DNA from: Actinomycetospora chiangmaiensis DSM 45062
GTDB lineage: Bacteria > Actinomycetota > Actinomycetes > Mycobacteriales > Pseudonocardiaceae
Assembly (NCBI RefSeq): GCF_000379625.1
Contig: NZ_KB903217.1
Location: 141,816-205,815, forward strand
Reading direction: 5' to 3'
DNA: 64,000 nt
Under the pieces are notes generated by a model that was given only the letters and a program-made list of their open reading frames with translations, ran no database searches and was not told the origin of the DNA. Of this stretch, positions 1-64,000 are shown piece by piece. The translations under genes were made by a program, and so were the position numbers. Numbering within the stretch: the first letter of the stretch is position 1; each line of letters opens with the position of its first letter.

Positions 1-80
1 CGCGGGTCGGAGAACGGCACCGGCGGCAGCGGGGTGTCGAACACCCCGTCGCCCACCGGGAACACCGTCTCCGTCGTCAT
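1..80 (-). CDS. 5' end of an unidentified protein (partial)
   Basis: Only the first 26 codons lie in the window; the gene runs off the left edge. The product begins MTTETVFPVGDGVF and has no domain I can recognise from so short a piece. The ATG at 80 sits 7 bases after a TACAGT hexamer (88-93, reverse strand), so the mRNA is probably leaderless. That hexamer lies inside a palindrome (85-98) that looks like a repressor operator. It is convergent to nothing inside the window and lies just downstream of the end of the glycosyltransferase gene. Function unknown. Confidence 0.5.
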   Translation of the reverse strand, partial: MTTETVFPVGDGVFDTPLPPVPFSDP

Positions 81-84
81 GATC

Positions 85-98
85 CGAACTGTAGTTCG
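85..98 (-). promoter_or_regulatory. Palindromic operator over the -10 of the left-edge gene
   Basis: CGAACT-GT-AGTTCG is a perfect 6-bp inverted repeat. The reverse-strand TACAGT (88-93), placed 7 bases before the ATG at 80, overlaps it. A repressor bound here would cover the promoter, as TetR/MarR-type operators often do. The regulator is not in the window. Confidence 0.45.
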
Positions 99-126
99 AA
101 CCCCCGACAGTCACGGTCCACGCAGG

Positions 127-1647
127 TCAGGCCAGGTTCCGCAGCTCCGGCCACGCCTGCGCCCACGGGCGGGAGGGGGTGCAGCGGGCGAGGAGCACGC
201 GGTCGTTCACCGGTGCCACGTGCGGCCCGACGTACGTCGGCAACGGCACCAACCGACGGCAGAAGCGCGGCGCCCACTTCACGTCGCCCACGAGCAGTGC
301 GTCCGCCGACCCCGGCGGCACGTCGAAGTACCCGAACCCTCGGTGCGTCGAGTAGACCGGCGTCGGCAGCCCGTACCGGGGGCCCTCGTACTCCAACGCG
401 CTCGCGTACCAGTAGGAGTAGGCCACGACGACCGTCCCCGGCGGCAGCTGGTGCCACTGCCGAGCGACGCCGGCCGCGAAGTCGGGCCAACCGGTCTGGC
501 CCATCGTCTCGAACTCGGTCGGCGCCCGCCACGATGCCGGACCGAACGGCAGCACCCACAGGACCGTCATCACGGCCGACACGAGGACAACGGCCGGGTG
601 GAGGGTCCACCGCCACCACCCCCGTCGTCGGGAACGGGGCAGCGAGCAGGCCGCGACCGCTCCCGCCGCGATGAGCACCGCGTAGAGCCCGGACAGGTAG
701 TACGGCCGTCCCCCCGACGCCAGCAGCACGACCGTGACCAGCACCGACGCCCACCCGATCGCCCGCCACGGCCGCAGCGGCGGGTACCGGAGCAGGGCCC
801 ACCCGCCGAGCAGGAGCAACACCGCGCCCGGCACGACTCCGGCGTAGTAGAGGGCGCGCGGCAGGAACTGCCACCGGTCGCCGAACAGCGACGACTCGCC
901 GGCCACGACCGATCCCATCCGCAGCTGGGGCCAGCCGTGGCCGGCCTGCCAGACGAGGGTCGGGATCGTCGAGGCCACGGCGAGACCCGCGCCGACCCAC
1001 AGCCACGGCCGTTGGAACAGCCGCCGCGGCCCGGCGATCGCGACGCCGACGGCCAGGCCGGCCAGCAGCACGACGATCAGCACCTTGTCGAACAGCGCCA
1101 CCGCGACGACGAGCCCCAGCCAGCCCAGCAGCCGGTCGTCGGCCGTCCCCTCCCGGTCCTGACGCACCCACCGCACGACCAGCCAGAGCGCCACCGCCCA
1201 GCAGACGGGGTCGACGGTCGAGGTGGCGAGGAGGTGACCGGTCGCGAGCAGGTAGGGGCTGATCGCGGTGACCGCGGTGGCGAGCACCTGGGCGCGCCGA
1301 CCCCCGCCGAACTCCCTGGCGATGAGCGCGGCGACGACGGTGCCGGCGGCGGTCAGGAGGGTCGCCGGGAGACGCAGGACGACGAGGTTGCCGGGCGCGA
1401 GGTGATCGAGCAGCGCCGCGAGGAGCGGGAGCAGCGGCGGCTGGTCGGCGTACCCGAGGCTCGGCCGGGCGCCCGCGGAGAGGAAGTAGTACTCGTCCCC
1501 GAACCGGCCGTACCGCGCGGACACCGCTCCGAGCAGGAGCGCGACCCCGGCAGCGATGAGGAGCACCGGTCGTCGGGCGAACGGCGCCGTCGGCGGGGCG
1601 ACGGTGAGCGGGGGCAGCGCCAGGCCGCGGGCAGGCGTCGTCGTCAT
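127..1647 (-). CDS. GT39-type (ArnT/PMT-like) membrane glycosyltransferase
   Basis: 506-residue polytopic membrane protein of the GT-C class. After a first membrane segment (about 28-45) comes the extracytoplasmic loop RYGRFGDEYYF, with the acidic pair D51-E52 expected of polyprenyl-phosphate-sugar-using PMT/ArnT enzymes. It is followed by GYADQPPL (65-72), typical of GT39 proteins. Eight or more further hydrophobic helices follow, then a soluble C-terminal domain. Such enzymes move a sugar from a lipid-phosphate carrier to a protein or lipid on the outer face of the membrane; the substrate here is unknown. The ATG at 1647 was chosen because GGAGG lies 7 bases upstream; the longer reading from 1731 adds a non-hydrophobic, poorly supported N-terminus. 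It is divergent from the restriction gene. Confidence 0.8.
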   Translation of the reverse strand: MTTTPARGLALPPLTVAPPTAPFARRPVLLIAAGVALLLGAVSARYGRFGDEYYFLSAGARPSLGYADQPPLLPLLAALLDHLAPGNLVVLRLPATLLTAAGTVVAALIAREFGGGRRAQVLATAVTAISPYLLATGHLLATSTVDPVCWAVALWLVVRWVRQDREGTADDRLLGWLGLVVAVALFDKVLIVVLLAGLAVGVAIAGPRRLFQRPWLWVGAGLAVASTIPTLVWQAGHGWPQLRMGSVVAGESSLFGDRWQFLPRALYYAGVVPGAVLLLLGGWALLRYPPLRPWRAIGWASVLVTVVLLASGGRPYYLSGLYAVLIAAGAVAACSLPRSRRRGWWRWTLHPAVVLVSAVMTVLWVLPFGPASWRAPTEFETMGQTGWPDFAAGVARQWHQLPPGTVVVAYSYWYASALEYEGPRYGLPTPVYSTHRGFGYFDVPPGSADALLVGDVKWAPRFCRRLVPLPTYVGPHVAPVNDRVLLARCTPSRPWAQAWPELRNLA

Positions 1648-1720
1648 TGCGCCGCCTCCACAGGTTCCCCGCGTGTCCGGGGGAACGTAGCGGGTGGTCC
1701 ACCTGGGAGACTGACCGACC

Positions 1721-2491
1721 GTGGAGCTCACGCACAGCTGGTCGCTGGCCGGCGGATCACTGGGCGTGCTCGCGGACCTGGCCGGGCGCTACGAGCTCCG
1801 CGAGACCCGCAACGCCGCGGCGATCCTCGCGGCGACCGCGCCGGAGGAGTTCGGCGAGCTCTGCACCATGCTCTCCGCGTTCGCCCTGACCACGGTGGAT
1901 CTCATCGAGGCCGGAGGGAACGAGTCGAAGCTGGCCGCGCGGCTCAACACCGACTTCCGCTCCCGCGGCTGGCGCGAGGGGCGCGTCGACACCGTCGTGC
2001 GCTCGGTGCTCCAGGTCCAGCCGTGGGCCCCGGCCGGCGAGCACGAGGTCGTCGAGCGGACCGACGAGGTGCGCAACGAGGGCTACAAGGTCGACAACGT
2101 CAAGGGGCGGGTCGCGCTCGACGTCGAGTGGAACGCCAAGGACGGCAACCTCGACCGCGACATCGGCGCCTACCGCAGCCTCTACGACGCCGGCCTCATC
2201 GACGGCGCAGTGCTCCTCACCCGCACCCACGACGACCTCCGCGACCTGGCCCGACGCCTCTCCCGCGCGGCCGGCCAGTCCGACGAGCAGGTCCGCAGCC
2301 GGTTCTCCACCTCCACGACGACCCACCTGGGCAAGCTGGAGTCGCGCATGACCCGCGGGGACGCCGGCGGGTGCCCGCTCCTCGCGGTCGCGATCAGTGC
2401 CCGCTGCTGGGTTCCCGACGCCGGGTCGGTGCCGGCTGCGTGGCCCGGCCTCCGGTCGGACCAGCCGGTGCTCGAGGGCTGGTCCGGATGA
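1721..2491 (+). CDS. BglII-family type II restriction endonuclease
   Basis: 256 residues. The central segment around 121-148 (GYKVDN, then VEWNAKDGNLDRD) matches what I recall of the BglII/BstYI endonuclease family: an acidic cluster D125, D134, E136 with a polar residue two places later (N138), where BglII uses a D...E-x-Q active site. The length is close to BglII (about 223 residues) plus a short C-terminal extension. The gene overlaps the next one by ATGA (2488-2491), and that neighbour is a DNA adenine methyltransferase, so the two form a restriction-modification unit. Start GTG at 1721 follows GGGAG. The recognition sequence cannot be deduced safely; relatives cut AGATCT or RGATCY. Confidence 0.8.
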   Translation: MELTHSWSLAGGSLGVLADLAGRYELRETRNAAAILAATAPEEFGELCTMLSAFALTTVDLIEAGGNESKLAARLNTDFRSRGWREGRVDTVVRSVLQVQPWAPAGEHEVVERTDEVRNEGYKVDNVKGRVALDVEWNAKDGNLDRDIGAYRSLYDAGLIDGAVLLTRTHDDLRDLARRLSRAAGQSDEQVRSRFSTSTTTHLGKLESRMTRGDAGGCPLLAVAISARCWVPDAGSVPAAWPGLRSDQPVLEGWSG

Positions 2492-3264
2492 GCCCGCACG
2501 ACGACGGGCCGAGGCTGTCGGACCCCCTCGCTACGGTGCCGCTCGTGACCGCCCCGCCACTCGATCCCCTGTCCGCGACGCCGCCGGCCCCCCCGGTGCG
2601 TCGCGCCCGCCGCGCCGACCCGTTGCGGGCCGACGTGGCGCCGGTCGAGACGGTGCCGCTGCCGACGGTCGAGGGCGGTTGGCCCTGCGTCTACGCCGAC
2701 CCGCCGTGGCGGTTCACCAACCGCACGGGGAAGGTCGCGCCCGAGCACCGTCGGCTCGACCGGTACGACACGATGACCGCCCCCGAGATCGCGGCGCTGC
2801 CGGTTGCCGACGTGGTGGCCGACAACGCGCACCTCTACCTCTGGGTGCCGAACGCCCTGCTCCCCGAGGGGCTCGCGGTGATGCAGGGCTGGGGCTTCCG
2901 CTACGTCTCGAACCTGGTGTGGGCGAAGCGCCGCAAGGACGGCGGGCCGGACGGTCGGGGGGTCGGGTTCTACTTCCGCAACGTCACCGAGCTGATCCTC
3001 TTCGGGGTCCGGGGCTCGATGCGCACGCTCCCGCCCGCGCGGCGGCAGGTGAACATGATCGAGACCGTGAAGCGTGAGCACTCACGCAAGCCCGACGAGG
3101 CCTACGACCTGATCGAGGAGTGCTCGCCGGGGCCCTACCTGGAGATGTTCGCGCGCTACCCGCGGCCGGGATGGACGGTGTGGGGCGCGGAGTCGGCCGA
3201 CGACGTGACCCCCCGCGGCCGCCAGTACCCGGCCTACCGCTCGGCCCCGGAGTCGCCGAGCTGA
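2488..3264 (+). CDS. MT-A70 family DNA N6-adenine methyltransferase
   Basis: 258 residues. The catalytic motif DPPW is at about residues 71-74, and FYFRNVTE with a downstream ARYPRPGW stretch completes the MT-A70 fold. In bacteria these enzymes methylate adenine N6 in DNA and often serve as the protecting partner in type II restriction systems. Its start codon overlaps the stop of the BglII-like endonuclease (ATGA), so production of nuclease and methylase is coupled, with the nuclease first. The N-terminal 40 residues are Pro/Ala-rich and unlikely to be folded; GTG at 2545 is an alternative start. Classical M.BglII is an N4-cytosine methylase, so an N6-adenine partner is a notable difference. 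Confidence 0.85.
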   Translation: MSPHDDGPRLSDPLATVPLVTAPPLDPLSATPPAPPVRRARRADPLRADVAPVETVPLPTVEGGWPCVYADPPWRFTNRTGKVAPEHRRLDRYDTMTAPEIAALPVADVVADNAHLYLWVPNALLPEGLAVMQGWGFRYVSNLVWAKRRKDGGPDGRGVGFYFRNVTELILFGVRGSMRTLPPARRQVNMIETVKREHSRKPDEAYDLIEECSPGPYLEMFARYPRPGWTVWGAESADDVTPRGRQYPAYRSAPESPS

Positions 3265-3381
3265 CACAAACCTGACACAAAGCGTCACTCCAACGCGCTA
3301 AGGGTGACCACGTTCCGTCGTTCGGACGCCAATTTCGACCGCTCGCCCGCCGATCATGAGCAAGTTCTGGCGTTCGGCCAG

Positions 3382-3387
3382 TACTCT
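3382..3387 (+). promoter_or_regulatory. -10 element (TACTCT) of the HTH gene
   Basis: TACTCT lies 8 bases before ATG 3396, which predicts a leaderless mRNA. Just upstream a perfect 5-bp inverted repeat (CTGGC 3367-3371, GCCAG 3377-3381) may be an operator. Two copies of CTGACACAAA lie at 3261 and 3272. Confidence 0.5.
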
Positions 3388-3395
3388 CGGTGAGA

Positions 3396-3632
3396 ATGCG
3401 GCGCATGACGAAGACCCCCGACCTGGCGCGCAACCAGCGGGTGACCGGCCCCGAGCGCGAGAAGTTGTCCGGCGAGCTCCTGAAGCGGTACCAGAAGGGC
3501 GCGAGCATCCGCGAGATCTGCGCCGACACCGGCTACAGCATCGGGCGGGTCCGCCGGTTGCTCGTCGACGCCGGTGTCGAGTTCCGGGGTCGTGGCGGCA
3601 CGCACGGGCGAGCGCGCAAGAAGGCTGAGTAG
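3396..3632 (+). CDS. Small helix-turn-helix protein conserved in actinobacteria
   Basis: 78 residues (the track-length reading from GTG 3390 adds two). The product contains LARNQRVTG, then KRYQKGASIREICADTG as the first helices of a resolvase-like HTH, YSIGRVRRLL as the recognition helix and a basic tail with RGRGGTHGRARKK. Short proteins of this layout are widespread in actinobacteria and are usually listed as HTH domain proteins. They probably bind DNA, but no target is known to me. ATG 3396 fits a leaderless transcript; ATG 3405 is the alternative and gives MTKTPDLARN. It is followed by the tandem repeat array. Confidence 0.75.
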   Translation: MRRMTKTPDLARNQRVTGPEREKLSGELLKRYQKGASIREICADTGYSIGRVRRLLVDAGVEFRGRGGTHGRARKKAE

Positions 3633-3653
3633 CCACTCGGCCATAGCTCAGGC

Positions 3654-3857
3654 GCCGGGCCCTCGATGCCGGGCCCTCGATGCCGGGCCCTCGATGCCGG
3701 GCCCTCGATGCCGGGCCCTCGATGCCGGGCCCTCGATGCCGGGCCCCTCAGCGCCGGGCCCCTCAGCGCCGGGCCCCTCAGCGCCGGGCCCCTCAGCGCC
3801 GGGCCCCTCAGCGCCGGGCCCCTCAGCGCCGGGCCCGTCAGCGCCGGGTTCTCCGCC
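3654..3857. repeat. Tandem array: six 14-bp units then seven 15-bp units
   Basis: Six identical copies of GCCGGGCCCTCGAT fill 3654-3737. The unit then changes to GCCGGGCCCCTCAGC, six identical copies at 3738-3827 and a seventh with one change at 3828-3842, followed by a decayed copy to about 3857. Every unit centres on the palindrome GGGCCC. The array lies between the 3' ends of two convergent genes. The 14-bp half cannot encode a periodic peptide, so coding is not the reason for conservation. There are no spacers, so it is not a CRISPR. Confidence 0.95.
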
Positions 3858-3863
3858 GCGTCC

Positions 3864-4379
3864 TCAGCGCCGGAGTCGGGTCAGCAGGTTGAAGCCGTAC
3901 TTCAGCCCGACGTCGAGCCGCGAGCCGTCCGCGGGCAGCAGCCCGAGCTGCCGCGCGAGCTGCATCTGGTCGAAGATGACGAAGTTCGACGCGATCTTCC
4001 CGTCGCGCACCGTGAAGTGGTCGACGCCGTCGAGGTCCAGGCGCGCCCCGGTCGGCTCGACGCCCTCGAGCGCGGCACCGGTGTGGGTCCCGGTGAGGGT
4101 CCACCGCACGAACACGTCCTCGCCCTGCTCGGCCATCGCCTGCATCGTGAAGGTGACGTCCGGGACCGCCGCGAACAGCCACTCGAAGTAGCCCTCGATC
4201 TCCGCGGCACCGCGGTAGGTGGCGGTGGGCATCCGCTCGCGCGTCTCGTCGGTCCACACCGCGCGGAGCGGGGCCGCGTGGTGGGTGTTGAGCACGTCGA
4301 AGGTCCAGCGCACGACCTCGCCGGGCGTGGCGTCGGAGCCGGGCGGGGTGGGGGCGGGCGGACCGGCGCTGGGCGACAT
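3864..4379 (-). CDS. SnoaL-like / NTF2-fold protein
   Basis: 171 residues. After a Pro/Gly-rich start of about 20 residues comes VVRWTFDVLNTHHAAPLRAV, then EGYFEWLFAAVPDVTF and DLDGVDHFTVRDGKI. This is the pattern of SnoaL-like ester cyclases and related NTF2-fold proteins of the polyketide and steroid-isomerase type. These fold as a cone with an internal pocket; the ligand here is unknown. ATG 4379 is supported by TAGGTT at 4387-4392, 7 bases upstream (leaderless). Its 3' end abuts the tandem repeat array. Confidence 0.75.
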   Translation of the reverse strand: MSPSAGPPAPTPPGSDATPGEVVRWTFDVLNTHHAAPLRAVWTDETRERMPTATYRGAAEIEGYFEWLFAAVPDVTFTMQAMAEQGEDVFVRWTLTGTHTGAALEGVEPTGARLDLDGVDHFTVRDGKIASNFVIFDQMQLARQLGLLPADGSRLDVGLKYGFNLLTRLRR

Positions 4380-4386
4380 GGGAGCG

Positions 4387-4392
4387 AACCTA
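4387..4392 (-). promoter_or_regulatory. -10 element (TAGGTT) of the SnoaL-like gene
   Basis: Reverse-strand TAGGTT, 7 bases before ATG 4379; a leaderless transcript is predicted. Confidence 0.45.
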
Positions 4393-4469
4393 GGACCCGG
4401 ACCGCACCCGCGCGCGGCGGCCGCCCGCCCGAGGGGTACCCCGGCCGCGGAGTGGGCACCTGCGCGCCC

Positions 4470-5072
4470 ATGAGCTCCCAGACCCTCGCCCAGTGGGTGT
4501 CCGCCATCGGCAGCGCCGGTTCGCTCCTCGGCTTCGCCGCGTACGTCTGGATCATGCTGCTCAACCGCAAGGACCAGGTCGAGGTGCGGCAGGAGCAGCA
4601 GGCGCAGGGGGTCACGGCGTGGCTGGACGACGGCGCCCGGCACGACCGCGACGGGGGCACGGGAGACGGAGCGGAGCGGAGCTCGACCGGCGGGTACGTG
4701 CTCTGCGTGCACAACGGCGGGGACTCGCCGGTGTTCAACGTGCGGTGCCTGTTCTCGCTGCCGTCGAGCGACGACCAGCACGCAGTCCGGCTGGCCCTGC
4801 TGCCGCCGCGCCACGACGTGGTGCGGTCGTTGCCGTTCGGGTCGGACGAGGTGTCGCGGGAGGAGCTGTACTCGGCGCCGGCGGTCCCGGAGATGCGCTT
4901 CACCGACTCCCACGGCACCCACTGGGGCCGTGACGGGCACGGGCAGCTGCACCGGGTGGAGAACCGCGGGGTGCGTCGGCGCCCGGAGCACCGGTCGGAC
5001 GAGGACACCGGCCGGGACGACGCCGACTGGGAGTCCGCGCACCGGGAGCGGGCCGGCGCGAGACGCTCCTGA
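4470..5072 (+). CDS. Membrane-anchored protein of unknown function
   Basis: 200 residues. One hydrophobic segment at about 10-31 (SAIGSAGSLLGFAAYVWIML) is followed by NRKDQVEVRQEQQAQ and a soluble domain. The soluble part has YVLCVHNGGDSPVFNVRC, resembling actinobacterial proteins with a single N-terminal helix and a beta-rich cytoplasmic domain. The last 50 residues are highly charged and probably disordered. No enzyme motif is visible. It is divergent from the SnoaL-like gene and ends 10 bases before the convergent MBL gene. Confidence 0.6.
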   Translation: MSSQTLAQWVSAIGSAGSLLGFAAYVWIMLLNRKDQVEVRQEQQAQGVTAWLDDGARHDRDGGTGDGAERSSTGGYVLCVHNGGDSPVFNVRCLFSLPSSDDQHAVRLALLPPRHDVVRSLPFGSDEVSREELYSAPAVPEMRFTDSHGTHWGRDGHGQLHRVENRGVRRRPEHRSDEDTGRDDADWESAHRERAGARRS

Positions 5073-5082
5073 GGAGCCGGGG

Positions 5083-5949
5083 TCAGGGCACGGCCGGCAG
5101 GTACACCGAGCACTGGTCGAAGACCGCCTCGCGCACCGCGTCGCCCTCGCAGTCGCGGGCGGGGCGGACCTCGACGGTGGGGTCGCCCGTGACGAGCCGG
5201 TCGAAGGCGACGGCGACGTCGTGCAGGTACCGCGGCTCGGCCACCCCGCGCCCGAAGTGCGACATCGCGACCAGCGACACGTCGCCCGACAGCGCGGCGA
5301 GCCGGGCGGTCGACGCGGCGAAGGCGGGTAGGTCGCACTCGGGCGCCTGGGCGTAGATCGGCCCGGTGTTGACGGTGTCGCCCGCGAACAGGACCCCGTC
5401 GCGGTCGTCGAGCAGGCAGAGGGAGTCCGGGCTGTGCCCGGGGGTGTGCAGCACGGTGAGGGTGCGGCCGCCGAGGTCGATCGTGTCGCCGTCGTGCAGC
5501 GGCGCGGGAACGGGTCCCGACGGCGGGCCGGGCTCGACCCAGCGCTCCACGCCGTCGGGCAGCGGGCGGGGGTCGGAGTCGGCGGAGAGCAGGTGGAAGT
5601 ACCGGGCATCCAGGTCGCGGTAGGCCGCGGCGGCGTCGAGCACCTCCCGCATCCACCGGAGGTAGGACGCCCGCTCGGACGCGGCCACACCCGACGTCGG
5701 GAACGGGGAGGCCGCGACCCGGGAGAACTCGGCGTTGCCGCCGACGTGGTCGAGGTGGGCGTGGGTGTTCACGACGTCCACGGGCAGGTCGCAGACGGCC
5801 TCGACCACCGGGCGGATCGGCACGATCCCGAGACCGGTGTCGACGAGGACGGCCCGGTCGCGTCCCGCGACCAGCCACGAGTTCACGTGGGAGGGCTCCG
5901 CGACCAGCCACACGTCCCGGGCGACCGGACGGACGTGGAACCAGCTCAT
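5083..5949 (-). CDS. MBL-fold metal-dependent hydrolase
   Basis: 288 residues. The metallo-beta-lactamase motif HxHxDH is present as THAHLDHVGG (H63, H65, D67, H68). The other ligands are likely in HTPGHSPDS, FAGDTV and MSHFG. This is the glyoxalase II/lactonase-like branch, which binds two metals and hydrolyses thioesters, lactones or similar; the substrate is unknown. It starts 7 bases after the stop of map on the same strand, so both are probably one operon transcribed from the promoter before map. Its 3' end faces the end of the membrane-anchored gene. Confidence 0.85.
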   Translation of the reverse strand: MSWFHVRPVARDVWLVAEPSHVNSWLVAGRDRAVLVDTGLGIVPIRPVVEAVCDLPVDVVNTHAHLDHVGGNAEFSRVAASPFPTSGVAASERASYLRWMREVLDAAAAYRDLDARYFHLLSADSDPRPLPDGVERWVEPGPPSGPVPAPLHDGDTIDLGGRTLTVLHTPGHSPDSLCLLDDRDGVLFAGDTVNTGPIYAQAPECDLPAFAASTARLAALSGDVSLVAMSHFGRGVAEPRYLHDVAVAFDRLVTGDPTVEVRPARDCEGDAVREAVFDQCSVYLPAVP

Positions 5950-5956
5950 GGCCGGC

Positions 5957-6739
5957 CTACAGCTCGGTGAGGACCCGCGGCCCGTCCGGCGTGATCGCCA
6001 CCGTGTGCTCGACGTGCGCGGCGCGGCTGCCGTCGGCGGTGCGCAGCGTCCAGCCGTCGGGGTCGTGGCGGTAGTCGTCCCCGCCGCCGCGGTGCAGCAT
6101 CGGCTCGATCGCGATGACGAGGCCGGGCTGCAGCTTCATCCCCTTCCCCCGCTTGCCCTCGTTGGGGACGTGCGGCTGCTCGTGCATCGCGCGCCCGATC
6201 CCGTGGCCGCCGTGGTCGGCGAGCATCCCGTAGCCCTGCGGCCGGGCGACCCCGGCGATCGCGGCGCCGACGTCGCCGAGCGTGTTGCCCTTCCTGGCGG
6301 CCGCGATCCCGGCGTGCAGCGCCCGCTCGGTGGTGTCGATGAGCGCCAGGTCGCCCGGGTCGGCGTGGCCCACGACATAGCTCACGGCCGCGTCCCCGCA
6401 CCAGCCCTCGACGAAGGCGCCGATGTCGATGCTGACGAGGTCACCGTCGACGAGGCGGTAGGAGCCCGGGATGGCGTGGACGACGGCGTCGTTGACGCTC
6501 GCGCAGATGACGCCCGGGTAGGGCGAGGGCGCGAACCGCGGGTGGTAGTCGAGGAACGCGGGCTTGGCGCCGTGGTCGTTCATCACGTCGTGCGCGACGG
6601 TGTCGAGCTCCTTGAGCGTCACGCCCGGTGCGCTCGCCGTCCGCACCGCGTCCAGGCAGCGTGCGACGACCCGGCCGGCCTCGCGCATCAGCTCGATCTC
6701 GGCGGGCGTCTTCAGCTCGATGGTCACGCGTCGTCTCAC
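5957..6739 (-). CDS. map: Type I methionine aminopeptidase
   Basis: 260 residues, the size of a catalytic-domain-only MetAP. It removes the initiator methionine from nascent proteins. The five dinuclear metal ligands are visible: D105 and D116 (in DIGAF and CGDAA), H179 (GGHGIG), E212 (IAIEPML) and E244 (VEHTV). It begins with the family's KTPAEIELMREAG. GTG 6739 was chosen because TACTGT lies 7 bases upstream (6747-6752), fitting a leaderless mRNA; GTG 6727 would give the more usual short N-terminus. Actinobacteria often have two or three MetAPs, so this may not be the only one. Confidence 0.92.
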   Translation of the reverse strand: MRRRVTIELKTPAEIELMREAGRVVARCLDAVRTASAPGVTLKELDTVAHDVMNDHGAKPAFLDYHPRFAPSPYPGVICASVNDAVVHAIPGSYRLVDGDLVSIDIGAFVEGWCGDAAVSYVVGHADPGDLALIDTTERALHAGIAAARKGNTLGDVGAAIAGVARPQGYGMLADHGGHGIGRAMHEQPHVPNEGKRGKGMKLQPGLVIAIEPMLHRGGGDDYRHDPDGWTLRTADGSRAAHVEHTVAITPDGPRVLTEL

Positions 6740-6746
6740 CGGCGCG

Positions 6747-6752
6747 ACAGTA
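6747..6752 (-). promoter_or_regulatory. -10 element (TACTGT) of map
   Basis: Reverse-strand TACTGT, 7 bases before GTG 6739; predicts a leaderless map-MBL transcript. Confidence 0.45.
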
Positions 6753-6796
6753 GCCCGCGATCGGTACCCCGGCCCGAATCACATCGATGTCGTTCG

Positions 6797-6875
6797 TCCA
6801 CAGTGTGGATGGAGCCTGTGGATCGAATGACACGACTGTCATTCGATCCCCACTGTGGACAACCCCTGGGGACAA
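6797..6875. promoter_or_regulatory. DnaA-box-like cluster with a perfect 12-bp inverted repeat
   Basis: The map-SDR intergenic region holds head-to-head TCCACA-G-TGTGGA (6797-6809), TGTGGA (6817-6822), a perfect actinobacterial DnaA box TGTGGACAA (6854-6862) and a one-mismatch copy TGGGGACAA (6867-6875). Between them GATCGAATGACA (6821-6832) is repeated exactly in inverted form at 6837-6848 around the loop CGAC. It lies between divergent promoters, so it could be a regulatory site, a DnaA-binding locus or both. Confidence 0.6.
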
Positions 6876-6932
6876 CCCGGGTGTGTCCGGCGCCCGCGTT
6901 CGGTCCCGGCCACCCCGGGGGACCCCGCCGGC

Positions 6933-7697
6933 ATGGGTCGCTTCACCGGCAAGGTCGTCATCGTCACGGGCGGGGGCTCCGGGATCGGCGCGGCCGCCGC
7001 GCACCGGTTCGCCGCCGACGGCGCCACCGTCGTCATCGCCGGCCGCTCGCAGGACAAGCTCGACAAGACCGTGGCCGACGCGCCGGCGGGGTCCACGATC
7101 GTCGCGAAGGCCTGCGACACCTCCGACCAGGACGCGGTCACGCACCTCGTCGACGAGGTCGCCCGCGAGCACGGTCGCCTCGACACGCTCGTGAACAACG
7201 CGGCGATCGCCCGTCCGGGCACCGTCGCCGAACTCGACGCCGACACCTGGCGCGAGGTCATGGCCACGGACGTCGACGGCGTCTTCTACGCCTCGAAGGC
7301 CGCGATCGACCACCTCAAGGCCACCCGCGGCAGCATCGTCAACGTCGGCTCCGTGTCGGGCCTCGGCGGCGACTGGGGCATGGCCGCCTACAACGCCGCC
7401 AAGGGCGCGGTGGTCAACCTGACCAACGCCATGGCGCTCGACCACGGGCCCGACGGCGTCCGCGTGAACGCCGTGCACCCCTCGCTCACCGCCACCGACA
7501 TGAGCGAGGGGATCCGGGAGGACGACGAGGTCATGGACAAGTTCCGCGACCGGATCCCGTTCGGCCGCCCCGCGGAGCCCGCCGAGGTCGGCGACGTCAT
7601 CGCCTTCCTGGCCAGCGACGACGCGCGCTTCGTCTCCGGCGCCCACGTGCCCGTCGACGGCGGGCTCGGCGCCTCGAACGGCCAGCCCCGGATGTGA
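6933..7697 (+). CDS. Short-chain dehydrogenase/reductase
   Basis: 254 residues, classical SDR length. The NAD(P)-binding motif TGGGSGIG is at 12-19, the structural NNAAIARPG begins at 88, and the catalytic residues are S140 or S142, Y153 and K157 (YNAAK). The C-terminus has FLASDDARFVSGAHVPVDGG, the common SDR ending. It oxidises or reduces an alcohol/ketone; the substrate is unknown. The R39 position after the second strand (AGRSQ) suggests NADP rather than NAD, but this is weak. The upstream region holds the DnaA-box/palindrome cluster. The gene is convergent with the BVMO-type gene, only 4 bases apart. Confidence 0.88.
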   Translation: MGRFTGKVVIVTGGGSGIGAAAAHRFAADGATVVIAGRSQDKLDKTVADAPAGSTIVAKACDTSDQDAVTHLVDEVAREHGRLDTLVNNAAIARPGTVAELDADTWREVMATDVDGVFYASKAAIDHLKATRGSIVNVGSVSGLGGDWGMAAYNAAKGAVVNLTNAMALDHGPDGVRVNAVHPSLTATDMSEGIREDDEVMDKFRDRIPFGRPAEPAEVGDVIAFLASDDARFVSGAHVPVDGGLGASNGQPRM

Positions 7698-7701
7698 GCG
7701 G

Positions 7702-9174
7702 TCAGCCCGACACCTTCTGCTCGCCGGGCTCCAGCCACACGTACTCGGACGGGTCGATCGCCTCGGTCGCCTTCTCGTACTCGAGCATGTAGCCCGGCCA
7801 GTTGGTGATGATCCGGCCGGTCTCGTCGCGGTACCAGGAGTCGCACGCCTGCCAGGCCGTGCCCTCGAACCGCGCCTGCACCTCGGCGTCGGAGGCCGCC
7901 TCCACCTCGGGGCGGACCTCCGCCGCCGCCGCACCGCGGCGGTCGGCCTCCTGCAGCGCCGTCCGCACGTAGCGGGCCTGCGACTCGAGGTAGACGATGA
8001 TCGAGCCGCCCGACGTGTTCGTGTTCGGGCCGTACATGACGAACAGGTTGGGGAAGCCGGGCACGGTCATCCCCAGGTGGGCGTGGGGGCCGCCGGCCCA
8101 CTCCTCGCGCAGCGAGCGCCCGTCCCGGCCGTGGACCTCCATGGGGAACATGAAGCTCGTCGTCCGGAAGCCCGTGCCCCAGATGATGGTGTCGACCTCG
8201 TGCAGCCGCCCGTCCTTCGTGCGGACTCCCGTGGCCTCGATCCGCTCCACGGAGTCGGTGACGACCTCGACGTTGTCGCGCTGCAACGCCGGCAGCCAGT
8301 AGGAGCTGAACAGCACCCGCTTGCACCCGAAGGTGTAGTCGGGCCAGACCTTGCGGCGGACCTCCGGGTCGCGCAGCTGGTGACGCATGAAGATCTGCGC
8401 CTTCAGCCGGAGCACCGGCCCGACGGTCCGCGGGTGACGGATCGAGGCGGTCAGCGACTCCAGGTAGAGCCGCTTGAGGCCCCACCGCCGCAGGCGCTGC
8501 ACCCCGGGCACCTTGATGAGGCGCTGCACGGAGCGCGGATAGGGCAGGTTCTTGCGCGGCAGGAACCAGTTCCCGGTCCGCTGGAAGACCGACAGCTTCC
8601 CGACGACGGGTGCGATGGCCGGCACGAACTGGACGGCGCTCGCGCCCGTGCCGATCACGGCGACCTTCCGGCCCGTGAGGTCGTGGTCGTGGTCCCAGGC
8701 CGCGGAGTGGAACTCCGTCCCGGCGAAGTCCTCCCGGCCGGGGATCGCCGGGATCGACGGCTGGGCGAGCTGGCCGGTCGCGATGACGACGGCGTCGGCC
8801 GTGTACTCGTCGCCCTGCTCGGTCTCGACGCGCCAGAGGGTGGCCTCGTCGTCCCAGCGACAGGCCGTGACCTTCGTGTTCGGCCGCACGAGCCCGTCCA
8901 CCGAGTGCTCGCGCGCGACGGCGCGGAGGTACTCGAGGATCTCCTCCTGCGGGGAGCAGAGCCGCGACCACGACCGCTGCTGCGCGAACGAGTACGAGTA
9001 CAGGTGGCTCGGGACGTCACAGGCCGCACCGGGGTAGGTGTTCGCGAGCCAGGTACCGCCGATGCCGGGAGCGGCATCCAGGATGGTGACGTCGGTGTAG
9101 CCGTGGGCGCGCAGCTCGATGGCCGCCCCGATCCCGCCGAATCCCGCTCCGATGACGACGACGCGTCTGCCCAT
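7702..9174 (-). CDS. Flavin-containing Baeyer-Villiger-type monooxygenase
   Basis: 490 residues. The FAD Rossmann motif GAGFGG is at 9-14, the NADPH motif VIGTGASAVQ lies mid-protein, and between them is FAGTEFHSAAWD, which fits the Baeyer-Villiger fingerprint FxGxxxHxxxW. Such enzymes insert oxygen next to a carbonyl to give esters or lactones, or oxidise heteroatoms. ATG 9174 has GGAG 10 bases upstream and starts directly with the FAD strand; the longer reading adds a basic unstructured stretch. It is divergent from the DCC gene. The nearby SDR, amidase and MBL hydrolase would be plausible partners in breaking down a ketone or ester, but this is inference. Confidence 0.88.
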   Translation of the reverse strand: MGRRVVVIGAGFGGIGAAIELRAHGYTDVTILDAAPGIGGTWLANTYPGAACDVPSHLYSYSFAQQRSWSRLCSPQEEILEYLRAVAREHSVDGLVRPNTKVTACRWDDEATLWRVETEQGDEYTADAVVIATGQLAQPSIPAIPGREDFAGTEFHSAAWDHDHDLTGRKVAVIGTGASAVQFVPAIAPVVGKLSVFQRTGNWFLPRKNLPYPRSVQRLIKVPGVQRLRRWGLKRLYLESLTASIRHPRTVGPVLRLKAQIFMRHQLRDPEVRRKVWPDYTFGCKRVLFSSYWLPALQRDNVEVVTDSVERIEATGVRTKDGRLHEVDTIIWGTGFRTTSFMFPMEVHGRDGRSLREEWAGGPHAHLGMTVPGFPNLFVMYGPNTNTSGGSIIVYLESQARYVRTALQEADRRGAAAAEVRPEVEAASDAEVQARFEGTAWQACDSWYRDETGRIITNWPGYMLEYEKATEAIDPSEYVWLEPGEQKVSG

Positions 9175-9219
9175 GTGGTCGAGCTCCTTGCTCCGCCTAC
9201 GGCCGTGGTGGCGGGACCG

Positions 9220-9225
9220 TACGCT
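9220..9225 (+). promoter_or_regulatory. -10 element (TACGCT) of the DCC gene
   Basis: TACGCT ends 7 bases before ATG 9233; a leaderless transcript is predicted. Confidence 0.45.
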
Positions 9226-9232
9226 AGCAGTC

Positions 9233-9613
9233 ATGGCTGACGGTTTACTCGTTTTCGACGGCCGGTGCGGATTCTGCACGCGCAGCGTCGGCTGGGTCCG
9301 CGCGCTGGACCGGCGCGGGCGGATCGAGCTGCGGCCCTACCAGGAGCCCGGCGTGCCCGAGTCGATCGGCACCGACGCCGCCACGTGCAGCGAGGCGGTG
9401 CAGTGGCAGGGCCCGGACGGGGTGCGCCTCGCCGGGGCGGCCGCGGTCAACGCGGTGCTCGACACCGTCACCGGCACCCGGCTCCCCTCGACGGTGTACC
9501 GCGCGACGGCGGGTCTGCAGGAGCGGGCCTACCAGTGGGTCGCCGACCACCGCGGCCGCTTCCCGGGCATGACGCCGTACTGCGAGTCGCACCCGTCCGA
9601 GTGCGCCGGCTGA
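9233..9613 (+). CDS. DCC-family (DUF393) thiol-disulfide oxidoreductase-like protein
   Basis: 126 residues. It begins with VFDGRCGFC (8-15), the D-x-x-C-x-x-C signature that names the DCC family, and has W-V-R-A-L-D-R-R-G and FRPYQE-like features of the family. These small thioredoxin-related proteins are predicted to do disulfide exchange, but few have been tested. ATG 9233 fits a leaderless promoter. It converges on the amidase gene with one base between stops. Confidence 0.85.
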   Translation: MADGLLVFDGRCGFCTRSVGWVRALDRRGRIELRPYQEPGVPESIGTDAATCSEAVQWQGPDGVRLAGAAAVNAVLDTVTGTRLPSTVYRATAGLQERAYQWVADHRGRFPGMTPYCESHPSECAG

Positions 9614-9614
9614 C

Positions 9615-10874
9615 TCACCCTGCCAGGGCCCGCTGCACCTGTCCCGCCACCGACATCAGCAGCGCGTCCCGGCCCGGCGCCGCCGCCAGCTGCACCGCGG
9701 CCGGGAGGGACGCCCCGGCGTCCACGGGCAGCGTGACGGCGGGCTGGCCGGTGTGGTTGTACAGCGGGGTGTGCCCGTAGAACCGGCCCATCGAGGTCAG
9801 GGTCACGAGCCCGTTCCGGTCGACGGAACCCCAGCGGTCGACCAGCGGTGCCGTCCCCCGCATCGTGGGCGTGAGCAGCACATCGACGTCGTCGAGCTGG
9901 TCGAGCAGCCGGTCGCCGAGCCGCTCCCCGTGGGCGACCGCCGCCGCCACGGCTGCCTCGGGCAGCAGCGAACCCGCCCGGACCAGGTCGCGGATCCGCG
10001 GCTCCAGCCGCTCCGGGTGATCGGCGGTCGCGGCCGCGTCCGCGAGCCCCCGCAACATCCGGGTCACGACGGCGAGCGCCGCCGTCTGGGCCCGGTCGGT
10101 CCGCATCCGAACCGGGACGACCCGGTGCCCCGCCGCGGCGAGCCGATCGGCGACGAGCCGGACCGCGCCGCCCACGTACGGGTCGAGCCGTTCCGGCGGC
10201 GCCAGCGGCAGCGGGTCGACGGCCACGCCCACCCGTAACCGCCCGGGATCGACGTCCAGGGCCGCGCGCAAGGAGGTGCCGAACGACCCGACGGCGTCGT
10301 AGAAGGAAGCCGCGAGGGCGAGCTCGCGGGTGAGGCAGCCCGTCGTCGAGAGCCCGCGCCACCCGCCCGAGCCGGGCATCGTCCCCGTCGTCGGCTTGAA
10401 GCCGGGCAGCCCGCAGCAGGCGGCCGGGATGCGGATGGAGCCGGCGCCGTCGCTGGCCGTCGCGAGGTCCACGACGCCCGCCGCGACGGCCGCCGCCGAC
10501 CCGCCCGAGGAGCCGCCGGGGGTGTGCCCGAGAGCGAGCGGGTTGCGGGTGACGCCGTGGGCGGCCGAGTCGGTGACGCCGAACGCGGCGAGCTCGGGCA
10601 GCGTCGTGCGCCCAATCGGCACCATCCCGGCCGCGCGGATGGCCGCCGCGAACGCGTCGTCGGCCGCACCCGCCGTCGTGAAGGCGCGGCTGCCCCAGCC
10701 GGTCACCTCCCCGGCGACGCCGACGTCGTCCTTGAGCGCGATCGGCAGCCCGCGCAGGGGTGGCCCGCCGCCGGTGGCGGGGGACGGGTCGTCGTCGATC
10801 GCGACGAAGGCGTTCAGCGCGCGCGCCTCGTGGGCTCGCTGGATCGCCGCGGCGACCGGATCGGGGGCGGACAC
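9615..10874 (-). CDS. Amidase-signature family hydrolase
   Basis: 419 residues. The Ser-cisSer-Lys triad is recognisable: K48 in IALKDDVG, the Gly/Ser-rich loop PGGSSGGSAAA (119-129) carrying the cis-Ser, and S146 in SDGAGSIRIP. It hydrolyses an amide bond; the substrate is not predictable, and the lack of gatB/gatC neighbours argues against GatA. The start was set at GTG 10874 because a TAGCGT hexamer lies 7 bases upstream; the longer reading to 11000 adds a Pro/Arg-rich stretch without domain features. Divergent from the VOC gene. Confidence 0.88.
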   Translation of the reverse strand: MSAPDPVAAAIQRAHEARALNAFVAIDDDPSPATGGGPPLRGLPIALKDDVGVAGEVTGWGSRAFTTAGAADDAFAAAIRAAGMVPIGRTTLPELAAFGVTDSAAHGVTRNPLALGHTPGGSSGGSAAAVAAGVVDLATASDGAGSIRIPAACCGLPGFKPTTGTMPGSGGWRGLSTTGCLTRELALAASFYDAVGSFGTSLRAALDVDPGRLRVGVAVDPLPLAPPERLDPYVGGAVRLVADRLAAAGHRVVPVRMRTDRAQTAALAVVTRMLRGLADAAATADHPERLEPRIRDLVRAGSLLPEAAVAAAVAHGERLGDRLLDQLDDVDVLLTPTMRGTAPLVDRWGSVDRNGLVTLTSMGRFYGHTPLYNHTGQPAVTLPVDAGASLPAAVQLAAAPGRDALLMSVAGQVQRALAG

Positions 10875-10881
10875 CCGCGGC

Positions 10882-10887
10882 ACGCTA
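10882..10887 (-). promoter_or_regulatory. -10 element (TAGCGT) of the amidase gene
   Basis: Reverse-strand TAGCGT, 7 bases before GTG 10874. Confidence 0.5.
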
Positions 10888-10971
10888 GTGCCCGGCGACG
10901 CCCGTGGTGCCGGTCGAGGCGGACCCGGCGACCACACGCCGTCCGGCGCCCACGACCGACTGTGACGTGGG

Positions 10972-10977
10972 TAACAT
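10972..10977 (+). promoter_or_regulatory. -10 element (TAACAT) of the VOC gene
   Basis: TAACAT ends 6 bases before ATG 10984; a leaderless transcript is predicted. Confidence 0.5.
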
Positions 10978-10983
10978 CGGTGT

Positions 10984-11394
10984 ATGGGTATCCACCTCAA
11001 CCCCTACCTGCACTTCGCCGACTCCGCCCGGGCCGCGATGGAGTTCTACCGCGACGTCCTCGGCGGGACGCTGAACGTGATGACCTTCGGCGACATGGGC
11101 TCGGACGGCCCCGAGGCCCGCCAGGTGATGCACGCGCAGCTCGAGACCGAGCAGGGCATCGTCCTGATGGCCTCGGACACCCCGCCCGGGATGGACCGTC
11201 CGTCCGGGTCCTCGGTCTCCGTGAGCCTCTCCGGCGACGACGGTGACCGGCTCCGCCGGTGGTTCGAGCAGCTGTCGGCCGAGGGCACCGTCTCCGTCCC
11301 CCTCGAGAAGCAGATGTGGGGTGACGAGTTCGGGCAGTGCACCGACCGGTTCGGCGTGACCTGGCTGGTCAACATCGCCCAGCCGCAGGGCTGA
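10984..11394 (+). CDS. VOC-family (PhnB/glyoxalase-like) protein
   Basis: 136 residues made of two beta-alpha-beta-beta-beta halves. It starts with HLNPYLHFADSARAAMEFYR and ends with KQMWGDEFGQCTDRFGVTWL, the pattern of PhnB-like vicinal-oxygen-chelate proteins. Members bind a metal and a small ligand, and some are 3-demethylubiquinone methyltransferase-like or antibiotic-binding proteins; this one cannot be assigned. The gene lies 28 bases before the MFS gene and may be co-transcribed with it. Confidence 0.85.
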   Translation: MGIHLNPYLHFADSARAAMEFYRDVLGGTLNVMTFGDMGSDGPEARQVMHAQLETEQGIVLMASDTPPGMDRPSGSSVSVSLSGDDGDRLRRWFEQLSAEGTVSVPLEKQMWGDEFGQCTDRFGVTWLVNIAQPQG

Positions 11395-11422
11395 GACCCG
11401 CCGCTCCTGGTGTGATGGGCGC

Positions 11423-12577
11423 GTGAGCGAGTCGCGTGGTGCGATCCTGCCGCTCTACGCGGCCGGGTTCGTCACCGCCTTCGGCTCGCACGGGATCGCG
11501 GCCAACCTGGGGTTCACGGGAGACCTCGGCGGCCAGCTCGTCACCCTCGGCATCCTGCTCGCGCTCTACGACGGCGCGGAGATCGTGCTCAAGCCCGTGT
11601 TCGGCGCGCTCGCCGACCGCGTGGGCCTGCGCCCGGTGCTGCTCGGGGGCCTCTTCGGCTTCGCCCTGGCCTCGGCCGCCTTCGTGCTGGTGGGCAACCC
11701 GGCCCTGCTCGGCCTCGCCCGCTTCGCCCAGGGTGCGGCCGCGGCCGCGTTCTCCCCCTCGGCGGGCGCCCTCATCGGCCGGATCTCCCCCACGACGGGC
11801 CAGGGCCGCGCGTTCGGCGGGTACGGCGCCTGGAAGGGTCTCGGGTACACGGCGGGACCGCTGCTCGGCGGGGTGCTGGTCGCGGCCGGCGGCTACCCGC
11901 TGCTCTTCACCGTCCTCACAGTGCTCGCGATCGCCGTCTTCGTGTGGGCCGTGATCATCGTCCCCGACCTGCCCCCGCTCCCCCGGCGCCGCCAGGGGCT
12001 CGGGCAGGCGTTGCGCGGCCTGACCGACCCGGGTTTCCTCCCCCCGACCCTGGCGCTGGCCGCCGGCGCCGCCGCCCTGTCCTGCGGCGTCGGCTTCCTG
12101 CCGCTGGTCGGGGTGACCGACGGACTCTCCCCCGTCGTGACGGGCGCGGCGGTCTCGGTGCTCGCCGTGGTCGCGGCGATCACCCAGCCCGTCGTCGGGC
12201 GGGTCCGCGACGCGGGCCGGCTCGCCGACCGCACCGCCCTCGTCGTCGGGACCCTCCTGACCGCGGTCGGGCTCGCCGTCCCCGCCGTCGTCGGGCACCT
12301 GGTGGGCCTGCTGGTCGCGGCGGCCGTCATCGGTGTCGGCACCGCCGTCATCACCCCGGTGGCGTTCGCGGTCCTCGCGGCGTGGAGCCCGCCCGAGCGC
12401 ATCGGGCAGACGATGGGCTCGGCCGAGATCGGACGTGAGATCGGAGAGGCGGGCGGCCCGTTCCTCACCGGCGTGCTCGCCGCCGCGCTCGGGCTCGGGG
12501 GCGGGTTCCTGGGGATCGCCGTGCTGGTCGCGCTCACCGCGGCGGGGGGCCTGCAGGTCCGCCGGCGCGCGGCGTGA
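11423..12577 (+). CDS. MFS transporter (drug or aromatic compound exporter type)
   Basis: 384 residues, about 12 hydrophobic helices. The loop after helix 2 reads GALADRVGLRPVLL, matching the MFS motif A (G-x-L-x-D-R-x-G-x-R/K-x-x-L). There is also GRISPTTGQGRAFG and GRVRDAGRLADR in the second half. Its stop overlaps the start of the IclR-type regulator (TGATG), so regulator and transporter form one unit, with the catabolic reductase and P450 downstream. It may carry the P450 substrate or product. GTG 11423 is the likely start. Confidence 0.85.
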   Translation: MSESRGAILPLYAAGFVTAFGSHGIAANLGFTGDLGGQLVTLGILLALYDGAEIVLKPVFGALADRVGLRPVLLGGLFGFALASAAFVLVGNPALLGLARFAQGAAAAAFSPSAGALIGRISPTTGQGRAFGGYGAWKGLGYTAGPLLGGVLVAAGGYPLLFTVLTVLAIAVFVWAVIIVPDLPPLPRRRQGLGQALRGLTDPGFLPPTLALAAGAAALSCGVGFLPLVGVTDGLSPVVTGAAVSVLAVVAAITQPVVGRVRDAGRLADRTALVVGTLLTAVGLAVPAVVGHLVGLLVAAAVIGVGTAVITPVAFAVLAAWSPPERIGQTMGSAEIGREIGEAGGPFLTGVLAAALGLGGGFLGIAVLVALTAAGGLQVRRRAA

Positions 12578-13323
12578 TGGCGCGTTCCGACTCCGGCGAA
12601 TCGGTGCTGGAGCGCGTGCTGCGCGTCCTCGAGTGCTTCACCCCCGAGACGCCCGCCCTGTCCGTCACCGCCATCGCCCACCGCGCGGACCTGCCCCCGA
12701 CGACCGCGTCCCGGCTGGTCGCGGACCTCGTCGGGCACGGCCTGCTCGTCCGCGACGGCGCCCGGCTGCGCGTGGGGACGCGGCTGTGGGAGCTCGGCGC
12801 GCGGGCGTCGTCGACGCTCTCGCTGCGCGAGACCGCCATGCCGGTGCTCGAGGACCTGCACCGGGCCGTCGGCCACCACGCCCAGCTCGGGGTCCTCGAC
12901 GGCGACGAGGTGCTCTTCGTCGAGCGGCTCTCGGCGGAACACGCGGTGATCAACCTGACCCGGATCGCCGCCCGGCTCCCGCTGCACGTCTCGTCCTCGG
13001 GCCTCGTCCTGCTCGCGGCCGCCTCGACGACTCTCCAGGAGCGGGTCCTCGCCCGCCCGCTGGCCGGTTTCACGCGGAACACGATCACCGACGCCCGGGT
13101 GCTGCGCGCCCGCCTCGCCGAGGTCCGCGACCGCGGCGTCGCGCTCTGCCCCGGCTACGTCCACCCCGACGCCACCGGGGTCGCGGTGCCGGTCCGCGAC
13201 CACGCGGGACACGTGGTCGCGGCGGTCTCGGTCGTGGTGCCGAACGACGGCGAGGCCGCGCGCACGGTGCCCGCGCTGACGGAGGCGGCGCGGCGCATCC
13301 GGGCCCGCCTCGACCCTTCGTGA
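12577..13323 (+). CDS. IclR-family transcriptional regulator
   Basis: 248 residues. The N-terminal winged HTH (about 8-65) begins VLERVLRVLECFTPETPALSVT and includes LPPTTASRLVADLVGHGLL. The C-terminal effector-binding domain (about 80-245) has [18 protein letters not shown] and the closing PVRDHAGHVVAAVSVVVP. IclR proteins control catabolic operons in response to small acids or aromatics. ATG 12577 overlaps the MFS stop by one base; GTG 12574 would add a single residue. The following reductase-P450 pair is the natural candidate target. Confidence 0.92.
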   Translation: MARSDSGESVLERVLRVLECFTPETPALSVTAIAHRADLPPTTASRLVADLVGHGLLVRDGARLRVGTRLWELGARASSTLSLRETAMPVLEDLHRAVGHHAQLGVLDGDEVLFVERLSAEHAVINLTRIAARLPLHVSSSGLVLLAAASTTLQERVLARPLAGFTRNTITDARVLRARLAEVRDRGVALCPGYVHPDATGVAVPVRDHAGHVVAAVSVVVPNDGEAARTVPALTEAARRIRARLDPS

Positions 13324-13390
13324 CGGCAGGTCCGCCCATTCAACGGGCGGGCGCTTCCGGCCCACCGGCGCGGGGCCGCACCCTTCCGCC

Positions 13391-14311
13391 ATGAGCTCGC
13401 TGGTGGTGACCGCCAAGGACGTCGTCGCCGACGGCGTCGTCGCCCTGACCCTCGCCCGGCCCGACGGCGGGCGGCTCCCGGACTGGACGCCCGGCGCCCA
13501 CGTCGACCTGACCTTCGACTCCGGGGCCACGCGGCAGTACTCGCTCTGCGGGGACCGGTGGGACCCGGCGTCGTACCGGGTGGCGGTGCTGCGCGAGCCG
13601 GACGGCCGGGGCGGCTCGCGCCACGTGCACGACGTGCTGCAGGTGGGGGACCGGGTCGGGCTCGGCGGGCCCCGCAACCACTTCCCGCTCGTGCCTGCCC
13701 CGCGGTACCGCTTCGTGGCCGGTGGCATCGGCGTCACCCCGCTGCTGCCGATGATCGCCGCGGCGCGGGTGCTCGGCGCGGACTGGACGCTGCTCTACGG
13801 CGGCCGGCGACGGGCCTCGATGGCGTTCCTCGACGAACTCCCGCCGGAGCACACCACGGTCGTCCCGCAGGACGAGCAGGGCCTGCTGCCGCTCGCGTCG
13901 TGGCTCGGTTCCCCCGACGCCGACACGGTGGTCTACGCCTGCGGTCCGGAGCCGCTCCTCGCGGCCGTCGCGGCGGTCGTCCCGGCCGATCGGCTGCGCG
14001 TCGAGCGGTTCACCACCACCGAGGTCGCCGCCCCCGTCCGCGAGGACCCCTTCACCGTCGAGCTGGCGCGGACCGGCGTCACGCTCACCGTCGACGCCTC
14101 GCTCTCCGTCCTCGAGGCCGCGCGGCGGGCCGGTGCCACGACGCTGTCCTCGTGCGAGCGCGGCACCTGCGGGACGTGCGAGACGACCGTGCTCGCGGGT
14201 GTCCCCGACCATCGCGACCAGGTCCTCGCCGACCACGAGCGGGCCGCCGGCGACTGCATGTTGCCGTGCGTCTCGCGTGCCGCCTCCGACCACCTCGTCC
14301 TGGACCTGTGA
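13391..14311 (+). CDS. PDR/VanB-type ferredoxin-NAD(P) reductase
   Basis: 306 residues, domains in the order FMN/FAD - NAD - [2Fe-2S]. RQYSLCGD is the flavin-binding RxYS site, GGIGVTPLLPM and YACGPEPLL bind the nicotinamide, and the C-terminal plant-type ferredoxin has CERGTCGTC plus a later Cys (CMLPC). This is the phthalate-dioxygenase-reductase layout that feeds electrons to Rieske oxygenases such as VanA or to cytochrome P450. Its stop overlaps the P450 start (TGATG), which strongly suggests they work together as a two-component oxygenase. Confidence 0.92.
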   Translation: MSSLVVTAKDVVADGVVALTLARPDGGRLPDWTPGAHVDLTFDSGATRQYSLCGDRWDPASYRVAVLREPDGRGGSRHVHDVLQVGDRVGLGGPRNHFPLVPAPRYRFVAGGIGVTPLLPMIAAARVLGADWTLLYGGRRRASMAFLDELPPEHTTVVPQDEQGLLPLASWLGSPDADTVVYACGPEPLLAAVAAVVPADRLRVERFTTTEVAAPVREDPFTVELARTGVTLTVDASLSVLEAARRAGATTLSSCERGTCGTCETTVLAGVPDHRDQVLADHERAAGDCMLPCVSRAASDHLVLDL

Positions 14312-15519
14312 TGACCGCTGCCGATCTCGCCCCCGTCTCCCACGTCGACCCGTTCGCCGTCGAGGTCCTCACCGACCCGCTGCCGTTCCAGGCCGCGCTG
14401 CGCGACGCCGGCGCCGTCGTCCACCTCGCCGCCCACGACCTCTACGCCATGGGCCGCTACGCCGAGGTCCGCGCGGCCCTCACCGACTGGCAGCGGTTCT
14501 GCTCGTCGGCCGGGGTCGGACTGTCGAACTTCCGCACCGAGCCCCCGTGGCGCCCGCCGTCGTTGCTGCTCGAGGCGGATCCGCCCCACCACGACGCCCC
14601 CCGTCGTGTCCTCGCCGCGATCCTCGGGCCGCGCGCGCTGCGCCGGTGGCGCGACCGGTGGTTCGCCGCGGCGGTCGAGCACGTCGACGCGCTGCTCGGG
14701 ACCGGTGGCCGCCCCGTCGAGGTCGACGGGATGGCCGCGCTCGCCGAGGCGTTCCCGCTGCGGGTGTTCCCGGACGCGGTGGGCATCGCCCGGGAGGGCC
14801 GGGAACACCTCCTGCCCTACGGCGAGTACCTGTTCAACGCGTTCGGGCCGCACAACGAGCTCGTCGCGGCCGGGGCCGTGGCGGCCGGCGGACACGCGGC
14901 GTGGGTGAACGCGCAGTGCGCCCGGGAGACGCTCGCCGACGAGGGTTTCGGCGCCGACATCTGGGCCGCCGCCGACCGCGGGGACCTCACCGTCGACCAG
15001 GCCCCGCTGGTGGTCCGTTCGCTGCTCTCGGCGGGGGTCGACACCACCGTGCACGGTCTCGGCTGGGTGCTCCACGGCATGGCCACGCACCCCGACCAGT
15101 GGGACCGCTACCGCCGCGACCCGGCCCGACGACGGGTGTGCTTCGACGAGGCGGTCCGCTGGGGCTCCCCGGTGCAGACGTTCTTCCGCACCGCCGAGGT
15201 CGACGTGCCGATCGGCGACACCGTGGTGCCGGAGGGGTCGAAGATCCTCATGTACCTCGGGTCGGCGAACCACGACCCGCGGCACTGGGACGGCCCGCAG
15301 CGCTTCGACCTGGACCGGGACCCGTCGGGCCACGTCGGCTTCGGGTTCGGGCTGCACCAGTGCGTCGGGCAGCACGTCGCCCGCCTCGAGGCCGACGCCC
15401 TGCTCGCTGCCCTGGCCGACCGCGTCGAGCGGATCGAGCCCGCGGGCGACCCGGTGCGGCGGGCCAACAACACGATGCGGGAGTGGGCCTCGCTGCCGCT
15501 GCGGCTGCACCCGTCGTGA
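14311..15519 (+). CDS. Cytochrome P450
   Basis: 402 residues, usual for soluble bacterial P450s. The heme-binding loop is FGFGLHQCVGQH near residues 348-359, the I-helix is SAGVDTT, and the K-helix ExxR is EAVR. The partner is the PDR-type reductase just upstream, a pairing seen in aromatic O-demethylating systems such as GcoAB, although here the reductase has its ferredoxin at the C-terminus. The substrate is unknown; aromatic ethers are a reasonable guess from the partner and the IclR regulator. The gene ends 26 bases before the tRNA-Ala on the other strand. Confidence 0.92.
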   Translation: MTAADLAPVSHVDPFAVEVLTDPLPFQAALRDAGAVVHLAAHDLYAMGRYAEVRAALTDWQRFCSSAGVGLSNFRTEPPWRPPSLLLEADPPHHDAPRRVLAAILGPRALRRWRDRWFAAAVEHVDALLGTGGRPVEVDGMAALAEAFPLRVFPDAVGIAREGREHLLPYGEYLFNAFGPHNELVAAGAVAAGGHAAWVNAQCARETLADEGFGADIWAAADRGDLTVDQAPLVVRSLLSAGVDTTVHGLGWVLHGMATHPDQWDRYRRDPARRRVCFDEAVRWGSPVQTFFRTAEVDVPIGDTVVPEGSKILMYLGSANHDPRHWDGPQRFDLDRDPSGHVGFGFGLHQCVGQHVARLEADALLAALADRVERIEPAGDPVRRANNTMREWASLPLRLHPS

Positions 15520-15545
15520 CGGAACCGCCGACGGTCGCCGCGCCG

Positions 15546-15621
15546 TGGTGGAGACAAGGGGAATCGAACCCCTAACCCCCGCCTTGCAAAGGCGGTGCTC
15601 TGCCAATTGAGCTATGTCCCC
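15546..15621 (-). tRNA. tRNA-Ala(TGC)
   Basis: The mature body is 15549-15621, with CCA encoded at 15546-15548. The acceptor stem is GGGGACA/TGTCTCC and includes the G3-U70 wobble that identifies alanine tRNA. The anticodon loop reads CTTTGCAAG with anticodon TGC, and the T arm contains GGTTCGATTCC. It sits before the DLW-39 gene, an arrangement familiar from other actinobacteria. Confidence 0.97.
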
Positions 15622-15629
15622 GTGGAGGG

Positions 15630-15746
15630 TCAGGACGCGCGCGTCGCCTCGCGCCAGACCTCCGCCGCCGGGCGCTCCTGCTGCTTGCGCCGCACGAGGT
15701 GGGCCACCCCGTACGCCGCCGCGACGATCACGACCAGCTTCTTCAC
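15630..15746 (-). CDS. DLW-39 family small membrane protein
   Basis: 38 residues, shorter than the ORF cut-off. It begins MKKLVVIVAAAYGVAHLVRR, a single hydrophobic helix followed by basic residues, and ends AEVWREATRAS. Small proteins of this kind (named after a D-L-W motif, here E-V-W) sit beside tRNA-Ala and gyrA in actinobacteria; their role is unknown. The GTG at 15746 is 6 bases from a TAGCGT -10 (15753-15758), so translation is probably leaderless. It is upstream of tRNA-Ala on the same strand. Confidence 0.8.
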   Translation of the reverse strand: MKKLVVIVAAAYGVAHLVRRKQQERPAAEVWREATRAS

Positions 15747-15752
15747 GCCACC

Positions 15753-15758
15753 ACGCTA
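15753..15758 (-). promoter_or_regulatory. -10 element (TAGCGT) of the DLW-39 gene
   Basis: Reverse-strand TAGCGT, 6 bases before GTG 15746. Confidence 0.5.
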
Positions 15759-15829
15759 GCAGCCCCCACCGGCACCCGTTCTGCGATAGGACTCGGGGGA
15801 CGACGACGTCGACCGCCCCGGGAGGGCTC

Positions 15830-17014
15830 ATGGCGCACGCCTACGTGGTGGGCACGTTCGACACGAAGGGCGACGAGCTCCGCTACGTCGCCGACGCGAT
15901 CCGGGCCGCAGGGCACGAGGTGACGGCGGTCGACGTCGGGACCTCGGACCCCGACGCCCGGCGGGCGGACGTGACGCCCGCCGAGATCGCCGATCGCAGC
16001 GCCTTCACGGGCGACCGGGGCACGTCCGTGGCCGCGATGACCGAGGCGTTCGAGCGGTGGCTGCCGGAGCAGCACCCCGACGGGGTGATCGGGCTCGGCG
16101 GCTCCGGCGGCACCGCGCTGATCACGCCGGCGCTGCAGCGGCTGCCGGTGGGCGTCCCGAAGATCGTGGTGTCGACCGTGGCCTCGGGGAACACCGCGCC
16201 GTACGTCGGCTCGTCCGACATCACGCTGATGTACTCCGTCACCGACGTCGCCGGGCTCAACCGCATCAGCCGCGTGGTCCTGTCGAACGCCGCGCACGCC
16301 CTGGCGGGGGCGTTGTCCGCGCCGCCGGTCGAGGCGGTCGACAAGCCGGCCCTGGGGCTGACGATGTTCGGGGTCACCACGCCGTGCGTCACGGCCGTGA
16401 CCGAGCAGCTCGCCGACGCCTACGACTGCCTCGTCTTCCACGCCACCGGCACCGGCGGGCGGGCGATGGAGAAACTGGTCGACGACGGGCTGGTCGCCGG
16501 GGTCGTCGACGTCTCCACCACCGAGATCGCGGACCTCGTGGCCGGCGGGATCATGGCGGCGACCGAGGACCGCCTCGGAGCCGTCGCCCGACGACGGGTC
16601 CCGTGGGTCGGCAGCGTGGGCGCGCTCGACATGGTCAACTTCGGGGCGCCCGACACCGTGCCCGAGCACTACCGCGGCCGGACCCTCTACGAGCACAACG
16701 CGCAGGTGACCCTGATGCGCACCACCCCCGAGGAGTGCCGCGCCGCCGCGCGCTTCCTCGCGGCGGGGCTCAACGCCTGCGAGGGCCCGGTCCGCCTGGT
16801 CTTCCCGACGGCGGGTGTCTCGGCCCTCGACGTCGCCGGCGGCCCCTTCGCCGACCCCGAGGCGACGACGGCACTGCTCGAGACCCTCCGGTCCGCACTG
16901 CGGCAGACCGACGACCGGCGGCTCGTCGAGACCGATCTGCACGTGAACGACCCGGCGTTCGCGGCGACGCTGGTCGAGAACCTGCACGACGTGATGCGAG
17001 AGGGAGCCGAATGA
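15830..17014 (+). CDS. Tm-1-like / UPF0261 ATP-binding protein
   Basis: 394 residues. It starts [20 protein letters not shown], the hallmark N-terminus of the UPF0261/Tm-1-like family, followed by [17 protein letters not shown] and [14 protein letters not shown]. The plant Tm-1 member binds ATP and blocks tobamovirus replication; bacterial members are uncharacterised. Its stop overlaps the start of the PEP-hydrolase-like gene (ATGA), a pairing that also occurs as a fusion in some organisms, so the two probably act on related substrates. ATG 15830 follows GGAGGG. Confidence 0.88.
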
Positions 17015-17841
17015 GTCGGCAGGAGATCGTCGAACGGTTGCGCGAGAAGGTGGAGCGCGGTGAACCGATCGTCGGAGGCGGCGCCGGAACGGGGTTGTCG
17101 GCGCGGTGCGAGGAGGCGGGCGGGATCGACCTCATCGTCATCTACAACTCGGGGCGCTACCGGATGGCGGGCCGCGGATCGCTCGCCGGACTGCTCGCCT
17201 ACGGCAACGCGAACGAGATCGTGGTGGAGATGGCGGCGGAGGTGTTGCCCGTCGTCCGACACACCCCGGTACTCGCGGGCGTGAACGGCACCGACCCGTT
17301 CATGCTGCGTGGCCGATTCCTCCGTGAACTCGCCGACCTCGGCTTCGCGGGAATCCAGAACTTCCCGACCGTCGGCCTCATCGACGGCACCTTCCGCGCC
17401 AATCTCGAGGAGACCGGGATGGGGTTCGCCCACGAGGTGGACCTCGTCGCCGCGGCCCGCTCCCACGACCTGCTGACCACGCCCTACGTCTTCTCCGCCG
17501 ACGACGCCCGCGCGATGGCCCGGGCCGGGGCGGACGTGGTCGTCTGCCACATGGGCCTCACGACGGGCGGATCCATCGGCGCGGAGACCGCGAAGTCGCT
17601 GGACGACTGCGTCGCCCTCACCGACGAGTGGGGCGCCGCCGCCCGCGAGGTCCGCGACGACGTCCTCGTCCTCGTGCACGGCGGCCCCGTGTCCGCGCCG
17701 GCCGACGCCGCGTACGTGCTCGAGCGCGCGACGACCTGCCACGGTTTCTACGGCGCCAGCAGCATGGAACGGCTGCCCACCGAGGAGGCACTGACCGCCC
17801 GCACCCGGGAGTTCACGGGACTTCGCCTCCCGACGAACTGA
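17011..17841 (+). CDS. Phosphoenolpyruvate hydrolase-family TIM-barrel protein
   Basis: 276 residues. Features are [51 protein letters not shown] and [14 protein letters not shown], all characteristic of the family annotated as phosphoenolpyruvate hydrolase-like (related to the isocitrate-lyase/PEP-mutase barrels). The enzymatic reaction in bacteria is not settled. Translationally coupled to the Tm-1-like gene upstream. Its 3' end is followed by about 175 bases before lsr2. Confidence 0.85.
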
Positions 17842-17934
17842 CAGCGCGTCCGGCTCGTGTGAGGCTCACGACTCCCGCATTTCGTGCCACTGACGGGTGA
17901 GATACCCCCGGCCGCTCGCGTGGTGGCGAATTCT

Positions 17935-17943
17935 TGCTAATGT
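17935..17943 (+). promoter_or_regulatory. Extended -10 promoter of lsr2
   Basis: TTGCTAATGT contains TGC followed by TAATGT (17938-17943), an extended -10. No clear -35 is seen. The surrounding 17930-17990 stretch is the most A+T-rich in the region, and Lsr2 itself prefers such DNA, so autoregulation is possible. The predicted leader is about 65 bases. Confidence 0.45.
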
Positions 17944-18016
17944 GAAAGTGTCGGATTCCAATTCGGCCGCATTTCCCCCCGCGAGCACGACCATGACTTC
18001 CGAGGAGTACCGCCAG

Positions 18017-18427
18017 ATGGCCCAGAAGACCGTCGTCACGTTGGTGGACGACCTGACCGGTGAGGAGTCCGAGGACATCACGACGGTCGAGTTCGCACTC
18101 GACGGCGTGACCTACGAGATCGACCTCGACGACAAGAACACCGCCGAACTGCGGGACACGCTCGCGCAGTACGTCGCGGCGGCACGGCGCACGGGGGGAC
18201 GTCGCGCCGGCGCCACCGGACGGCGACGCTCGGGTGGTGCCGGGACCGGCACCCCGCGCGCCACCTCGCCCGGCGGGTATGACCGCGAGACCTCCAAGCA
18301 GATCCGCGAGTGGGCCCGGAGCGAGGGGTTCGAGGTGTCCGACCGCGGCCGCGTCCCGAACAACGTCGTGGAGGCCTGGGAGGCCCGCGGCAAGAACGGC
18401 ACCACGGCAGCCGCGTTCTCCGGCTGA
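18017..18427 (+). CDS. lsr2: Lsr2 nucleoid-associated protein / xenogeneic silencer
   Basis: 136 residues. The N-terminal oligomerisation domain begins MAQKTVVTLVDDLTGEESED and includes TVEFALDGVTYEIDL. A basic linker (about 60-95) follows, then the DNA-binding domain IREWARSEGFEVSDRGRVPN, whose RGR is the AT-hook-like element that inserts into the minor groove. Lsr2 bridges DNA and silences A+T-rich, often acquired genes. The linker is longer than in M. tuberculosis Lsr2 (112 residues). GAGGAG 8-12 bases upstream of ATG 18017 supports this start; in-frame upstream ATG codons exist. Actinobacteria often have a second Lsr2 copy. Confidence 0.95.
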   Translation: MAQKTVVTLVDDLTGEESEDITTVEFALDGVTYEIDLDDKNTAELRDTLAQYVAAARRTGGRRAGATGRRRSGGAGTGTPRATSPGGYDRETSKQIREWARSEGFEVSDRGRVPNNVVEAWEARGKNGTTAAAFSG

Positions 18428-18441
18428 CACGCCGAACGCCG

Positions 18442-18472
18442 AAGGGCCCCGGAGCACGGCTCCGGGGCCCTT
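18442..18472. terminator. Strong hairpin after lsr2
   Basis: Arms 18442-18455 and 18459-18472 pair perfectly over 14 bp around the loop ACG. There is no U-tract, as is common in actinobacteria. It lies between the convergent lsr2 and tRNA-Ile and may serve both. Confidence 0.85.
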
Positions 18473-18491
18473 GGGCGTGTCTGCGGGGAGT

Positions 18492-18565
18492 GGGCCCAGA
18501 TGGATTTGAACCATCGACCTCGTCGTTATCAGCGACGCGCTCTAACCAACTGAGCTATGGGCCCG
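18492..18565 (-). tRNA. tRNA-Ile(GAT)
   Basis: 74 bases. The acceptor stem is GGGCCCA/TGGGCCC with discriminator A. The anticodon loop contains CTGATAA with anticodon GAT, and the T arm has GGTTCAAATCC. CCA is not encoded. It follows gyrA and the DUF3566 gene on the same strand, as in mycobacteria. Confidence 0.97.
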
Positions 18566-18620
18566 AACGGTGACGAGGTTACCGGAGGGTGTCCGGGTCC
18601 CCCGCCACCGGGGGTGGTCC

Positions 18621-19508
18621 TCAGTCCCGCTCGGAGAGCGTGACCTCGATGCCGCCGGCGACGTCGGCGGAGATGTTGTAGATGAACGCCGAGACGCTCG
18701 CGAGCGCGGTGAACAGGATCGTGTTGACGACGCCGACGATCGCCGCCACGCCGAACACGCCGCCCGCGGTGATCAGCTGTCCCCCGCCGCCCCCGTCCGA
18801 GGTGAGGTCCTGGTAGGTGCCGTTCAGCTGCGCCCAGACGCCCATGCCGTCGAGGACCGCGTAGAGCACGCCCACCGCGAACATCCAGACGAAGAACAGC
18901 GCCACGCCCAGCACCAGGGCGAGCTTGAGGACCGACCACGGGTCGAAGCGCTTCACCTGCAGGCTCGCCCGGCGGGGCACCTTGCCGCGGACCGGCCGGG
19001 CGCTCGGGAGGTCGTCGTCGTCGAGCGCGTCGAATTCGGGCTCCGGCTCGCGGCGCGATCCGGTCCGCATGCCGAGCTGCTCCGGGGAGAGCTGGTTGGT
19101 CGGGGCGTCGATGAGCGCCGTCGAGGAGCGCTGACCCTGGCCCCCCGCCGGACCCTGACCCGGTCCCCCGGGCCGCGGCGTGCCGGCGGCCGGGGTGCCC
19201 GGACCGGGGGCGGTGCCGGGGGTCGACGAGGGCGGGGCACCCGTCGGGAGCGGGCCCGTCGGCGGACGCCGGTCCGACGCCGGGGCCTCGCCCCGCGGCT
19301 CGCCGTCGCGGCCCGACGACGGGGCCGGTTCCGCCGTGCCGCGCGCGCCGGAGCGCTGCCACGGCGGCGGCGGGCCGCCCGCCGGGGCGGACCCGCCCTT
19401 GCCGGGCGCGTCCTCACCCGTCGCGCTGGTGACGATCGTGTCCTCGGCGGAGGCGGTGCCCTTGCCGGCCGGTGCCGCTCCGCCCTTGCTCTCGTCCGGT
19501 GTGCTCAC
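18621..19508 (-). CDS. DUF3566 membrane protein next to gyrA
   Basis: 295 residues. The first 175 are Pro/Gly/Ala-rich and disordered. The conserved part begins RRASLQVKRFDPWSVLK and has two membrane helices (about 188-215 and 243-275) linked by a loop with GTYQDLT. DUF3566 proteins follow gyrA in most actinobacteria (Rv0007 in M. tuberculosis) and are of unknown function. GTG 19508 was chosen as the start, 53 bases after the gyrA stop, so it is probably co-transcribed with gyrA. Confidence 0.85.
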   Translation of the reverse strand: MSTPDESKGGAAPAGKGTASAEDTIVTSATGEDAPGKGGSAPAGGPPPPWQRSGARGTAEPAPSSGRDGEPRGEAPASDRRPPTGPLPTGAPPSSTPGTAPGPGTPAAGTPRPGGPGQGPAGGQGQRSSTALIDAPTNQLSPEQLGMRTGSRREPEPEFDALDDDDLPSARPVRGKVPRRASLQVKRFDPWSVLKLALVLGVALFFVWMFAVGVLYAVLDGMGVWAQLNGTYQDLTSDGGGGGQLITAGGVFGVAAIVGVVNTILFTALASVSAFIYNISADVAGGIEVTLSERD

Positions 19509-19561
19509 GTGGCTCGTTCCGTCGTCGGGTCGGGAGGAGGGTCCGGGGCCGGCCCCGTCCC

Positions 19562-22075
<2,514 letters not shown>

Positions 22076-22241
22076 GCGGTGTCCACTCCACTCCTGAGCG
22101 CCCCCGGGGCGCGGCCGGTCACCGCGTCGAACACATCAGGGGCGTGCCCGTCCGCCGGACGCCGACACGCCGGGCCCGACACCCTCGATTCTACCGAGCG
22201 CGGGGACGATCACGTGGGCGCCCCGCGCAGGTTCCCGCCGG

Positions 22242-23021
22242 TCAGGTGCCGTGCGTCGGCACGGGGGCCGCCTCCGACCGGACGAGGTCCGCCTCACGCT
22301 CGACCGGGAGGAAGAGGACGTTGCGGCACCCGTCGTCGACACGGCGCGGCGCCCACCGTCCCCGCCAGGTGCGCGGGAGGTAGTCGAGCCCGGTGAGCTC
22401 GTCGACCACGTCCGCAACCGTCGCCCCGAACCGGGCGAGGTGGCGGTCCTCCAACTCGAGCATGAGGACGGGCCGGAAGCGCTCGAGCGTCGTCGCCGAG
22501 CCGGCCAGCAGGGTCGCCTCGGCGCCCTCGATGTCGACCTTCACCAGGTCGAGCCGCTCGAGCCCGGCCCCGGCGACCAGGTCGTCGAGTGTCGTCACCG
22601 CGACCGGCACCTCGTCGTGGCGGGCGAACTCGGCGTTCGAGCCGAGACCGACCGCACCCGTCGTCAGGAAGGCCCGGCCGTGGACCGGGAGCGGCCCGCG
22701 GCGCGGCAGCGACAGCGCCCCGTTCCCGGCGACCGCGCCGAGCGCGGCGCGGTGGACGGTGACCCGGCCCGCGGCGAGCAGCCGGCGGGTGGCCTCGACG
22801 AACGCCGCCGGGCCGGGCTGCGGCTCGACGGCGTGGACGTGCCCGCGCGGGCCGACCAGTCCGGCGAGCGTCCACGTGTAGAGGCCGAACTCGGCGCCGA
22901 CGTCGACGCACACCGATCCCGGACCGACGAACGCCGCGAGCCCCGTGACCTCGTCCTCGAGGAACCACGCGTGCGGTGCCACCGTCCGTAGCAGTCGGCT
23001 CAACCCAGCGGTGGGGTCCAC
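22242..23021 (-). CDS. FkbM-family methyltransferase
   Basis: 259 residues. The SAM-binding core starts CVDVGAEFGLYTW, followed by HAVEPQPGP, DLVKVDIEGAE and a C-terminal LELE. This is the FkbM layout, whose members O-methylate sugars or other small molecules. It sits between gyrB and gyrA, with 90 bases after gyrB and 166 before gyrA. GTG 23021 was chosen because GGGAGGG lies 9 bases upstream; GTG 23045 is the alternative. Nothing in gyrase function calls for it, so it is likely an insertion into the operon. Confidence 0.85.
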   Translation of the reverse strand: MDPTAGLSRLLRTVAPHAWFLEDEVTGLAAFVGPGSVCVDVGAEFGLYTWTLAGLVGPRGHVHAVEPQPGPAAFVEATRRLLAAGRVTVHRAALGAVAGNGALSLPRRGPLPVHGRAFLTTGAVGLGSNAEFARHDEVPVAVTTLDDLVAGAGLERLDLVKVDIEGAEATLLAGSATTLERFRPVLMLELEDRHLARFGATVADVVDELTGLDYLPRTWRGRWAPRRVDDGCRNVLFLPVEREADLVRSEAAPVPTHGT

Positions 23022-23082
23022 TGCGCCATGCCCTCCCCCCGACACGTCCGGACGGACGCGCCGGGGGGAGGGTAGCGATCGA

Positions 23083-23098
23083 CGTTTCCCGTGGAACG
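23083..23098. other. Degenerate parS-like site
   Basis: CGTTTCCCGTGGAACG differs from the parS copy at 35519-35534 by one base, which breaks the central CACGTG. It lies just after the gyrB stop. ParB binding would be weak at best. Confidence 0.3.
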
Positions 23099-23111
23099 AC
23101 GCCCGCGACGA

Positions 23112-26155
<3,044 letters not shown>

Positions 26156-26177
26156 CAGGAACCACCCCCGTCGACCG

Positions 26178-27353
26178 TCACGACGCCACTCCATCACGCA
26201 CGGTGCCCGCCTCGATCACGTAGCGTGCACCACTCAGCACGGCGGGCACATCGTCGTCCACCGCCGCCGTCACGAGGACCTGCTCGGCCCGCGCGGCCGT
26301 CCGCGCGAGGGCGTCCCGGCGGCGGGCGTCGAGCTCGGCGAAGACGTCGTCGAGGACCAGGATCGGCTCCGACCCCTCCTCGCGGAGCAGCTCGAATCCG
26401 CCGAGGCGCAGCGACAGGGCGAGCGCCCAGGACTCGCCATGGCTGGCGAACCCCTTGGCCGGCCCCTCCCCGAGCGAGAGGTCGAGCTCGTCGCGGTGGG
26501 GCCCGACGAGGCACACCCCGCGCTCGATCTCCTGGTCGCGCCGTCGGCCGATCTCCTCGAGCAGCGCGATCTCCACCGCGGCGGCCAGCTCCGCGTGGGC
26601 GGCGCCCCCGGTGACGTCGTCCTGGCCCTCCACGGTGCCCGCGAGCTCGTCCACCGCGGCGACCCGCGAGCGGTAGCGCGCCCCGACCGGGACGGACTCG
26701 GGCGCGACGGAGGCGTAGGCCGCCGTGACGTGGGGGGCCAGCGCCGCGGCCAGCTGGATGCGGCCGGCGGTCAGCGCGGCGCCGGTGCGGGCGAGGTGGC
26801 TGTCCCAGACCTCGAGGGTGCCGGCCTCCCGGGCCCCGCGCGCCGACCGGGCCGACTTCAGCAGCGCCGACCGCTGCCGCAGCACCTTGTCGTACTCCGC
26901 CCGCACACCGGCCCACCGCGGCGCCCGGGCGACCAGCAGCTCGTCGAGGAACCCGCGGCGCTCGCCGGGGTCGCCCCGGACGAGCGCGAGGTCCTCCGGC
27001 GCGAAGACGACGGTGCGGACGATCCCCAGGATCTCGCGGGCCCGGGGCACCGGCGACCGGTTGACGCGGGCCCGGTTGGCCTTCCCCGGCTGGATCTCCA
27101 CCTGGACGGTGAGCTCCCGGCCACCGTTCACCACGGTGGCCCGCACCTGCGCGGCGGCCGCCCCGCGCCGCACCAGCGGGGCGTCGGACGACACCCGGTG
27201 CGACCCCAGCGTGGCCAGGTAACCGACGGCCTCCACGAGGTTCGTCTTGCCCTGGCCGTTCGCCCCGACCAGCACGGACACCCCGGAGGAGAACGTCAGG
27301 TCGGCCTGGGCCCACGACCGGAAGTCGGTGACCGAGAGCTCCCGCACGTACAC
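26178..27353 (-). CDS. recF: DNA replication/repair protein RecF
   Basis: 391 residues. The Walker A is GANGQGKT at 30-37, the ABC-type signature region has [12 protein letters not shown] and Walker B is [13 protein letters not shown]. RecF helps load RecA at gapped DNA. It begins [14 protein letters not shown] (GTG 27353). The stop lies 22 bases before the chosen dciA start, and the gene belongs to the classical dnaN-gnd-recF-dciA-gyrB series of actinobacteria. Confidence 0.98.
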
Positions 27354-27390
27354 CTGTACTCCCGTCGCTGCGCTCGCCCCGGCGGCGGCC

Positions 27391-28302
27391 CTAACCGCCC
27401 GTCGGCGGCTCGTTCGCGGCCTCGCCCGCCTTGTGCACGGCGTGGCCGCCGAACTGGGCCCGGAGCGCCGCCACGGCCTTCATCGCCGGGGAGTCGACCT
27501 GGCGCGAGGCGAAGCGGGCGAACAGCGCCGCGGAGATCACCGGCAGCGGCACCGCGTGCAGGATCGCCTCGTCGACCGTCCAGCGGCCCTCGCCCGAGTC
27601 CTCGGCGTAGCCGGTGATCTCGTCCAGGTGCGGGTCGGCCTCGAGCGCGCGGACCATGAGGTCGAGCAGCCAGCTCCGCACCACGGTGCCGCGGCTCCAG
27701 GCCTTCATCACCGCGCCGACGTCGGTGACCGGCCCGCCCGCGCTCAGGAGCTCGTAGCCCTCGGCGTAGGCCTGCATGAGGCCGTACTCCACGCCGTTGT
27801 GCACCATCTTCGCGTAGTGCCCGGCGCCGACGGGCCCGGCGTGGGCGAAGCCCTCCTCGCGCGGACCCTCCGGACGCAGCGCGTCGAACACGGGCATGAG
27901 CCGCGCGATGTCCTCGTCGGAGCCGCCCGCCATCAGGCCGTAGCCCTCGGTGCGACCCCAGATGCCGCCCGACACCCCGCAGTCCGCGTAGTGGACGCCG
28001 TGGCCCGCGAGGCGCTCGGCGTGCACGGTGTCGTCGGTGAAGCGGCTGTTGCCGCCGTCGACCACGAGGTCACCCGACTCGAGCAGCCCCGCGAGGCTCT
28101 CCACCGTCGAGTGCGTCGGGGCCCCCGACGGGACCATCAACCAGATCGTCCGCGGCGCCTCGAGCGCCTTCACCAGCTCCTCGAGGGACTGCACGTCCCC
28201 GGAGCCGTCGTTCGCGTAGCCGACGACCTCGTGACCGGCGGCACGCAGCCGCTCGGCCATGTTGCCGCCCATCCGACCGAGCCCGACCATTCCCAGCTGC
28301 AC
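27391..28302 (-). CDS. gnd: 6-phosphogluconate dehydrogenase (decarboxylating, short form)
   Basis: 303 residues, the shorter YqeC/GndA-like type. NAD(P)-binding GLGRMGGNM is at 7-15; [11 protein letters not shown] and [18 protein letters not shown] are substrate-binding motifs. It converts 6-phosphogluconate to ribulose-5-phosphate in the pentose phosphate pathway. Its place between dnaN and recF is typical of actinobacteria. The start is GTG 28302, and the stop is 37 bases before recF. Confidence 0.95.
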
Positions 28303-28425
28303 CGCGATCCGCTCCCTGTTCTGACGTGGGGTCGAGCTCCGCTGCGTCTCCCCCGGCGTGGCCGTCCCGGTGTCCTACCCCGGATCGGGGTCCGCGGACC
28401 GCGCCGCGGGTCCCGGGTCGGCGGA

Positions 28426-29640
28426 TCAGCCGGGCAGCCGGACCGGCATCAGCAGGTACAGGTAGCCCGGCCGGGGCTCCGGCAACTCGGCGTCCGTCTC
28501 CGGCCCGGGCTCGACCGCCGTCGCCCCGGCCGGCTCGTCGTCCGACCCGCCCTCGCCCGGCGCGGTGGCCGGACGCAGCAGCGCGGGCCGGCTCGGCGTG
28601 GTGAAGGACAGGTGGGCGTGGTCGGCGCCCAGGGCCCCGAGGCCGTCGAGCAGGTAGCCCGGGTTGAACGCGATCGTCAGCGGCTCGCCGGCGAACGAGC
28701 AGGGCAGCTGCTCCTCGGCGCTCCCCTCGTCGTCGCCGCCCGCGGTCAGCCGCAGCGAGCCCTCGTCGAACTCGAGGCGCACCTGCGTGCCGCGCTCGGC
28801 CACCAGCGAGACGCGCTTGATGGCGTCGACGAGCGGCGCGATCTCGACGACCGCCGCCGAGGTGTGCTCCTTCGGCAGCAGCTGGCGGTAGCGGGGGAAC
28901 TCCGCGTCGAGCAGGCGGGTGGTGGAACGGCGGCCGCCCCCGGAGAGCCCGAGCAGCCCGTCACCGCGGCCGAGCGCGAGCTCGATGGTGCCGCCCGCGG
29001 AGGTCAGCGTCTTGGCCGCCTCGGAGAGCGTGCGGGCGGGCGCGAGGATCGCCGTGGGCTCGCCGTCCGCACTCGCCGGGTTCTCCCCGGGCTCCCACGT
29101 GAACTCCCGGACCGCCAGCCGGAACCGGTCCGTCGCGGCCATCGTCAGCGCGGACCCGTCGATCTCGACCCGGATGCCGGTGAGCATGGGCAGCGTGTCG
29201 TCCCGACCGGCGGCGACCGCCACCTGCGAGACGGCGCGGGCGAAGACGTCCGGGGCGAGCTCGCCGACCACCGGCGGCATCTCGGGCAGCTGCGGGTAGT
29301 CCTCGGCCGACATCGTCGGCAGGGTGAACCGGGCGTTGCCGCAGCTCAGCGACGCGCGCGGTCCGTCGACGGTGAGATCGACCGGGTGCGGCGGCAGCGA
29401 GCGGGTGATGTCGGCGAGCAGCCGCCCGGAGACGAGGGCCCGGCCGCCGTCGCCGATCATCGCCGGGACCTCGACGCGGGCAGAGACCTCGTAGTCGAAC
29501 CCCGAGACGGTCAGCGTCCCCTCGTCGGACGCGTCGAGCAGGATCCCGCCGAGGACCGGCACGGGCGCACGGCTGGGCAGGCTGCGCGCGACGAAGGCCA
29601 CCGCGTCGGCGAAGGCGTCGCGCTCCACGCGGAACTTCAT
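28426..29640 (-). CDS. dnaN: DNA polymerase III sliding clamp (beta subunit)
   Basis: 404 residues, three clamp domains. It begins [20 protein letters not shown] and ends [13 protein letters not shown], as expected. ATG 29640 has AGGAGA 8 bases upstream. An acidic insert of about 40 residues lies in the last domain ([20 protein letters not shown]), which is not part of the usual fold and looks disordered. It faces the putative oriC. Confidence 0.98.
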
Positions 29641-30542
29641 CGGTGCTCTCCTGACGTCGGGACGGGCGTGCTGCCTGCAGGCCCCGGAGCTCGTCGGCCC
29701 CGGATCCGGGCAGGTCGTCACGGTAGAGCGTGCCAGGGGGGTCCGACACTCCGGCCCTGTGCAGCATCCGGCGGTGCGATCGCTCCCCAACCCCTGTTCT
29801 TCAGGAGTTCTCTGTAAGAGAGAGAACAGGAGTGACAGTAGGTCCTGTGGGCGCTGTGGAGCACCGCCGTCGATGCAGGTCGGGTGCTGCCACCCCATGT
29901 GGAGCGACGTGGGTCGTCCGTCCCCGGATCCGGGGACGGACCGGCGTGTCAGGTGGACGGAGGTCGGGCACCCGCCGCCGCCCACCGTTCCGTCCACCCA
30001 CCGCGGCCGTCTGTCCACAGACTTGTCCCCAGCTGTGGGTCGATCGGGAGTCGAACGATCGCGCAGCGCGACGAGGGCGCGATGAGCGGTGATCCACCCG
30101 CGGGCGCCGGGCGAGCGGTGGCGCCGATCGTGTCCCGGTGTCGCCCGCCCGGTCGAGGTATGTCCGGTTCGCGCTCACGCACCGTCGATCTGAACCCCGT
30201 CCCGGGCGCGCAGCGTGGTCGCGCGCGCCGGGAGGGTGGTGGCAGCCGGTGGCCGGTGCCGCCGGCCCGCCGCGGGACGCGTGTGCCGTCGACGGTGGTC
30301 GCAGCGGTGTCGACGGGCGGTGGGACACGCCGTCGGACCGTCGAGACCACCGGATCGGGGGACGGAGCGGCCCGCCGCGCCCGGGCCGCGCGGCGCGAAC
30401 GGACCCGTCGTCGGGAAGGCTCGTCGAGGCCGGGCTGCGTCCGCTAGGAGAGTGACGGGAGGCAGTCCGACCAGCGCGCCGGGATGCCTGGTGTGCGTCT
30501 CGCACGGAAGGCGGGAGGGCCGCATCCGCCGTCGGGGAGCCG
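29641..30542. other. oriC: Putative chromosomal replication origin (oriC)
   Basis: The 902-bp gap between dnaN and dnaA carries no gene and is the standard site of actinobacterial oriC. DnaA-box-like motifs are TGTGGG (29846), TGTGGA (29855), TGTGGA (29898), CTGTCCACA (30011-30019), TTGTCCCCA (30023-30031) and TGTGGG (30034). None is perfect. An inverted repeat at 29793-29830 lies on the dnaN side. The right half (30060-30540) is G+C-rich with no evident box. All genes to the left run leftward and those from rpmH run rightward. Confidence 0.75.
29793..29830. repeat. Nested inverted repeat within oriC
   Basis: CCTGTTCT (29793-29800) and AGAACAGG (29823-29830) are exact inverted copies. Inside them TTCTCT (29808-29813) faces AGAGAA (29821-29826). 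It is the most A+T-rich part of the origin gap and might be the unwinding element or a protein-binding site. Confidence 0.6.
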
Positions 30543-32222
30543 TCAGCTGCGGGCGCGCTGCTTGATGCGCGCGGTGAGCTCCTGGACCTGCTCGTAGGTC
30601 CGGCGCCGCTCGGCCATCTCCTTGCGGATCTTCTTGTCCGCGTGCATGACGGTCGTGTGGTCGCGGTTGCCGAACATCTGACCGATGCGCGGCAGCGAGA
30701 GGTCGGTCAGCTCGCGGCAGAGGTACATCGCGATCTGCCGGGCGAGGGCGAGGGCCTTCGTCTTGCCGGGGCCGGTGAGGTCGTCGATCGAGACCGCGTA
30801 GAACTCGGCGGTGACCGCCATGATCGTGGGCGCCGTGATCTCGGACTGCCGGGAGTCCGGGATGAGGTCGCGCAGCACGATCTCGGCGAGCTGCAGGTCG
30901 ATCGGCTGCCGGTTGAGCGAGGCGAACGCGGTCACGCGGATCAGCGCGCCCTCGAGCTCGCGGATGTTGCGCTCGATGCGGTCGGCGATGAACTCCAGGA
31001 CCTCCGGCGGGGCCGCCATCCGCTCGCCGGCCGCCTTCTTGCGCAGGATCGCGATCCGCGTCTCGAGCTCGGGCGGCTGGATGTCGGTGATCAGGCCCCA
31101 CTCGAACCGCGTGCGGAGACGGTCCTCGAGGGTCTCCAGGCGCTTCGGCGGCCGGTCGGAGGAGACGACGATCTGCTTGTTCGCGTTGTGGAGGGTGTTG
31201 AAGGTGTGGAAGAACTCCTCCTGGGTCCCCTCCTTCCCCTCGAGGAACTGGATGTCGTCCACGAGCAGGACGTCGACGTCGCGGTAGCGCCGCTGGAAGG
31301 CGACCTTGCGGTCGTCGCGCAGCGAGTTGATGAAGTCGTTCGTGAACTCCTCGGTCGACACGTACCGCACCCGCATGCCGGAGAAGAGGCGCTGGGCGTA
31401 GTGGCCGACGGCGTGGAGCAGGTGGGTCTTGCCGAGGCCGGAGTCGCCCCAGACGAACAGCGGGTTGTAGGCCCGCGCGGGTGCCTCGGCGACGGCGACG
31501 GCCGCCGCGTGCGCGAAGCGGTTGGAAGCCCCGATGACGAAGGTGTCGAAGAGGTACTTCTCGTTGAGCCGCGTCTGCGACCGGGGCGCGCCCCGGGCAC
31601 CGTCGGAGGGGATCTCGGGCTCGGGGCGCCCCGGGCCGGCCGCGCGCGACGGGCTCCAGATCTCGTGGACGGCGGCGAGGCCGTCGCGGACCTCGTCGAC
31701 CTCCTCCTCCGGGTGGGAGCGGTCGGGGTTGTTCGTCACCCGCCCCACTCCGGCGGCCGCGGCGATCGCGTCCGCGCGGTGGGAGCGCTCGCCGCCGGTG
31801 AGGTAGCCGGTGTCGGGCCCGCCGTCGTCGTAGGCCGGACGGGAGTAGCCGTCCCCGGCGTAGGACCCGGACGCCGGCGTGGCGAGGCGGGGCAGCGGCG
31901 AGGTCTCCGGGCCGGTGCCGTGGTCGCCGCCGCGGGAGCCGTGGTCGACGCGCACGGCGAGCTGGACCGGCCGCCCGATGCGCCGCGAGAGGGCGTCGAC
32001 GATCGGGTCGCGCAGGACCCGTTCGATCGCCTCCTTCGCGAACTCGCTCGGGGCGGCGAGGAGCGCGGTGTCGTCGAGCAGCCCGAGCGGGCGCGTCACG
32101 CGGATCCAGGCGCGCTGCTGCGCCGAGAGCGGCGGCCGGTCGGCCGGGTCGGCGGACGGCGCGGTGAGCTCCGCGACGACGCGGGCCCAGGTCTCGTCGA
32201 GATCGGAGAGCTGATCCGTCAT
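30543..32222 (-). CDS. dnaA: Chromosomal replication initiator DnaA
   Basis: 559 residues. Domain I is at the N-terminus ([12 protein letters not shown]), followed by a long Gly/Pro/acidic linker (about 95-215), AAA+ with Walker A GDSGLGKT and Walker B LLVDDIQF, and domain IV with the signature [20 protein letters not shown]. It binds TTGTCCACA-type boxes and unwinds the origin. The ATG at 32222 follows GGGGAGGG. Two DnaA boxes lie 35-55 bases upstream, suggesting autoregulation. Confidence 0.99.
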
Positions 32223-32256
32223 CGGTGCCCTCCCCTACGGTTCCGTCCCCGGGCGC

Positions 32257-32277
32257 GCGTCCACAGGCTTGTCCACA
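32257..32277. promoter_or_regulatory. DnaA boxes upstream of dnaA
   Basis: GCGTCCACA (32257-32265) and a perfect TTGTCCACA (32269-32277) lie 35 and 47 bases upstream of the dnaA start, in the dnaA-rpmH gap, a likely autoregulatory site. Confidence 0.6.
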
Positions 32278-32565
32278 ACTGTGCACGACGACGGGTCGCC
32301 GACCGCGCGGGGCCCCGCCCCTGGGGTTCCCACCGATTACTGCCGCTCGACGCGGCCGTTCCTGCGTCCGGTCCCGCCCGCTGCGCCCGCCGCGTCGCCG
32401 GCCACGGGCCGATCGCTCGGCGGTGCCCGGTCCGTCGCGGGGGTGCCGGACGCTAACAAGGGGGCCTGCCCGCCCACAACCTCGGGGTGCGGCCACCACG
32501 ATCTCCCACGGCTCCCGCCGTCGTCGCAGCCGGGGCCGGGGTCCGGGGCGGGGGTGCGGCTGGGC

Positions 32566-32571
32566 TACTCT
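32566..32571 (+). promoter_or_regulatory. Possible rpmH promoter -10 (TACTCT)
   Basis: TACTCT in the dnaA-rpmH gap; about 120 bases before the rpmH start. No strong -35 seen. Apart from this and the DnaA boxes I see nothing else in 32278-32689. Confidence 0.35.
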
Positions 32572-32689
32572 GGTCGGGACCGGATCCGGGTCCGTCGTGC
32601 CAGGGGTGAGCCCTGGTCGTCCCGACGTGCCCCGGAACACCCGCGCTCCCCCACGACGTTGGGGTGAGCCGACGCAGGAGTTCTCAGTC

Positions 32690-32833
32690 GTGGCCAAGGG
32701 CAAGCGCACGTTCCAGCCGAACAACCGTCGTCGGTCGAAGACCCACGGCTTCCGGCTGCGCATGTCGACGCGCGCCGGCCGTGCGGTGCTCGCGAACCGA
32801 CGCCGCAAGGGCCGCGCCGAGCTCTCCGCCTGA
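32690..32833 (+). CDS. rpmH: 50S ribosomal protein L34
   Basis: 47 residues, too short for the provided list. It reads [20 protein letters not shown] and continues [20 protein letters not shown], a textbook L34. GTG 32690 has AGGAG 11 bases upstream. It starts the rightward cluster divergent from dnaA, and rnpA begins 31 bases later. Confidence 0.98.
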
Positions 32834-32864
32834 CCCTCCGCGACGAGCCGGTCGAGGTCCGTGC

Positions 32865-33233
32865 GTGCTGCCCCCGGCACACCGCGTCCGCCGGCCCGAC
32901 GACTTCCGGCTCGTCCTGCGCCGTGGGCGCAAGGCGGGCCGTCGTCGGTTGTCGGTGCACGCGCTCACGCCGGACGGCAGCCCGGGCCCGTCCCGGGCGG
33001 GCTTCGTCGTGGGCCGTGCGGTCGGGAACTCCGTCGTGCGGCACCGGACCACGCGACGGCTGCGTCACCTCGTGGCGGAGCGGCTCGACGCCCTGCCGAC
33101 GGGCACGCTGCTGGTCGTGCGGGCGCACCCGCCGGCGGCCGGTGCGACGTCCGCGGAGCTCGCGGACGACCTCGACGCCGCCCTGCGCCGACTGGACCTG
33201 CGACCGCGGTTGACCGTGGTGACGTCGGCCTGA
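32865..33233 (+). CDS. rnpA: Ribonuclease P protein component
   Basis: 122 residues. It has the conserved [20 protein letters not shown] and the basic helix [19 protein letters not shown], the RNR motif that binds the RNase P RNA. Together with the RNA it matures the 5' ends of tRNAs. GTG 32865 fits GAGG 8 bases upstream. It sits in the conserved rpmH-rnpA-yidD-yidC order. Confidence 0.95.
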
Positions 33234-33361
33234 CGCCGACGCGGGGTCCGGTCCCGACGGCGGGCTCGGCACGCGATCGGGCCGGGATGGTCGCCCTCGA
33301 CCGCCACCACGGGCACCATGGAGTGCGACCGCGCGGTGGATCGGTGAGAGACGAGGACGAC

Positions 33362-33727
33362 GTGAGCGAGCCCGGGACCGGAGCGGAGGTCGCGCAGGCG
33401 CCGACGTCGCCGCGCCCCGGCCCCGCCGCCCGGGCCCTGATCGCCGTCCTGGGCGTCTACCAGCGGTGGATCTCCCCGATGTTCCTGCCGCACTGCCGCT
33501 TCCACCCCACCTGCAGCGCCTACGCCGTCGAGGCGCTCCGCGTGCACGGAGTGGTGCGCGGCACCGTTCTCACCGTCGTGCGACTGCTGAAGTGCGCGCC
33601 CTGGCACCCTGGTGGCCTGGACCCCGTGCCCCCGCACCGTCGTCGCCGTCCGGAGACCCCTGACTCCGGGCGCACCGCCCCCCGGGGAGCCGGAGCCCCC
33701 ACCAGCGAGGAGCAAGCGTCGTGCTGA
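33362..33727 (+). CDS. yidD: Membrane protein insertion efficiency factor YidD
   Basis: 121 residues. It contains [20 protein letters not shown] and [17 protein letters not shown], plus [11 protein letters not shown], the conserved cysteines and tryptophan of the YidD family. It is thought to assist YidC. Flanked by disordered N- and C-terminal extensions. The GTG start at 33362 has GAGG 5 bases upstream; GTG 33344 is possible. Its stop overlaps the yidC start by 7 bases (GTGCTGA). Confidence 0.95.
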
Positions 33728-34836
33728 ACTTCATCTACTACCCGGTGTCGGCCATCCTGTGGTTCTGGCACAAGGTGTTCGGGTTCGTCCTCGGCGCCGA
33801 CAACGGGTTCGCGTGGGCGCTCTCGGTCATCTTCCTGGTCTTCACGCTGCGGGCGCTGCTGTTCAAGCCGTTCGTCAGCCAGGTCCGCTCGATGCGGAAG
33901 ATGCAGGAGTTCCAGCCGCAGATCAAGAAGCTGCAGGAGAAGTACAAGAACGACCGCCAGAAGCTCGCGGAGGAGATGCAGAAGCTCCAGAAGGAGCACG
34001 GCGTCAACCCGCTGGGCGGCTGCCTGCCGGTCCTGGTGCAGGTCCCGGTGTTCATCGGGCTCTTCCACGTGCTCCGCGGCTTCCGCACCGACTACGCCTA
34101 CAACTACATCTTCAGCTACGACGACATCCGGTCGTTCGACAACGCGACGCTCTTCGGTGCGAAGCTGTCCGACGCGATCAGCGGCAACCTGCAGGCGGTC
34201 GGCCACTTCTCGCTGAACTTCGGCGAGTTCAACGCCCACGTCATCCCGGTCGCACTGCCGCTGATGATCATCGCCAGCGTCGCGACCCACTTCACCGCCC
34301 GCGTGTCCGCCGCCCACCAGTCGCCGGCCGCGGCCGCGAACCCGCAGGCCGCGATCATGCAGAAGCTGACGATGTGGCTGTTCCCGCTCGGCGTGCTCGT
34401 CTTCGGTGTCTTCTTCCCGATCGCGATCCTCCTGTACTGGCTCTCGAACAACTCCTGGACGCTGGCCCAGCAGTACTTCGTGTACAGCCGGATCGCCAAG
34501 GAGGAGGCGGAGCAGCGGGAGCAGGCCGCGGCCCAGCGCGACCTCCTGGCCCCCCGGCCGGGCCAGAAGCCCAACCGCGTCGCCGCGACCAACGGCCACG
34601 TCGCGGTGGACGACGAGCCCGTCGACGCCCCCGCGGAACCCGTGGACGCCCCGGCCGAGAGTGCTCCGAGCAAGCCGCGTCCGGGTGCCCGGCCGGTCTC
34701 CGGCAAGAGCAGCGGACGGTCGGCGCCCGGCAAGGTGAACTCGCCCGCGGCGAAGAACGGTGGCGCGCCCAAGGGCCGCGGGTCCGGGCAGCTCGCCTCG
34801 TCGCGCCCCGGCAAGAAGTCCAAGAAGCGTCGCTGA
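33721..34836 (+). CDS. yidC: Membrane protein insertase YidC
   Basis: 371 residues. The Gram-positive-type insertase core (about 1-260) has the first helix [14 protein letters not shown], the charged hairpin [19 protein letters not shown], and the membrane block with [20 protein letters not shown]. It inserts membrane proteins with or without SecYEG. Residues 270-371 are a Lys/Arg/Pro-rich cytoplasmic tail, which probably touches the ribosome. The GTG start overlaps yidD. Confidence 0.97.
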
Positions 34837-34956
34837 CGCGTCGGCGCGTCCCAGCACCCAGACCCACCCGCCCGGCGGTCGTCCCTCGCCCCCAGAGGAT
34901 CGGTCTCCGGGACCCGGAGGGGCCGCAGCACGCGGCCCCGGCGAGAGGAGACAAGC

Positions 34957-35502
34957 GTGTCCGAGACCCTGGAGTCGGACGGCCGGGCCGGCGAGAACGG
35001 CGCCCCCGTCGCGACGGAGGGCGGCCCCACGTCCCAGGACGTGCTCGTCCGCGAGGGTGACATCGCCGGGGACTACCTGGAGCGGCTGCTCGACATCCTC
35101 GACTTCGACGGGGACATCGACCTCGACGTCGAGGCCGGCCGCGCCATCGTCAGCATCGACGGCGGCAAGGACCTCGAGAAGCTCGTCGGCCAGCGGGGCG
35201 ACGTGCTGGAGGCGCTGCAGGAGCTGACCCGGCTCGCCGTCCAGCAGTCCACGGGGACGCGCAACCGCCTCATGCTCGACATCGCGGGCTGGCGTTCCCA
35301 CCGGCGCTCCGAGCTCACCGACCTCGGGCGGCGGACGGCCGAGGAGGTGCGCGACTCGGGCGAGAGCCAGAAGATGCGCCCGATGACGCCGTTCGAGCGG
35401 AAGATCGTCCACGACGCCGTGGCCGGCGTCGAGGGCGTCCACAGCGAGAGCGAGGGCGAGGAGCCGCGCCGGCGCGTGGTCGTCCTCCCTGGCCGGTCGT
35501 GA
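34957..35502 (+). CDS. jag: Jag/KhpB-like RNA-binding protein (KH and R3H)
   Basis: 181 residues. An acidic N-terminus of about 30 residues is followed by a KH-type domain (DYLERLLDILDFDG, then GQRGDVLEALQELTRLAVQQ) and an R3H domain (RPMTPFERKIVHDAVAGVEG). Jag/KhpB binds RNA and affects cell division in firmicutes. GTG 34957 follows GAGGAGA. Encoded between yidC and rsmG as in most actinobacteria (Rv3920c). Confidence 0.95.
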   Translation: MSETLESDGRAGENGAPVATEGGPTSQDVLVREGDIAGDYLERLLDILDFDGDIDLDVEAGRAIVSIDGGKDLEKLVGQRGDVLEALQELTRLAVQQSTGTRNRLMLDIAGWRSHRRSELTDLGRRTAEEVRDSGESQKMRPMTPFERKIVHDAVAGVEGVHSESEGEEPRRRVVVLPGRS

Positions 35503-35518
35503 CCTCCGGCGCCGTCGC

Positions 35519-35534
35519 CGTTTCACGTGGAACG
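35519..35534. other. parS: parS site 1
   Basis: CGTTTCACGTGGAACG, 13 of 16 matches to the consensus TGTTTCACGTGAAACA. It lies just before rsmG and is the exact inverted copy of the site at 36285-36300. Confidence 0.85.
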
Positions 35535-35545
35535 GGCGACCGGTC

Positions 35546-36271
35546 GTGACACTCGGCGAGCAGGACCGTCTCGAGGGCCCGTCCTCGCCGACCCAGGAGG
35601 CCGTGGAGCTCTTCGGGGACGCGCTGCCCCGGGCCCGCCGGTTCGCCGAGCTGCTGGCCGGGCCGGGGCGGGAGCAGGGGGTCATCGGCCCGCGGGAGCT
35701 CCCCCGCCTCTGGAACCGCCACCTCGTCAACTCGGCGTGGGTCGGGACGGTCGTCCCGGAGAACGCCTCCGTCGTCGACATCGGCTCCGGCGCCGGCCTC
35801 CCGGGCATCCCGCTGGCGCTCGCCCGGCCGGACCTCCGCATCACGCTGCTGGAGCCCATGGCCCGCCGCGTGGCCTGGCTCGAGGAGGTCGTCGAGGCGC
35901 TCGGGCTCGACGTGGCCGTCCGGCGTGGGCGCGCCGAGGAGCGGGAGACCCGGCGTGCGGTCGGCGAGTTCGACGTCGCGACGGCCCGCGCGGTGGCACC
36001 CCTCGGCCGGTTGGCGGCGTGGTCGCTCCCGCTCGTGCGCCCGGGTGGGACACTGGCGGCGCTCAAGGGAGCCAGCGCCCAGGACGAGGTGCGGCGGGAC
36101 GCCGTGGAGCTCCGGGCGGCGGGTGGCGGCGACGTCGAGGTCGTCACCACCGGCGCGGGAGACGCACTGACGCACATCGTGGTGGTACATCGGACCGAGC
36201 GGCGCACGGCTGCCGGCTCGGGGCCCGGTGGTGGGCGCCGTGGTCGTGGCAGGAAGGATCGATCCTCGTGA
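35546..36271 (+). CDS. rsmG: 16S rRNA (guanine527-N7)-methyltransferase
   Basis: 241 residues. The SAM-binding motif is VVDIGSGAGLPGIPLA, with RLWNRHLVNS upstream and FDVATARAVAPL downstream, as in RsmG/GidB. It methylates G527 of 16S rRNA; loss gives low-level streptomycin resistance. GTG 35546 is the start. Its stop overlaps the parA start (GTGA). The basic Arg/Gly-rich C-terminus is longer than usual. Confidence 0.97.
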   Translation: MTLGEQDRLEGPSSPTQEAVELFGDALPRARRFAELLAGPGREQGVIGPRELPRLWNRHLVNSAWVGTVVPENASVVDIGSGAGLPGIPLALARPDLRITLLEPMARRVAWLEEVVEALGLDVAVRRGRAEERETRRAVGEFDVATARAVAPLGRLAAWSLPLVRPGGTLAALKGASAQDEVRRDAVELRAAGGGDVEVVTTGAGDALTHIVVVHRTERRTAAGSGPGGGRRGRGRKDRSS

Positions 36272-37320
36272 CCGAAGGACAGGCCGTTCCACGTGAAACG
36301 CGCTCGCGGCCGGACCGCGGGAGCGCCGAGAAGGTCCGGGAGGCCGTCAGCGAGGCGGTGTCGACCGTCGGCGCGGCCGGGGTGCTCGGTGCGGGCGAGG
36401 TGATCTACGGCGACGGGGGCGGCATGACCCCGATCGCCGAGGAGGCCGCCCGGGCCGCCCGCGTGCTGCACCCCGAGGACCACCGGATGCCGCGGCCGTC
36501 GCGCCGCCGGGTCATCACCGTCGCCAACCAGAAGGGCGGCGTCGGCAAGACGACGAGCACGGTCAACCTCGCCGCGGCGCTGGCGCTGCACGGTGCCCGC
36601 GTCCTCGTCGTCGACCTCGACCCGCAGGGCAACGCGAGCACGGCGCTGGGGGTCGACCACCGCAGCGGGACCCCGTCGATCTACGAGGTCCTCATCGGCG
36701 AGCTCACCCTCGACCAGGCCGCGCAGGTCTGCGACCGCTCCGCCGACCTCCTCTGCGTGCCCGCCACGATCGACCTGGCCGGCGCGGAGATCGAGCTCGT
36801 GTCGATGATGAACCGCGAGTCGCGGCTGCGGCAGGCGCTGTCCACCGAGGCGCTCGACCGCCTCGACGTCGACTACGTGCTCGTCGACTGCCCGCCGTCG
36901 CTCGGGCTGCTCACGCTGAACGCGATGGTGGCCGCGCCCGAGGTGCTCATCCCCATCCAGTGCGAGTACTACGCGCTCGAGGGGCTCAGCCAGCTGCTCA
37001 ACAACATCGGGCTCGTGCAGTCGCACCTCAACCCGCGGCTGCACGTCTCGACGATCCTGCTGACGATGTACGACGGCCGCACCAAGCTCGCGGACCAGGT
37101 GACCCACGAGGTCCGCAACCACTTCGGCGACCTCGTCCTGCGGACCGTCATCCCCCGCAGCGTCAAGGTCAGCGAGGCGCCGGGCTTCGGGCAGACCGTG
37201 CTGACGTACGACCCGGGCTCGCGGGGCGCGATGAGCTACCTCGACGCCGCCCGCGAGTTCGCCATGCGGGCGGCCGTCGCCGAGCGGCGCGCCGGCGCGA
37301 ACGCGGGTGAGCGGGCGTGA
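36268..37320 (+). CDS. parA: Chromosome partitioning ATPase ParA (Soj)
   Basis: 350 residues. An N-terminal extension of about 90 residues is followed by [20 protein letters not shown] (deviant Walker A), [11 protein letters not shown] and [11 protein letters not shown]. ParA forms a DNA-bound gradient that moves ParB-parS complexes. It lies between rsmG and parB, with GTGA overlaps at both ends. A parS site (36285-36300) is inside its first codons. Confidence 0.98.
36285..36300. other. parS: parS site 2
   Basis: CGTTCCACGTGAAACG, exact reverse complement of the site at 35519-35534, inside the beginning of parA. Confidence 0.85.
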
Positions 37321-38363
37321 CCGAGCGGCGCGGAGGACTGGGGCGCGGACTCGCCGCGCTCATCCCGACGGGACCCCCGGACGGCGGCACCGATACGCGG
37401 GCCGGCGTCGGCAGCCGCGCGGCCGACGTCGTGATCGGGCAGCGCACGCGGAACGAGGTCCCGGGGTCGGACCGGACTCGCCCGGGCGCCGTGGACGGCG
37501 GTGCCGTCGCCGGCGCCGTGTATCGCGAGGTCCGCGTCGACGGCATCCGGGCCAACCCGCGGCAGCCGCGCACCGTCTTCGACGAGGAGGCGCTCGCCGA
37601 GCTCGAGCACTCCGTCCGCGAGTTCGGTCTGCTGCAGCCGATCGTCGTCCGCGAGCTGGACGCCCCGATCACGGGCGACGCGGGGGTCGAGGTCACCCAC
37701 GAGCTCGTCATGGGCGAGCGTCGCTGGCGGGCGGCCCAGCGCGCGGGACTCGCGCACATCCCGGCGATCGTGCGGAAGACGTCGGACGACGACCTGCTGC
37801 GCGACGCCCTGCTCGAGAACATCCACCGGGTCCAGCTGAACCCGCTGGAGGAGGCGGCGGCCTACCAGCAGCTGCTGACCGAGTTCGCCGTGACGCACGA
37901 GCAGCTCGCCGACCGCATCGGCCGCAGCCGGCCCGCCATCACCAACACCATCCGCCTGCTGCGACTCCCGGTCGCGGTGCAGCGCCGGGTGGCGGCCGGG
38001 GTGCTCTCCGCCGGCCACGCGCGTGCCCTGCTGGGCATGGAGGACACGGCGGCCCAGGAGGAGCTCGCGGCGCGCATCGTCGCCGAGGGCATGTCCGTCC
38101 GTGCCGCCGAGGAGGCGGTGACGTTGGCGCGCGGCGAGCGCGAGCCGGCGGCCAAGCGGCGCTCGCCCGCCCGCAAGCTCCACGCGCCGGGGCTGCAGGA
38201 CCTCGCCGAGCGGCTCTCCGACGCCTACGACACCCGCGTCAAGGTCGAGCTGGGTCAGCGCAAGGGTCGGATCGTCGTGGAGTTCGGCTCGGTCGACGAT
38301 CTGGAGCGCATCGCGGCGCTGATGAACCAGAAGGGCTTCCCGGGCCCGTCACCCTCGGAGTGA
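37317..38363 (+). CDS. parB: Chromosome partitioning protein ParB (Spo0J)
   Basis: 348 residues. It begins with [14 protein letters not shown], the ParA-interacting tip. The CTPase/ParB domain has [26 protein letters not shown]-equivalent [14 protein letters not shown] and the [23 protein letters not shown]. The C-terminal dimerisation region follows a basic linker. It binds parS and spreads by CTP-clamp sliding. GTGA overlap with parA. Confidence 0.98.
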
Positions 38364-38375
38364 TCCACGAGGGCT

Positions 38376-38413
38376 GCAGCGGCGATCTCAGGGCGCCCTG
38401 AGATCGCCGCTGC
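38376..38413. terminator. 38-bp perfect palindrome between parB and ddl (bidirectional terminator)
   Basis: 19-bp arms meet with no spacer, centred on GGCGCC at 38392-38397. It is 12 bases after the parB stop and 9 bases before the ddl stop. No U-tract. Confidence 0.85.
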
Positions 38414-38422
38414 GCTCGCTCG

Positions 38423-39385
38423 TCAGGCGGACCGCTCCGCCGCCCGACCGACGGCACGCTCCACGAGGAGCCCGAACACCTCACCCAGGTCGAGCCCGGC
38501 CGCCGCGATCGCGCGCGGCAGCAGGGAGGTGTCGGTCAGTCCGGGCGACACGTTGACCTCGAGGACCTGGACCCGCCCGTCCCCGTCCACGATCACGTCG
38601 GTCCGCGACAGGTCCCGCAGGTCGAGGGCGCGGTGGGCGGCGACGGCCGTGTCCGCCACCCGGGCGGCCACCTCGTCGTCGAGCCGGGCCGGGCAGTGGA
38701 ACCGGGTGAGGCCGGCGGTGTACCGGGCGGTGTAGTCGTAGACCCCGCTCTCCGGGGCCACCTCCACGGCCGGGAGCGCGACCGGGCCGTCGCCGGTGTC
38801 GATCACCGACACCGCGAGCTCCACCCCGTCGACGAACCGTTCCACGAGTACGGTCTCCGAGTAGGCGAGGGCGCCCACCATCGCGGACGGCAGGTCCGCG
38901 GCGTCGCGCACCACCTGGGCGCCCAGCGCCGAGCCACCCTGGTCGGGCTTGAGCATCAGCGGCAGTCCGAGCCGCGCCACGAGCGCGTCGAGGACGGCGC
39001 CCGCCCCGAGCTCGCGGAACGTGGCGTGCGGCAACGCCACCCACTCCGGGGTGTGCAGTCCGGCCCGCGTCAGCTCGGCCTTGGCGCTCGGCTTGTCGTG
39101 CGCCCGGCGGCACGCCCGCCCGTCCGTGCCGACGAACGGCACGCCGAGCAGCTCCAGGACGCTCTGCACCGCCCCGTTCTCGCCCTCCCCGCCGTGCAGG
39201 GCGACGACCACGGCGTCGGGGCGGGTGTCGCGCAGCCGGCCGAGCAGGGCGGCGTCGGTGTCCCACTCGTCCACCGTGGCGCCGGCGTCGCGCAACTCGG
39301 CGGCGATCCGGCGGCCGGACCGCAGCGACACGTCGCGCTCGTGGGACAGGCCGCCGGCGAGGACGGCGACGGTGCGGTCGATCAC
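38423..39385 (-). CDS. D-alanine-D-alanine ligase-like ATP-grasp protein
   Basis: 320 residues. Features of the family are LHGGEGENGAVQSVLELLG, LMLKPDQGGSALGAQ and QVLEVNVSPGLTDTS. Ddl makes D-Ala-D-Ala for peptidoglycan. The sequence is shorter than E. coli DdlB by few residues and starts with VIDRTVAVLAGGLSHERDVS. The genome may also have a main ddl elsewhere, since in actinobacteria the essential gene usually lies apart, so this may be a second ligase or a related amino acid ligase. GTG 39385 follows TAGGGT by 8 bases. Confidence 0.82.
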   Translation of the reverse strand: MIDRTVAVLAGGLSHERDVSLRSGRRIAAELRDAGATVDEWDTDAALLGRLRDTRPDAVVVALHGGEGENGAVQSVLELLGVPFVGTDGRACRRAHDKPSAKAELTRAGLHTPEWVALPHATFRELGAGAVLDALVARLGLPLMLKPDQGGSALGAQVVRDAADLPSAMVGALAYSETVLVERFVDGVELAVSVIDTGDGPVALPAVEVAPESGVYDYTARYTAGLTRFHCPARLDDEVAARVADTAVAAHRALDLRDLSRTDVIVDGDGRVQVLEVNVSPGLTDTSLLPRAIAAAGLDLGEVFGLLVERAVGRAAERSA

Positions 39386-39393
39386 GATCCCGG

Positions 39394-39399
39394 ACCCTA
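39394..39399 (-). promoter_or_regulatory. -10 element (TAGGGT) of the ddl-like gene
   Basis: Reverse-strand TAGGGT, 8 bases before GTG 39385. Confidence 0.5.
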
Positions 39400-39428
39400 G
39401 TCCGGGGTCGTGATCCGTCGTCGGGGAG

Positions 39429-40832
39429 TCAGGCGGTGTCGACCGAGGGGGCCTGCGGCCCCGGCGTTCCCGACGACGGGCGGGCGCCGGTCGCGCCCGA
39501 CCCCGAGAGCCCGAAGGTGCGGAGCACCTCGAGCTCGCCGTCGAGCACGCCCGCCAGGCGCCGTACGCCCTCCACGATCCGCTCCGGCGGCGGGTAGCAG
39601 AACGACAGCCGCATGTGCCGGGCGCCGGAGCCGTCGGCGTGGAAGCCGGTCCCGGACGCGTAGGCGACACGCGCCGAGATCGCCCGCGGCAGCATCGCCC
39701 GGGTGTCCACGCCCTCGGGCACCGTGGCCCAGACGAAGAACCCGCCCCGGGGCCGGGTCCAGCGGCAGCCCTCGGGGAGATGCGTCTCCAGGGCGCCCAG
39801 CATCGCCTCGCAGCGCTCCCGGTACATCTCCCGGAAGGACTTCACGAGGCTGCGCCAGTCGTGCGTCGCGAGGTAGCGGGAGACGACGAGCTGGGTGAAC
39901 GCGGGCGGGCACAGCGTGGCCGACTCCGCGGCCAACACCAGCTTGTCCCGGATCCCGTGCGGCGCGAGCGCCCAGCCCACGCGCAGCCCGGAGGCGAAGA
40001 TCTTCGAGAACGAGCCGAGGTAGACCACGTTCTCCGGGTCCAGGGACCGCAACGACTCGTAGGTCTGCCCGTCGAAGCCGAGCAGGCCGTACGGGTTGTC
40101 CTCGACGATGAGCACGCCGTAGCGGCGGCACAGCTCGACGACCGCGGCGCGGCGCTCGGGGGCCAGCGAGACGCCGACCGGATTGTGGAAGTTCGGCACC
40201 GTGTAGAGGAACTTCGCGCGCCGCCCCTCGCGGACGAGCCGCTGCAGGGCCTCCTCGAGCGCGGCGGGCACGAGCCCGTCGTCGTCCATCGCGACGTGCC
40301 GGACCTCGGCCTGGTAGGCGGCGAACGATCCCAGCGCGCCCACGTAGGACGGCGACTCGGCGAGGACGACGTCGCCGGGGTCGACGAACAGCCGGGTCAG
40401 CATGTCGAGCGCAGACTGCGAGCCGACGGTCACCACCACGTCGTCCGGGGCGAAGCCGCCGGTAGCCGCGAGGGAGCCGGCCTCGAAGGCCATGACCTCC
40501 CCGATCTGCTCCCGCAGCACGGGCACGCCCTGGGCGGAGCCGTACTGCAGCGCGGCCTGCCCCTCGCCGGCGATCAGCTGGCCCACCTCGACGGCCAGCG
40601 AGTCCAGCGGCAGCGCCGCGAGGTTGGGCATGCCGCCCGCCAGCGAGACCACCTCGGGTCGGCTGGCCACGGCGAACAGGGCCCGGATCTCGGAGGCGGT
40701 CATCCCGGTGGTGCGGGCCGCGTAGCGGTCCAGGTGGAGGTCGCCGGTCGTGCCCGCCGCCGCGTCCGCTGCCGCCGCCGCGCCGGCCCCGGGGAGGGCG
40801 TCGGGTCGGGGGGCGGGGGACGTCGGCGTCAT
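39429..40832 (-). CDS. PLP-dependent aminotransferase (class I/II, 2-aminoadipate-type)
   Basis: 467 residues. The PLP lysine is in YLGSFSKIFASGLRVGWALA, the pyridoxal-phosphate pocket in VIVEDNPYGLLGF and TVPNFHNPVGVS. This is the aminotransferase fold of MocR/LysN-like proteins without the HTH domain. Residues 1-45 are Ala/Pro-rich. ATG 40832 has GGAG 9 bases upstream. It is near a parB-adjacent block but not part of the known conserved set. The substrate is unknown. Confidence 0.9.
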   Translation of the reverse strand: MTPTSPAPRPDALPGAGAAAAADAAAGTTGDLHLDRYAARTTGMTASEIRALFAVASRPEVVSLAGGMPNLAALPLDSLAVEVGQLIAGEGQAALQYGSAQGVPVLREQIGEVMAFEAGSLAATGGFAPDDVVVTVGSQSALDMLTRLFVDPGDVVLAESPSYVGALGSFAAYQAEVRHVAMDDDGLVPAALEEALQRLVREGRRAKFLYTVPNFHNPVGVSLAPERRAAVVELCRRYGVLIVEDNPYGLLGFDGQTYESLRSLDPENVVYLGSFSKIFASGLRVGWALAPHGIRDKLVLAAESATLCPPAFTQLVVSRYLATHDWRSLVKSFREMYRERCEAMLGALETHLPEGCRWTRPRGGFFVWATVPEGVDTRAMLPRAISARVAYASGTGFHADGSGARHMRLSFCYPPPERIVEGVRRLAGVLDGELEVLRTFGLSGSGATGARPSSGTPGPQAPSVDTA

Positions 40833-41084
40833 CAGCGACTCTCCGTGATCATCTTCACGACAGGGATCATCGCGACTGTACGCGTCGTGTCCGCGCCCCC
40901 GGAGCGAGCGTCGTCACGCCGCGCGGACCATCCGTCGCTCCGCCCGCCCCGGTGCCCGCTTCCCCCGACCCGGGCGCCCGTATTGTCGAGAGCGGCACGG
41001 GAGAGTACGCATGCCAACGCCGGGTCGGGAGCCGCAACGCCGCGGGATCCGCACCGGATCGTCGTCGTGGGAACGGGAGTGTCG

Positions 41085-41759
41085 GTGTCGCGAGAGTGCG
41101 TGGGGGTCACCCTCGACAACATCGAGGAGCTCCCCAAGGGCTGCCGTCGATGCGTCTACTGGGAACTCGCACCGCACCTGGGCAGCCAGGCCGAGGAGTT
41201 CGGCACCCTGGAGCTGGAGAAGGAGGCCTGGGTCTCCGGCGTCCTGCTCGAGTGGGGCTCCTGCGGTCGCATCGCCCACGTCGACGGGGTCCCGGCCGGC
41301 TACGCCTTCTACGCCCCGCCCGCCGCCGTGCCGCGCGCCGCTGCGTTCCCCACCGCGCCCGTGGGCGCGGACGCCGTCCTGCTGTGCGGCCTGCACGTGG
41401 TGCCGGACTTCGCCGAGGTGGGGATCGGGCGGATGCTCGTGCAGGACGTCGTCCGGGACCTCTCCCGGCGCGGCGTGAAGGCGCTCGAGGCGTTCGGTGA
41501 CGCTGCGGCGCGCCCGCGCGGCGAGGCCCACGGCCGCACCGCGGAGGACTCCCCGAGCTGCGTGCTGCCGGCCGCGTTCCTGCGGGCCGTCGGCTTCAAG
41601 ACGGTCGCCCCGCACCACCGCTGGCCCCGCCTGCGCCTCGAGCTGCGCACCGGGTTCTCCTGGAAGGAGGACGTCGAGGCGGCGATCGCCCAGCTCCTGG
41701 GCTCGGTGACGGTGACGACGGCGCCTGCGGCTCCCGTGGGCGCCCCGGCGCCCCGGTAG
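41085..41759 (+). CDS. GNAT-family N-acetyltransferase (Rv3916c-like)
   Basis: 224 residues. The core has GVTLDNIEELPKGCRRCVYW near the start and VVPDFAEVGIGRMLVQDVVR, the acetyl-CoA-binding region. Conserved cysteines (CRRC) suggest a metal or redox role. The position next to parB and opposite cwlM matches Rv3916c of M. tuberculosis. GTG 41085 was chosen because GGGAG lies 6 bases upstream; GTG 41067 or 41079 are possible. Substrate unknown. Confidence 0.85.
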   Translation: MSRECVGVTLDNIEELPKGCRRCVYWELAPHLGSQAEEFGTLELEKEAWVSGVLLEWGSCGRIAHVDGVPAGYAFYAPPAAVPRAAAFPTAPVGADAVLLCGLHVVPDFAEVGIGRMLVQDVVRDLSRRGVKALEAFGDAAARPRGEAHGRTAEDSPSCVLPAAFLRAVGFKTVAPHHRWPRLRLELRTGFSWKEDVEAAIAQLLGSVTVTTAPAAPVGAPAPR

Positions 41760-41779
41760 GCCCTCCCGCCACGCATGAA

Positions 41780-41817
41780 CGGGCCGTTCATCACGGGAGA
41801 TCGTGACGAACGGCCCG
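41780..41817. terminator. Bidirectional hairpin between the GNAT gene and cwlM
   Basis: Arms 41780-41795 and 41802-41817 pair over 16 bp with one mismatch around a 6-base loop. No long U-tract. Confidence 0.8.
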
Positions 41818-41828
41818 CTCGCGGACGG

Positions 41829-42989
41829 TCAGGCCCCGATGGGGCTGCCTTCCTCGCGCTGGAGGATGTCGGAGAACGTGAACGTGCCGGTCGGCTTGTC
41901 GTTCTGTCCCAGCAGGTAGAGCCGCTTCACCGCCACCAGGATCCCCTCGGCGACGACGTCACGGAACGCCGGGTCGAGCAGGGCCGCCCGGTCGGAGGCG
42001 TTCGTCAGGTAGCCGATCTCGACCCGCACGGCGGGCATCCGGGTCAGCCGCAGGAGCTCCCACGGGCGCGGGTGCACCCCGCAGTCGGTCATCCGGGTCC
42101 GGGCCAGGAGCTCCCGGTGGATGTAGCCCGCGAGCGCCTCGCCGACGGTGGAGGTGGCGCCGGTCCCGGTGCCGAAGTGGAAGGCGGCGAGCCCGTTGGC
42201 GGCCGGGCTCGGGTTCGCGTCGACGTGCAGCGAGAGCACGACGTCGGCGCCCGCGGTGTTCGCGAAGGCCGCGCGCTCGGCGTCGCTCGGGCAGTCCTGC
42301 GGGCCGTGGGAGAGCAGCGCCTCCATGCCGGCCGCGGACATCCGGCCCTCGAGCCGGCGGGCGATGTCGGACACCAGCCCGGCCTCGGTGACCTCGCCAA
42401 TCGCGCCACCGGGGTGCGAACCGCCGTGACCCGGATCGATCACGATGCGCTTGCCGGAGAGCCGCGGCCCCGCCTTGTGCAGGCGCTCCTGCTCCCGCAG
42501 TAGGCCCGGACGCCCGCCGGTGACCTTCCGGCCGAGGTAGCCGAGGTGACGCAGCGTGCGGGGCCCGCAGATGCCGTCGGGCGCCATGCCGTAGTCGCGC
42601 TGGAAGCTCCGCAGGGCCTGCTCGGTCTGCCGGCCGAACGCACCGTCGGCCCGCCCGGAGTCGTACCCCAGCTCGAGCAGCCGCTCCTGGAGGGCGAACA
42701 CGTCGTCGCCGGTCATCATGTTGCTCATCTGCAGGCAGAGCATGCGGTCGCCCAGCGACCAACGGGCGTCGCGCAGGGCGCGGTACGTCGCCGGGCCGAC
42801 GACACCGTCGGTGATCAGGCCGCGGTTCTGCTGGAAGGCGCGCACCGCGTCCTCGAGCGCCGAGTCGAACAGCGCCGCGTCGAAGACGCTGTGCGCCGCG
42901 TCGGCGGGCTCGAGCAGGCCCAGGCCCTCGAGCGCTGCGCGGACCTCGGCGACCGCCGGACCGGTGTCGCCGCGGCTGAGCAGCTGCAT
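41829..42989 (-). CDS. cwlM: N-acetylmuramoyl-L-alanine amidase-like regulator CwlM
   Basis: 386 residues. Two N-terminal peptidoglycan-binding domains (about 10-70 and 85-150) with DGVVGPATYRALRD and DGAFGRQTEQALRSF are followed by an Amidase_3 domain (about 185-365) with DPGHGG, LSLHVDAN and VEIGYLTN. In M. tuberculosis CwlM, phosphorylated near its C-terminus, activates MurA rather than cutting the wall; the Thr-rich PTGTFTF tail here (about 368-374) is a likely counterpart. ATG 42989 follows GGGAG 7 bases upstream. Confidence 0.93.
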   Translation of the reverse strand: MQLLSRGDTGPAVAEVRAALEGLGLLEPADAAHSVFDAALFDSALEDAVRAFQQNRGLITDGVVGPATYRALRDARWSLGDRMLCLQMSNMMTGDDVFALQERLLELGYDSGRADGAFGRQTEQALRSFQRDYGMAPDGICGPRTLRHLGYLGRKVTGGRPGLLREQERLHKAGPRLSGKRIVIDPGHGGSHPGGAIGEVTEAGLVSDIARRLEGRMSAAGMEALLSHGPQDCPSDAERAAFANTAGADVVLSLHVDANPSPAANGLAAFHFGTGTGATSTVGEALAGYIHRELLARTRMTDCGVHPRPWELLRLTRMPAVRVEIGYLTNASDRAALLDPAFRDVVAEGILVAVKRLYLLGQNDKPTGTFTFSDILQREEGSPIGA

Positions 42990-43180
42990 TCGGTTGCTCC
43001 CGTCCTGTCCGGTCACCCATCGGTGGGCCCGACCCTCGTGGAGGCGGCAACGGTGTCGCACCGCCGACGTGTCCCGCCGGTTTCACCCGTGCCTCATTGT
43101 GCCCTGCCGCCCCGCACACACCCGGCAGCGGGCCCGTGCCGGAGGGTCACGGTTCGGGCGCGGGCGGCCGCGGACACGAC

Positions 43181-43215
43181 GACGCCGGGCCCGGACGAGG
43201 TCCGGACCCGGCGTC
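43181..43215 (-). terminator. Hairpin after trxA
   Basis: Arms 43181-43196 and 43200-43215 pair with one mismatch in 16 bp around the loop GAG, 17 bases after the trxA stop. Confidence 0.8.
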
Positions 43216-43231
43216 GGGGACGTGCGTGGGA

Positions 43232-43558
43232 TCAGGCGAGCACGTCGGAGAGGTCGTTGAGCAGCGCGGCCTTCGGCTTCGCGCCCACGATCTGCTTCAC
43301 CGGCTTGCCGCCCTGGAAGACGATCATGGTCGGGATCGACATGACCTGGTAGTCACGCGCCGTCGCCTGGTTCTGGTCGATGTCCAGCTTGGCGACGGTG
43401 ATCTTGTCCCCGTGCTCCAGGGCGATCTCCTCGAGGACCGGGGCGACCATCTTGCACGGACCGCACCAGGTCGCCCAGAAGTCGACGACGACCGGCTTGT
43501 CGCTGTTCAGCACCTCGTCGGAGAACGTGGCGTCGGTGACGTTGATCGGGCTGCCCAT
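43232..43558 (-). CDS. trxA: Thioredoxin
   Basis: 108 residues. It has the active site WCGPC at 31-35 in [20 protein letters not shown] and the cis-proline SIPTM. It reduces disulfides in cytosolic proteins using electrons from TrxB. It lies 37 bases after trxB on the same strand, as in M. tuberculosis (trxB2-trxC). ATG 43558 follows AAGGAG. Confidence 0.97.
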
Positions 43559-43595
43559 GGGGGCTCCTTCCGGACGGAACGGATCGGGACGTTTC

Positions 43596-44609
43596 TCAGG
43601 ACGCCGGGACGGCGTCGAGCTCGGGGCTGAGCTCGGTGCCGGCGCCGGGCTTCGGCGAGGTGTCCGGGACGGACGTCGCCGGGTTCTCGGCGAGCCAGCG
43701 CTCGGCGTCGATCGAGGCCGTGCAACCACTGCCGGCGGCGGTGATGGCCTGCTGGTAGGTCTTGTCGGTGAGGTCGCCGCAGGCGAACACGCCCGACACG
43801 TTCGTGTAGGTGCTGGGGTGGGCGACGTGCACGTACCCCTCGTCGTCGAGGTCGACCTGACCCGCCACGAGGTTCGACCGCGGGTCGTGGCCGATCGCCA
43901 CGAACATGCCGGTCGCCTCCAGGGTGTCCTCCTCGCCGGTCACCAGGTCGCGCACCCGGACCCCGGTCACGGAGTTCTCGCCGAGCACCTCGGTGACCAC
44001 GGCGTTCGTCCGGAAGCGGATCTTCTCGTTGGCGCGTGCCCGCTCCAGCATGATCCCGGAGGCGCGGAACTCCTCGCGGCGGTGCACGATCGTCACCGAT
44101 CGGGCGAACCGGGTGAGGAACGTCGCCTCCTCCATCGCGGAGTCGCCGCCACCGACGACCACGATGTCGTGGTCGCGGAAGAAGAATCCGTCACAGGTGG
44201 CACACGCGGAGACGCCGTGGCCGAGCAGGCGCTCCTCGCCGGGCACGCCCACGTACCGCGGGGCGGCGCCCATCGCGAGGACGACGGCGCGGGCGGAGTG
44301 CTGCTCCTTGCCGACGCTGACCGTCTTGACGTCGCCGGAGAGGTCCAGGGCGTCGACGTCCGCCGGGCGCAGGTCCGCGCCGAAGCGCTCGGCCTGCTTG
44401 CGCATCTGGTCCATGAGATCCGGGCCCATGATGCCCTCGGCGAACCCGGGGTAGTTCTCGACCTCGGTCGTGGTCATGAGGGCCCCGCCGAACTGGCTGC
44501 CCTCGAAGACCACGACGTCGAGCTGCGCCCGGGCCGCATAGGTCGCCGCGGTGTACCCCGCCGGTCCGGAACCCACGATGATCACGTCGTGGATGGTCTG
44601 GTCACTCAC
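43596..44609 (-). CDS. trxB: Thioredoxin reductase
   Basis: 337 residues. FAD motif GSGPAG is at 13-18, the redox site CATC near 136-139 in [11 protein letters not shown], and NADPH motif [10 protein letters not shown]. It keeps thioredoxin reduced. The C-terminal 15 residues are an extra acidic tail. GTG 44609 was chosen because it starts directly before the FAD strand. The upstream candidate promoter resembles an ECF sigma site. Confidence 0.97.
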
Positions 44610-44617
44610 GCCCGCTG

Positions 44618-44644
44618 AAACGTCGCCCACGTCCCCAGGATTCC
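44618..44644 (-). promoter_or_regulatory. Possible SigM-type (ECF) promoter of trxB
   Basis: Reverse strand: GGAAT at 44640-44644, 17-base spacer, then CGTTT at 44618-44622, close to the mycobacterial SigM consensus GGAAC-N16-CGTCR. The predicted start of transcription is near the GTG. Confidence 0.35.
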
Positions 44645-44667
44645 CCACCCGGTGTCGTCCACCCCAC

Positions 44668-45369
44668 TCACCCGCCCACCGTCACGTCGCCGAGGGTGTC
44701 CGGGGACCCCGGGGCGCAGGCCGGACCCACCACGAGGAGGCGGAACCGGGCGGCCCGTCCGGTCGCGAGGACGTAGAGCGTGCCGGGCCGGCCGTCGAGC
44801 ACGACGGCCCGGCTCCCGAGCGGCACGGTGCCCGCGGGCTCGCCGTGCGCGACGAGGCAGGCGGTGCGGGCGGCGGGAGCGGCCGTGCCGTCCCGGGCAC
44901 CCAGGCCGGAGCGCAGGGCCCGGGGCAGATCCCCCGAGGTCAGGACGACGGGTGACCCGGTCGCGGGGGCCGCCGTCGGGGCGGCGGCGGGGGGTGTCAG
45001 TCCCCCGCCGGACCCGAGCACCACGACGGCGAGCACCGCCGCGGCCGCCGCCGTGCTGACCGCCGCGGCGACCCACCGGCCACGGGGCACCCGGACCCGC
45101 CGTCGGGACGGCAGCGGGGACGGCGCCGAGGACGGCGCCGGGGTGCTGGTCGCGGGCCCGGCCGCCCGCTCGGCGGCCACCGCGGCCAGTAGCGAGGCGG
45201 TGAGATCGGGCGGGGCCGCCGGACGGGGTGCGGCCGCGAGGTCGGCGCGGGTGCGGTCGAGGGCGGCGAAGAGGTCCTCCTCGCCGGGGCGGGGGGAGCC
45301 GCCGTCCCCGTGGCGCGCGGCGGCGTCCGCGGCGTCCCCGCCACGGGCGCCGGGCGCGGGGTCGGTCAT
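44668..45369 (-). CDS. Anti-sigma factor-like membrane protein (Rv3912 position)
   Basis: 233 residues. The N-terminal cytoplasmic part has [20 protein letters not shown], then one membrane helix (about 102-122, [20 protein letters not shown]), then a Pro-rich and beta-rich extracytoplasmic domain. This matches the anti-sigma partner of SigM. It has no clear zinc-binding HxxxCxxC. Its start overlaps the sigM stop by ATGA. ATG 45369 has GGAGGAG upstream. Confidence 0.8.
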
Positions 45370-46016
45370 CGGTCTCCTCCTGACGGGCTGCGCACCTGGC
45401 CTCCCGGGGCTTGGACGCCGCCGGGAGCCGGATCGTTCCCGACGATCCTCGCGCCCGGTTCCCGTGCCGTGTCGTACTCCGGGCGGAGATGGCCCAGCAA
45501 CTGGGCCAGGCGGTACCGGCCACGGGCGGCGCGGCTCTTCACCGTGCCCTCCTTGATCTCCAGCACCGCGGCCGCCTCCGCCACCGTCATGCCCTCCATG
45601 TCCAGGAGCACCACGGCGGCCCGCTGGGCCAGGGGCAGCCGCCCGAGCGCCTCCTCGACGGCCAGGACCCGCTCCCGGTCGAGGATGGGATCCCGGTGCA
45701 GCGGCAGGTCGACGGCCTCCGTGAGCGGCTCCGCGGCGCGGGTCCGTCGGCGGCGCAGCCGGTCGAGGCTCCCGTGGTGGACGATGCGGTGCAGCCAGGT
45801 GTTCACGGTGGCCTCGCCGCGCCAGCGCGCCGCGTTGCGATACGCCGAGATCATGGCCTCCTGCACGACGTCCGAGGCGTCGTGCGAGTCGCGCAGGATG
45901 CGGGTGGCGAACGCCCACAGCCGCTCGGAGTAGCGCCGGACGAGCTCGGGGAACGCGTCCGGGTCCCCGGCGACGTGCGCGGCGAGCAGCGCCTCGTCGG
46001 AGCGGGTGTCGGCCAC
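45366..46016 (-). CDS. sigM: ECF RNA polymerase sigma factor SigM
   Basis: 216 residues. Region 2 has PELVRRYSERLWAFATRILR and ASDVVQEAMISAYRNAARW, region 4 has LGRLPLAQRAAVVLLDMEGM and TVKSRAARGRYRLAQLL. It is an ECF-type sigma factor; the place next to trxB-trxA matches SigM of M. tuberculosis, though confidence in the name rests on synteny. GTG 46016 follows TAGCGT by 8 bases, so it may be leaderless. Confidence 0.88.
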   Translation of the reverse strand: MADTRSDEALLAAHVAGDPDAFPELVRRYSERLWAFATRILRDSHDASDVVQEAMISAYRNAARWRGEATVNTWLHRIVHHGSLDRLRRRRTRAAEPLTEAVDLPLHRDPILDRERVLAVEEALGRLPLAQRAAVVLLDMEGMTVAEAAAVLEIKEGTVKSRAARGRYRLAQLLGHLRPEYDTAREPGARIVGNDPAPGGVQAPGGQVRSPSGGDR

Positions 46017-46024
46017 GGGACCGG

Positions 46025-46030
46025 ACGCTA
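46025..46030 (-). promoter_or_regulatory. -10 element (TAGCGT) of sigM
   Basis: Reverse-strand TAGCGT, 8 bases before GTG 46016. Confidence 0.5.
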
Positions 46031-46086
46031 GGCGGCCGGTCCGCGGGGCAGGGGCGGTTCCGGGAAACCGCTCCGCCGGCGGGGCC

Positions 46087-48036
46087 TCAGCTGCCCCCGA
46101 TCACCGTCACCTCGGCGATCTGGCTGGCGTACTGGCCGTCGGACTGGCCGAGGGCGGTGATCCACACCAGCAGGTTCGAGGTCGGCGCCCCCGCCTGCAG
46201 CGGGATCGTCGTGGTGTCCCCGGAGACGGTGCCGGTGCCGAGCACCTGGGTCTGGGCGAGCGGCAGGTTCGGCGCGGCGGCGGACCGGATCTCGATCGTG
46301 GTGCCCGGGCTCGGGGACCGCACGACCACCTGCGTCGGCCGGCTCGGCGTCCGGAACGTGGTCATCAGCCCGATACCGGGCTTGAGGGCCGGGAACTGCT
46401 GCCGGTAGTCCGACGTCGCCCACGTGGTCGAGGGGTCGTTGTCGGCGGCGCGGCCGACCCGGTCGGGGTTGTCGGGGTTCCCCGACGGGTCGTAGACGGC
46501 GATGCTCGCGAGCTGCACCGGCCCGCTCGGCGCGGCCGGGACCGACGGCACGGCCGGTGCCTGCGACGCGGACGGGGCGGCCGCGGGGGCGGTCGTCGGG
46601 ATCACGAGCGGCGGGCCGGACGACGGGCCGCCGCCGAGCAGCGACACCGCCTGGAACGCGACGAACGCGACGATCGCCAGGACCGCGACCACGAGGAGCG
46701 TGACCCCGATCCGCAGCTTGCGACGGGTCTCGGGGTCGCGCCGTTCGCCGTCCTCGTCGTCGGGGTGCCACACCGCCCCGTCGTCGTCGGCGAGCTGGAC
46801 GCCGTCCTCGGTCAGCGGCAGGAGCACGCCGTCGTCCTCGGCGCCCTCGCGCAGCTGGCGGACCAGGCCGTGCACCGCGGCGGCCGTCCGGATCCCGCCG
46901 GTGGCGTCGAGCGTGCGGTCGACGAGCGCCGCGAGCCCGACGGGCAGGGCGGGTCGCAGGTCGCGCACCGGGGCGACGCCGCCCGCGGCCGTGCGCGGGG
47001 CGGCGGTCAATCCGGCCGGGGTGGCGCCGTCGATGGCGGGCCAGCGCCCGGTGAGCAGCAGGTAGAGGATCGCGCCGAGGCCCCGGACGTCGTCGTCGAC
47101 CTCGGCGTCGCCGCGCGGCATCGGGAACGCGAGCCGGGCGTTGGCGCGGGCGGTGACCCGGACCCGCTGGGGATGGTCGAGCCCGAGGACGAGCCCGGCG
47201 CGGTGCGCGTCCGCGACCGCCTGGGCCAGCGGCTCCACCACCCGCAGCGCCGCGCTCGGCGAGAGCGGGCCGCCGGCGACGAGCTCCGCGAGGTCCCGGC
47301 CCGGGGTCCACTCGGCCACCGCCGCCCCGAGGACGCCCTGGGGCAGCCGGCTCGAGCCGGGCTGGATGACGTCGAGCACGCGGGCGGCGTGCCGGTGGGC
47401 GAAGTGGGCCGACCGGGTCGCGCGGGAGAGCGCCGAGGACGCCCGGGCGTCGGCCTGCCAGCCGCCGACCAGCAGGGTCATGGCCACGTCCCGCTCGAGC
47501 GTGGTGTCCCGCGCCTTCCACAGGGCAGCGTCGGCGGCCCGGTCGCGCCCGACCTCGGCCACCAGCCGGTAGCGGTCCGCGATGACGGTGCCGGGCACCA
47601 GGGCGCCGCGGGGCCCGACCGGGATCGGTCCGGAGGACGGCGGGCGCGGACCCGGGGGCGGGCTCGGACGGCGGCCGCCGCGGGCGGGGGACTTCGTCCG
47701 GCCCCCGGTCCCGCCCCGGCGGGCGCCGTCGGGCAGGAACGTGGTGGGGCCGTCGATGCCGGGCGCGGCCGCCACCGGCGGGACGGCGGTGGTCGGCTCG
47801 TCCCCGACGGAGGTCGCGGGCTCCTCGGCGGGTCCGGCCGGGCCCGAGCCGTTCGCGACGGGTGCGGCCGCGGCGCCCGCCCCGGTACTCCCGGGCGTGT
47901 CCGCGGCGTCCTTCCCGACGACGGGTGCGTCGGAGCCGGCGGGCGCGGCGCCCTCGGCCGGGTCGGCGACCGCACCGGACCCCGGGCGCCCGGCGGACGG
48001 GCTCGGCACGCGCCGTGCGCTCACCGCCTCGTCCAC
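46087..48036 (-). CDS. Pseudokinase with membrane helix and extracellular discoidin-like domain (MviN-C half)
   Basis: 649 residues. A disordered N-terminus (1-140), then a kinase-fold region (about 145-415) beginning VPGTVIADRYRLVAEVGRD. The catalytic HRD is replaced (AGLVLGLDH) and there is no DFG, so it should not phosphorylate. A helix at about 438-460 (GVTLLVVAVLAIVAFVAFQA) is followed by an extracellular part ending in a discoidin-like beta domain. In M. tuberculosis the same pseudokinase is fused to MurJ as MviN; here it is a separate gene after murJ, on the same strand. GTG 48036 follows GGAGG. Confidence 0.85.
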   Translation of the reverse strand: MDEAVSARRVPSPSAGRPGSGAVADPAEGAAPAGSDAPVVGKDAADTPGSTGAGAAAAPVANGSGPAGPAEEPATSVGDEPTTAVPPVAAAPGIDGPTTFLPDGARRGGTGGRTKSPARGGRRPSPPPGPRPPSSGPIPVGPRGALVPGTVIADRYRLVAEVGRDRAADAALWKARDTTLERDVAMTLLVGGWQADARASSALSRATRSAHFAHRHAARVLDVIQPGSSRLPQGVLGAAVAEWTPGRDLAELVAGGPLSPSAALRVVEPLAQAVADAHRAGLVLGLDHPQRVRVTARANARLAFPMPRGDAEVDDDVRGLGAILYLLLTGRWPAIDGATPAGLTAAPRTAAGGVAPVRDLRPALPVGLAALVDRTLDATGGIRTAAAVHGLVRQLREGAEDDGVLLPLTEDGVQLADDDGAVWHPDDEDGERRDPETRRKLRIGVTLLVVAVLAIVAFVAFQAVSLLGGGPSSGPPLVIPTTAPAAAPSASQAPAVPSVPAAPSGPVQLASIAVYDPSGNPDNPDRVGRAADNDPSTTWATSDYRQQFPALKPGIGLMTTFRTPSRPTQVVVRSPSPGTTIEIRSAAAPNLPLAQTQVLGTGTVSGDTTTIPLQAGAPTSNLLVWITALGQSDGQYASQIAEVTVIGGS

Positions 48037-48200
48037 CCCGTCACCTCCGGGCTCGCCCCACCCGCGCCACCACTCCCACCCGGGAGTACGTCACCGGCGA
48101 GAGTACGGGACACCGGGTCCCCCGTCGTGGACGCAGGCCCGCGCGCGACACCTGTCACCGCGGCGCAACCCGTCCGTGGGTGGGCGGGTCCGACCGGGGG

Positions 48201-50711
48201 TCAGCGACCGACGAGCCGCCGCAGCCGCGACACCACCGGGTCCAGCTCGGGCACGCGCAGCAGCCGCATGGCGACGACCAGCACGACCAGCGACACCGTG
48301 CCGCCGATGCCGACCGTGAGCCAGGCGCGGGTCACCGCGCCGCCGCCGGGCAGCACCCGTTCCAGCAGGGTCACCAGCAGCACGGCGACGAGGACGGACA
48401 TCACCGAGGCGAGCCCCGTGAGCAGCATCGTGCGCAGGACCCGTCGGGTGTCGAGGCGGCCGAGGCGGAGCCGGAGCCAGACGTCGCCGACCACCAGGCC
48501 CACCACGAACCCGAAGGCGTTGACCGCGGCGAGGCCGAGCACCACCTGGTCGGGCGCCAGGAGCACGGGGCACAGATAGGCCAGCGGCACCTTGACCACC
48601 GTCATCACGACCATGATCAGCGTCGGGGTCCGTGCGTCGGCCATCGCGTAGAACACGCGCAGCTGCAGCATCACGACCGCCATCGGCAGCAGCCCGAACG
48701 CCGAGCACGCCAGTGCGGTGCCCAGCGTGCCCGCGGACGCGGCCCCGGACTTGCCCAGCGAGAACATGGCGATCCCGAGCTGGGTGCCGAACACCGTGAG
48801 GATCGCACTGATGGGCAACAGGGTGACCGTGGACAGGCGCGATCCCAGCGACAGGTCGGCCACCACCTGGTCGATGCGCCCGTTCGCGGCCGCCGCGCTC
48901 ATGCGGGGCATCAGGGCCGTCAGCAGCGACACCCCGAGCACGCCGTAGGGCACCTGGATCAACAGGTTGGCGTAGGCGTAGATCGCCGGACCGCCGGAGT
49001 CGGAGGCGAACGCGACGCGGGTGATCACGGTCAGGCCGATCTGGCTGACGATCACGTACCCGATCACCCAGGCCGCGAGGCCGCCGAAGGCCGACAGCCG
49101 ATGGTCCCACCCGAAGCGCCACTGCCAGCGGAAGCCGGTGCGGCGCATGGCCGGCAGCATCACGGCCGCCTGGAGGGCGATCCCCAGCGTGCTGCCGACG
49201 CCCACCACCAGCAGCTGTGTCGTGGTGATCGTGTCGCCGGGCGGGCTCGGCAGCACCCAGTAGATCGCGAGCGCGATCAGACAGACGACGTTGTTGAGCA
49301 CCGGCGCCCACGCCGCCGGACCGAACACGGCCCGCGCGTTGAGGATGGCACCGAACAGCGCTCCCATCCCGTAGAAGAAGATCTGCGGGAGGAGCAGGTA
49401 GGCGAACCGGGCGGCCAGCTCGACGTCCTGCGGGTCGGAGATGTACGGCCGCACGAGCAGCGGTGACGCCACCGTCGCGAGCGCAGTGGCGCCGAGGAGG
49501 ACCACCGCGGCACCGGAGAGCAGCTTCTGGGCGAAGGCGTCGCCGTCGTCGCCGTCCTCCTTCGCGGCGCGGACCAGCACCGGGATGACGACACTGGTGA
49601 GCACGCCACCGAGCAGCAGCTCGAAGATGATGTTCGGCAGCGTGTTCGCGATGTTGAACGAGCTGCCGACGAGGCCGAGCCCGAGGGTCGCGGCCAGCGC
49701 CAGGGTGCGCAGGAAGCCGGTCAGGCGGCTCACGAGCGTCGCGATCGCCATGCCGCCGGAGGCCTTCACCAGCGAGGAGTCGTCGCGGTCGTCGCTCGGG
49801 TCGCGGGGGGCCGGGACCGCGGAGGCGTCCTGCTCCAACGGGGGCCGGGGCAGCAGGACGGTCTCGTCGCGCGAGTCGCCGACGGTCCAGGAGGCGAGCG
49901 GGGCCGCCCGCACGGTGGCGGCGTCCACCCCGGGCAGCGCGCCGAGCCGGGTGGTCGCCTCCTCGACGCGCGCGGGCGGCCGGCCGGTCCGCGGTGACGG
50001 CTCGGTCGGCACCGCGCGGGCGGGCACGGTGACGGCCTCACGGGCGGCGATGGGACGCGTGGCGCCCGCGTCGGGGGGTCGCGGCGGCGCGACGGGGCCC
50101 GGGGGCGGGCCGGCCGCGGTGGGGCCGGGCTGCGGAGGACCGGGCTGGGGAGGACCGGGCGGTGGGGGCGCGGCGTGCGCGGGTCCGGGGTGGGCGGAGC
50201 CGGGCTGTGCCCGGGGCCGGGTGGCCCCCGGAGGGACCGGGCCGGGCGTCGGGGTGGGGCCGGGCATCGGTGCGGCCCCGGGCGGCGGGACCACCGTCGG
50301 GGTGGCCGCTCGGGCCGCCTCCGCCGCGAGGGCCTGGTCGCCGGGCGCCCGCGGCGGGGTGCCCGGGCGGTCCGGCGGGGTCGGTGCCCGGTGCTCGTGG
50401 TCGCCGGGGTGCGCGGAGGGACCCGGACCGGGTCGGCCGGGGGGCGGGCCGGCAGGACGTCCGGCGGGCGGGACGGGCGGGCCGGGCGGGCGCACCGGGT
50501 CGGGTCCGACCGGGGCGAGCGGGAGCGGGCCGCCGGCGGGGCCACGCGCGGTGGGCCGGGTGCGGGCCGCGGGGTCGTCCCCGGGCGGGCCCGGCGGACG
50601 GCGGGGAGGTGGCGCGTCGTCGACCGGGGCGGGGGGCGGGGGCACGACGACGTCGTCCGGGGCCGGGGAGGTGTCCGCGCCGGACCCGGGGCGTACGGGC
50701 CGGGCGCTCAT
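48201..50711 (-). CDS. murJ: Lipid II flippase MurJ (MviN) with a long Pro-rich N-terminus
   Basis: 836 residues. About 300 N-terminal residues are Pro/Gly/Ala-rich and disordered. The MurJ core (about 310-836) has KASGGMAIATLVSRLTGFLR, FNIANTLPNIIFELLLGG, IFFYGMGALFGAILNARAVF and about 14 helices. It flips lipid II for peptidoglycan synthesis. ATG 50711 overlaps the stop of the DUF6049 gene (50708-50710). The pseudokinase gene follows 164 bases after its stop, in contrast to the single fused protein of mycobacteria. Confidence 0.95.
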   Translation of the reverse strand: MSARPVRPGSGADTSPAPDDVVVPPPPAPVDDAPPPRRPPGPPGDDPAARTRPTARGPAGGPLPLAPVGPDPVRPPGPPVPPAGRPAGPPPGRPGPGPSAHPGDHEHRAPTPPDRPGTPPRAPGDQALAAEAARAATPTVVPPPGAAPMPGPTPTPGPVPPGATRPRAQPGSAHPGPAHAAPPPPGPPQPGPPQPGPTAAGPPPGPVAPPRPPDAGATRPIAAREAVTVPARAVPTEPSPRTGRPPARVEEATTRLGALPGVDAATVRAAPLASWTVGDSRDETVLLPRPPLEQDASAVPAPRDPSDDRDDSSLVKASGGMAIATLVSRLTGFLRTLALAATLGLGLVGSSFNIANTLPNIIFELLLGGVLTSVVIPVLVRAAKEDGDDGDAFAQKLLSGAAVVLLGATALATVASPLLVRPYISDPQDVELAARFAYLLLPQIFFYGMGALFGAILNARAVFGPAAWAPVLNNVVCLIALAIYWVLPSPPGDTITTTQLLVVGVGSTLGIALQAAVMLPAMRRTGFRWQWRFGWDHRLSAFGGLAAWVIGYVIVSQIGLTVITRVAFASDSGGPAIYAYANLLIQVPYGVLGVSLLTALMPRMSAAAANGRIDQVVADLSLGSRLSTVTLLPISAILTVFGTQLGIAMFSLGKSGAASAGTLGTALACSAFGLLPMAVVMLQLRVFYAMADARTPTLIMVVMTVVKVPLAYLCPVLLAPDQVVLGLAAVNAFGFVVGLVVGDVWLRLRLGRLDTRRVLRTMLLTGLASVMSVLVAVLLVTLLERVLPGGGAVTRAWLTVGIGGTVSLVVLVVAMRLLRVPELDPVVSRLRRLVGR

Positions 50712-53008
50712 CGCGCCTGCAGGGTGCGGTCGTCCGTCGTCGCCGCGTCCGGATCCGTCGGCGTCCCGGGGCGTCGTCTGCGTCGGGACTTGCGTTCCCG
50801 CCGCGCCGCGCGGACCCGCAGCGCCACCCGCAGGCTCGCCAGGATCACCAGCACGACGGCTGCGGACGCGGTCAACCACACCGTGATGGTGCCGTAGGCG
50901 GTGGATCTCAGCAGGAGACGAGCCGTGGATCCGAGCGACTTGCCGCCGGGTGTGAGGGCGGTCGCGTCGATCGTGAACTGCCCGGCCCGCTCGACGTCGA
51001 GCGCCACCTGGAACTGGTAGCTGCCGAAGGCGGGCACCTGGTGCACGGCGACCGGGGAGGCCCGCACCCCCGGCGTCGGTTCGAGGGCCACCGAGACGTC
51101 GACCGCCACGGGCAGCTGGTTCTCCACCGTGAGCAGCAGCGGGGCGTCGCTCGAGCCGAGCGAGTAGGTGCCGGCGGGCTGGATCACGCGCACCATGCCG
51201 CGCAGCGTGCGCATCTGGGCGACGACGTCGTCGGCCGCCGCCCGCTGGAGGGCCGGATTCCCCCGTCCGGCCGCCGAGAGGCTGCGCAGCAGCGCTCCCG
51301 TGAGCGGCTGCACGAACTCGGCCGGGGTGGGGGCGCCCGCCCGGTCCTGGCGACTGGCGGCGAGCAGGTCGCGCTGGTCGTCCCGCACGCCGCGGATCTC
51401 GTCGAGCACCGCGCCCGACTGGTCCGACACGGCCGCCCGGTTCCCGGGCCCGAGCGCGACGGCGGGCGTGGCCGGGTCGGCGGCGGCCCGCGCGACGAGG
51501 GTGCCGACGTCCACGGGGGCCGCCAGCCCCCGCCGGCTCAGGTCGGTGATCCCGGTGAGCAGGGCCGAGGCGGCGTCCGCGTCGACGTCCCAGACGGCGG
51601 GCGGCGCGAGGACGGTCGGGGCGGGGACCGTGGGGGCGGTCACGGAGCGCGGGGTGAGGCCGCGCAGGGCGGCGACGGCGAGGGCGTCCTGCGTCGCGAG
51701 GGCGCCGTCCGCGGGCGTCGGGTCCCCGGTGCCGGGGTCCGCGGTCGGGGCGAGCGCGCGGTCCGCCAGCGGATCGGTCCCGACGGCGAGCGGGCTGCTG
51801 CCCCCCGTCCCGCCCCCGAACCGGCCGACCCCGCCCGGAGGGACACCGCCGGTGAGCGTGGACCCGTCCACGACGAGGGCCCGGGCGCCGCCGCCGGCGA
51901 GGTCGGCGAGGCTGCGCTCGTCGAGCAGCCCGCCGGCCGGGACGGTGGTGTCGGGGACCGGGGTCACCCCGAGGAGCTCGGCGGTGCGCTCGGCCCCGAG
52001 GGTGCGGGCGGCCGTGGTCAGGTCGCTCATGTTGCCGCGGCTGGTCGCGAGCAGGTCGGCGTCCGCGTACGGGAGGGCGATCACGCAGCGGCCGACCGCG
52101 GCGGCCCGGACGGCCGCCAGCCACTGCCCGGCGACGGTCGCTCCGGCGCCGGGCCGGGGGCCGGTGGGGCTGGTGACCTCGTAGCCCGCGCTCATGTCGC
52201 GGGCGGTCTCGAGCAGGTCGGCGTCGACGGCGAGGCAGGTGGCGGCCGCGGCCGGGCTGCCGAGGGGGGCCGCGCGGGTGAGGGCCGCGACCAGCCCGCC
52301 GAGGCGACCGGTCGGGGCGAGGGAGGTGGCGAGCGAGTCGTCGGCGAGCAGCGGCGGGGCCCCGGGCGGCACCGGGAGCCGCCGGGGCCGGTCGGTCAGC
52401 GGGTAGAGCAGCGAGACCGCGGCCGGGGTCGTCGGGGTCGCCGCCGGCCGGCCCGGGAGCCCGGTGACCGGGAGCAGGAGGTTCTCCGCGGCGACCCGCT
52501 CCGGCGTGCCGTTGCCCGGGGTGCCGTTCGCCTCCACCACGAGCGGGTAGACGCCCGGTCCCGGCAACGCCAGCGTCGCGAGCGGGATGCGCAGCGTCAC
52601 CGGCGCCGAGTCGCCCGGGTCGAGCTGCCCGGCGACCGGCGTGAACGGCGGCGGGGTGGCCGCGGCATCCGGGGAGATCGCCCCGTCGAGGGCCGCCCCG
52701 ACCTCGGGGTCGGTGCCGACCGCGGCGCCGCGTTGTGCGCGAAGCCCCAGGTCGCGGACGGGGACGGGGCCGCGGTTGGTCAGCCGACCGGTGACCGTGA
52801 GGTCCCCCGAGTCCGGCCCGACGACCCGCGGGGCGGCGTCGAGGCTCAGCTCCACCGGTCCCGACGACGGGCCCTGCGCGGGTGCCGGCGCGGAGGCCCG
52901 TGCCGGGCTCGCGGCGGCGAGGGGGGCCCAGCCCGCCGTCGTCAGGACGAGCGCCAGCACCGCGGTCACGAGAGACAGGAGGGTCCGCGGGGCCCCTCCT
53001 GCGATCAC
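50708..53008 (-). CDS. Secreted/membrane DUF6049 protein (Rv3909-like)
   Basis: 766 residues. A signal sequence at about 8-35 ([18 protein letters not shown]) is followed by a large extracytoplasmic region with [29 protein letters not shown] and [20 protein letters not shown]-like segments. One C-terminal helix (about 705-728) precedes a basic cytoplasmic tail. Homologs are encoded just upstream of murJ in actinobacteria and have no known function. GTG 53008 follows GGAGGAG; the start overlaps the NUDIX stop by GTGA. Confidence 0.85.
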
Positions 53009-53490
53009 GCGGACTCCTCCAGGATCTCCGCCGCCAGCCGGACGAGGCGGCGCTCGTCGGCGTAGGCGAGACGTGAGCCGAGCTCGGTGAGCGGGACCCA
53101 GGCCACCTCGGTGACCTCGACGTCGGCGTCCGAGAGCTCCCCGCCGCGGGCCGCGAGCAGGAAGTGCTGCACCGTCTTGTGCACCCGGCGGTCCTCGGCC
53201 ACGAACCAGTAGTCGATGCTGCCGAGCGGCGCCTGCACGGCGGCGATGATGCCGGTCTCCTCCTCGACCTCGCGCACCGCGGCCTGCTCGGCCGTCTCGC
53301 CCTCCTCGATGTGCCCCTTGGGCAGCGACCAGAGGAGCCGGCCGCGGCGGTCGAGCCGTCCGATCAGGGCCGCGCACCCGCGCTCGGCGTCGACGACCAG
53401 GCCGCCCGCGGAGAACTCGTCGACCGTCCGCATCCGCCGCCGCGGACCGCGCCGACGGCGGTCGGCGGGTCGACGTGGCGACGGGGGCAT
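53005..53490 (-). CDS. NUDIX hydrolase (MutT4/Rv3908-like)
   Basis: 161 residues. The Nudix box is complete: [20 protein letters not shown] followed by TGI. It cleaves nucleoside diphosphates linked to another group; in M. tuberculosis the homolog Rv3908 (MutT4) is linked to mutation avoidance. ATG 53490 follows TACCAT by 6 bases (leaderless); ATG 53529 is less likely. Divergent from pcnA. Confidence 0.93.
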
Positions 53491-53496
53491 TCCGCG

Positions 53497-53502
53497 ATGG
53501 TA
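53497..53502 (-). promoter_or_regulatory. -10 element (TACCAT) of the NUDIX gene
   Basis: Reverse-strand TACCAT, 6 bases before ATG 53490; start of the NUDIX-DUF6049-murJ operon. Confidence 0.5.
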
Positions 53503-53591
53503 CGGCCGACCGTGCCGGTGCGGGACCACGGACGAGGCCGACGAGGGCTCCTCACACGGTGGTGGTGGCCGCCGCGGGACCGGGCGCGGGT

Positions 53592-53597
53592 TAGGCT
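53592..53597 (+). promoter_or_regulatory. -10 element (TAGGCT) of pcnA
   Basis: TAGGCT ends 8 bases before GTG 53606; a leaderless transcript is predicted. Confidence 0.5.
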
Positions 53598-53605
53598 GTC
53601 CCGCC

Positions 53606-55102
53606 GTGCCCGCAGCATCCCGGATGGCCGCCCAGGCCCCTCCACCCGCCGTCGAGAAGGCCGGAAACGAGCAGCAGCAGCCCGTGGACGCCGGTCAGAC
53701 TGCCGTGGTGGAGCTCCTGCGGTACTCGCCCGTCGCCGACGAGCTCGGCCGGCGCTTCGCCGACGCCGGGCACCGGCTCTACCTGGTCGGGGGCAGCGTG
53801 CGTGACGCGCTGCTGGGGCGGCTCTCGAGCGACCTGGACTTCACCACCGACGCCCGCCCGGCCCAGGTGAAGCGGATCGTGTCCGGCTGGGCCGAGGCCG
53901 TCTGGGACACCGGGATCGAGTTCGGCACGATCGGCCTCGCCCGCCACGGGGTCACGCTCGAGGTGACCACCTTCCGGGCGGACACCTACGACGGCGTGTC
54001 CCGCAACCCGGTCGTGGCGTTCGGCGACACCGTCGAGGGCGACCTGGTCCGCCGCGACTTCACCGCGAACGCGATGGCCGTGTCGCTGCCCGACCGGACC
54101 TTCGTCGACCCCTGCGGTGGCCTCGCGGCCCTGGCCCGCGGCGTGCTCGACACCCCGATCGAGCCGGAGCGGTCCTTCGACGACGACCCGCTGCGCCTCC
54201 TGCGCGCCGCCCGGTTCGTCTCGCAGCTCGGCTTCACGGTCGCCCCGCGGGTCCGGGAGGCCATGACGGCGATGGCGCCGCAGCTGGGCCGCATCACCGC
54301 CGAGCGGGTCCAGGCGGAGCTCTCGAAGCTGCTGCTCGGGGCGCACCCCCGGGCGGGCATCGAGCTGATGGTGGACACCGGGCTGGCCGACGTGGTGCTG
54401 CCCGAGGTGCCCGCGATGCGCCTGGAGATCGACGAGCACGCCCAGCACAAGGACGTCTACGAGCACTCGCTCACCGTCATGGAGCAGGCGATCGACCGGG
54501 AGACCGACGGCCCGGACCTGACCCTGCGCCTCGCCGCGCTGCTCCACGACATCGGCAAGCCCGCCACCCGCAAGGTGGAGCCGGGCAACCGGGTCAGCTT
54601 CCACCACCACGAGGTGGTCGGCGCGAAGATGACCCGCAGGCGGCTGCGCGAGCTGCGCTACCCGAAGCAGCTCATCGACGACGTCTCCCAGCTCGTGTTC
54701 CTGCACCTGCGCTTCCACGGCTACGGCAAGGGCGAGTGGACCGACTCGGCCGTCCGGCGCTACGTGACCGACGCCGGACCGCTCCTCGACCGGCTCCACC
54801 GGCTGGTGCGCTCGGACTCCACGACGCGCAACAAGCGCCGCGCGGCCGCCCTGCAGCGCACCTACGACGACCTCGAGGAGCGGATCGCCCGGATCGCCGA
54901 GTCCGAGGACCTTGCGCGGGTGCGCCCGGACCTCGACGGCAACGCGATCATGGAGCTCCTCGGGGTGGAGCCCGGACCCGTCGTCGGGAAGGCGTGGCGG
55001 CACCTCAAGGAGGTGCGGCTGGAGCGTGGGCCGCTCGACCGCGACGAGGCCGAGGCGGAGCTGCTCGCGTGGGCGCGGGCGGAGGGGATCCTCGACGCCT
55101 GA
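53606..55102 (+). CDS. pcnA: CCA tRNA nucleotidyltransferase (pcnA-type)
   Basis: 498 residues. The class II nucleotidyltransferase head has [14 protein letters not shown] and [12 protein letters not shown], followed by [20 protein letters not shown] and the HD domain [15 protein letters not shown]. It adds CCA to tRNA 3' ends; tRNA-Ile here lacks an encoded CCA. GTG 53606 was preferred over ATG 53624 because TAGGCT lies 8 bases upstream. It matches Rv3907c in position. Confidence 0.95.
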
Positions 55103-55209
55103 GGCGTCCCCCGTGGCAGCGGAGCGTCGTTGCTGTCATCCAGTGGCAGGTTCTCCACATCGTCGACGGTCAATGGAACCGATCGGGGCGGGCGGGAGTC
55201 CGAGCCCGT

Positions 55210-55794
55210 GTGATCACCTATCGCTTCGGCACCGGACGCGGGCCGGTCCACCACCACCGCTCCCCGCCGGACCGTGCCCTGGCGGGAGCGGGCCCGGACG
55301 CCGTCGCGCTGGACTTCGACGGGGACGGCCGGGTCGACGACGCACTCTGGGACACCGACGGTGACGGCGAGGCCGACCGCGCGGTGCTCGACCTCGACGA
55401 CGACGGCCGCCCCGAGCGCGTGTTCGCCGATCCCTCCGGGCGCGGGGTGTGGAACGAGGCCGTGAGCCGGACGGTGGCGTTCACCGACGTCCGCGGCCGC
55501 GCCGGCTCCACGTCCGCCGCCGTCGACACCGACGGAGACGGCGTTCCCGACGGCGGGTGGGCGGAGGTCGACCACGATCCCGTGACCCGGGAGATGGTCT
55601 GCGACCTCGACGGGGACGGGCGGGCCGACCAGCTGCTCGTCGACCACGACGGCGACGGGCGCGCCGAGGCCGCCTACGGCGCGTCGGAGCCCGAGGGGTC
55701 GGGTCGCTGGGACGTGCTGCTGGCCGACACCGACGCCGACGGCACCGCCGACACGGAGATCGCCGAGGACGCCTCGGGGTGGGTGCCGCCCTGA
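55210..55794 (+). CDS. Asp/Gly-rich repeat protein (calcium-binding-like)
   Basis: 194 residues. The sequence is made of repeated short acidic motifs such as DFDGDGRVDDAL, DTDGDGEAD, DLDDDGRPERV, DTDGDGVPDGG, DLDGDGRADQ and DHDGDGRAEA. These look like Ca-binding D-x-D-G-D-G loops of FG-GAP/thrombospondin-type repeats. There is no obvious signal peptide from GTG 55210, so the location is uncertain. Its 3' end overlaps the end of the convergent MFS gene by about 120 bases, which is unusual. Related proteins occur in actinobacteria without known function. Confidence 0.7.
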   Translation: MITYRFGTGRGPVHHHRSPPDRALAGAGPDAVALDFDGDGRVDDALWDTDGDGEADRAVLDLDDDGRPERVFADPSGRGVWNEAVSRTVAFTDVRGRAGSTSAAVDTDGDGVPDGGWAEVDHDPVTREMVCDLDGDGRADQLLVDHDGDGRAEAAYGASEPEGSGRWDVLLADTDADGTADTEIAEDASGWVPP

Positions 55795-57137
55795 GCGGGG
55801 ACGACCGCCCCGCCGTCGGGACCGCGCGTGTCGCCGACCGGGACGCCGCGGCGCAGCGCGATCTCGTGCACCGCGAGACCGAGGAGGTAGAGCCCCGCCG
55901 CGAGGAGGACGAGCGTGGCCGACCGGCCGTCGGGCGGGCTGAGCAGGGCCGCGGCGGCGACCGCCGAGACGTAGGTGACGTTGAAGACGGTGTCGGCGAG
56001 CGCGAAGACGCGGCCGCGGCGGGCGTCGTCGACCTCGCGCTGCACGGCGGCGTCGGCGCAGAGCTTGATGGCCTGACCGACGAGGCCGAGGACGAAGGCG
56101 GCGCCGAGGATGGACGGGAGGGTCATCGGCAGTCCGAGCCCGACCAGCGCGGCGACGGCGAGCCCCAGCATCACCCGGACGGTCGCCGGTCGACCGATCC
56201 GGGCGGTGAGCCACGGCGTCACCACGGCGGCCACGCCGAGCCCGGCCGCCGCGGCGACGACGGTCTCGCCGAGCCCGGCGACGCCGGCGTGCAGCGGGCC
56301 CCAGTCGGTGAGCCCGTTCCGCATCAGCAGCAGCATCACGAGCGTCGCGACACCGAAGGCCAGCCGGTGGGCCGCCACGGCCCAGAACGCGGCCACGACG
56401 CCCGGAGCGTCCCGCGCGGCGCGGGCCCCGTCGACGAGGCCCAACGCCACCGCCTTCACGGCCCGGGCAGCCTCCGAGGGGTCGTCGGGGCCGAGCGCGC
56501 CGGGGCGGAAGCCGACGGCCACCGCGACGATCACCACCGACCCGAGCACCGCGGCGGCCGCGGCGATCCCGGACTGCCGGTCCCCCGCGCCGATGAGGCC
56601 GGTCACGACGAACGCGCAGGCGGCGCCGGCGGCCGCGGCGACGGCGCCGCCCGTCGTGACCAGCGAGTTCGCGGCCACCAGCCGCCGCGGCGCCACCACG
56701 TGCGGCAGCGCGGCCGACAACCCGGCCTGCACGAACCGGCTGACGCCGATCGTCGCCAGGGCCCCCAGGTAGAGGGCGGGGCCGCTGATCCCCGCGGCGA
56801 CCACCGCCGCCGTCCCGAGGGTCAGCACGGCGCGCACCCCGCCGGCGACGAGGAACACCCGGCGGCGGTCCCAGCGGTCGAGCAGGGCACCGGCGAACGG
56901 CCCGACCAGCGAGTACGGGAGCAGCACGACGGCGAGGCCGAGGGCCACGAGCACCGGGTCGGACTGGCGCTCCGGGTTGAACAGCACGGCGCCGCCGAGC
57001 GCGGCCTGGAAGACGCCGTCGCCCCACTGCGCGCCGAGCCGGACGGCCAGCAGTCGGAGGAAGCCCGGGTGCGCGGCGAGGTCCCGACGACTGGCGCGGC
57101 CACGCCGCGGCGGCGGCCGATCGGTCGAAACGGGCAC
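55674..57137 (-). CDS. MFS transporter (Rv0037c-like)
   Basis: 487 residues, about 12 helices. It has LLDRWDRRRVFLVAGGVRAV after helix 2 and GVATLVMLLLMRNGLTDWG midway. The C-terminal tail of about 40 residues is Ser/Pro-rich and encoded opposite the Asp-rich gene. Substrate unknown. GTG 57137 follows TAGCGT by 8 bases. In M. tuberculosis a MFS gene (Rv0037c) likewise precedes the YqgE gene. Confidence 0.85.
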   Translation of the reverse strand: MPVSTDRPPPRRGRASRRDLAAHPGFLRLLAVRLGAQWGDGVFQAALGGAVLFNPERQSDPVLVALGLAVVLLPYSLVGPFAGALLDRWDRRRVFLVAGGVRAVLTLGTAAVVAAGISGPALYLGALATIGVSRFVQAGLSAALPHVVAPRRLVAANSLVTTGGAVAAAAGAACAFVVTGLIGAGDRQSGIAAAAAVLGSVVIVAVAVGFRPGALGPDDPSEAARAVKAVALGLVDGARAARDAPGVVAAFWAVAAHRLAFGVATLVMLLLMRNGLTDWGPLHAGVAGLGETVVAAAAGLGVAAVVTPWLTARIGRPATVRVMLGLAVAALVGLGLPMTLPSILGAAFVLGLVGQAIKLCADAAVQREVDDARRGRVFALADTVFNVTYVSAVAAAALLSPPDGRSATLVLLAAGLYLLGLAVHEIALRRGVPVGDTRGPDGGAVVPAQGGTHPEASSAISVSAVPSASVSASSTSQRPDPSGSDAP

Positions 57138-57145
57138 GACCGACC

Positions 57146-57151
57146 ACGCTA
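57146..57151 (-). promoter_or_regulatory. -10 element (TAGCGT) of the MFS gene
   Basis: Reverse-strand TAGCGT, 8 bases before GTG 57137. Confidence 0.5.
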
Positions 57152-57280
57152 CGCGGACCGCGTCGCGGCCGGGAGGGCGGCGGTCGCCCGTCCGGGCCAC
57201 CTCTCCGGCCGGACAGGTGACGTGGGCGCCGACCCCGGCCGGTCGGGCTGACCGCACCCGGACGGTGGTGTCACGATGGG

Positions 57281-57886
57281 GTGGTGGCCGAGGGAACGCG
57301 GGACGAGCCTGCCGAACGGTCGGCGTACTCGGTGGAGGCCGGCACGCTGCTGGTCGCCGCCCCCTCCCTCACCGACCCGAACTTCGTGCGGACGGTCGTG
57401 TTCGTGATCGACCACCGCCGCGAGGGGACGCTCGGTGTGATCCTCAACCGCCCGAGCGAGGTCGCGGTCTCCGACGTGCTCCCGACGTGGGGCCCGCACA
57501 CCACGCGCCCGAGTGCCGTGTTCGTCGGCGGCCCCGTCGAGCAGAAGACCGCGCTGTGCCTCGCCGCGCTGCGCACCGGGGAGGACCCGGCCGGGACGCC
57601 GGGCGTGGTCGGGGTGCGCGGGCCGGTGGCGCTGGTCGACCTCGACGGCGACCCCGCCGCGCTCGCCCCGCGGGTGCGGGGGCTGCGGGTGTTCGCGGGC
57701 TACTCGGGGTGGGACCGCGGGCAGCTCGCCGGCGAGATCTCCCGTGGCGACTGGTACGTGGTGCCCGCGCTCCCCGACGACGTGCTCGCCCCGGCCCGCT
57801 ACGACCTGTGGGGCGGCGTCCTGCGCCGCCAGGGGGTGCCGCTCGCGCTCCTGGCCACGCACGTGACGGAGCCGAAGCGGAACTGA
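57281..57886 (+). CDS. YqgE/AlgH family protein (UPF0301)
   Basis: 201 residues. It contains AGTLLVAAPSLTDPNFVRTV, GVILNRPSEV and FAGYSGWDRGQLAGEI, typical of YqgE/AlgH. The function is not settled, although AlgH influences gene expression in Pseudomonas. GTG 57281 or 57284 starts the gene. Positioned as Rv0038, divergent from the MFS gene. Confidence 0.92.
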   Translation: MVAEGTRDEPAERSAYSVEAGTLLVAAPSLTDPNFVRTVVFVIDHRREGTLGVILNRPSEVAVSDVLPTWGPHTTRPSAVFVGGPVEQKTALCLAALRTGEDPAGTPGVVGVRGPVALVDLDGDPAALAPRVRGLRVFAGYSGWDRGQLAGEISRGDWYVVPALPDDVLAPARYDLWGGVLRRQGVPLALLATHVTEPKRN

Positions 57887-57964
57887 CATCGGATGGACGG
57901 GCCGGTCGTCCGGTCCGGTGCGCGGACGGCTCGTTCGCTCCCGGCGGGGGGTCGGCGTCCGGCG

Positions 57965-57970
57965 TAGCGT
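57965..57970 (+). promoter_or_regulatory. -10 element (TAGCGT) of the DUF427 gene
   Basis: TAGCGT ends 8 bases before GTG 57979. Confidence 0.5.
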
Positions 57971-57978
57971 CCCCGGGC

Positions 57979-58479
57979 GTGCGGATCACGCGTGAGACCC
58001 CGGGACCCGGCCAGGAGTCGGTGTGGGACTACCCCCGCCCGCCGCGGACCGAGCCGGACCGTCGGCGCTGCGTGATCACCCACGCGGGCACCGTCGTGGT
58101 GGACACCGACGACCTGGTCCGCGTGCTGGAGACCAGCCACCCGCCGACCTTCTACCTGCCCCGTACGGCCTTCGCGGAGGGCGTGCTGCGGCCCGCCGAG
58201 CGGCGCACGGTGTGCGAGTGGAAGGGGACGGCGCGGTACGTGGACGTGGTCGCGGGCGGGGCCACCCTGGCCGACGTCGGCTGGTGGTACCCGGAGGGCG
58301 ACGTCAGCGCCACCTACCCCGAGCTCGCCGACCGGGTCGCGCTCTACCCGGCGCCGTTCGACGAGATCACCCTCGACGGCGAGCGGGTCGTCCCCCAGCC
58401 GGGCGGCTTCTACGGCGGGTGGATCACCGCCGACGTGGTGGGCCCGTTCAAGGGCGGGCCCGGCTCCTGGGGTTGGTGA
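57979..58479 (+). CDS. DUF427 protein
   Basis: 166 residues. It has SVWDYPRPPRTEPD, VLETSHPPTFYLPR, CEWKGTARYVDV and WWYPEGDVSATYPEL, the conserved beta-barrel pattern of DUF427. The domain binds no known cofactor; no role is established. GTG 57979 fits a leaderless transcript. It is followed by the convergent SdpI gene. Confidence 0.85.
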   Translation: MRITRETPGPGQESVWDYPRPPRTEPDRRRCVITHAGTVVVDTDDLVRVLETSHPPTFYLPRTAFAEGVLRPAERRTVCEWKGTARYVDVVAGGATLADVGWWYPEGDVSATYPELADRVALYPAPFDEITLDGERVVPQPGGFYGGWITADVVGPFKGGPGSWGW

Positions 58480-58507
58480 GGGGGCTGGTGAGCGGGGTCC
58501 GGACGGG

Positions 58508-58987
58508 TCAGGCCCCCGCGCCCTTCGGGCAGATCGCGCACGACCCGGCGCAGGCCGAGCGTGCCTCGGGACCACAGCTGTCGTCGGGAACGTTCTGCGG
58601 CAGCGAGCAGGGCTGGGCGGGGCGGCTCTCCGCCTCGAGGGTGGCCTCCCGGTCGGCCTCGGCGTAGCGGCCGCCGAGGACTCCCCCGACGCCGAGCAGC
58701 ACGAGCAGGGCGAGGGCGCCGACGACGAGCAGGGTCACGGCCGCGGCGGTGACCGGGCTGAGCAGCGCGGTGACGCCTCCGAGCAGGCCGAGCACACCGG
58801 CGCCGACGAAGGCGGGCGCGGCCACCCGGTTGGCGCGGCGGAAGGCGTCGACGCGGGCCATGGTCCAGCTCGTGCGCACGCCGATCACCCGGTTGCGCGG
58901 CAGGCGCTGCGTGGCGGCGAGAACTCCGACGACGCCGACGACGAGACCCGCGAGGATGAGCACGGCGGCCAGGACGGGGACGACCAT
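58508..58987 (-). CDS. SdpI-family membrane protein
   Basis: 159 residues, four hydrophobic helices at the start and centre (about 1-24, 57-78, 83-105), then a Cys-rich tail ([24 protein letters not shown]). It has the SdpI signature [13 protein letters not shown]. SdpI in Bacillus is an immunity protein; here only the fold is recognised. ATG 58987 fits TACTCT (58994-58999), 6 bases upstream. Confidence 0.8.
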
Positions 58988-58993
58988 GCCCCC

Positions 58994-58999
58994 AGAGTA
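58994..58999 (-). promoter_or_regulatory. -10 element (TACTCT) of the SdpI gene
   Basis: Reverse-strand TACTCT, 6 bases before ATG 58987. Confidence 0.45.
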
Positions 59000-59091
59000 G
59001 GCTCGGTGGTCGAATCGCCGGTCCCCGAGGGACCCGGCCCCGCCCCGGCTGTGGATCCCGCCGGAGGCCTGTGGTGACCAGGAGGAACGCC

Positions 59092-62016
59092 GTGACCGCC
59101 CAGCCCGACGTCGCCCGGCGGGAGGCTCTCACGCCGCCCTACCGGTACACCGCCGAGCTGGCAGGAGAGATCGAGGCCCGCTGGCAGGACCGGTGGGAGG
59201 CCGAGGGCACGTTCGAGACGCCGAACCCCTCGGGCCCGCTCGCCGACGGTCGCACGCTGGACCCGGCCGAGAAGTACTACCTGATGGACATGTTCCCGTA
59301 CCCCAGTGGCGCGGGGCTGCACGTCGGGCACCCGCTGGGCTTCATCGGCACCGACGTCCTCGGCCGGTTCCTGCGCATGACCGGGCGCACCGTGCTGCAC
59401 ACGATGGGCTTCGACGCTTTCGGGTTGCCGGCCGAGCAGTACGCGGTGCAGACCGGCACGCACCCGCGGACCACCACCGAGGCGAACATCGAGCGCTACC
59501 GCGCGCAGATCCGTCGTCTCGGGCTGGCGCACGACAAGCGGCGGTCGGTGTCCACCACCGACGTCGGGTTCTACCGGTGGACGCAGTGGATCTTCCTGCA
59601 GATCCACGGTTCGTGGTTCGACGTCGCGCAGAACCGGGCGCGCCCGATCACCGAGCTCGAGGCCGAGTTCGCGGCGGGGACGCGCCCGGTGCCCGGCGGT
59701 CGGTCGTGGTCGGAGCTGACCCGCCCCGAGCAGGACCGCGTCCTGGACGGCTACCGCCTGGCCTACCTGGCCGACGCTCCCGTGAACTGGTGCCCGGCGC
59801 TCGGCACGGTGCTCTCCAACGAGGAGGTCACCGCCGACGGACGCTCCGAGCGGGGCAACTTCCCCGTCTTCCGGCGGAACCTGCGCCAGTGGATGATGCG
59901 GATCACCGCCTACGCCGACCGTCTCGCGGACGACCTGGACGGCGTCGACTGGCCGGACTCGGTCAAGGCGATGCAGCGGAACTGGATCGGCCGCTCGCAG
60001 GGCGCCACGGTGCGCTTCCGCAGCGGCGAGCACGTCCTCGAGGTCTTCACGACGAGGCCTGACACCCTGTTCGGCGCGACCTACATGGTCGTGGCGCCGG
60101 AGCACCCGCTGATCGACGCGATCGTGCCGGACGCGTGGCCGACGCTCGCCGACGAGGCGGAGCTGGACGGTCGCTGGACCGCCGGCGCCGCGACCCCGGC
60201 CGAGGCGGTCGCGGAGTACCGCCGCGTCGTGGCCTCGCGCTCCGACCTGGAGCGCCAGGAGGCCCGCGACAAGACCGGTGTCTTCACCGGGGCGTGGGCG
60301 ATCAACCCGGTCAACGGCGAGCCGCTGCCGGTGTTCGTCGCCGACTACGTGCTCATGGGCTACGGCACCGGCGCGATCATGGCCGTCCCCGGCCAGGACC
60401 AGCGCGACTGGGACTTCGCGTCGGTGTTCGGCCTGCCGATCAAGCGGACGGTGCAGCCGCCGGCGGACTTCGAGGCCTCGGGTGGCGAGGCGTACACGGG
60501 GACCGGGGCGGCGATCAACTCGTCGAACGCCGAGATCTCCCTCGACGGGCTGGGCGTCGACGAGGCCAAGGCGTCGATCATCGCGTGGCTGGCCGAGCGC
60601 GGCGACGGCGAGGCCGTCGTGCAGTACAAGCTGCGCGACTGGCTGTTCAGCCGCCAGCGCTACTGGGGCGAACCGTTCCCGGTCGCCTACGTGGCCGACG
60701 GCGAGTCCGACGGCGGGCCGTCGATCCCGCGCGCCCTGCCCGACTCCGACCTGCCGGTGCTGCTGCCCGACGTCGACGAGTACGCCCCGAAGACGTTCGC
60801 GCCCGACGACCGTGACTCGGCGCCGGAGTCCCCGCTGGCCCGGGCCACCGAGTGGACGTCGTTCGCCGAGGACCTGGCGTCCGACCCGGAGCGGGGCTGG
60901 GCGGAGTACGTCCGCGAGACGAACACGATGCCGCAGTGGGCCGGCTCCTGCTGGTACCACCTGCGCTACCTCGACCCGACCAACGAGCAGCGCTTCGTCG
61001 ACCCCGACGTCGAGCGCTTCTGGCTCGGGCCGCGGCCCGACGTGTTCGGCCCGGCCGACCCCGGTGGCGTCGACCTCTACGTCGGCGGCGTCGAACACGC
61101 GGTGCTGCACCTGCTCTACGCCCGGTTCTGGCAGAAGGTGCTGTTCGACCTGGGCCACGTCTCGGCCTCCGAGCCGTTCCGCCGCCTGTTCAACCAGGGC
61201 TACATCCAGGCGTGGGCCTACGTCGACGCGCGCGGGGTGTACGTGCCGGCCGAGGAGGTCGTCGAGGGTCCCGACGGTGGATTCACGTGGAACGGCGAGC
61301 CCGTCACCCGCGAGTACGGGAAGATGGGCAAGTCGCTGCGCAACGTGGTGACCCCGGACGACATGTGCGCCACCTACGGCGCCGACACGTTCCGGCTCTA
61401 CGAGATGTCGACCGGACCGATGGAGGCCTCGCGCCCCTGGTCGACCCGCGACGTCGTCGGCTCGCAGCGCTTCCTGCAGCGGGTGTGGCGGCTGTTCGTC
61501 GACGAGCAGGACGGGTCGCTGCGGGTCTCGGACGCCGAGCCGTCGGACGACACGCTGCGGCTGCTGCACCGCACGATCGACGGGGTGCGCGCCGACTTCC
61601 CGGCGCTGCACTACAACACCGGCGCGGCGAAGCTCATCGAGCTGTCCAACCACCTGACGAAGGCCTATCCCGACGGCGGGTGCCCCCGGTCCGTCGCGGA
61701 GCCGCTGGTGCTCATGCTGGCCCCGCTGTGCCCGCACCTGGCCGAGGAACTGTGGTCGAAGCTGGGCCACCCGTCGTCGCTGGCGTACGCGGACTTCCCG
61801 GTGGCCGACCCGGCCCTGCTCGTCGAGGACTCCGTCGAGTACCCGATCCAGGTCAAGGGAAAGGTCCGCTCGCGGGTCACCGTGGCCGCCTCGGCGAGCG
61901 AGGACGAGGTGCGGGCCGCCGCCCTCGCCGACGAGAAGGTCGTCGAACTCCTCGCCGGTGCGGAGCCGCGCAAGGTGATCGTGGTGCCGGGTCGTCTGGT
62001 GAACGTGGTGCCGTAA
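59092..62016 (+). CDS. leuS: Leucyl-tRNA synthetase
   Basis: 974 residues. The class I HIGH motif is HVGH at 77-80, KMSKS is KMGKS at about 744-748, with an editing domain between. It charges tRNA-Leu. GTG 59092 follows AGGAGG (59080-59085) by 6 bases; GTG 59071 would lie before it. Position corresponds to Rv0041. Followed by a 49-bp inverted repeat and an AbiEi-like gene. Confidence 0.97.
61279..61294. other. parS-like sequence inside leuS
   Basis: GGATTCACGTGGAACG, 14 of 16 identical to the parS copy at 35519-35534 but with 12 of 16 to the general consensus. The core TTCACGTGGAAC is intact. Weak candidate for ParB binding. Confidence 0.3.
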
Positions 62017-62029
62017 CCGGCTCCCCCCG

Positions 62030-62078
62030 CGTGAGGGGAACCCCGGTGCCATAAGAGCGCTCGGATCCTCCCCTCACG
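62030..62078. repeat. Left 49-bp inverted repeat flanking an AbiEi-like gene
   Basis: Its reverse complement is 44 of 49 identical to 63125-63173. Both ends are themselves inverted (GTGAGGGGA/TCCCCTCAC), with a central GAGCGCTC palindrome, so it can form a hairpin. It lies 13 bases after leuS and ends 8 bases before the next gene's start. Confidence 0.85.
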
Positions 62079-62085
62079 ACGGCGG

Positions 62086-63087
62086 GTGGATCCGATCTGG
62101 CCCCGGCTGCGTCACCAGGACGTGCCGAGGAAATCGAAGGTCGACTGGCAGGCGGTCCGTGATGCCGCGCCGCACGGGGTGGCGCGGACGGCGGAGCTCC
62201 GCGAACTGGGTGTCGCGGCCGGCACGATCGCCGGCCGCACCCGCTCGGGGCAGTGGGAGCGCGGCTCCCGTGGCCAGATCCGGTTGCGGACGGGTCCCCC
62301 GACGACGGAGGAACGGCTCGACGCGGCGCTGCGACTGGCCGGCCCGGATGCCGTGCTCAGTGGGGCGGCCGCCTGTCGGTTGTACGGGCTCACGAAGCTG
62401 CCCGACGCGGGGACGATCCTGGTGCTCGTGCCTCACGGGAGGCGACGACAGGACGCCGACGAGGTGCACCTGGAACGCACGCACCGCCCGCCGCCGGCGG
62501 TCGTGCGCAGCGGCTTCCCGTGCGCTCCCCTGGAGCGGGCGGTGCTGGACGCCGCGCGCCACATGGTGCGGCTCGACCCGGTGCGATCCCTCCTCGCGGA
62601 GGCGGTGCAGCGCCGGTTCACCACGGTGGCGCGTCTCACGGAGGAGCTGGACGCGGGCACGCGCCGCGGCACCCGCTTAGCCCGCATCGTGCTCGGGGAA
62701 CTGGCCGACGGGGTGCGGTCGGCGGCTGAGTCGTGGGCCCGGGAGATCGCCCGCGAGATGGAGCAGGAGGGCTTCCCGCCGATCGAGTGGAACCGTGCGA
62801 TCCACCTGGAGTCGACGGGCGCGTTCCTCTTCAGCCCGGACGGGTGGATCGACGAGGTCGGGGCGGCGTGGGAGATCGAGTCGGTCGAGTACCACCTCGA
62901 CCCGGAGGACCAGGAGCGCTCATACGCGCGCCGCGCCCTGATGAACACTCACGACGTGGTCCTGGTCGAGCACCGGCCGAAGCTGCTCCGGACGAATCCG
63001 TCCCAGGTGAAGCGGGAGGTCCGGGAGGCCTACGAGCGGGCTCTCCGCCGTCCACGCCCGCCGCTCGAGGCCCGTGCGCCACGGTGA
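62086..63087 (+). CDS. AbiEi-like type IV antitoxin-related protein
   Basis: 333 residues. The N-terminal half has a winged-helix-like GVARTAELRELGVAAGTIAG and SGAAACRLYGLTKLP, then a region with RSGFPCAPLERAVLDAARHM typical of actinobacterial proteins annotated as AbiEi antitoxin-like. The C-terminal part (about 225-320) has WIDEVGAAWEIESVEYHLDP, which looks like a DUF559/restriction-endonuclease-like fold. No partner toxin (AbiEii nucleotidyltransferase) lies next to it, so it is an orphan. GTG 62086 or 62122 starts it. It is bracketed by 49-bp inverted repeats. Confidence 0.65.
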   Translation: MDPIWPRLRHQDVPRKSKVDWQAVRDAAPHGVARTAELRELGVAAGTIAGRTRSGQWERGSRGQIRLRTGPPTTEERLDAALRLAGPDAVLSGAAACRLYGLTKLPDAGTILVLVPHGRRRQDADEVHLERTHRPPPAVVRSGFPCAPLERAVLDAARHMVRLDPVRSLLAEAVQRRFTTVARLTEELDAGTRRGTRLARIVLGELADGVRSAAESWAREIAREMEQEGFPPIEWNRAIHLESTGAFLFSPDGWIDEVGAAWEIESVEYHLDPEDQERSYARRALMNTHDVVLVEHRPKLLRTNPSQVKREVREAYERALRRPRPPLEARAPR

Positions 63088-63090
63088 GGG

Positions 63091-63135
63091 CTCCCCTCAC
63101 GCTCGACGGTCGTACGCCGGCGAGCGTGAGGGGAG
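63091..63135. terminator. Strong hairpin after the AbiEi-like gene
   Basis: Arms 63091-63105 and 63121-63135 are perfect 15-bp inverted copies with a 15-base loop. The right arm overlaps the left edge of the right 49-bp repeat. Confidence 0.7.
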
Positions 63136-63173
63136 GAATCGAGCGCTCTTAAGGCACGAGGGTTCCCCTCACG
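63125..63173. repeat. Right 49-bp inverted repeat flanking the AbiEi-like gene
   Basis: Reverse-complement partner of 62030-62078, with five mismatches. It ends 16 bases before the inositol-phosphate synthase stop. Confidence 0.85.
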
Positions 63174-63188
63174 CCATAGGGGGCACTG

Positions 63189-64000
63189 TCACTCCTCGCC
63201 GCGGATGAACGACTCGACGGCGTCGTAGGCCACGGAGTCCCGGTACTGCACGGGCGGCGACTTCATGAAGTACGACGACGCGCCGAGCAGCGGGCCGCCG
63301 AGGCCGCGGTCGAGGGCGATCTTCGCGGCGCGCACGGCGTCGATGATGATGCCGGCCGAGTTCGGGGAGTCCCAGACCTCGAGCTTGTACTCCAGCGACA
63401 GCGGCACGTCCCCGAAGGCGCGCCCCTCGAGGCGGACGTAGGCCCACTTGCGGTCGTCGAGCCACGGCACGTGGTCCGACGGCCCGATGTGGACGTTGTC
63501 CTTGCCCATGTCGCGGTCGACCTGCGAGGTCACCGACTGGGTCTTCGAGACCTTCTTCGACTCCAGGCGCTCGCGCTCGAGCATGTTCTTGAAGTCCATG
63601 TTGCCGCCGACGTTGAGCTGCATCGTGCGGTCGAGCTGGACGCCGCGGTCCTCGAACAGCTTGGCCAGCACCCGGTGGGTGATGGTGGCGCCGACCTGGG
63701 ACTTGATGTCGTCACCGACGATCGGCACGCCCGCGTCGGTGAACTTCTGCGCCCACTCCGGGTCGGACGCGATGAACACGGGCAGGGCGTTGACGAAGGC
63801 GACCCCCGCGTCGAGCGCGCACTGCGCGTAGAACTTGTCGGCGTCCTCGGAGCCCACCGGCAGGTAGGAGACGAGCACGTCGGCGCGCGCCTCGCGCAGC
63901 GCCGCGACCACGTCGACCGGCTCCTCGTCGGCCTCGGTGATCGTCTCGCGGTAGTAGCGGCCGAGCCCGTCGTAGGTGTGGCCGCGCTGCACGGTGACCC
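63189..64000 (-). CDS. ino1: Inositol-3-phosphate synthase (partial)
   Basis: The N-terminus lies beyond the right edge; 270 residues are present. Features are [60 protein letters not shown] and [20 protein letters not shown], all typical of the actinobacterial myo-inositol-1-phosphate synthase. It converts glucose-6-phosphate to inositol-3-phosphate for phosphatidylinositol and mycothiol. Matches Rv0046c. The first strand and NAD-binding GxGxxG are not visible here. Confidence 0.95.

Follow-up and report, generated by a model that had tools for sequence, protein, structure and literature searches.

Bacteria commonly carry short dispersed palindromes, and, to our knowledge, RAYTs are the only known partner enzymes of families of such palindromes. 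AbiEi is a type IV antitoxin, and antitoxins of the AbiEi type are DNA-binding autorepressors. In REPIN/REP systems, palindromes are dispersed between genes, they form inverted-repeat doublets, and each group has its specific partner gene, a RAYT, as set out in PMC3116915. The MTES_1575 domain is described, in passages of PMC3710099, as fused to helicase, HEPN and wHTH domains in giant proteins. Here we describe a locus of the soil actinobacterium Actinomycetospora chiangmaiensis DSM 45062, in a 64,000-nt stretch of DNA (the window), that resembles REPIN–RAYT systems in its dispersed extragenic palindromes, its inverted doublets and its apparent partner gene.

The leuS–ino1 locus and its protein

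The features of the locus are as follows (positions are those of the window).

59071–62016, plus strand: leuS, the conserved left neighbour
62019–62029, plus strand: C-rich 5′ tail of the left element (mostly C/G at positions −1 to −11 over 63 elements of its type, type A)
62030–62078, plus strand: left 49-nt palindromic element, in forward orientation, with the leuS stop codon 13 nt before it
62086–63087, plus strand: AbiEi-like/nuclease-like gene, 333 aa as listed, the only plausible ORF between the repeats
62131–62706, plus strand: predicted AbiEi-antitoxin-like fold, residues 16–207
62713–63048, plus strand: predicted Vsr/EDxHD-type nuclease fold, residues 210–321
63091–63135, no strand assigned: third hairpin, CTCCCCTCACG...CGTGAGGGGAG, between the gene and the right repeat and overlapping the right element
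63125–63173, minus strand: right 49-nt palindromic element, in reverse orientation
63174–63186, minus strand: 5′ tail of the right element, GTGCCCCCTATGG
63189–63998, minus strand: ino1 (3′ part), the conserved right neighbour, which runs off the window

A preliminary description of this DNA had reported 49-bp inverted repeats that agree at 44 of 49 positions, and a repeat scan recovered them as arms of 50 nt (62029–62078 and 63125–63174) that are 90% complementary, lie 1046 nt apart and rank first among the inverted repeats listed for 61500–64000. The ORF list bears out that the repeats enclose a single gene with leuS and ino1 outside, and it agrees with the earlier claim that no toxin gene is adjacent, since it holds no toxin ORF beside the gene, whose neighbours are leuS and ino1. 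Each arm folds as single-stranded DNA into a hairpin (−13.7 kcal/mol each; z −4.6 and −4.7), as had been proposed, whereas the motif GAGCGCTC, said to be central, proved to be off-centre within the element. There are six occurrences of GTGAGGGGA in the window, five of them at this locus, against 0.76 expected. Because the right element is in reverse orientation, the 5′ tails of both elements point outwards. The region 61900–63300 matches no Rfam family, which rules out a known RNA, and a scan of the same region returned no terminator-like site.

The start codon of the gene is more likely GTG 62122 (VPRKSKVDW) than the listed GTG 62086, which is probably too early, because homologs begin M/VPRR..DW and residues 10–14 have a pLDDT below 50. 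A structure model supports the view, anticipated by the earlier proposal of an antitoxin-type N-terminus and a nuclease-like C-terminus, that an AbiEi-antitoxin-like fold is fused in this protein to a fold of the Vsr/EDxHD homing-endonuclease type. It would thus share with type IV toxin–antitoxin systems (AbiE) the AbiEi fold, and with EDxHD/Vsr endonucleases a predicted nuclease fold in which acidic and histidine residues are conserved. An alignment of 33 sequences (the window protein and 32 others) shows R211, S212, E215, N236, D252, S266 and H270 to be invariant; two paralogs, L030 and L031, lack the glutamate at position 263. Pfam matches are weak: the best E-values over the 33 sequences are 5e-5 for AbiEi_4, 7.5e-4 for MTES_1575 (matched weakly by 9 of the 33) and 1.5e-3 for DUF559 (matched by 3), and the AbiEi_4 match of the window protein itself falls below the Pfam cut-off. 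NCBIfam returned no match, and the next match to the gene in its own genome is only 42% identical. A DNA-level search of plasmids for the cassette found none. The gene has no match among 50,697 phage records and no relative in viral contigs, and the lone 'plasmid' record with a homolog looks chromosomal (see below), findings that rule out a phage or plasmid gene.

Palindrome families and their turnover in Actinomycetospora

The elements at this locus belong to a family, type A, that is dispersed in the genome of the window (G000, one of 18 Actinomycetospora genomes sampled). The pattern CGTGAGGGGA-N5-35-TCCCCTCACG has 24 matches in G000, all 49 nt long, and its reversed control has none; the 24 exact copies rule out a repeat that is local only. 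With the spacing between CGTGAGGGGA and TCCCCTCACG fixed at 29, copies are found in 5 of the 18 genomes (24, 33, 17, 14 and 9 copies) and in none of the other 13, so that G000 has four type-A relatives with 9–33 copies each. Four of the five genomes with CGTGAGGGGA elements lack any match at least 50% identical to the window gene.

When 63 type-A elements were oriented by their core, a C-rich tail was seen on the 5′ side only, with no comparable conservation on the 3′ side, which makes the palindrome polar. No T run follows the hairpin over these 63 elements; an intrinsic terminator is ruled out, as the hairpin lacks a T run and the scan of the locus holds no terminator-like site. Among the matches listed for G005, G009 and G000, 12 of 15 doublets are inverted in the same way as the pair around the gene, two are '++', one is '--' and none has the opposite arrangement (orientation was judged by the arms, tails having been profiled for type A only); the starts of the inverted doublets among these matches are 63–66 nt apart. 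By a codon-composition heuristic, coding-like ORFs contain 1049 of 1400 random positions but only 9 of 40 type-A copies; 20 of the 40 lie at most 60 nt from the end of such a heuristic ORF. A coding-like ORF, again by the heuristic, ends 5 nt inside the element in 6 of 40 cases (L001–L015, L037–L056), so the gene upstream may take its stop codon from the TGA of CGTGA.

Other genes of the family are accompanied by other arms. Whereas CGTGAGGGGA arms go with the window gene, CGCGAGGGGA goes with its 72% relatives in G005 and G009, GAGCGAAGGGCACC with the other gene lineage at leuS, and ACGAACG..TCGTTCGT with another paralog group. The two genomes with the 72% gene contain 80 and 30 copies with CGAGGGGA arms, and 15 others contain 0–4; G010 has 14, and no 72% gene was found in this genome, which is 59% complete. 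The occurrence of type A in four genomes, and of CGAGGGGA in G010, without the cognate gene indicates that copies persist without it. Type-B elements (GCGAAGGGC..GCCCTTCGC) occur in all 18 genomes (1–41 copies each), including genomes without the type-B gene at leuS. The pattern that brackets a distant paralog in G000, GTGAGCACTT..AAGTGCTCAC, matches 30 times in that genome and is present in 17 of the 18. In all, four palindrome types of Actinomycetospora and one of Rhodococcus have further copies elsewhere in the same genome or record. In some of the CGAGGGGA copies of G005 and G009 the central CTAGAGC core, judged by eye, runs opposite to the arms (GCTCTAGC between forward arms), as though the two turned independently.

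Gene and elements both vary at leuS–ino1. Across the 18 genomes, the junction contains a gene of the family in 11, remnants in two (G001 and G011), a lone, type-B-like palindrome in one (G007) and neither gene nor element of these families in three (G003, G014 and G015); in one (G012) the contig ends at the locus. The leuS-locus gene match in G006 contains one stop codon. Both remnants are C-terminal, and that of G001 (L113) still lies between two palindromes; that of G011 is L119. The gene tree places G000 with G005 and G009 (100/100), whereas the leuS tree (16 of the 18 genomes, without G012 and G014) places it among G013, G004, G008 and G017, and forcing either grouping on the other data was rejected (p-AU 7e-46 and 9e-7, for groups named after the identities had been seen). 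This conflict indicates that two gene lineages, each with its own palindromes, replaced each other or sorted at one locus. As far as sequence can tell, the presence and absence of the gene at leuS–ino1 would be compatible with its homing.

We also surveyed, in six relatives, the sites orthologous to 22 of the 24 G000 elements, leaving out two close-pair partners. Orthologous flanks were found for 21 sites (none for site 0), and 88 of 126 site-by-genome cells were readable; these hold type A in 34 cases, type B in 23, another palindrome in 5 and none in 26 (thresholds were set at 37 and 34, and chance scores in 88 window segments reached 27 and 29 at best). The type-B element lies at most 15 nt from the expected type-A position in 17 of the 23 cases (for example, sites 3, 10, 13 and 14), and at site 13 G000 and G013 have a doublet of one arm type where G009 has a doublet of the other. 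Finding another family at an orthologous position may mean that the families share a target, that one is exchanged for another in place, or that selection favours a hairpin at gene ends. Where G000 has type A we also observed a 48-nt family, GCTCGTGAGCAG...CTGCTCACGAGC (L217, G005 site 4; L219, G009 site 7), and, at site 15 of G013, a perfect 41-nt palindrome, GGGGTGTGTGGTGCACAGGAATCCTGTGCACCACACACCCC (L184), with a shorter form in G017 (L182).

The preliminary description had suggested that the gene and its repeats form a small mobile cassette without its own transposase, or else that the repeats are hairpins bound by the encoded protein. In partial support of that description, the repeat is dispersed in the genome and its relatives, and the gene-less leuS–ino1 junctions of G003, G007, G014 and G015 show that the gene is not always present; visual inspection of the few aligned empty sites, where the noncoding flanks have diverged, revealed none of the target duplications that it had also envisaged.

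Pairing of the gene with its own palindromes

The flanks of homologs elsewhere were analysed in the same light. We compared the 350-nt windows before and after the gene for homologs from the genus and from Lentzea, Kutzneria, Pseudonocardia, Streptosporangiaceae, Nocardiopsis and Hamadaea records (n = 53 after removal of duplicates) and for 397 control intervals. The inverted flank match exceeded the highest of the 397 controls in 43 of the 53 distinct homologs. When direct and inverted matches were both considered, which overlap in meaning because the elements are palindromic, 45 of the 53 exceeded the control 99th percentile, 8 did not, and 27 exceeded the control maximum, then raised to 44. 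Matches between the upstream flank of one gene and the downstream flank of another are at background below 45% protein identity and rise with identity. The more alike two proteins are, the more alike their palindromes tend to be (Mantel Spearman 0.386; 0 of 999 permutations), a tracking that would fit co-divergence and shared descent alike. Remote homologs across the class give weaker support, with 16 of 29 above the control maximum and about 12 of 28 outside the locus itself being true palindromes by eye.

In Rhodococcus ruber (NZ_CP145323.1), CCGAATGTCACAT palindromes stand on both sides of a homolog that is 38% identical and carries the annotation 'hypothetical protein'. Six such palindromes, at 39 or more matches out of 47, occur in this record, where the best chance match in three shuffles was 28; five of the six lie outside annotated genes, although non-coding DNA makes up only 5971 of 73,973 bases, and four lie between convergent genes, one of them overlapping an annotated gene end. 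BLAST placed the palindrome at 11 positions, since a palindrome can be matched on both strands. Among 72,556 plasmid records, at the limits used, the gene matches one and the palindrome matches one, and it is the same record. Labelled plasmid pmega_4 (L266/L267), it carries serS, pks13, fadD32 and arabinosyltransferase genes; given serS and pks13, it is probably a fragment of a chromosome.

Taken together, these comparisons give good support to a pairing of the gene with its own palindrome family. A partner gene beside its own repeat family, the protein being different from RAYT, was found for the window's family and for two further families. The cassette is thus one case of a family-wide pairing, which makes the enclosed gene itself the candidate mobilising enzyme.

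Possible functions and relation to known systems

We consider it probable that the window repeats are dispersed polar palindromes, that the enclosed AbiEi–EDxHD gene is their dedicated partner, and that the two form a REPIN-like system spread or maintained by the protein. Bracketing and dispersal together suggest an undescribed family of small mobile DNA. That the protein binds its palindrome seems strongly indicated; a dimer would recognise it as duplex or hairpin and would nick or cut there, allowing single and paired palindromes to be copied to new intergenic sites. The complete version would be a gene enclosed by an outward-facing pair, whereas pairs without a gene, and lone palindromes, would be non-autonomous versions. 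That the protein multiplies or maintains palindromes by nicking or cutting we infer from its fold, its invariant residues, the layout of the doublets, and presence and absence. Several observations run against this proposal: type-A elements in four genomes, and CGAGGGGA elements in G010, persist where no cognate gene was found; type-B elements do not track the leuS-locus gene; another family occupies orthologous sites (type B in 23 of 88 cells), which simple random insertion would not predict; no target duplication is visible at the few empty sites aligned; 8 of the 53 homologs are not above the control 99th percentile, and only 27 pass the control maximum once direct matches count; and the Pfam matches are weak. 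More tentatively, the same reasoning might extend to an undescribed class of mobile palindromes across the Actinomycetes, each family made and spread by its own AbiEi–EDxHD nuclease dimerising on a dyad of 50–60 bp, enzyme and palindrome diverging together and families displacing one another at the same gene ends, as an independent equivalent of REPIN–RAYT.

The protein might instead be a regulator or chromosome organiser with dispersed operators, the bracketing copies being autoregulatory, the scattered ones its regulon, and the nuclease fold inactive or secondary. The match to the autorepressing AbiEi fold, the way in which palindromes track the protein, as operator and repressor would, and the paralogs without glutamate 263 are all consistent with this notion. 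Nevertheless, we regard it as unlikely, since type-A elements lie near ORF ends (20 of 40 by the heuristic) and four of the six Rhodococcus palindromes in convergent gaps, not at promoters, the gene has an element on its downstream side as well, none of the 33 aligned sequences departs from E215, D252 and H270, and the inverted doublets, with their starts 63–66 nt apart, resemble a replicating unit. Placement right after stop codons and in convergent gaps, the strength of the hairpins, and the finding that the same 3′ end can carry one palindrome family in one species and another family in the next would each be expected of bidirectional terminators or stabilisers of mRNA 3′ ends kept by selection, with the gene lying between two of them by chance. 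We find this very improbable: 63 elements lack a T run, 61900–63300 lacks a terminator-like site, and neither the subfamily-specific bracketing of one gene family nor the joint occurrence of gene and palindrome in the same one of 72,556 records is accounted for.

We give still less credence to the idea that these are MITE-like elements served by an ordinary transposase, unrelated and encoded elsewhere, with the gene a trapped passenger. Short, palindromic, dispersed and polymorphic in presence, the elements have the look of MITEs, but the palindromes that bracket this one gene family differ across lineages and bacterial families, and the genus has no transposase of Y1, the family searched. Least probable of all, in our estimation, is a toxin–antitoxin or defence role, in which the nuclease would cut DNA lacking the palindrome, or be held inactive by palindromes, so that loss of the cassette is penalised. 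This would accord with the antitoxin role of AbiEi and the replacement of gene lineages by one another at one locus, and Vsr-like nuclease parts occur in conflict systems, according to passages of PMC3710099; yet there is no partner gene, and genomes with palindromes and no cognate gene exist, as do gene-less junctions.

Within the titles and abstracts searched, a scope that leaves out subscription journals and most preprints, no paper connects dispersed palindromes with AbiEi or Vsr-like genes, and none of five palindrome stretches of 13–14 nt was found in print. Should the preferred reading, that of palindromes with a dedicated AbiEi–EDxHD partner, be true, a second, unrelated enzyme family would be paired with palindromes, and this lifestyle would have arisen more than once; many actinobacterial genes annotated as hypothetical or AbiEi/DUF559-like would gain a function, and many natural pairs of an enzyme and a long palindromic target would be at hand.

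The comparison with described systems sets the locus apart from each of them. Unlike AbiE, it has no adjacent AbiEii nucleotidyltransferase toxin, and so is not an AbiE toxin–antitoxin pair, and it adds a predicted nuclease-fold domain and dispersed palindromes. Unlike EDxHD homing endonucleases (I-Bth0305I) and Vsr, its protein would have an AbiEi-like DNA-binding part and the gene has no match in the phage records; unlike those of the homing endonucleases, the gene lies between two host genes, with a palindrome on each side, and not within one. With the MTES_1575 and DUF559 families it shares weak matches in the aligned sequences, and the relevant passages of PMC3710099 mention no palindromes. 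REPIN–RAYT differs in that the partner here has predicted AbiEi and Vsr/EDxHD folds in place of a Y1/HUH transposase, and that the element is a palindrome of about 40–55 nt with, in the window's family, a C-rich 5′ tail. The RAYT Y1 transposase (PF01797) was found in 0 of the 18 genus genomes by a search that was positive in 5 of 14 control genomes, and its absence from 18 of 18 rules out mobilisation by a RAYT. The system is therefore not a member of REPIN–RAYT, though it would work like one.
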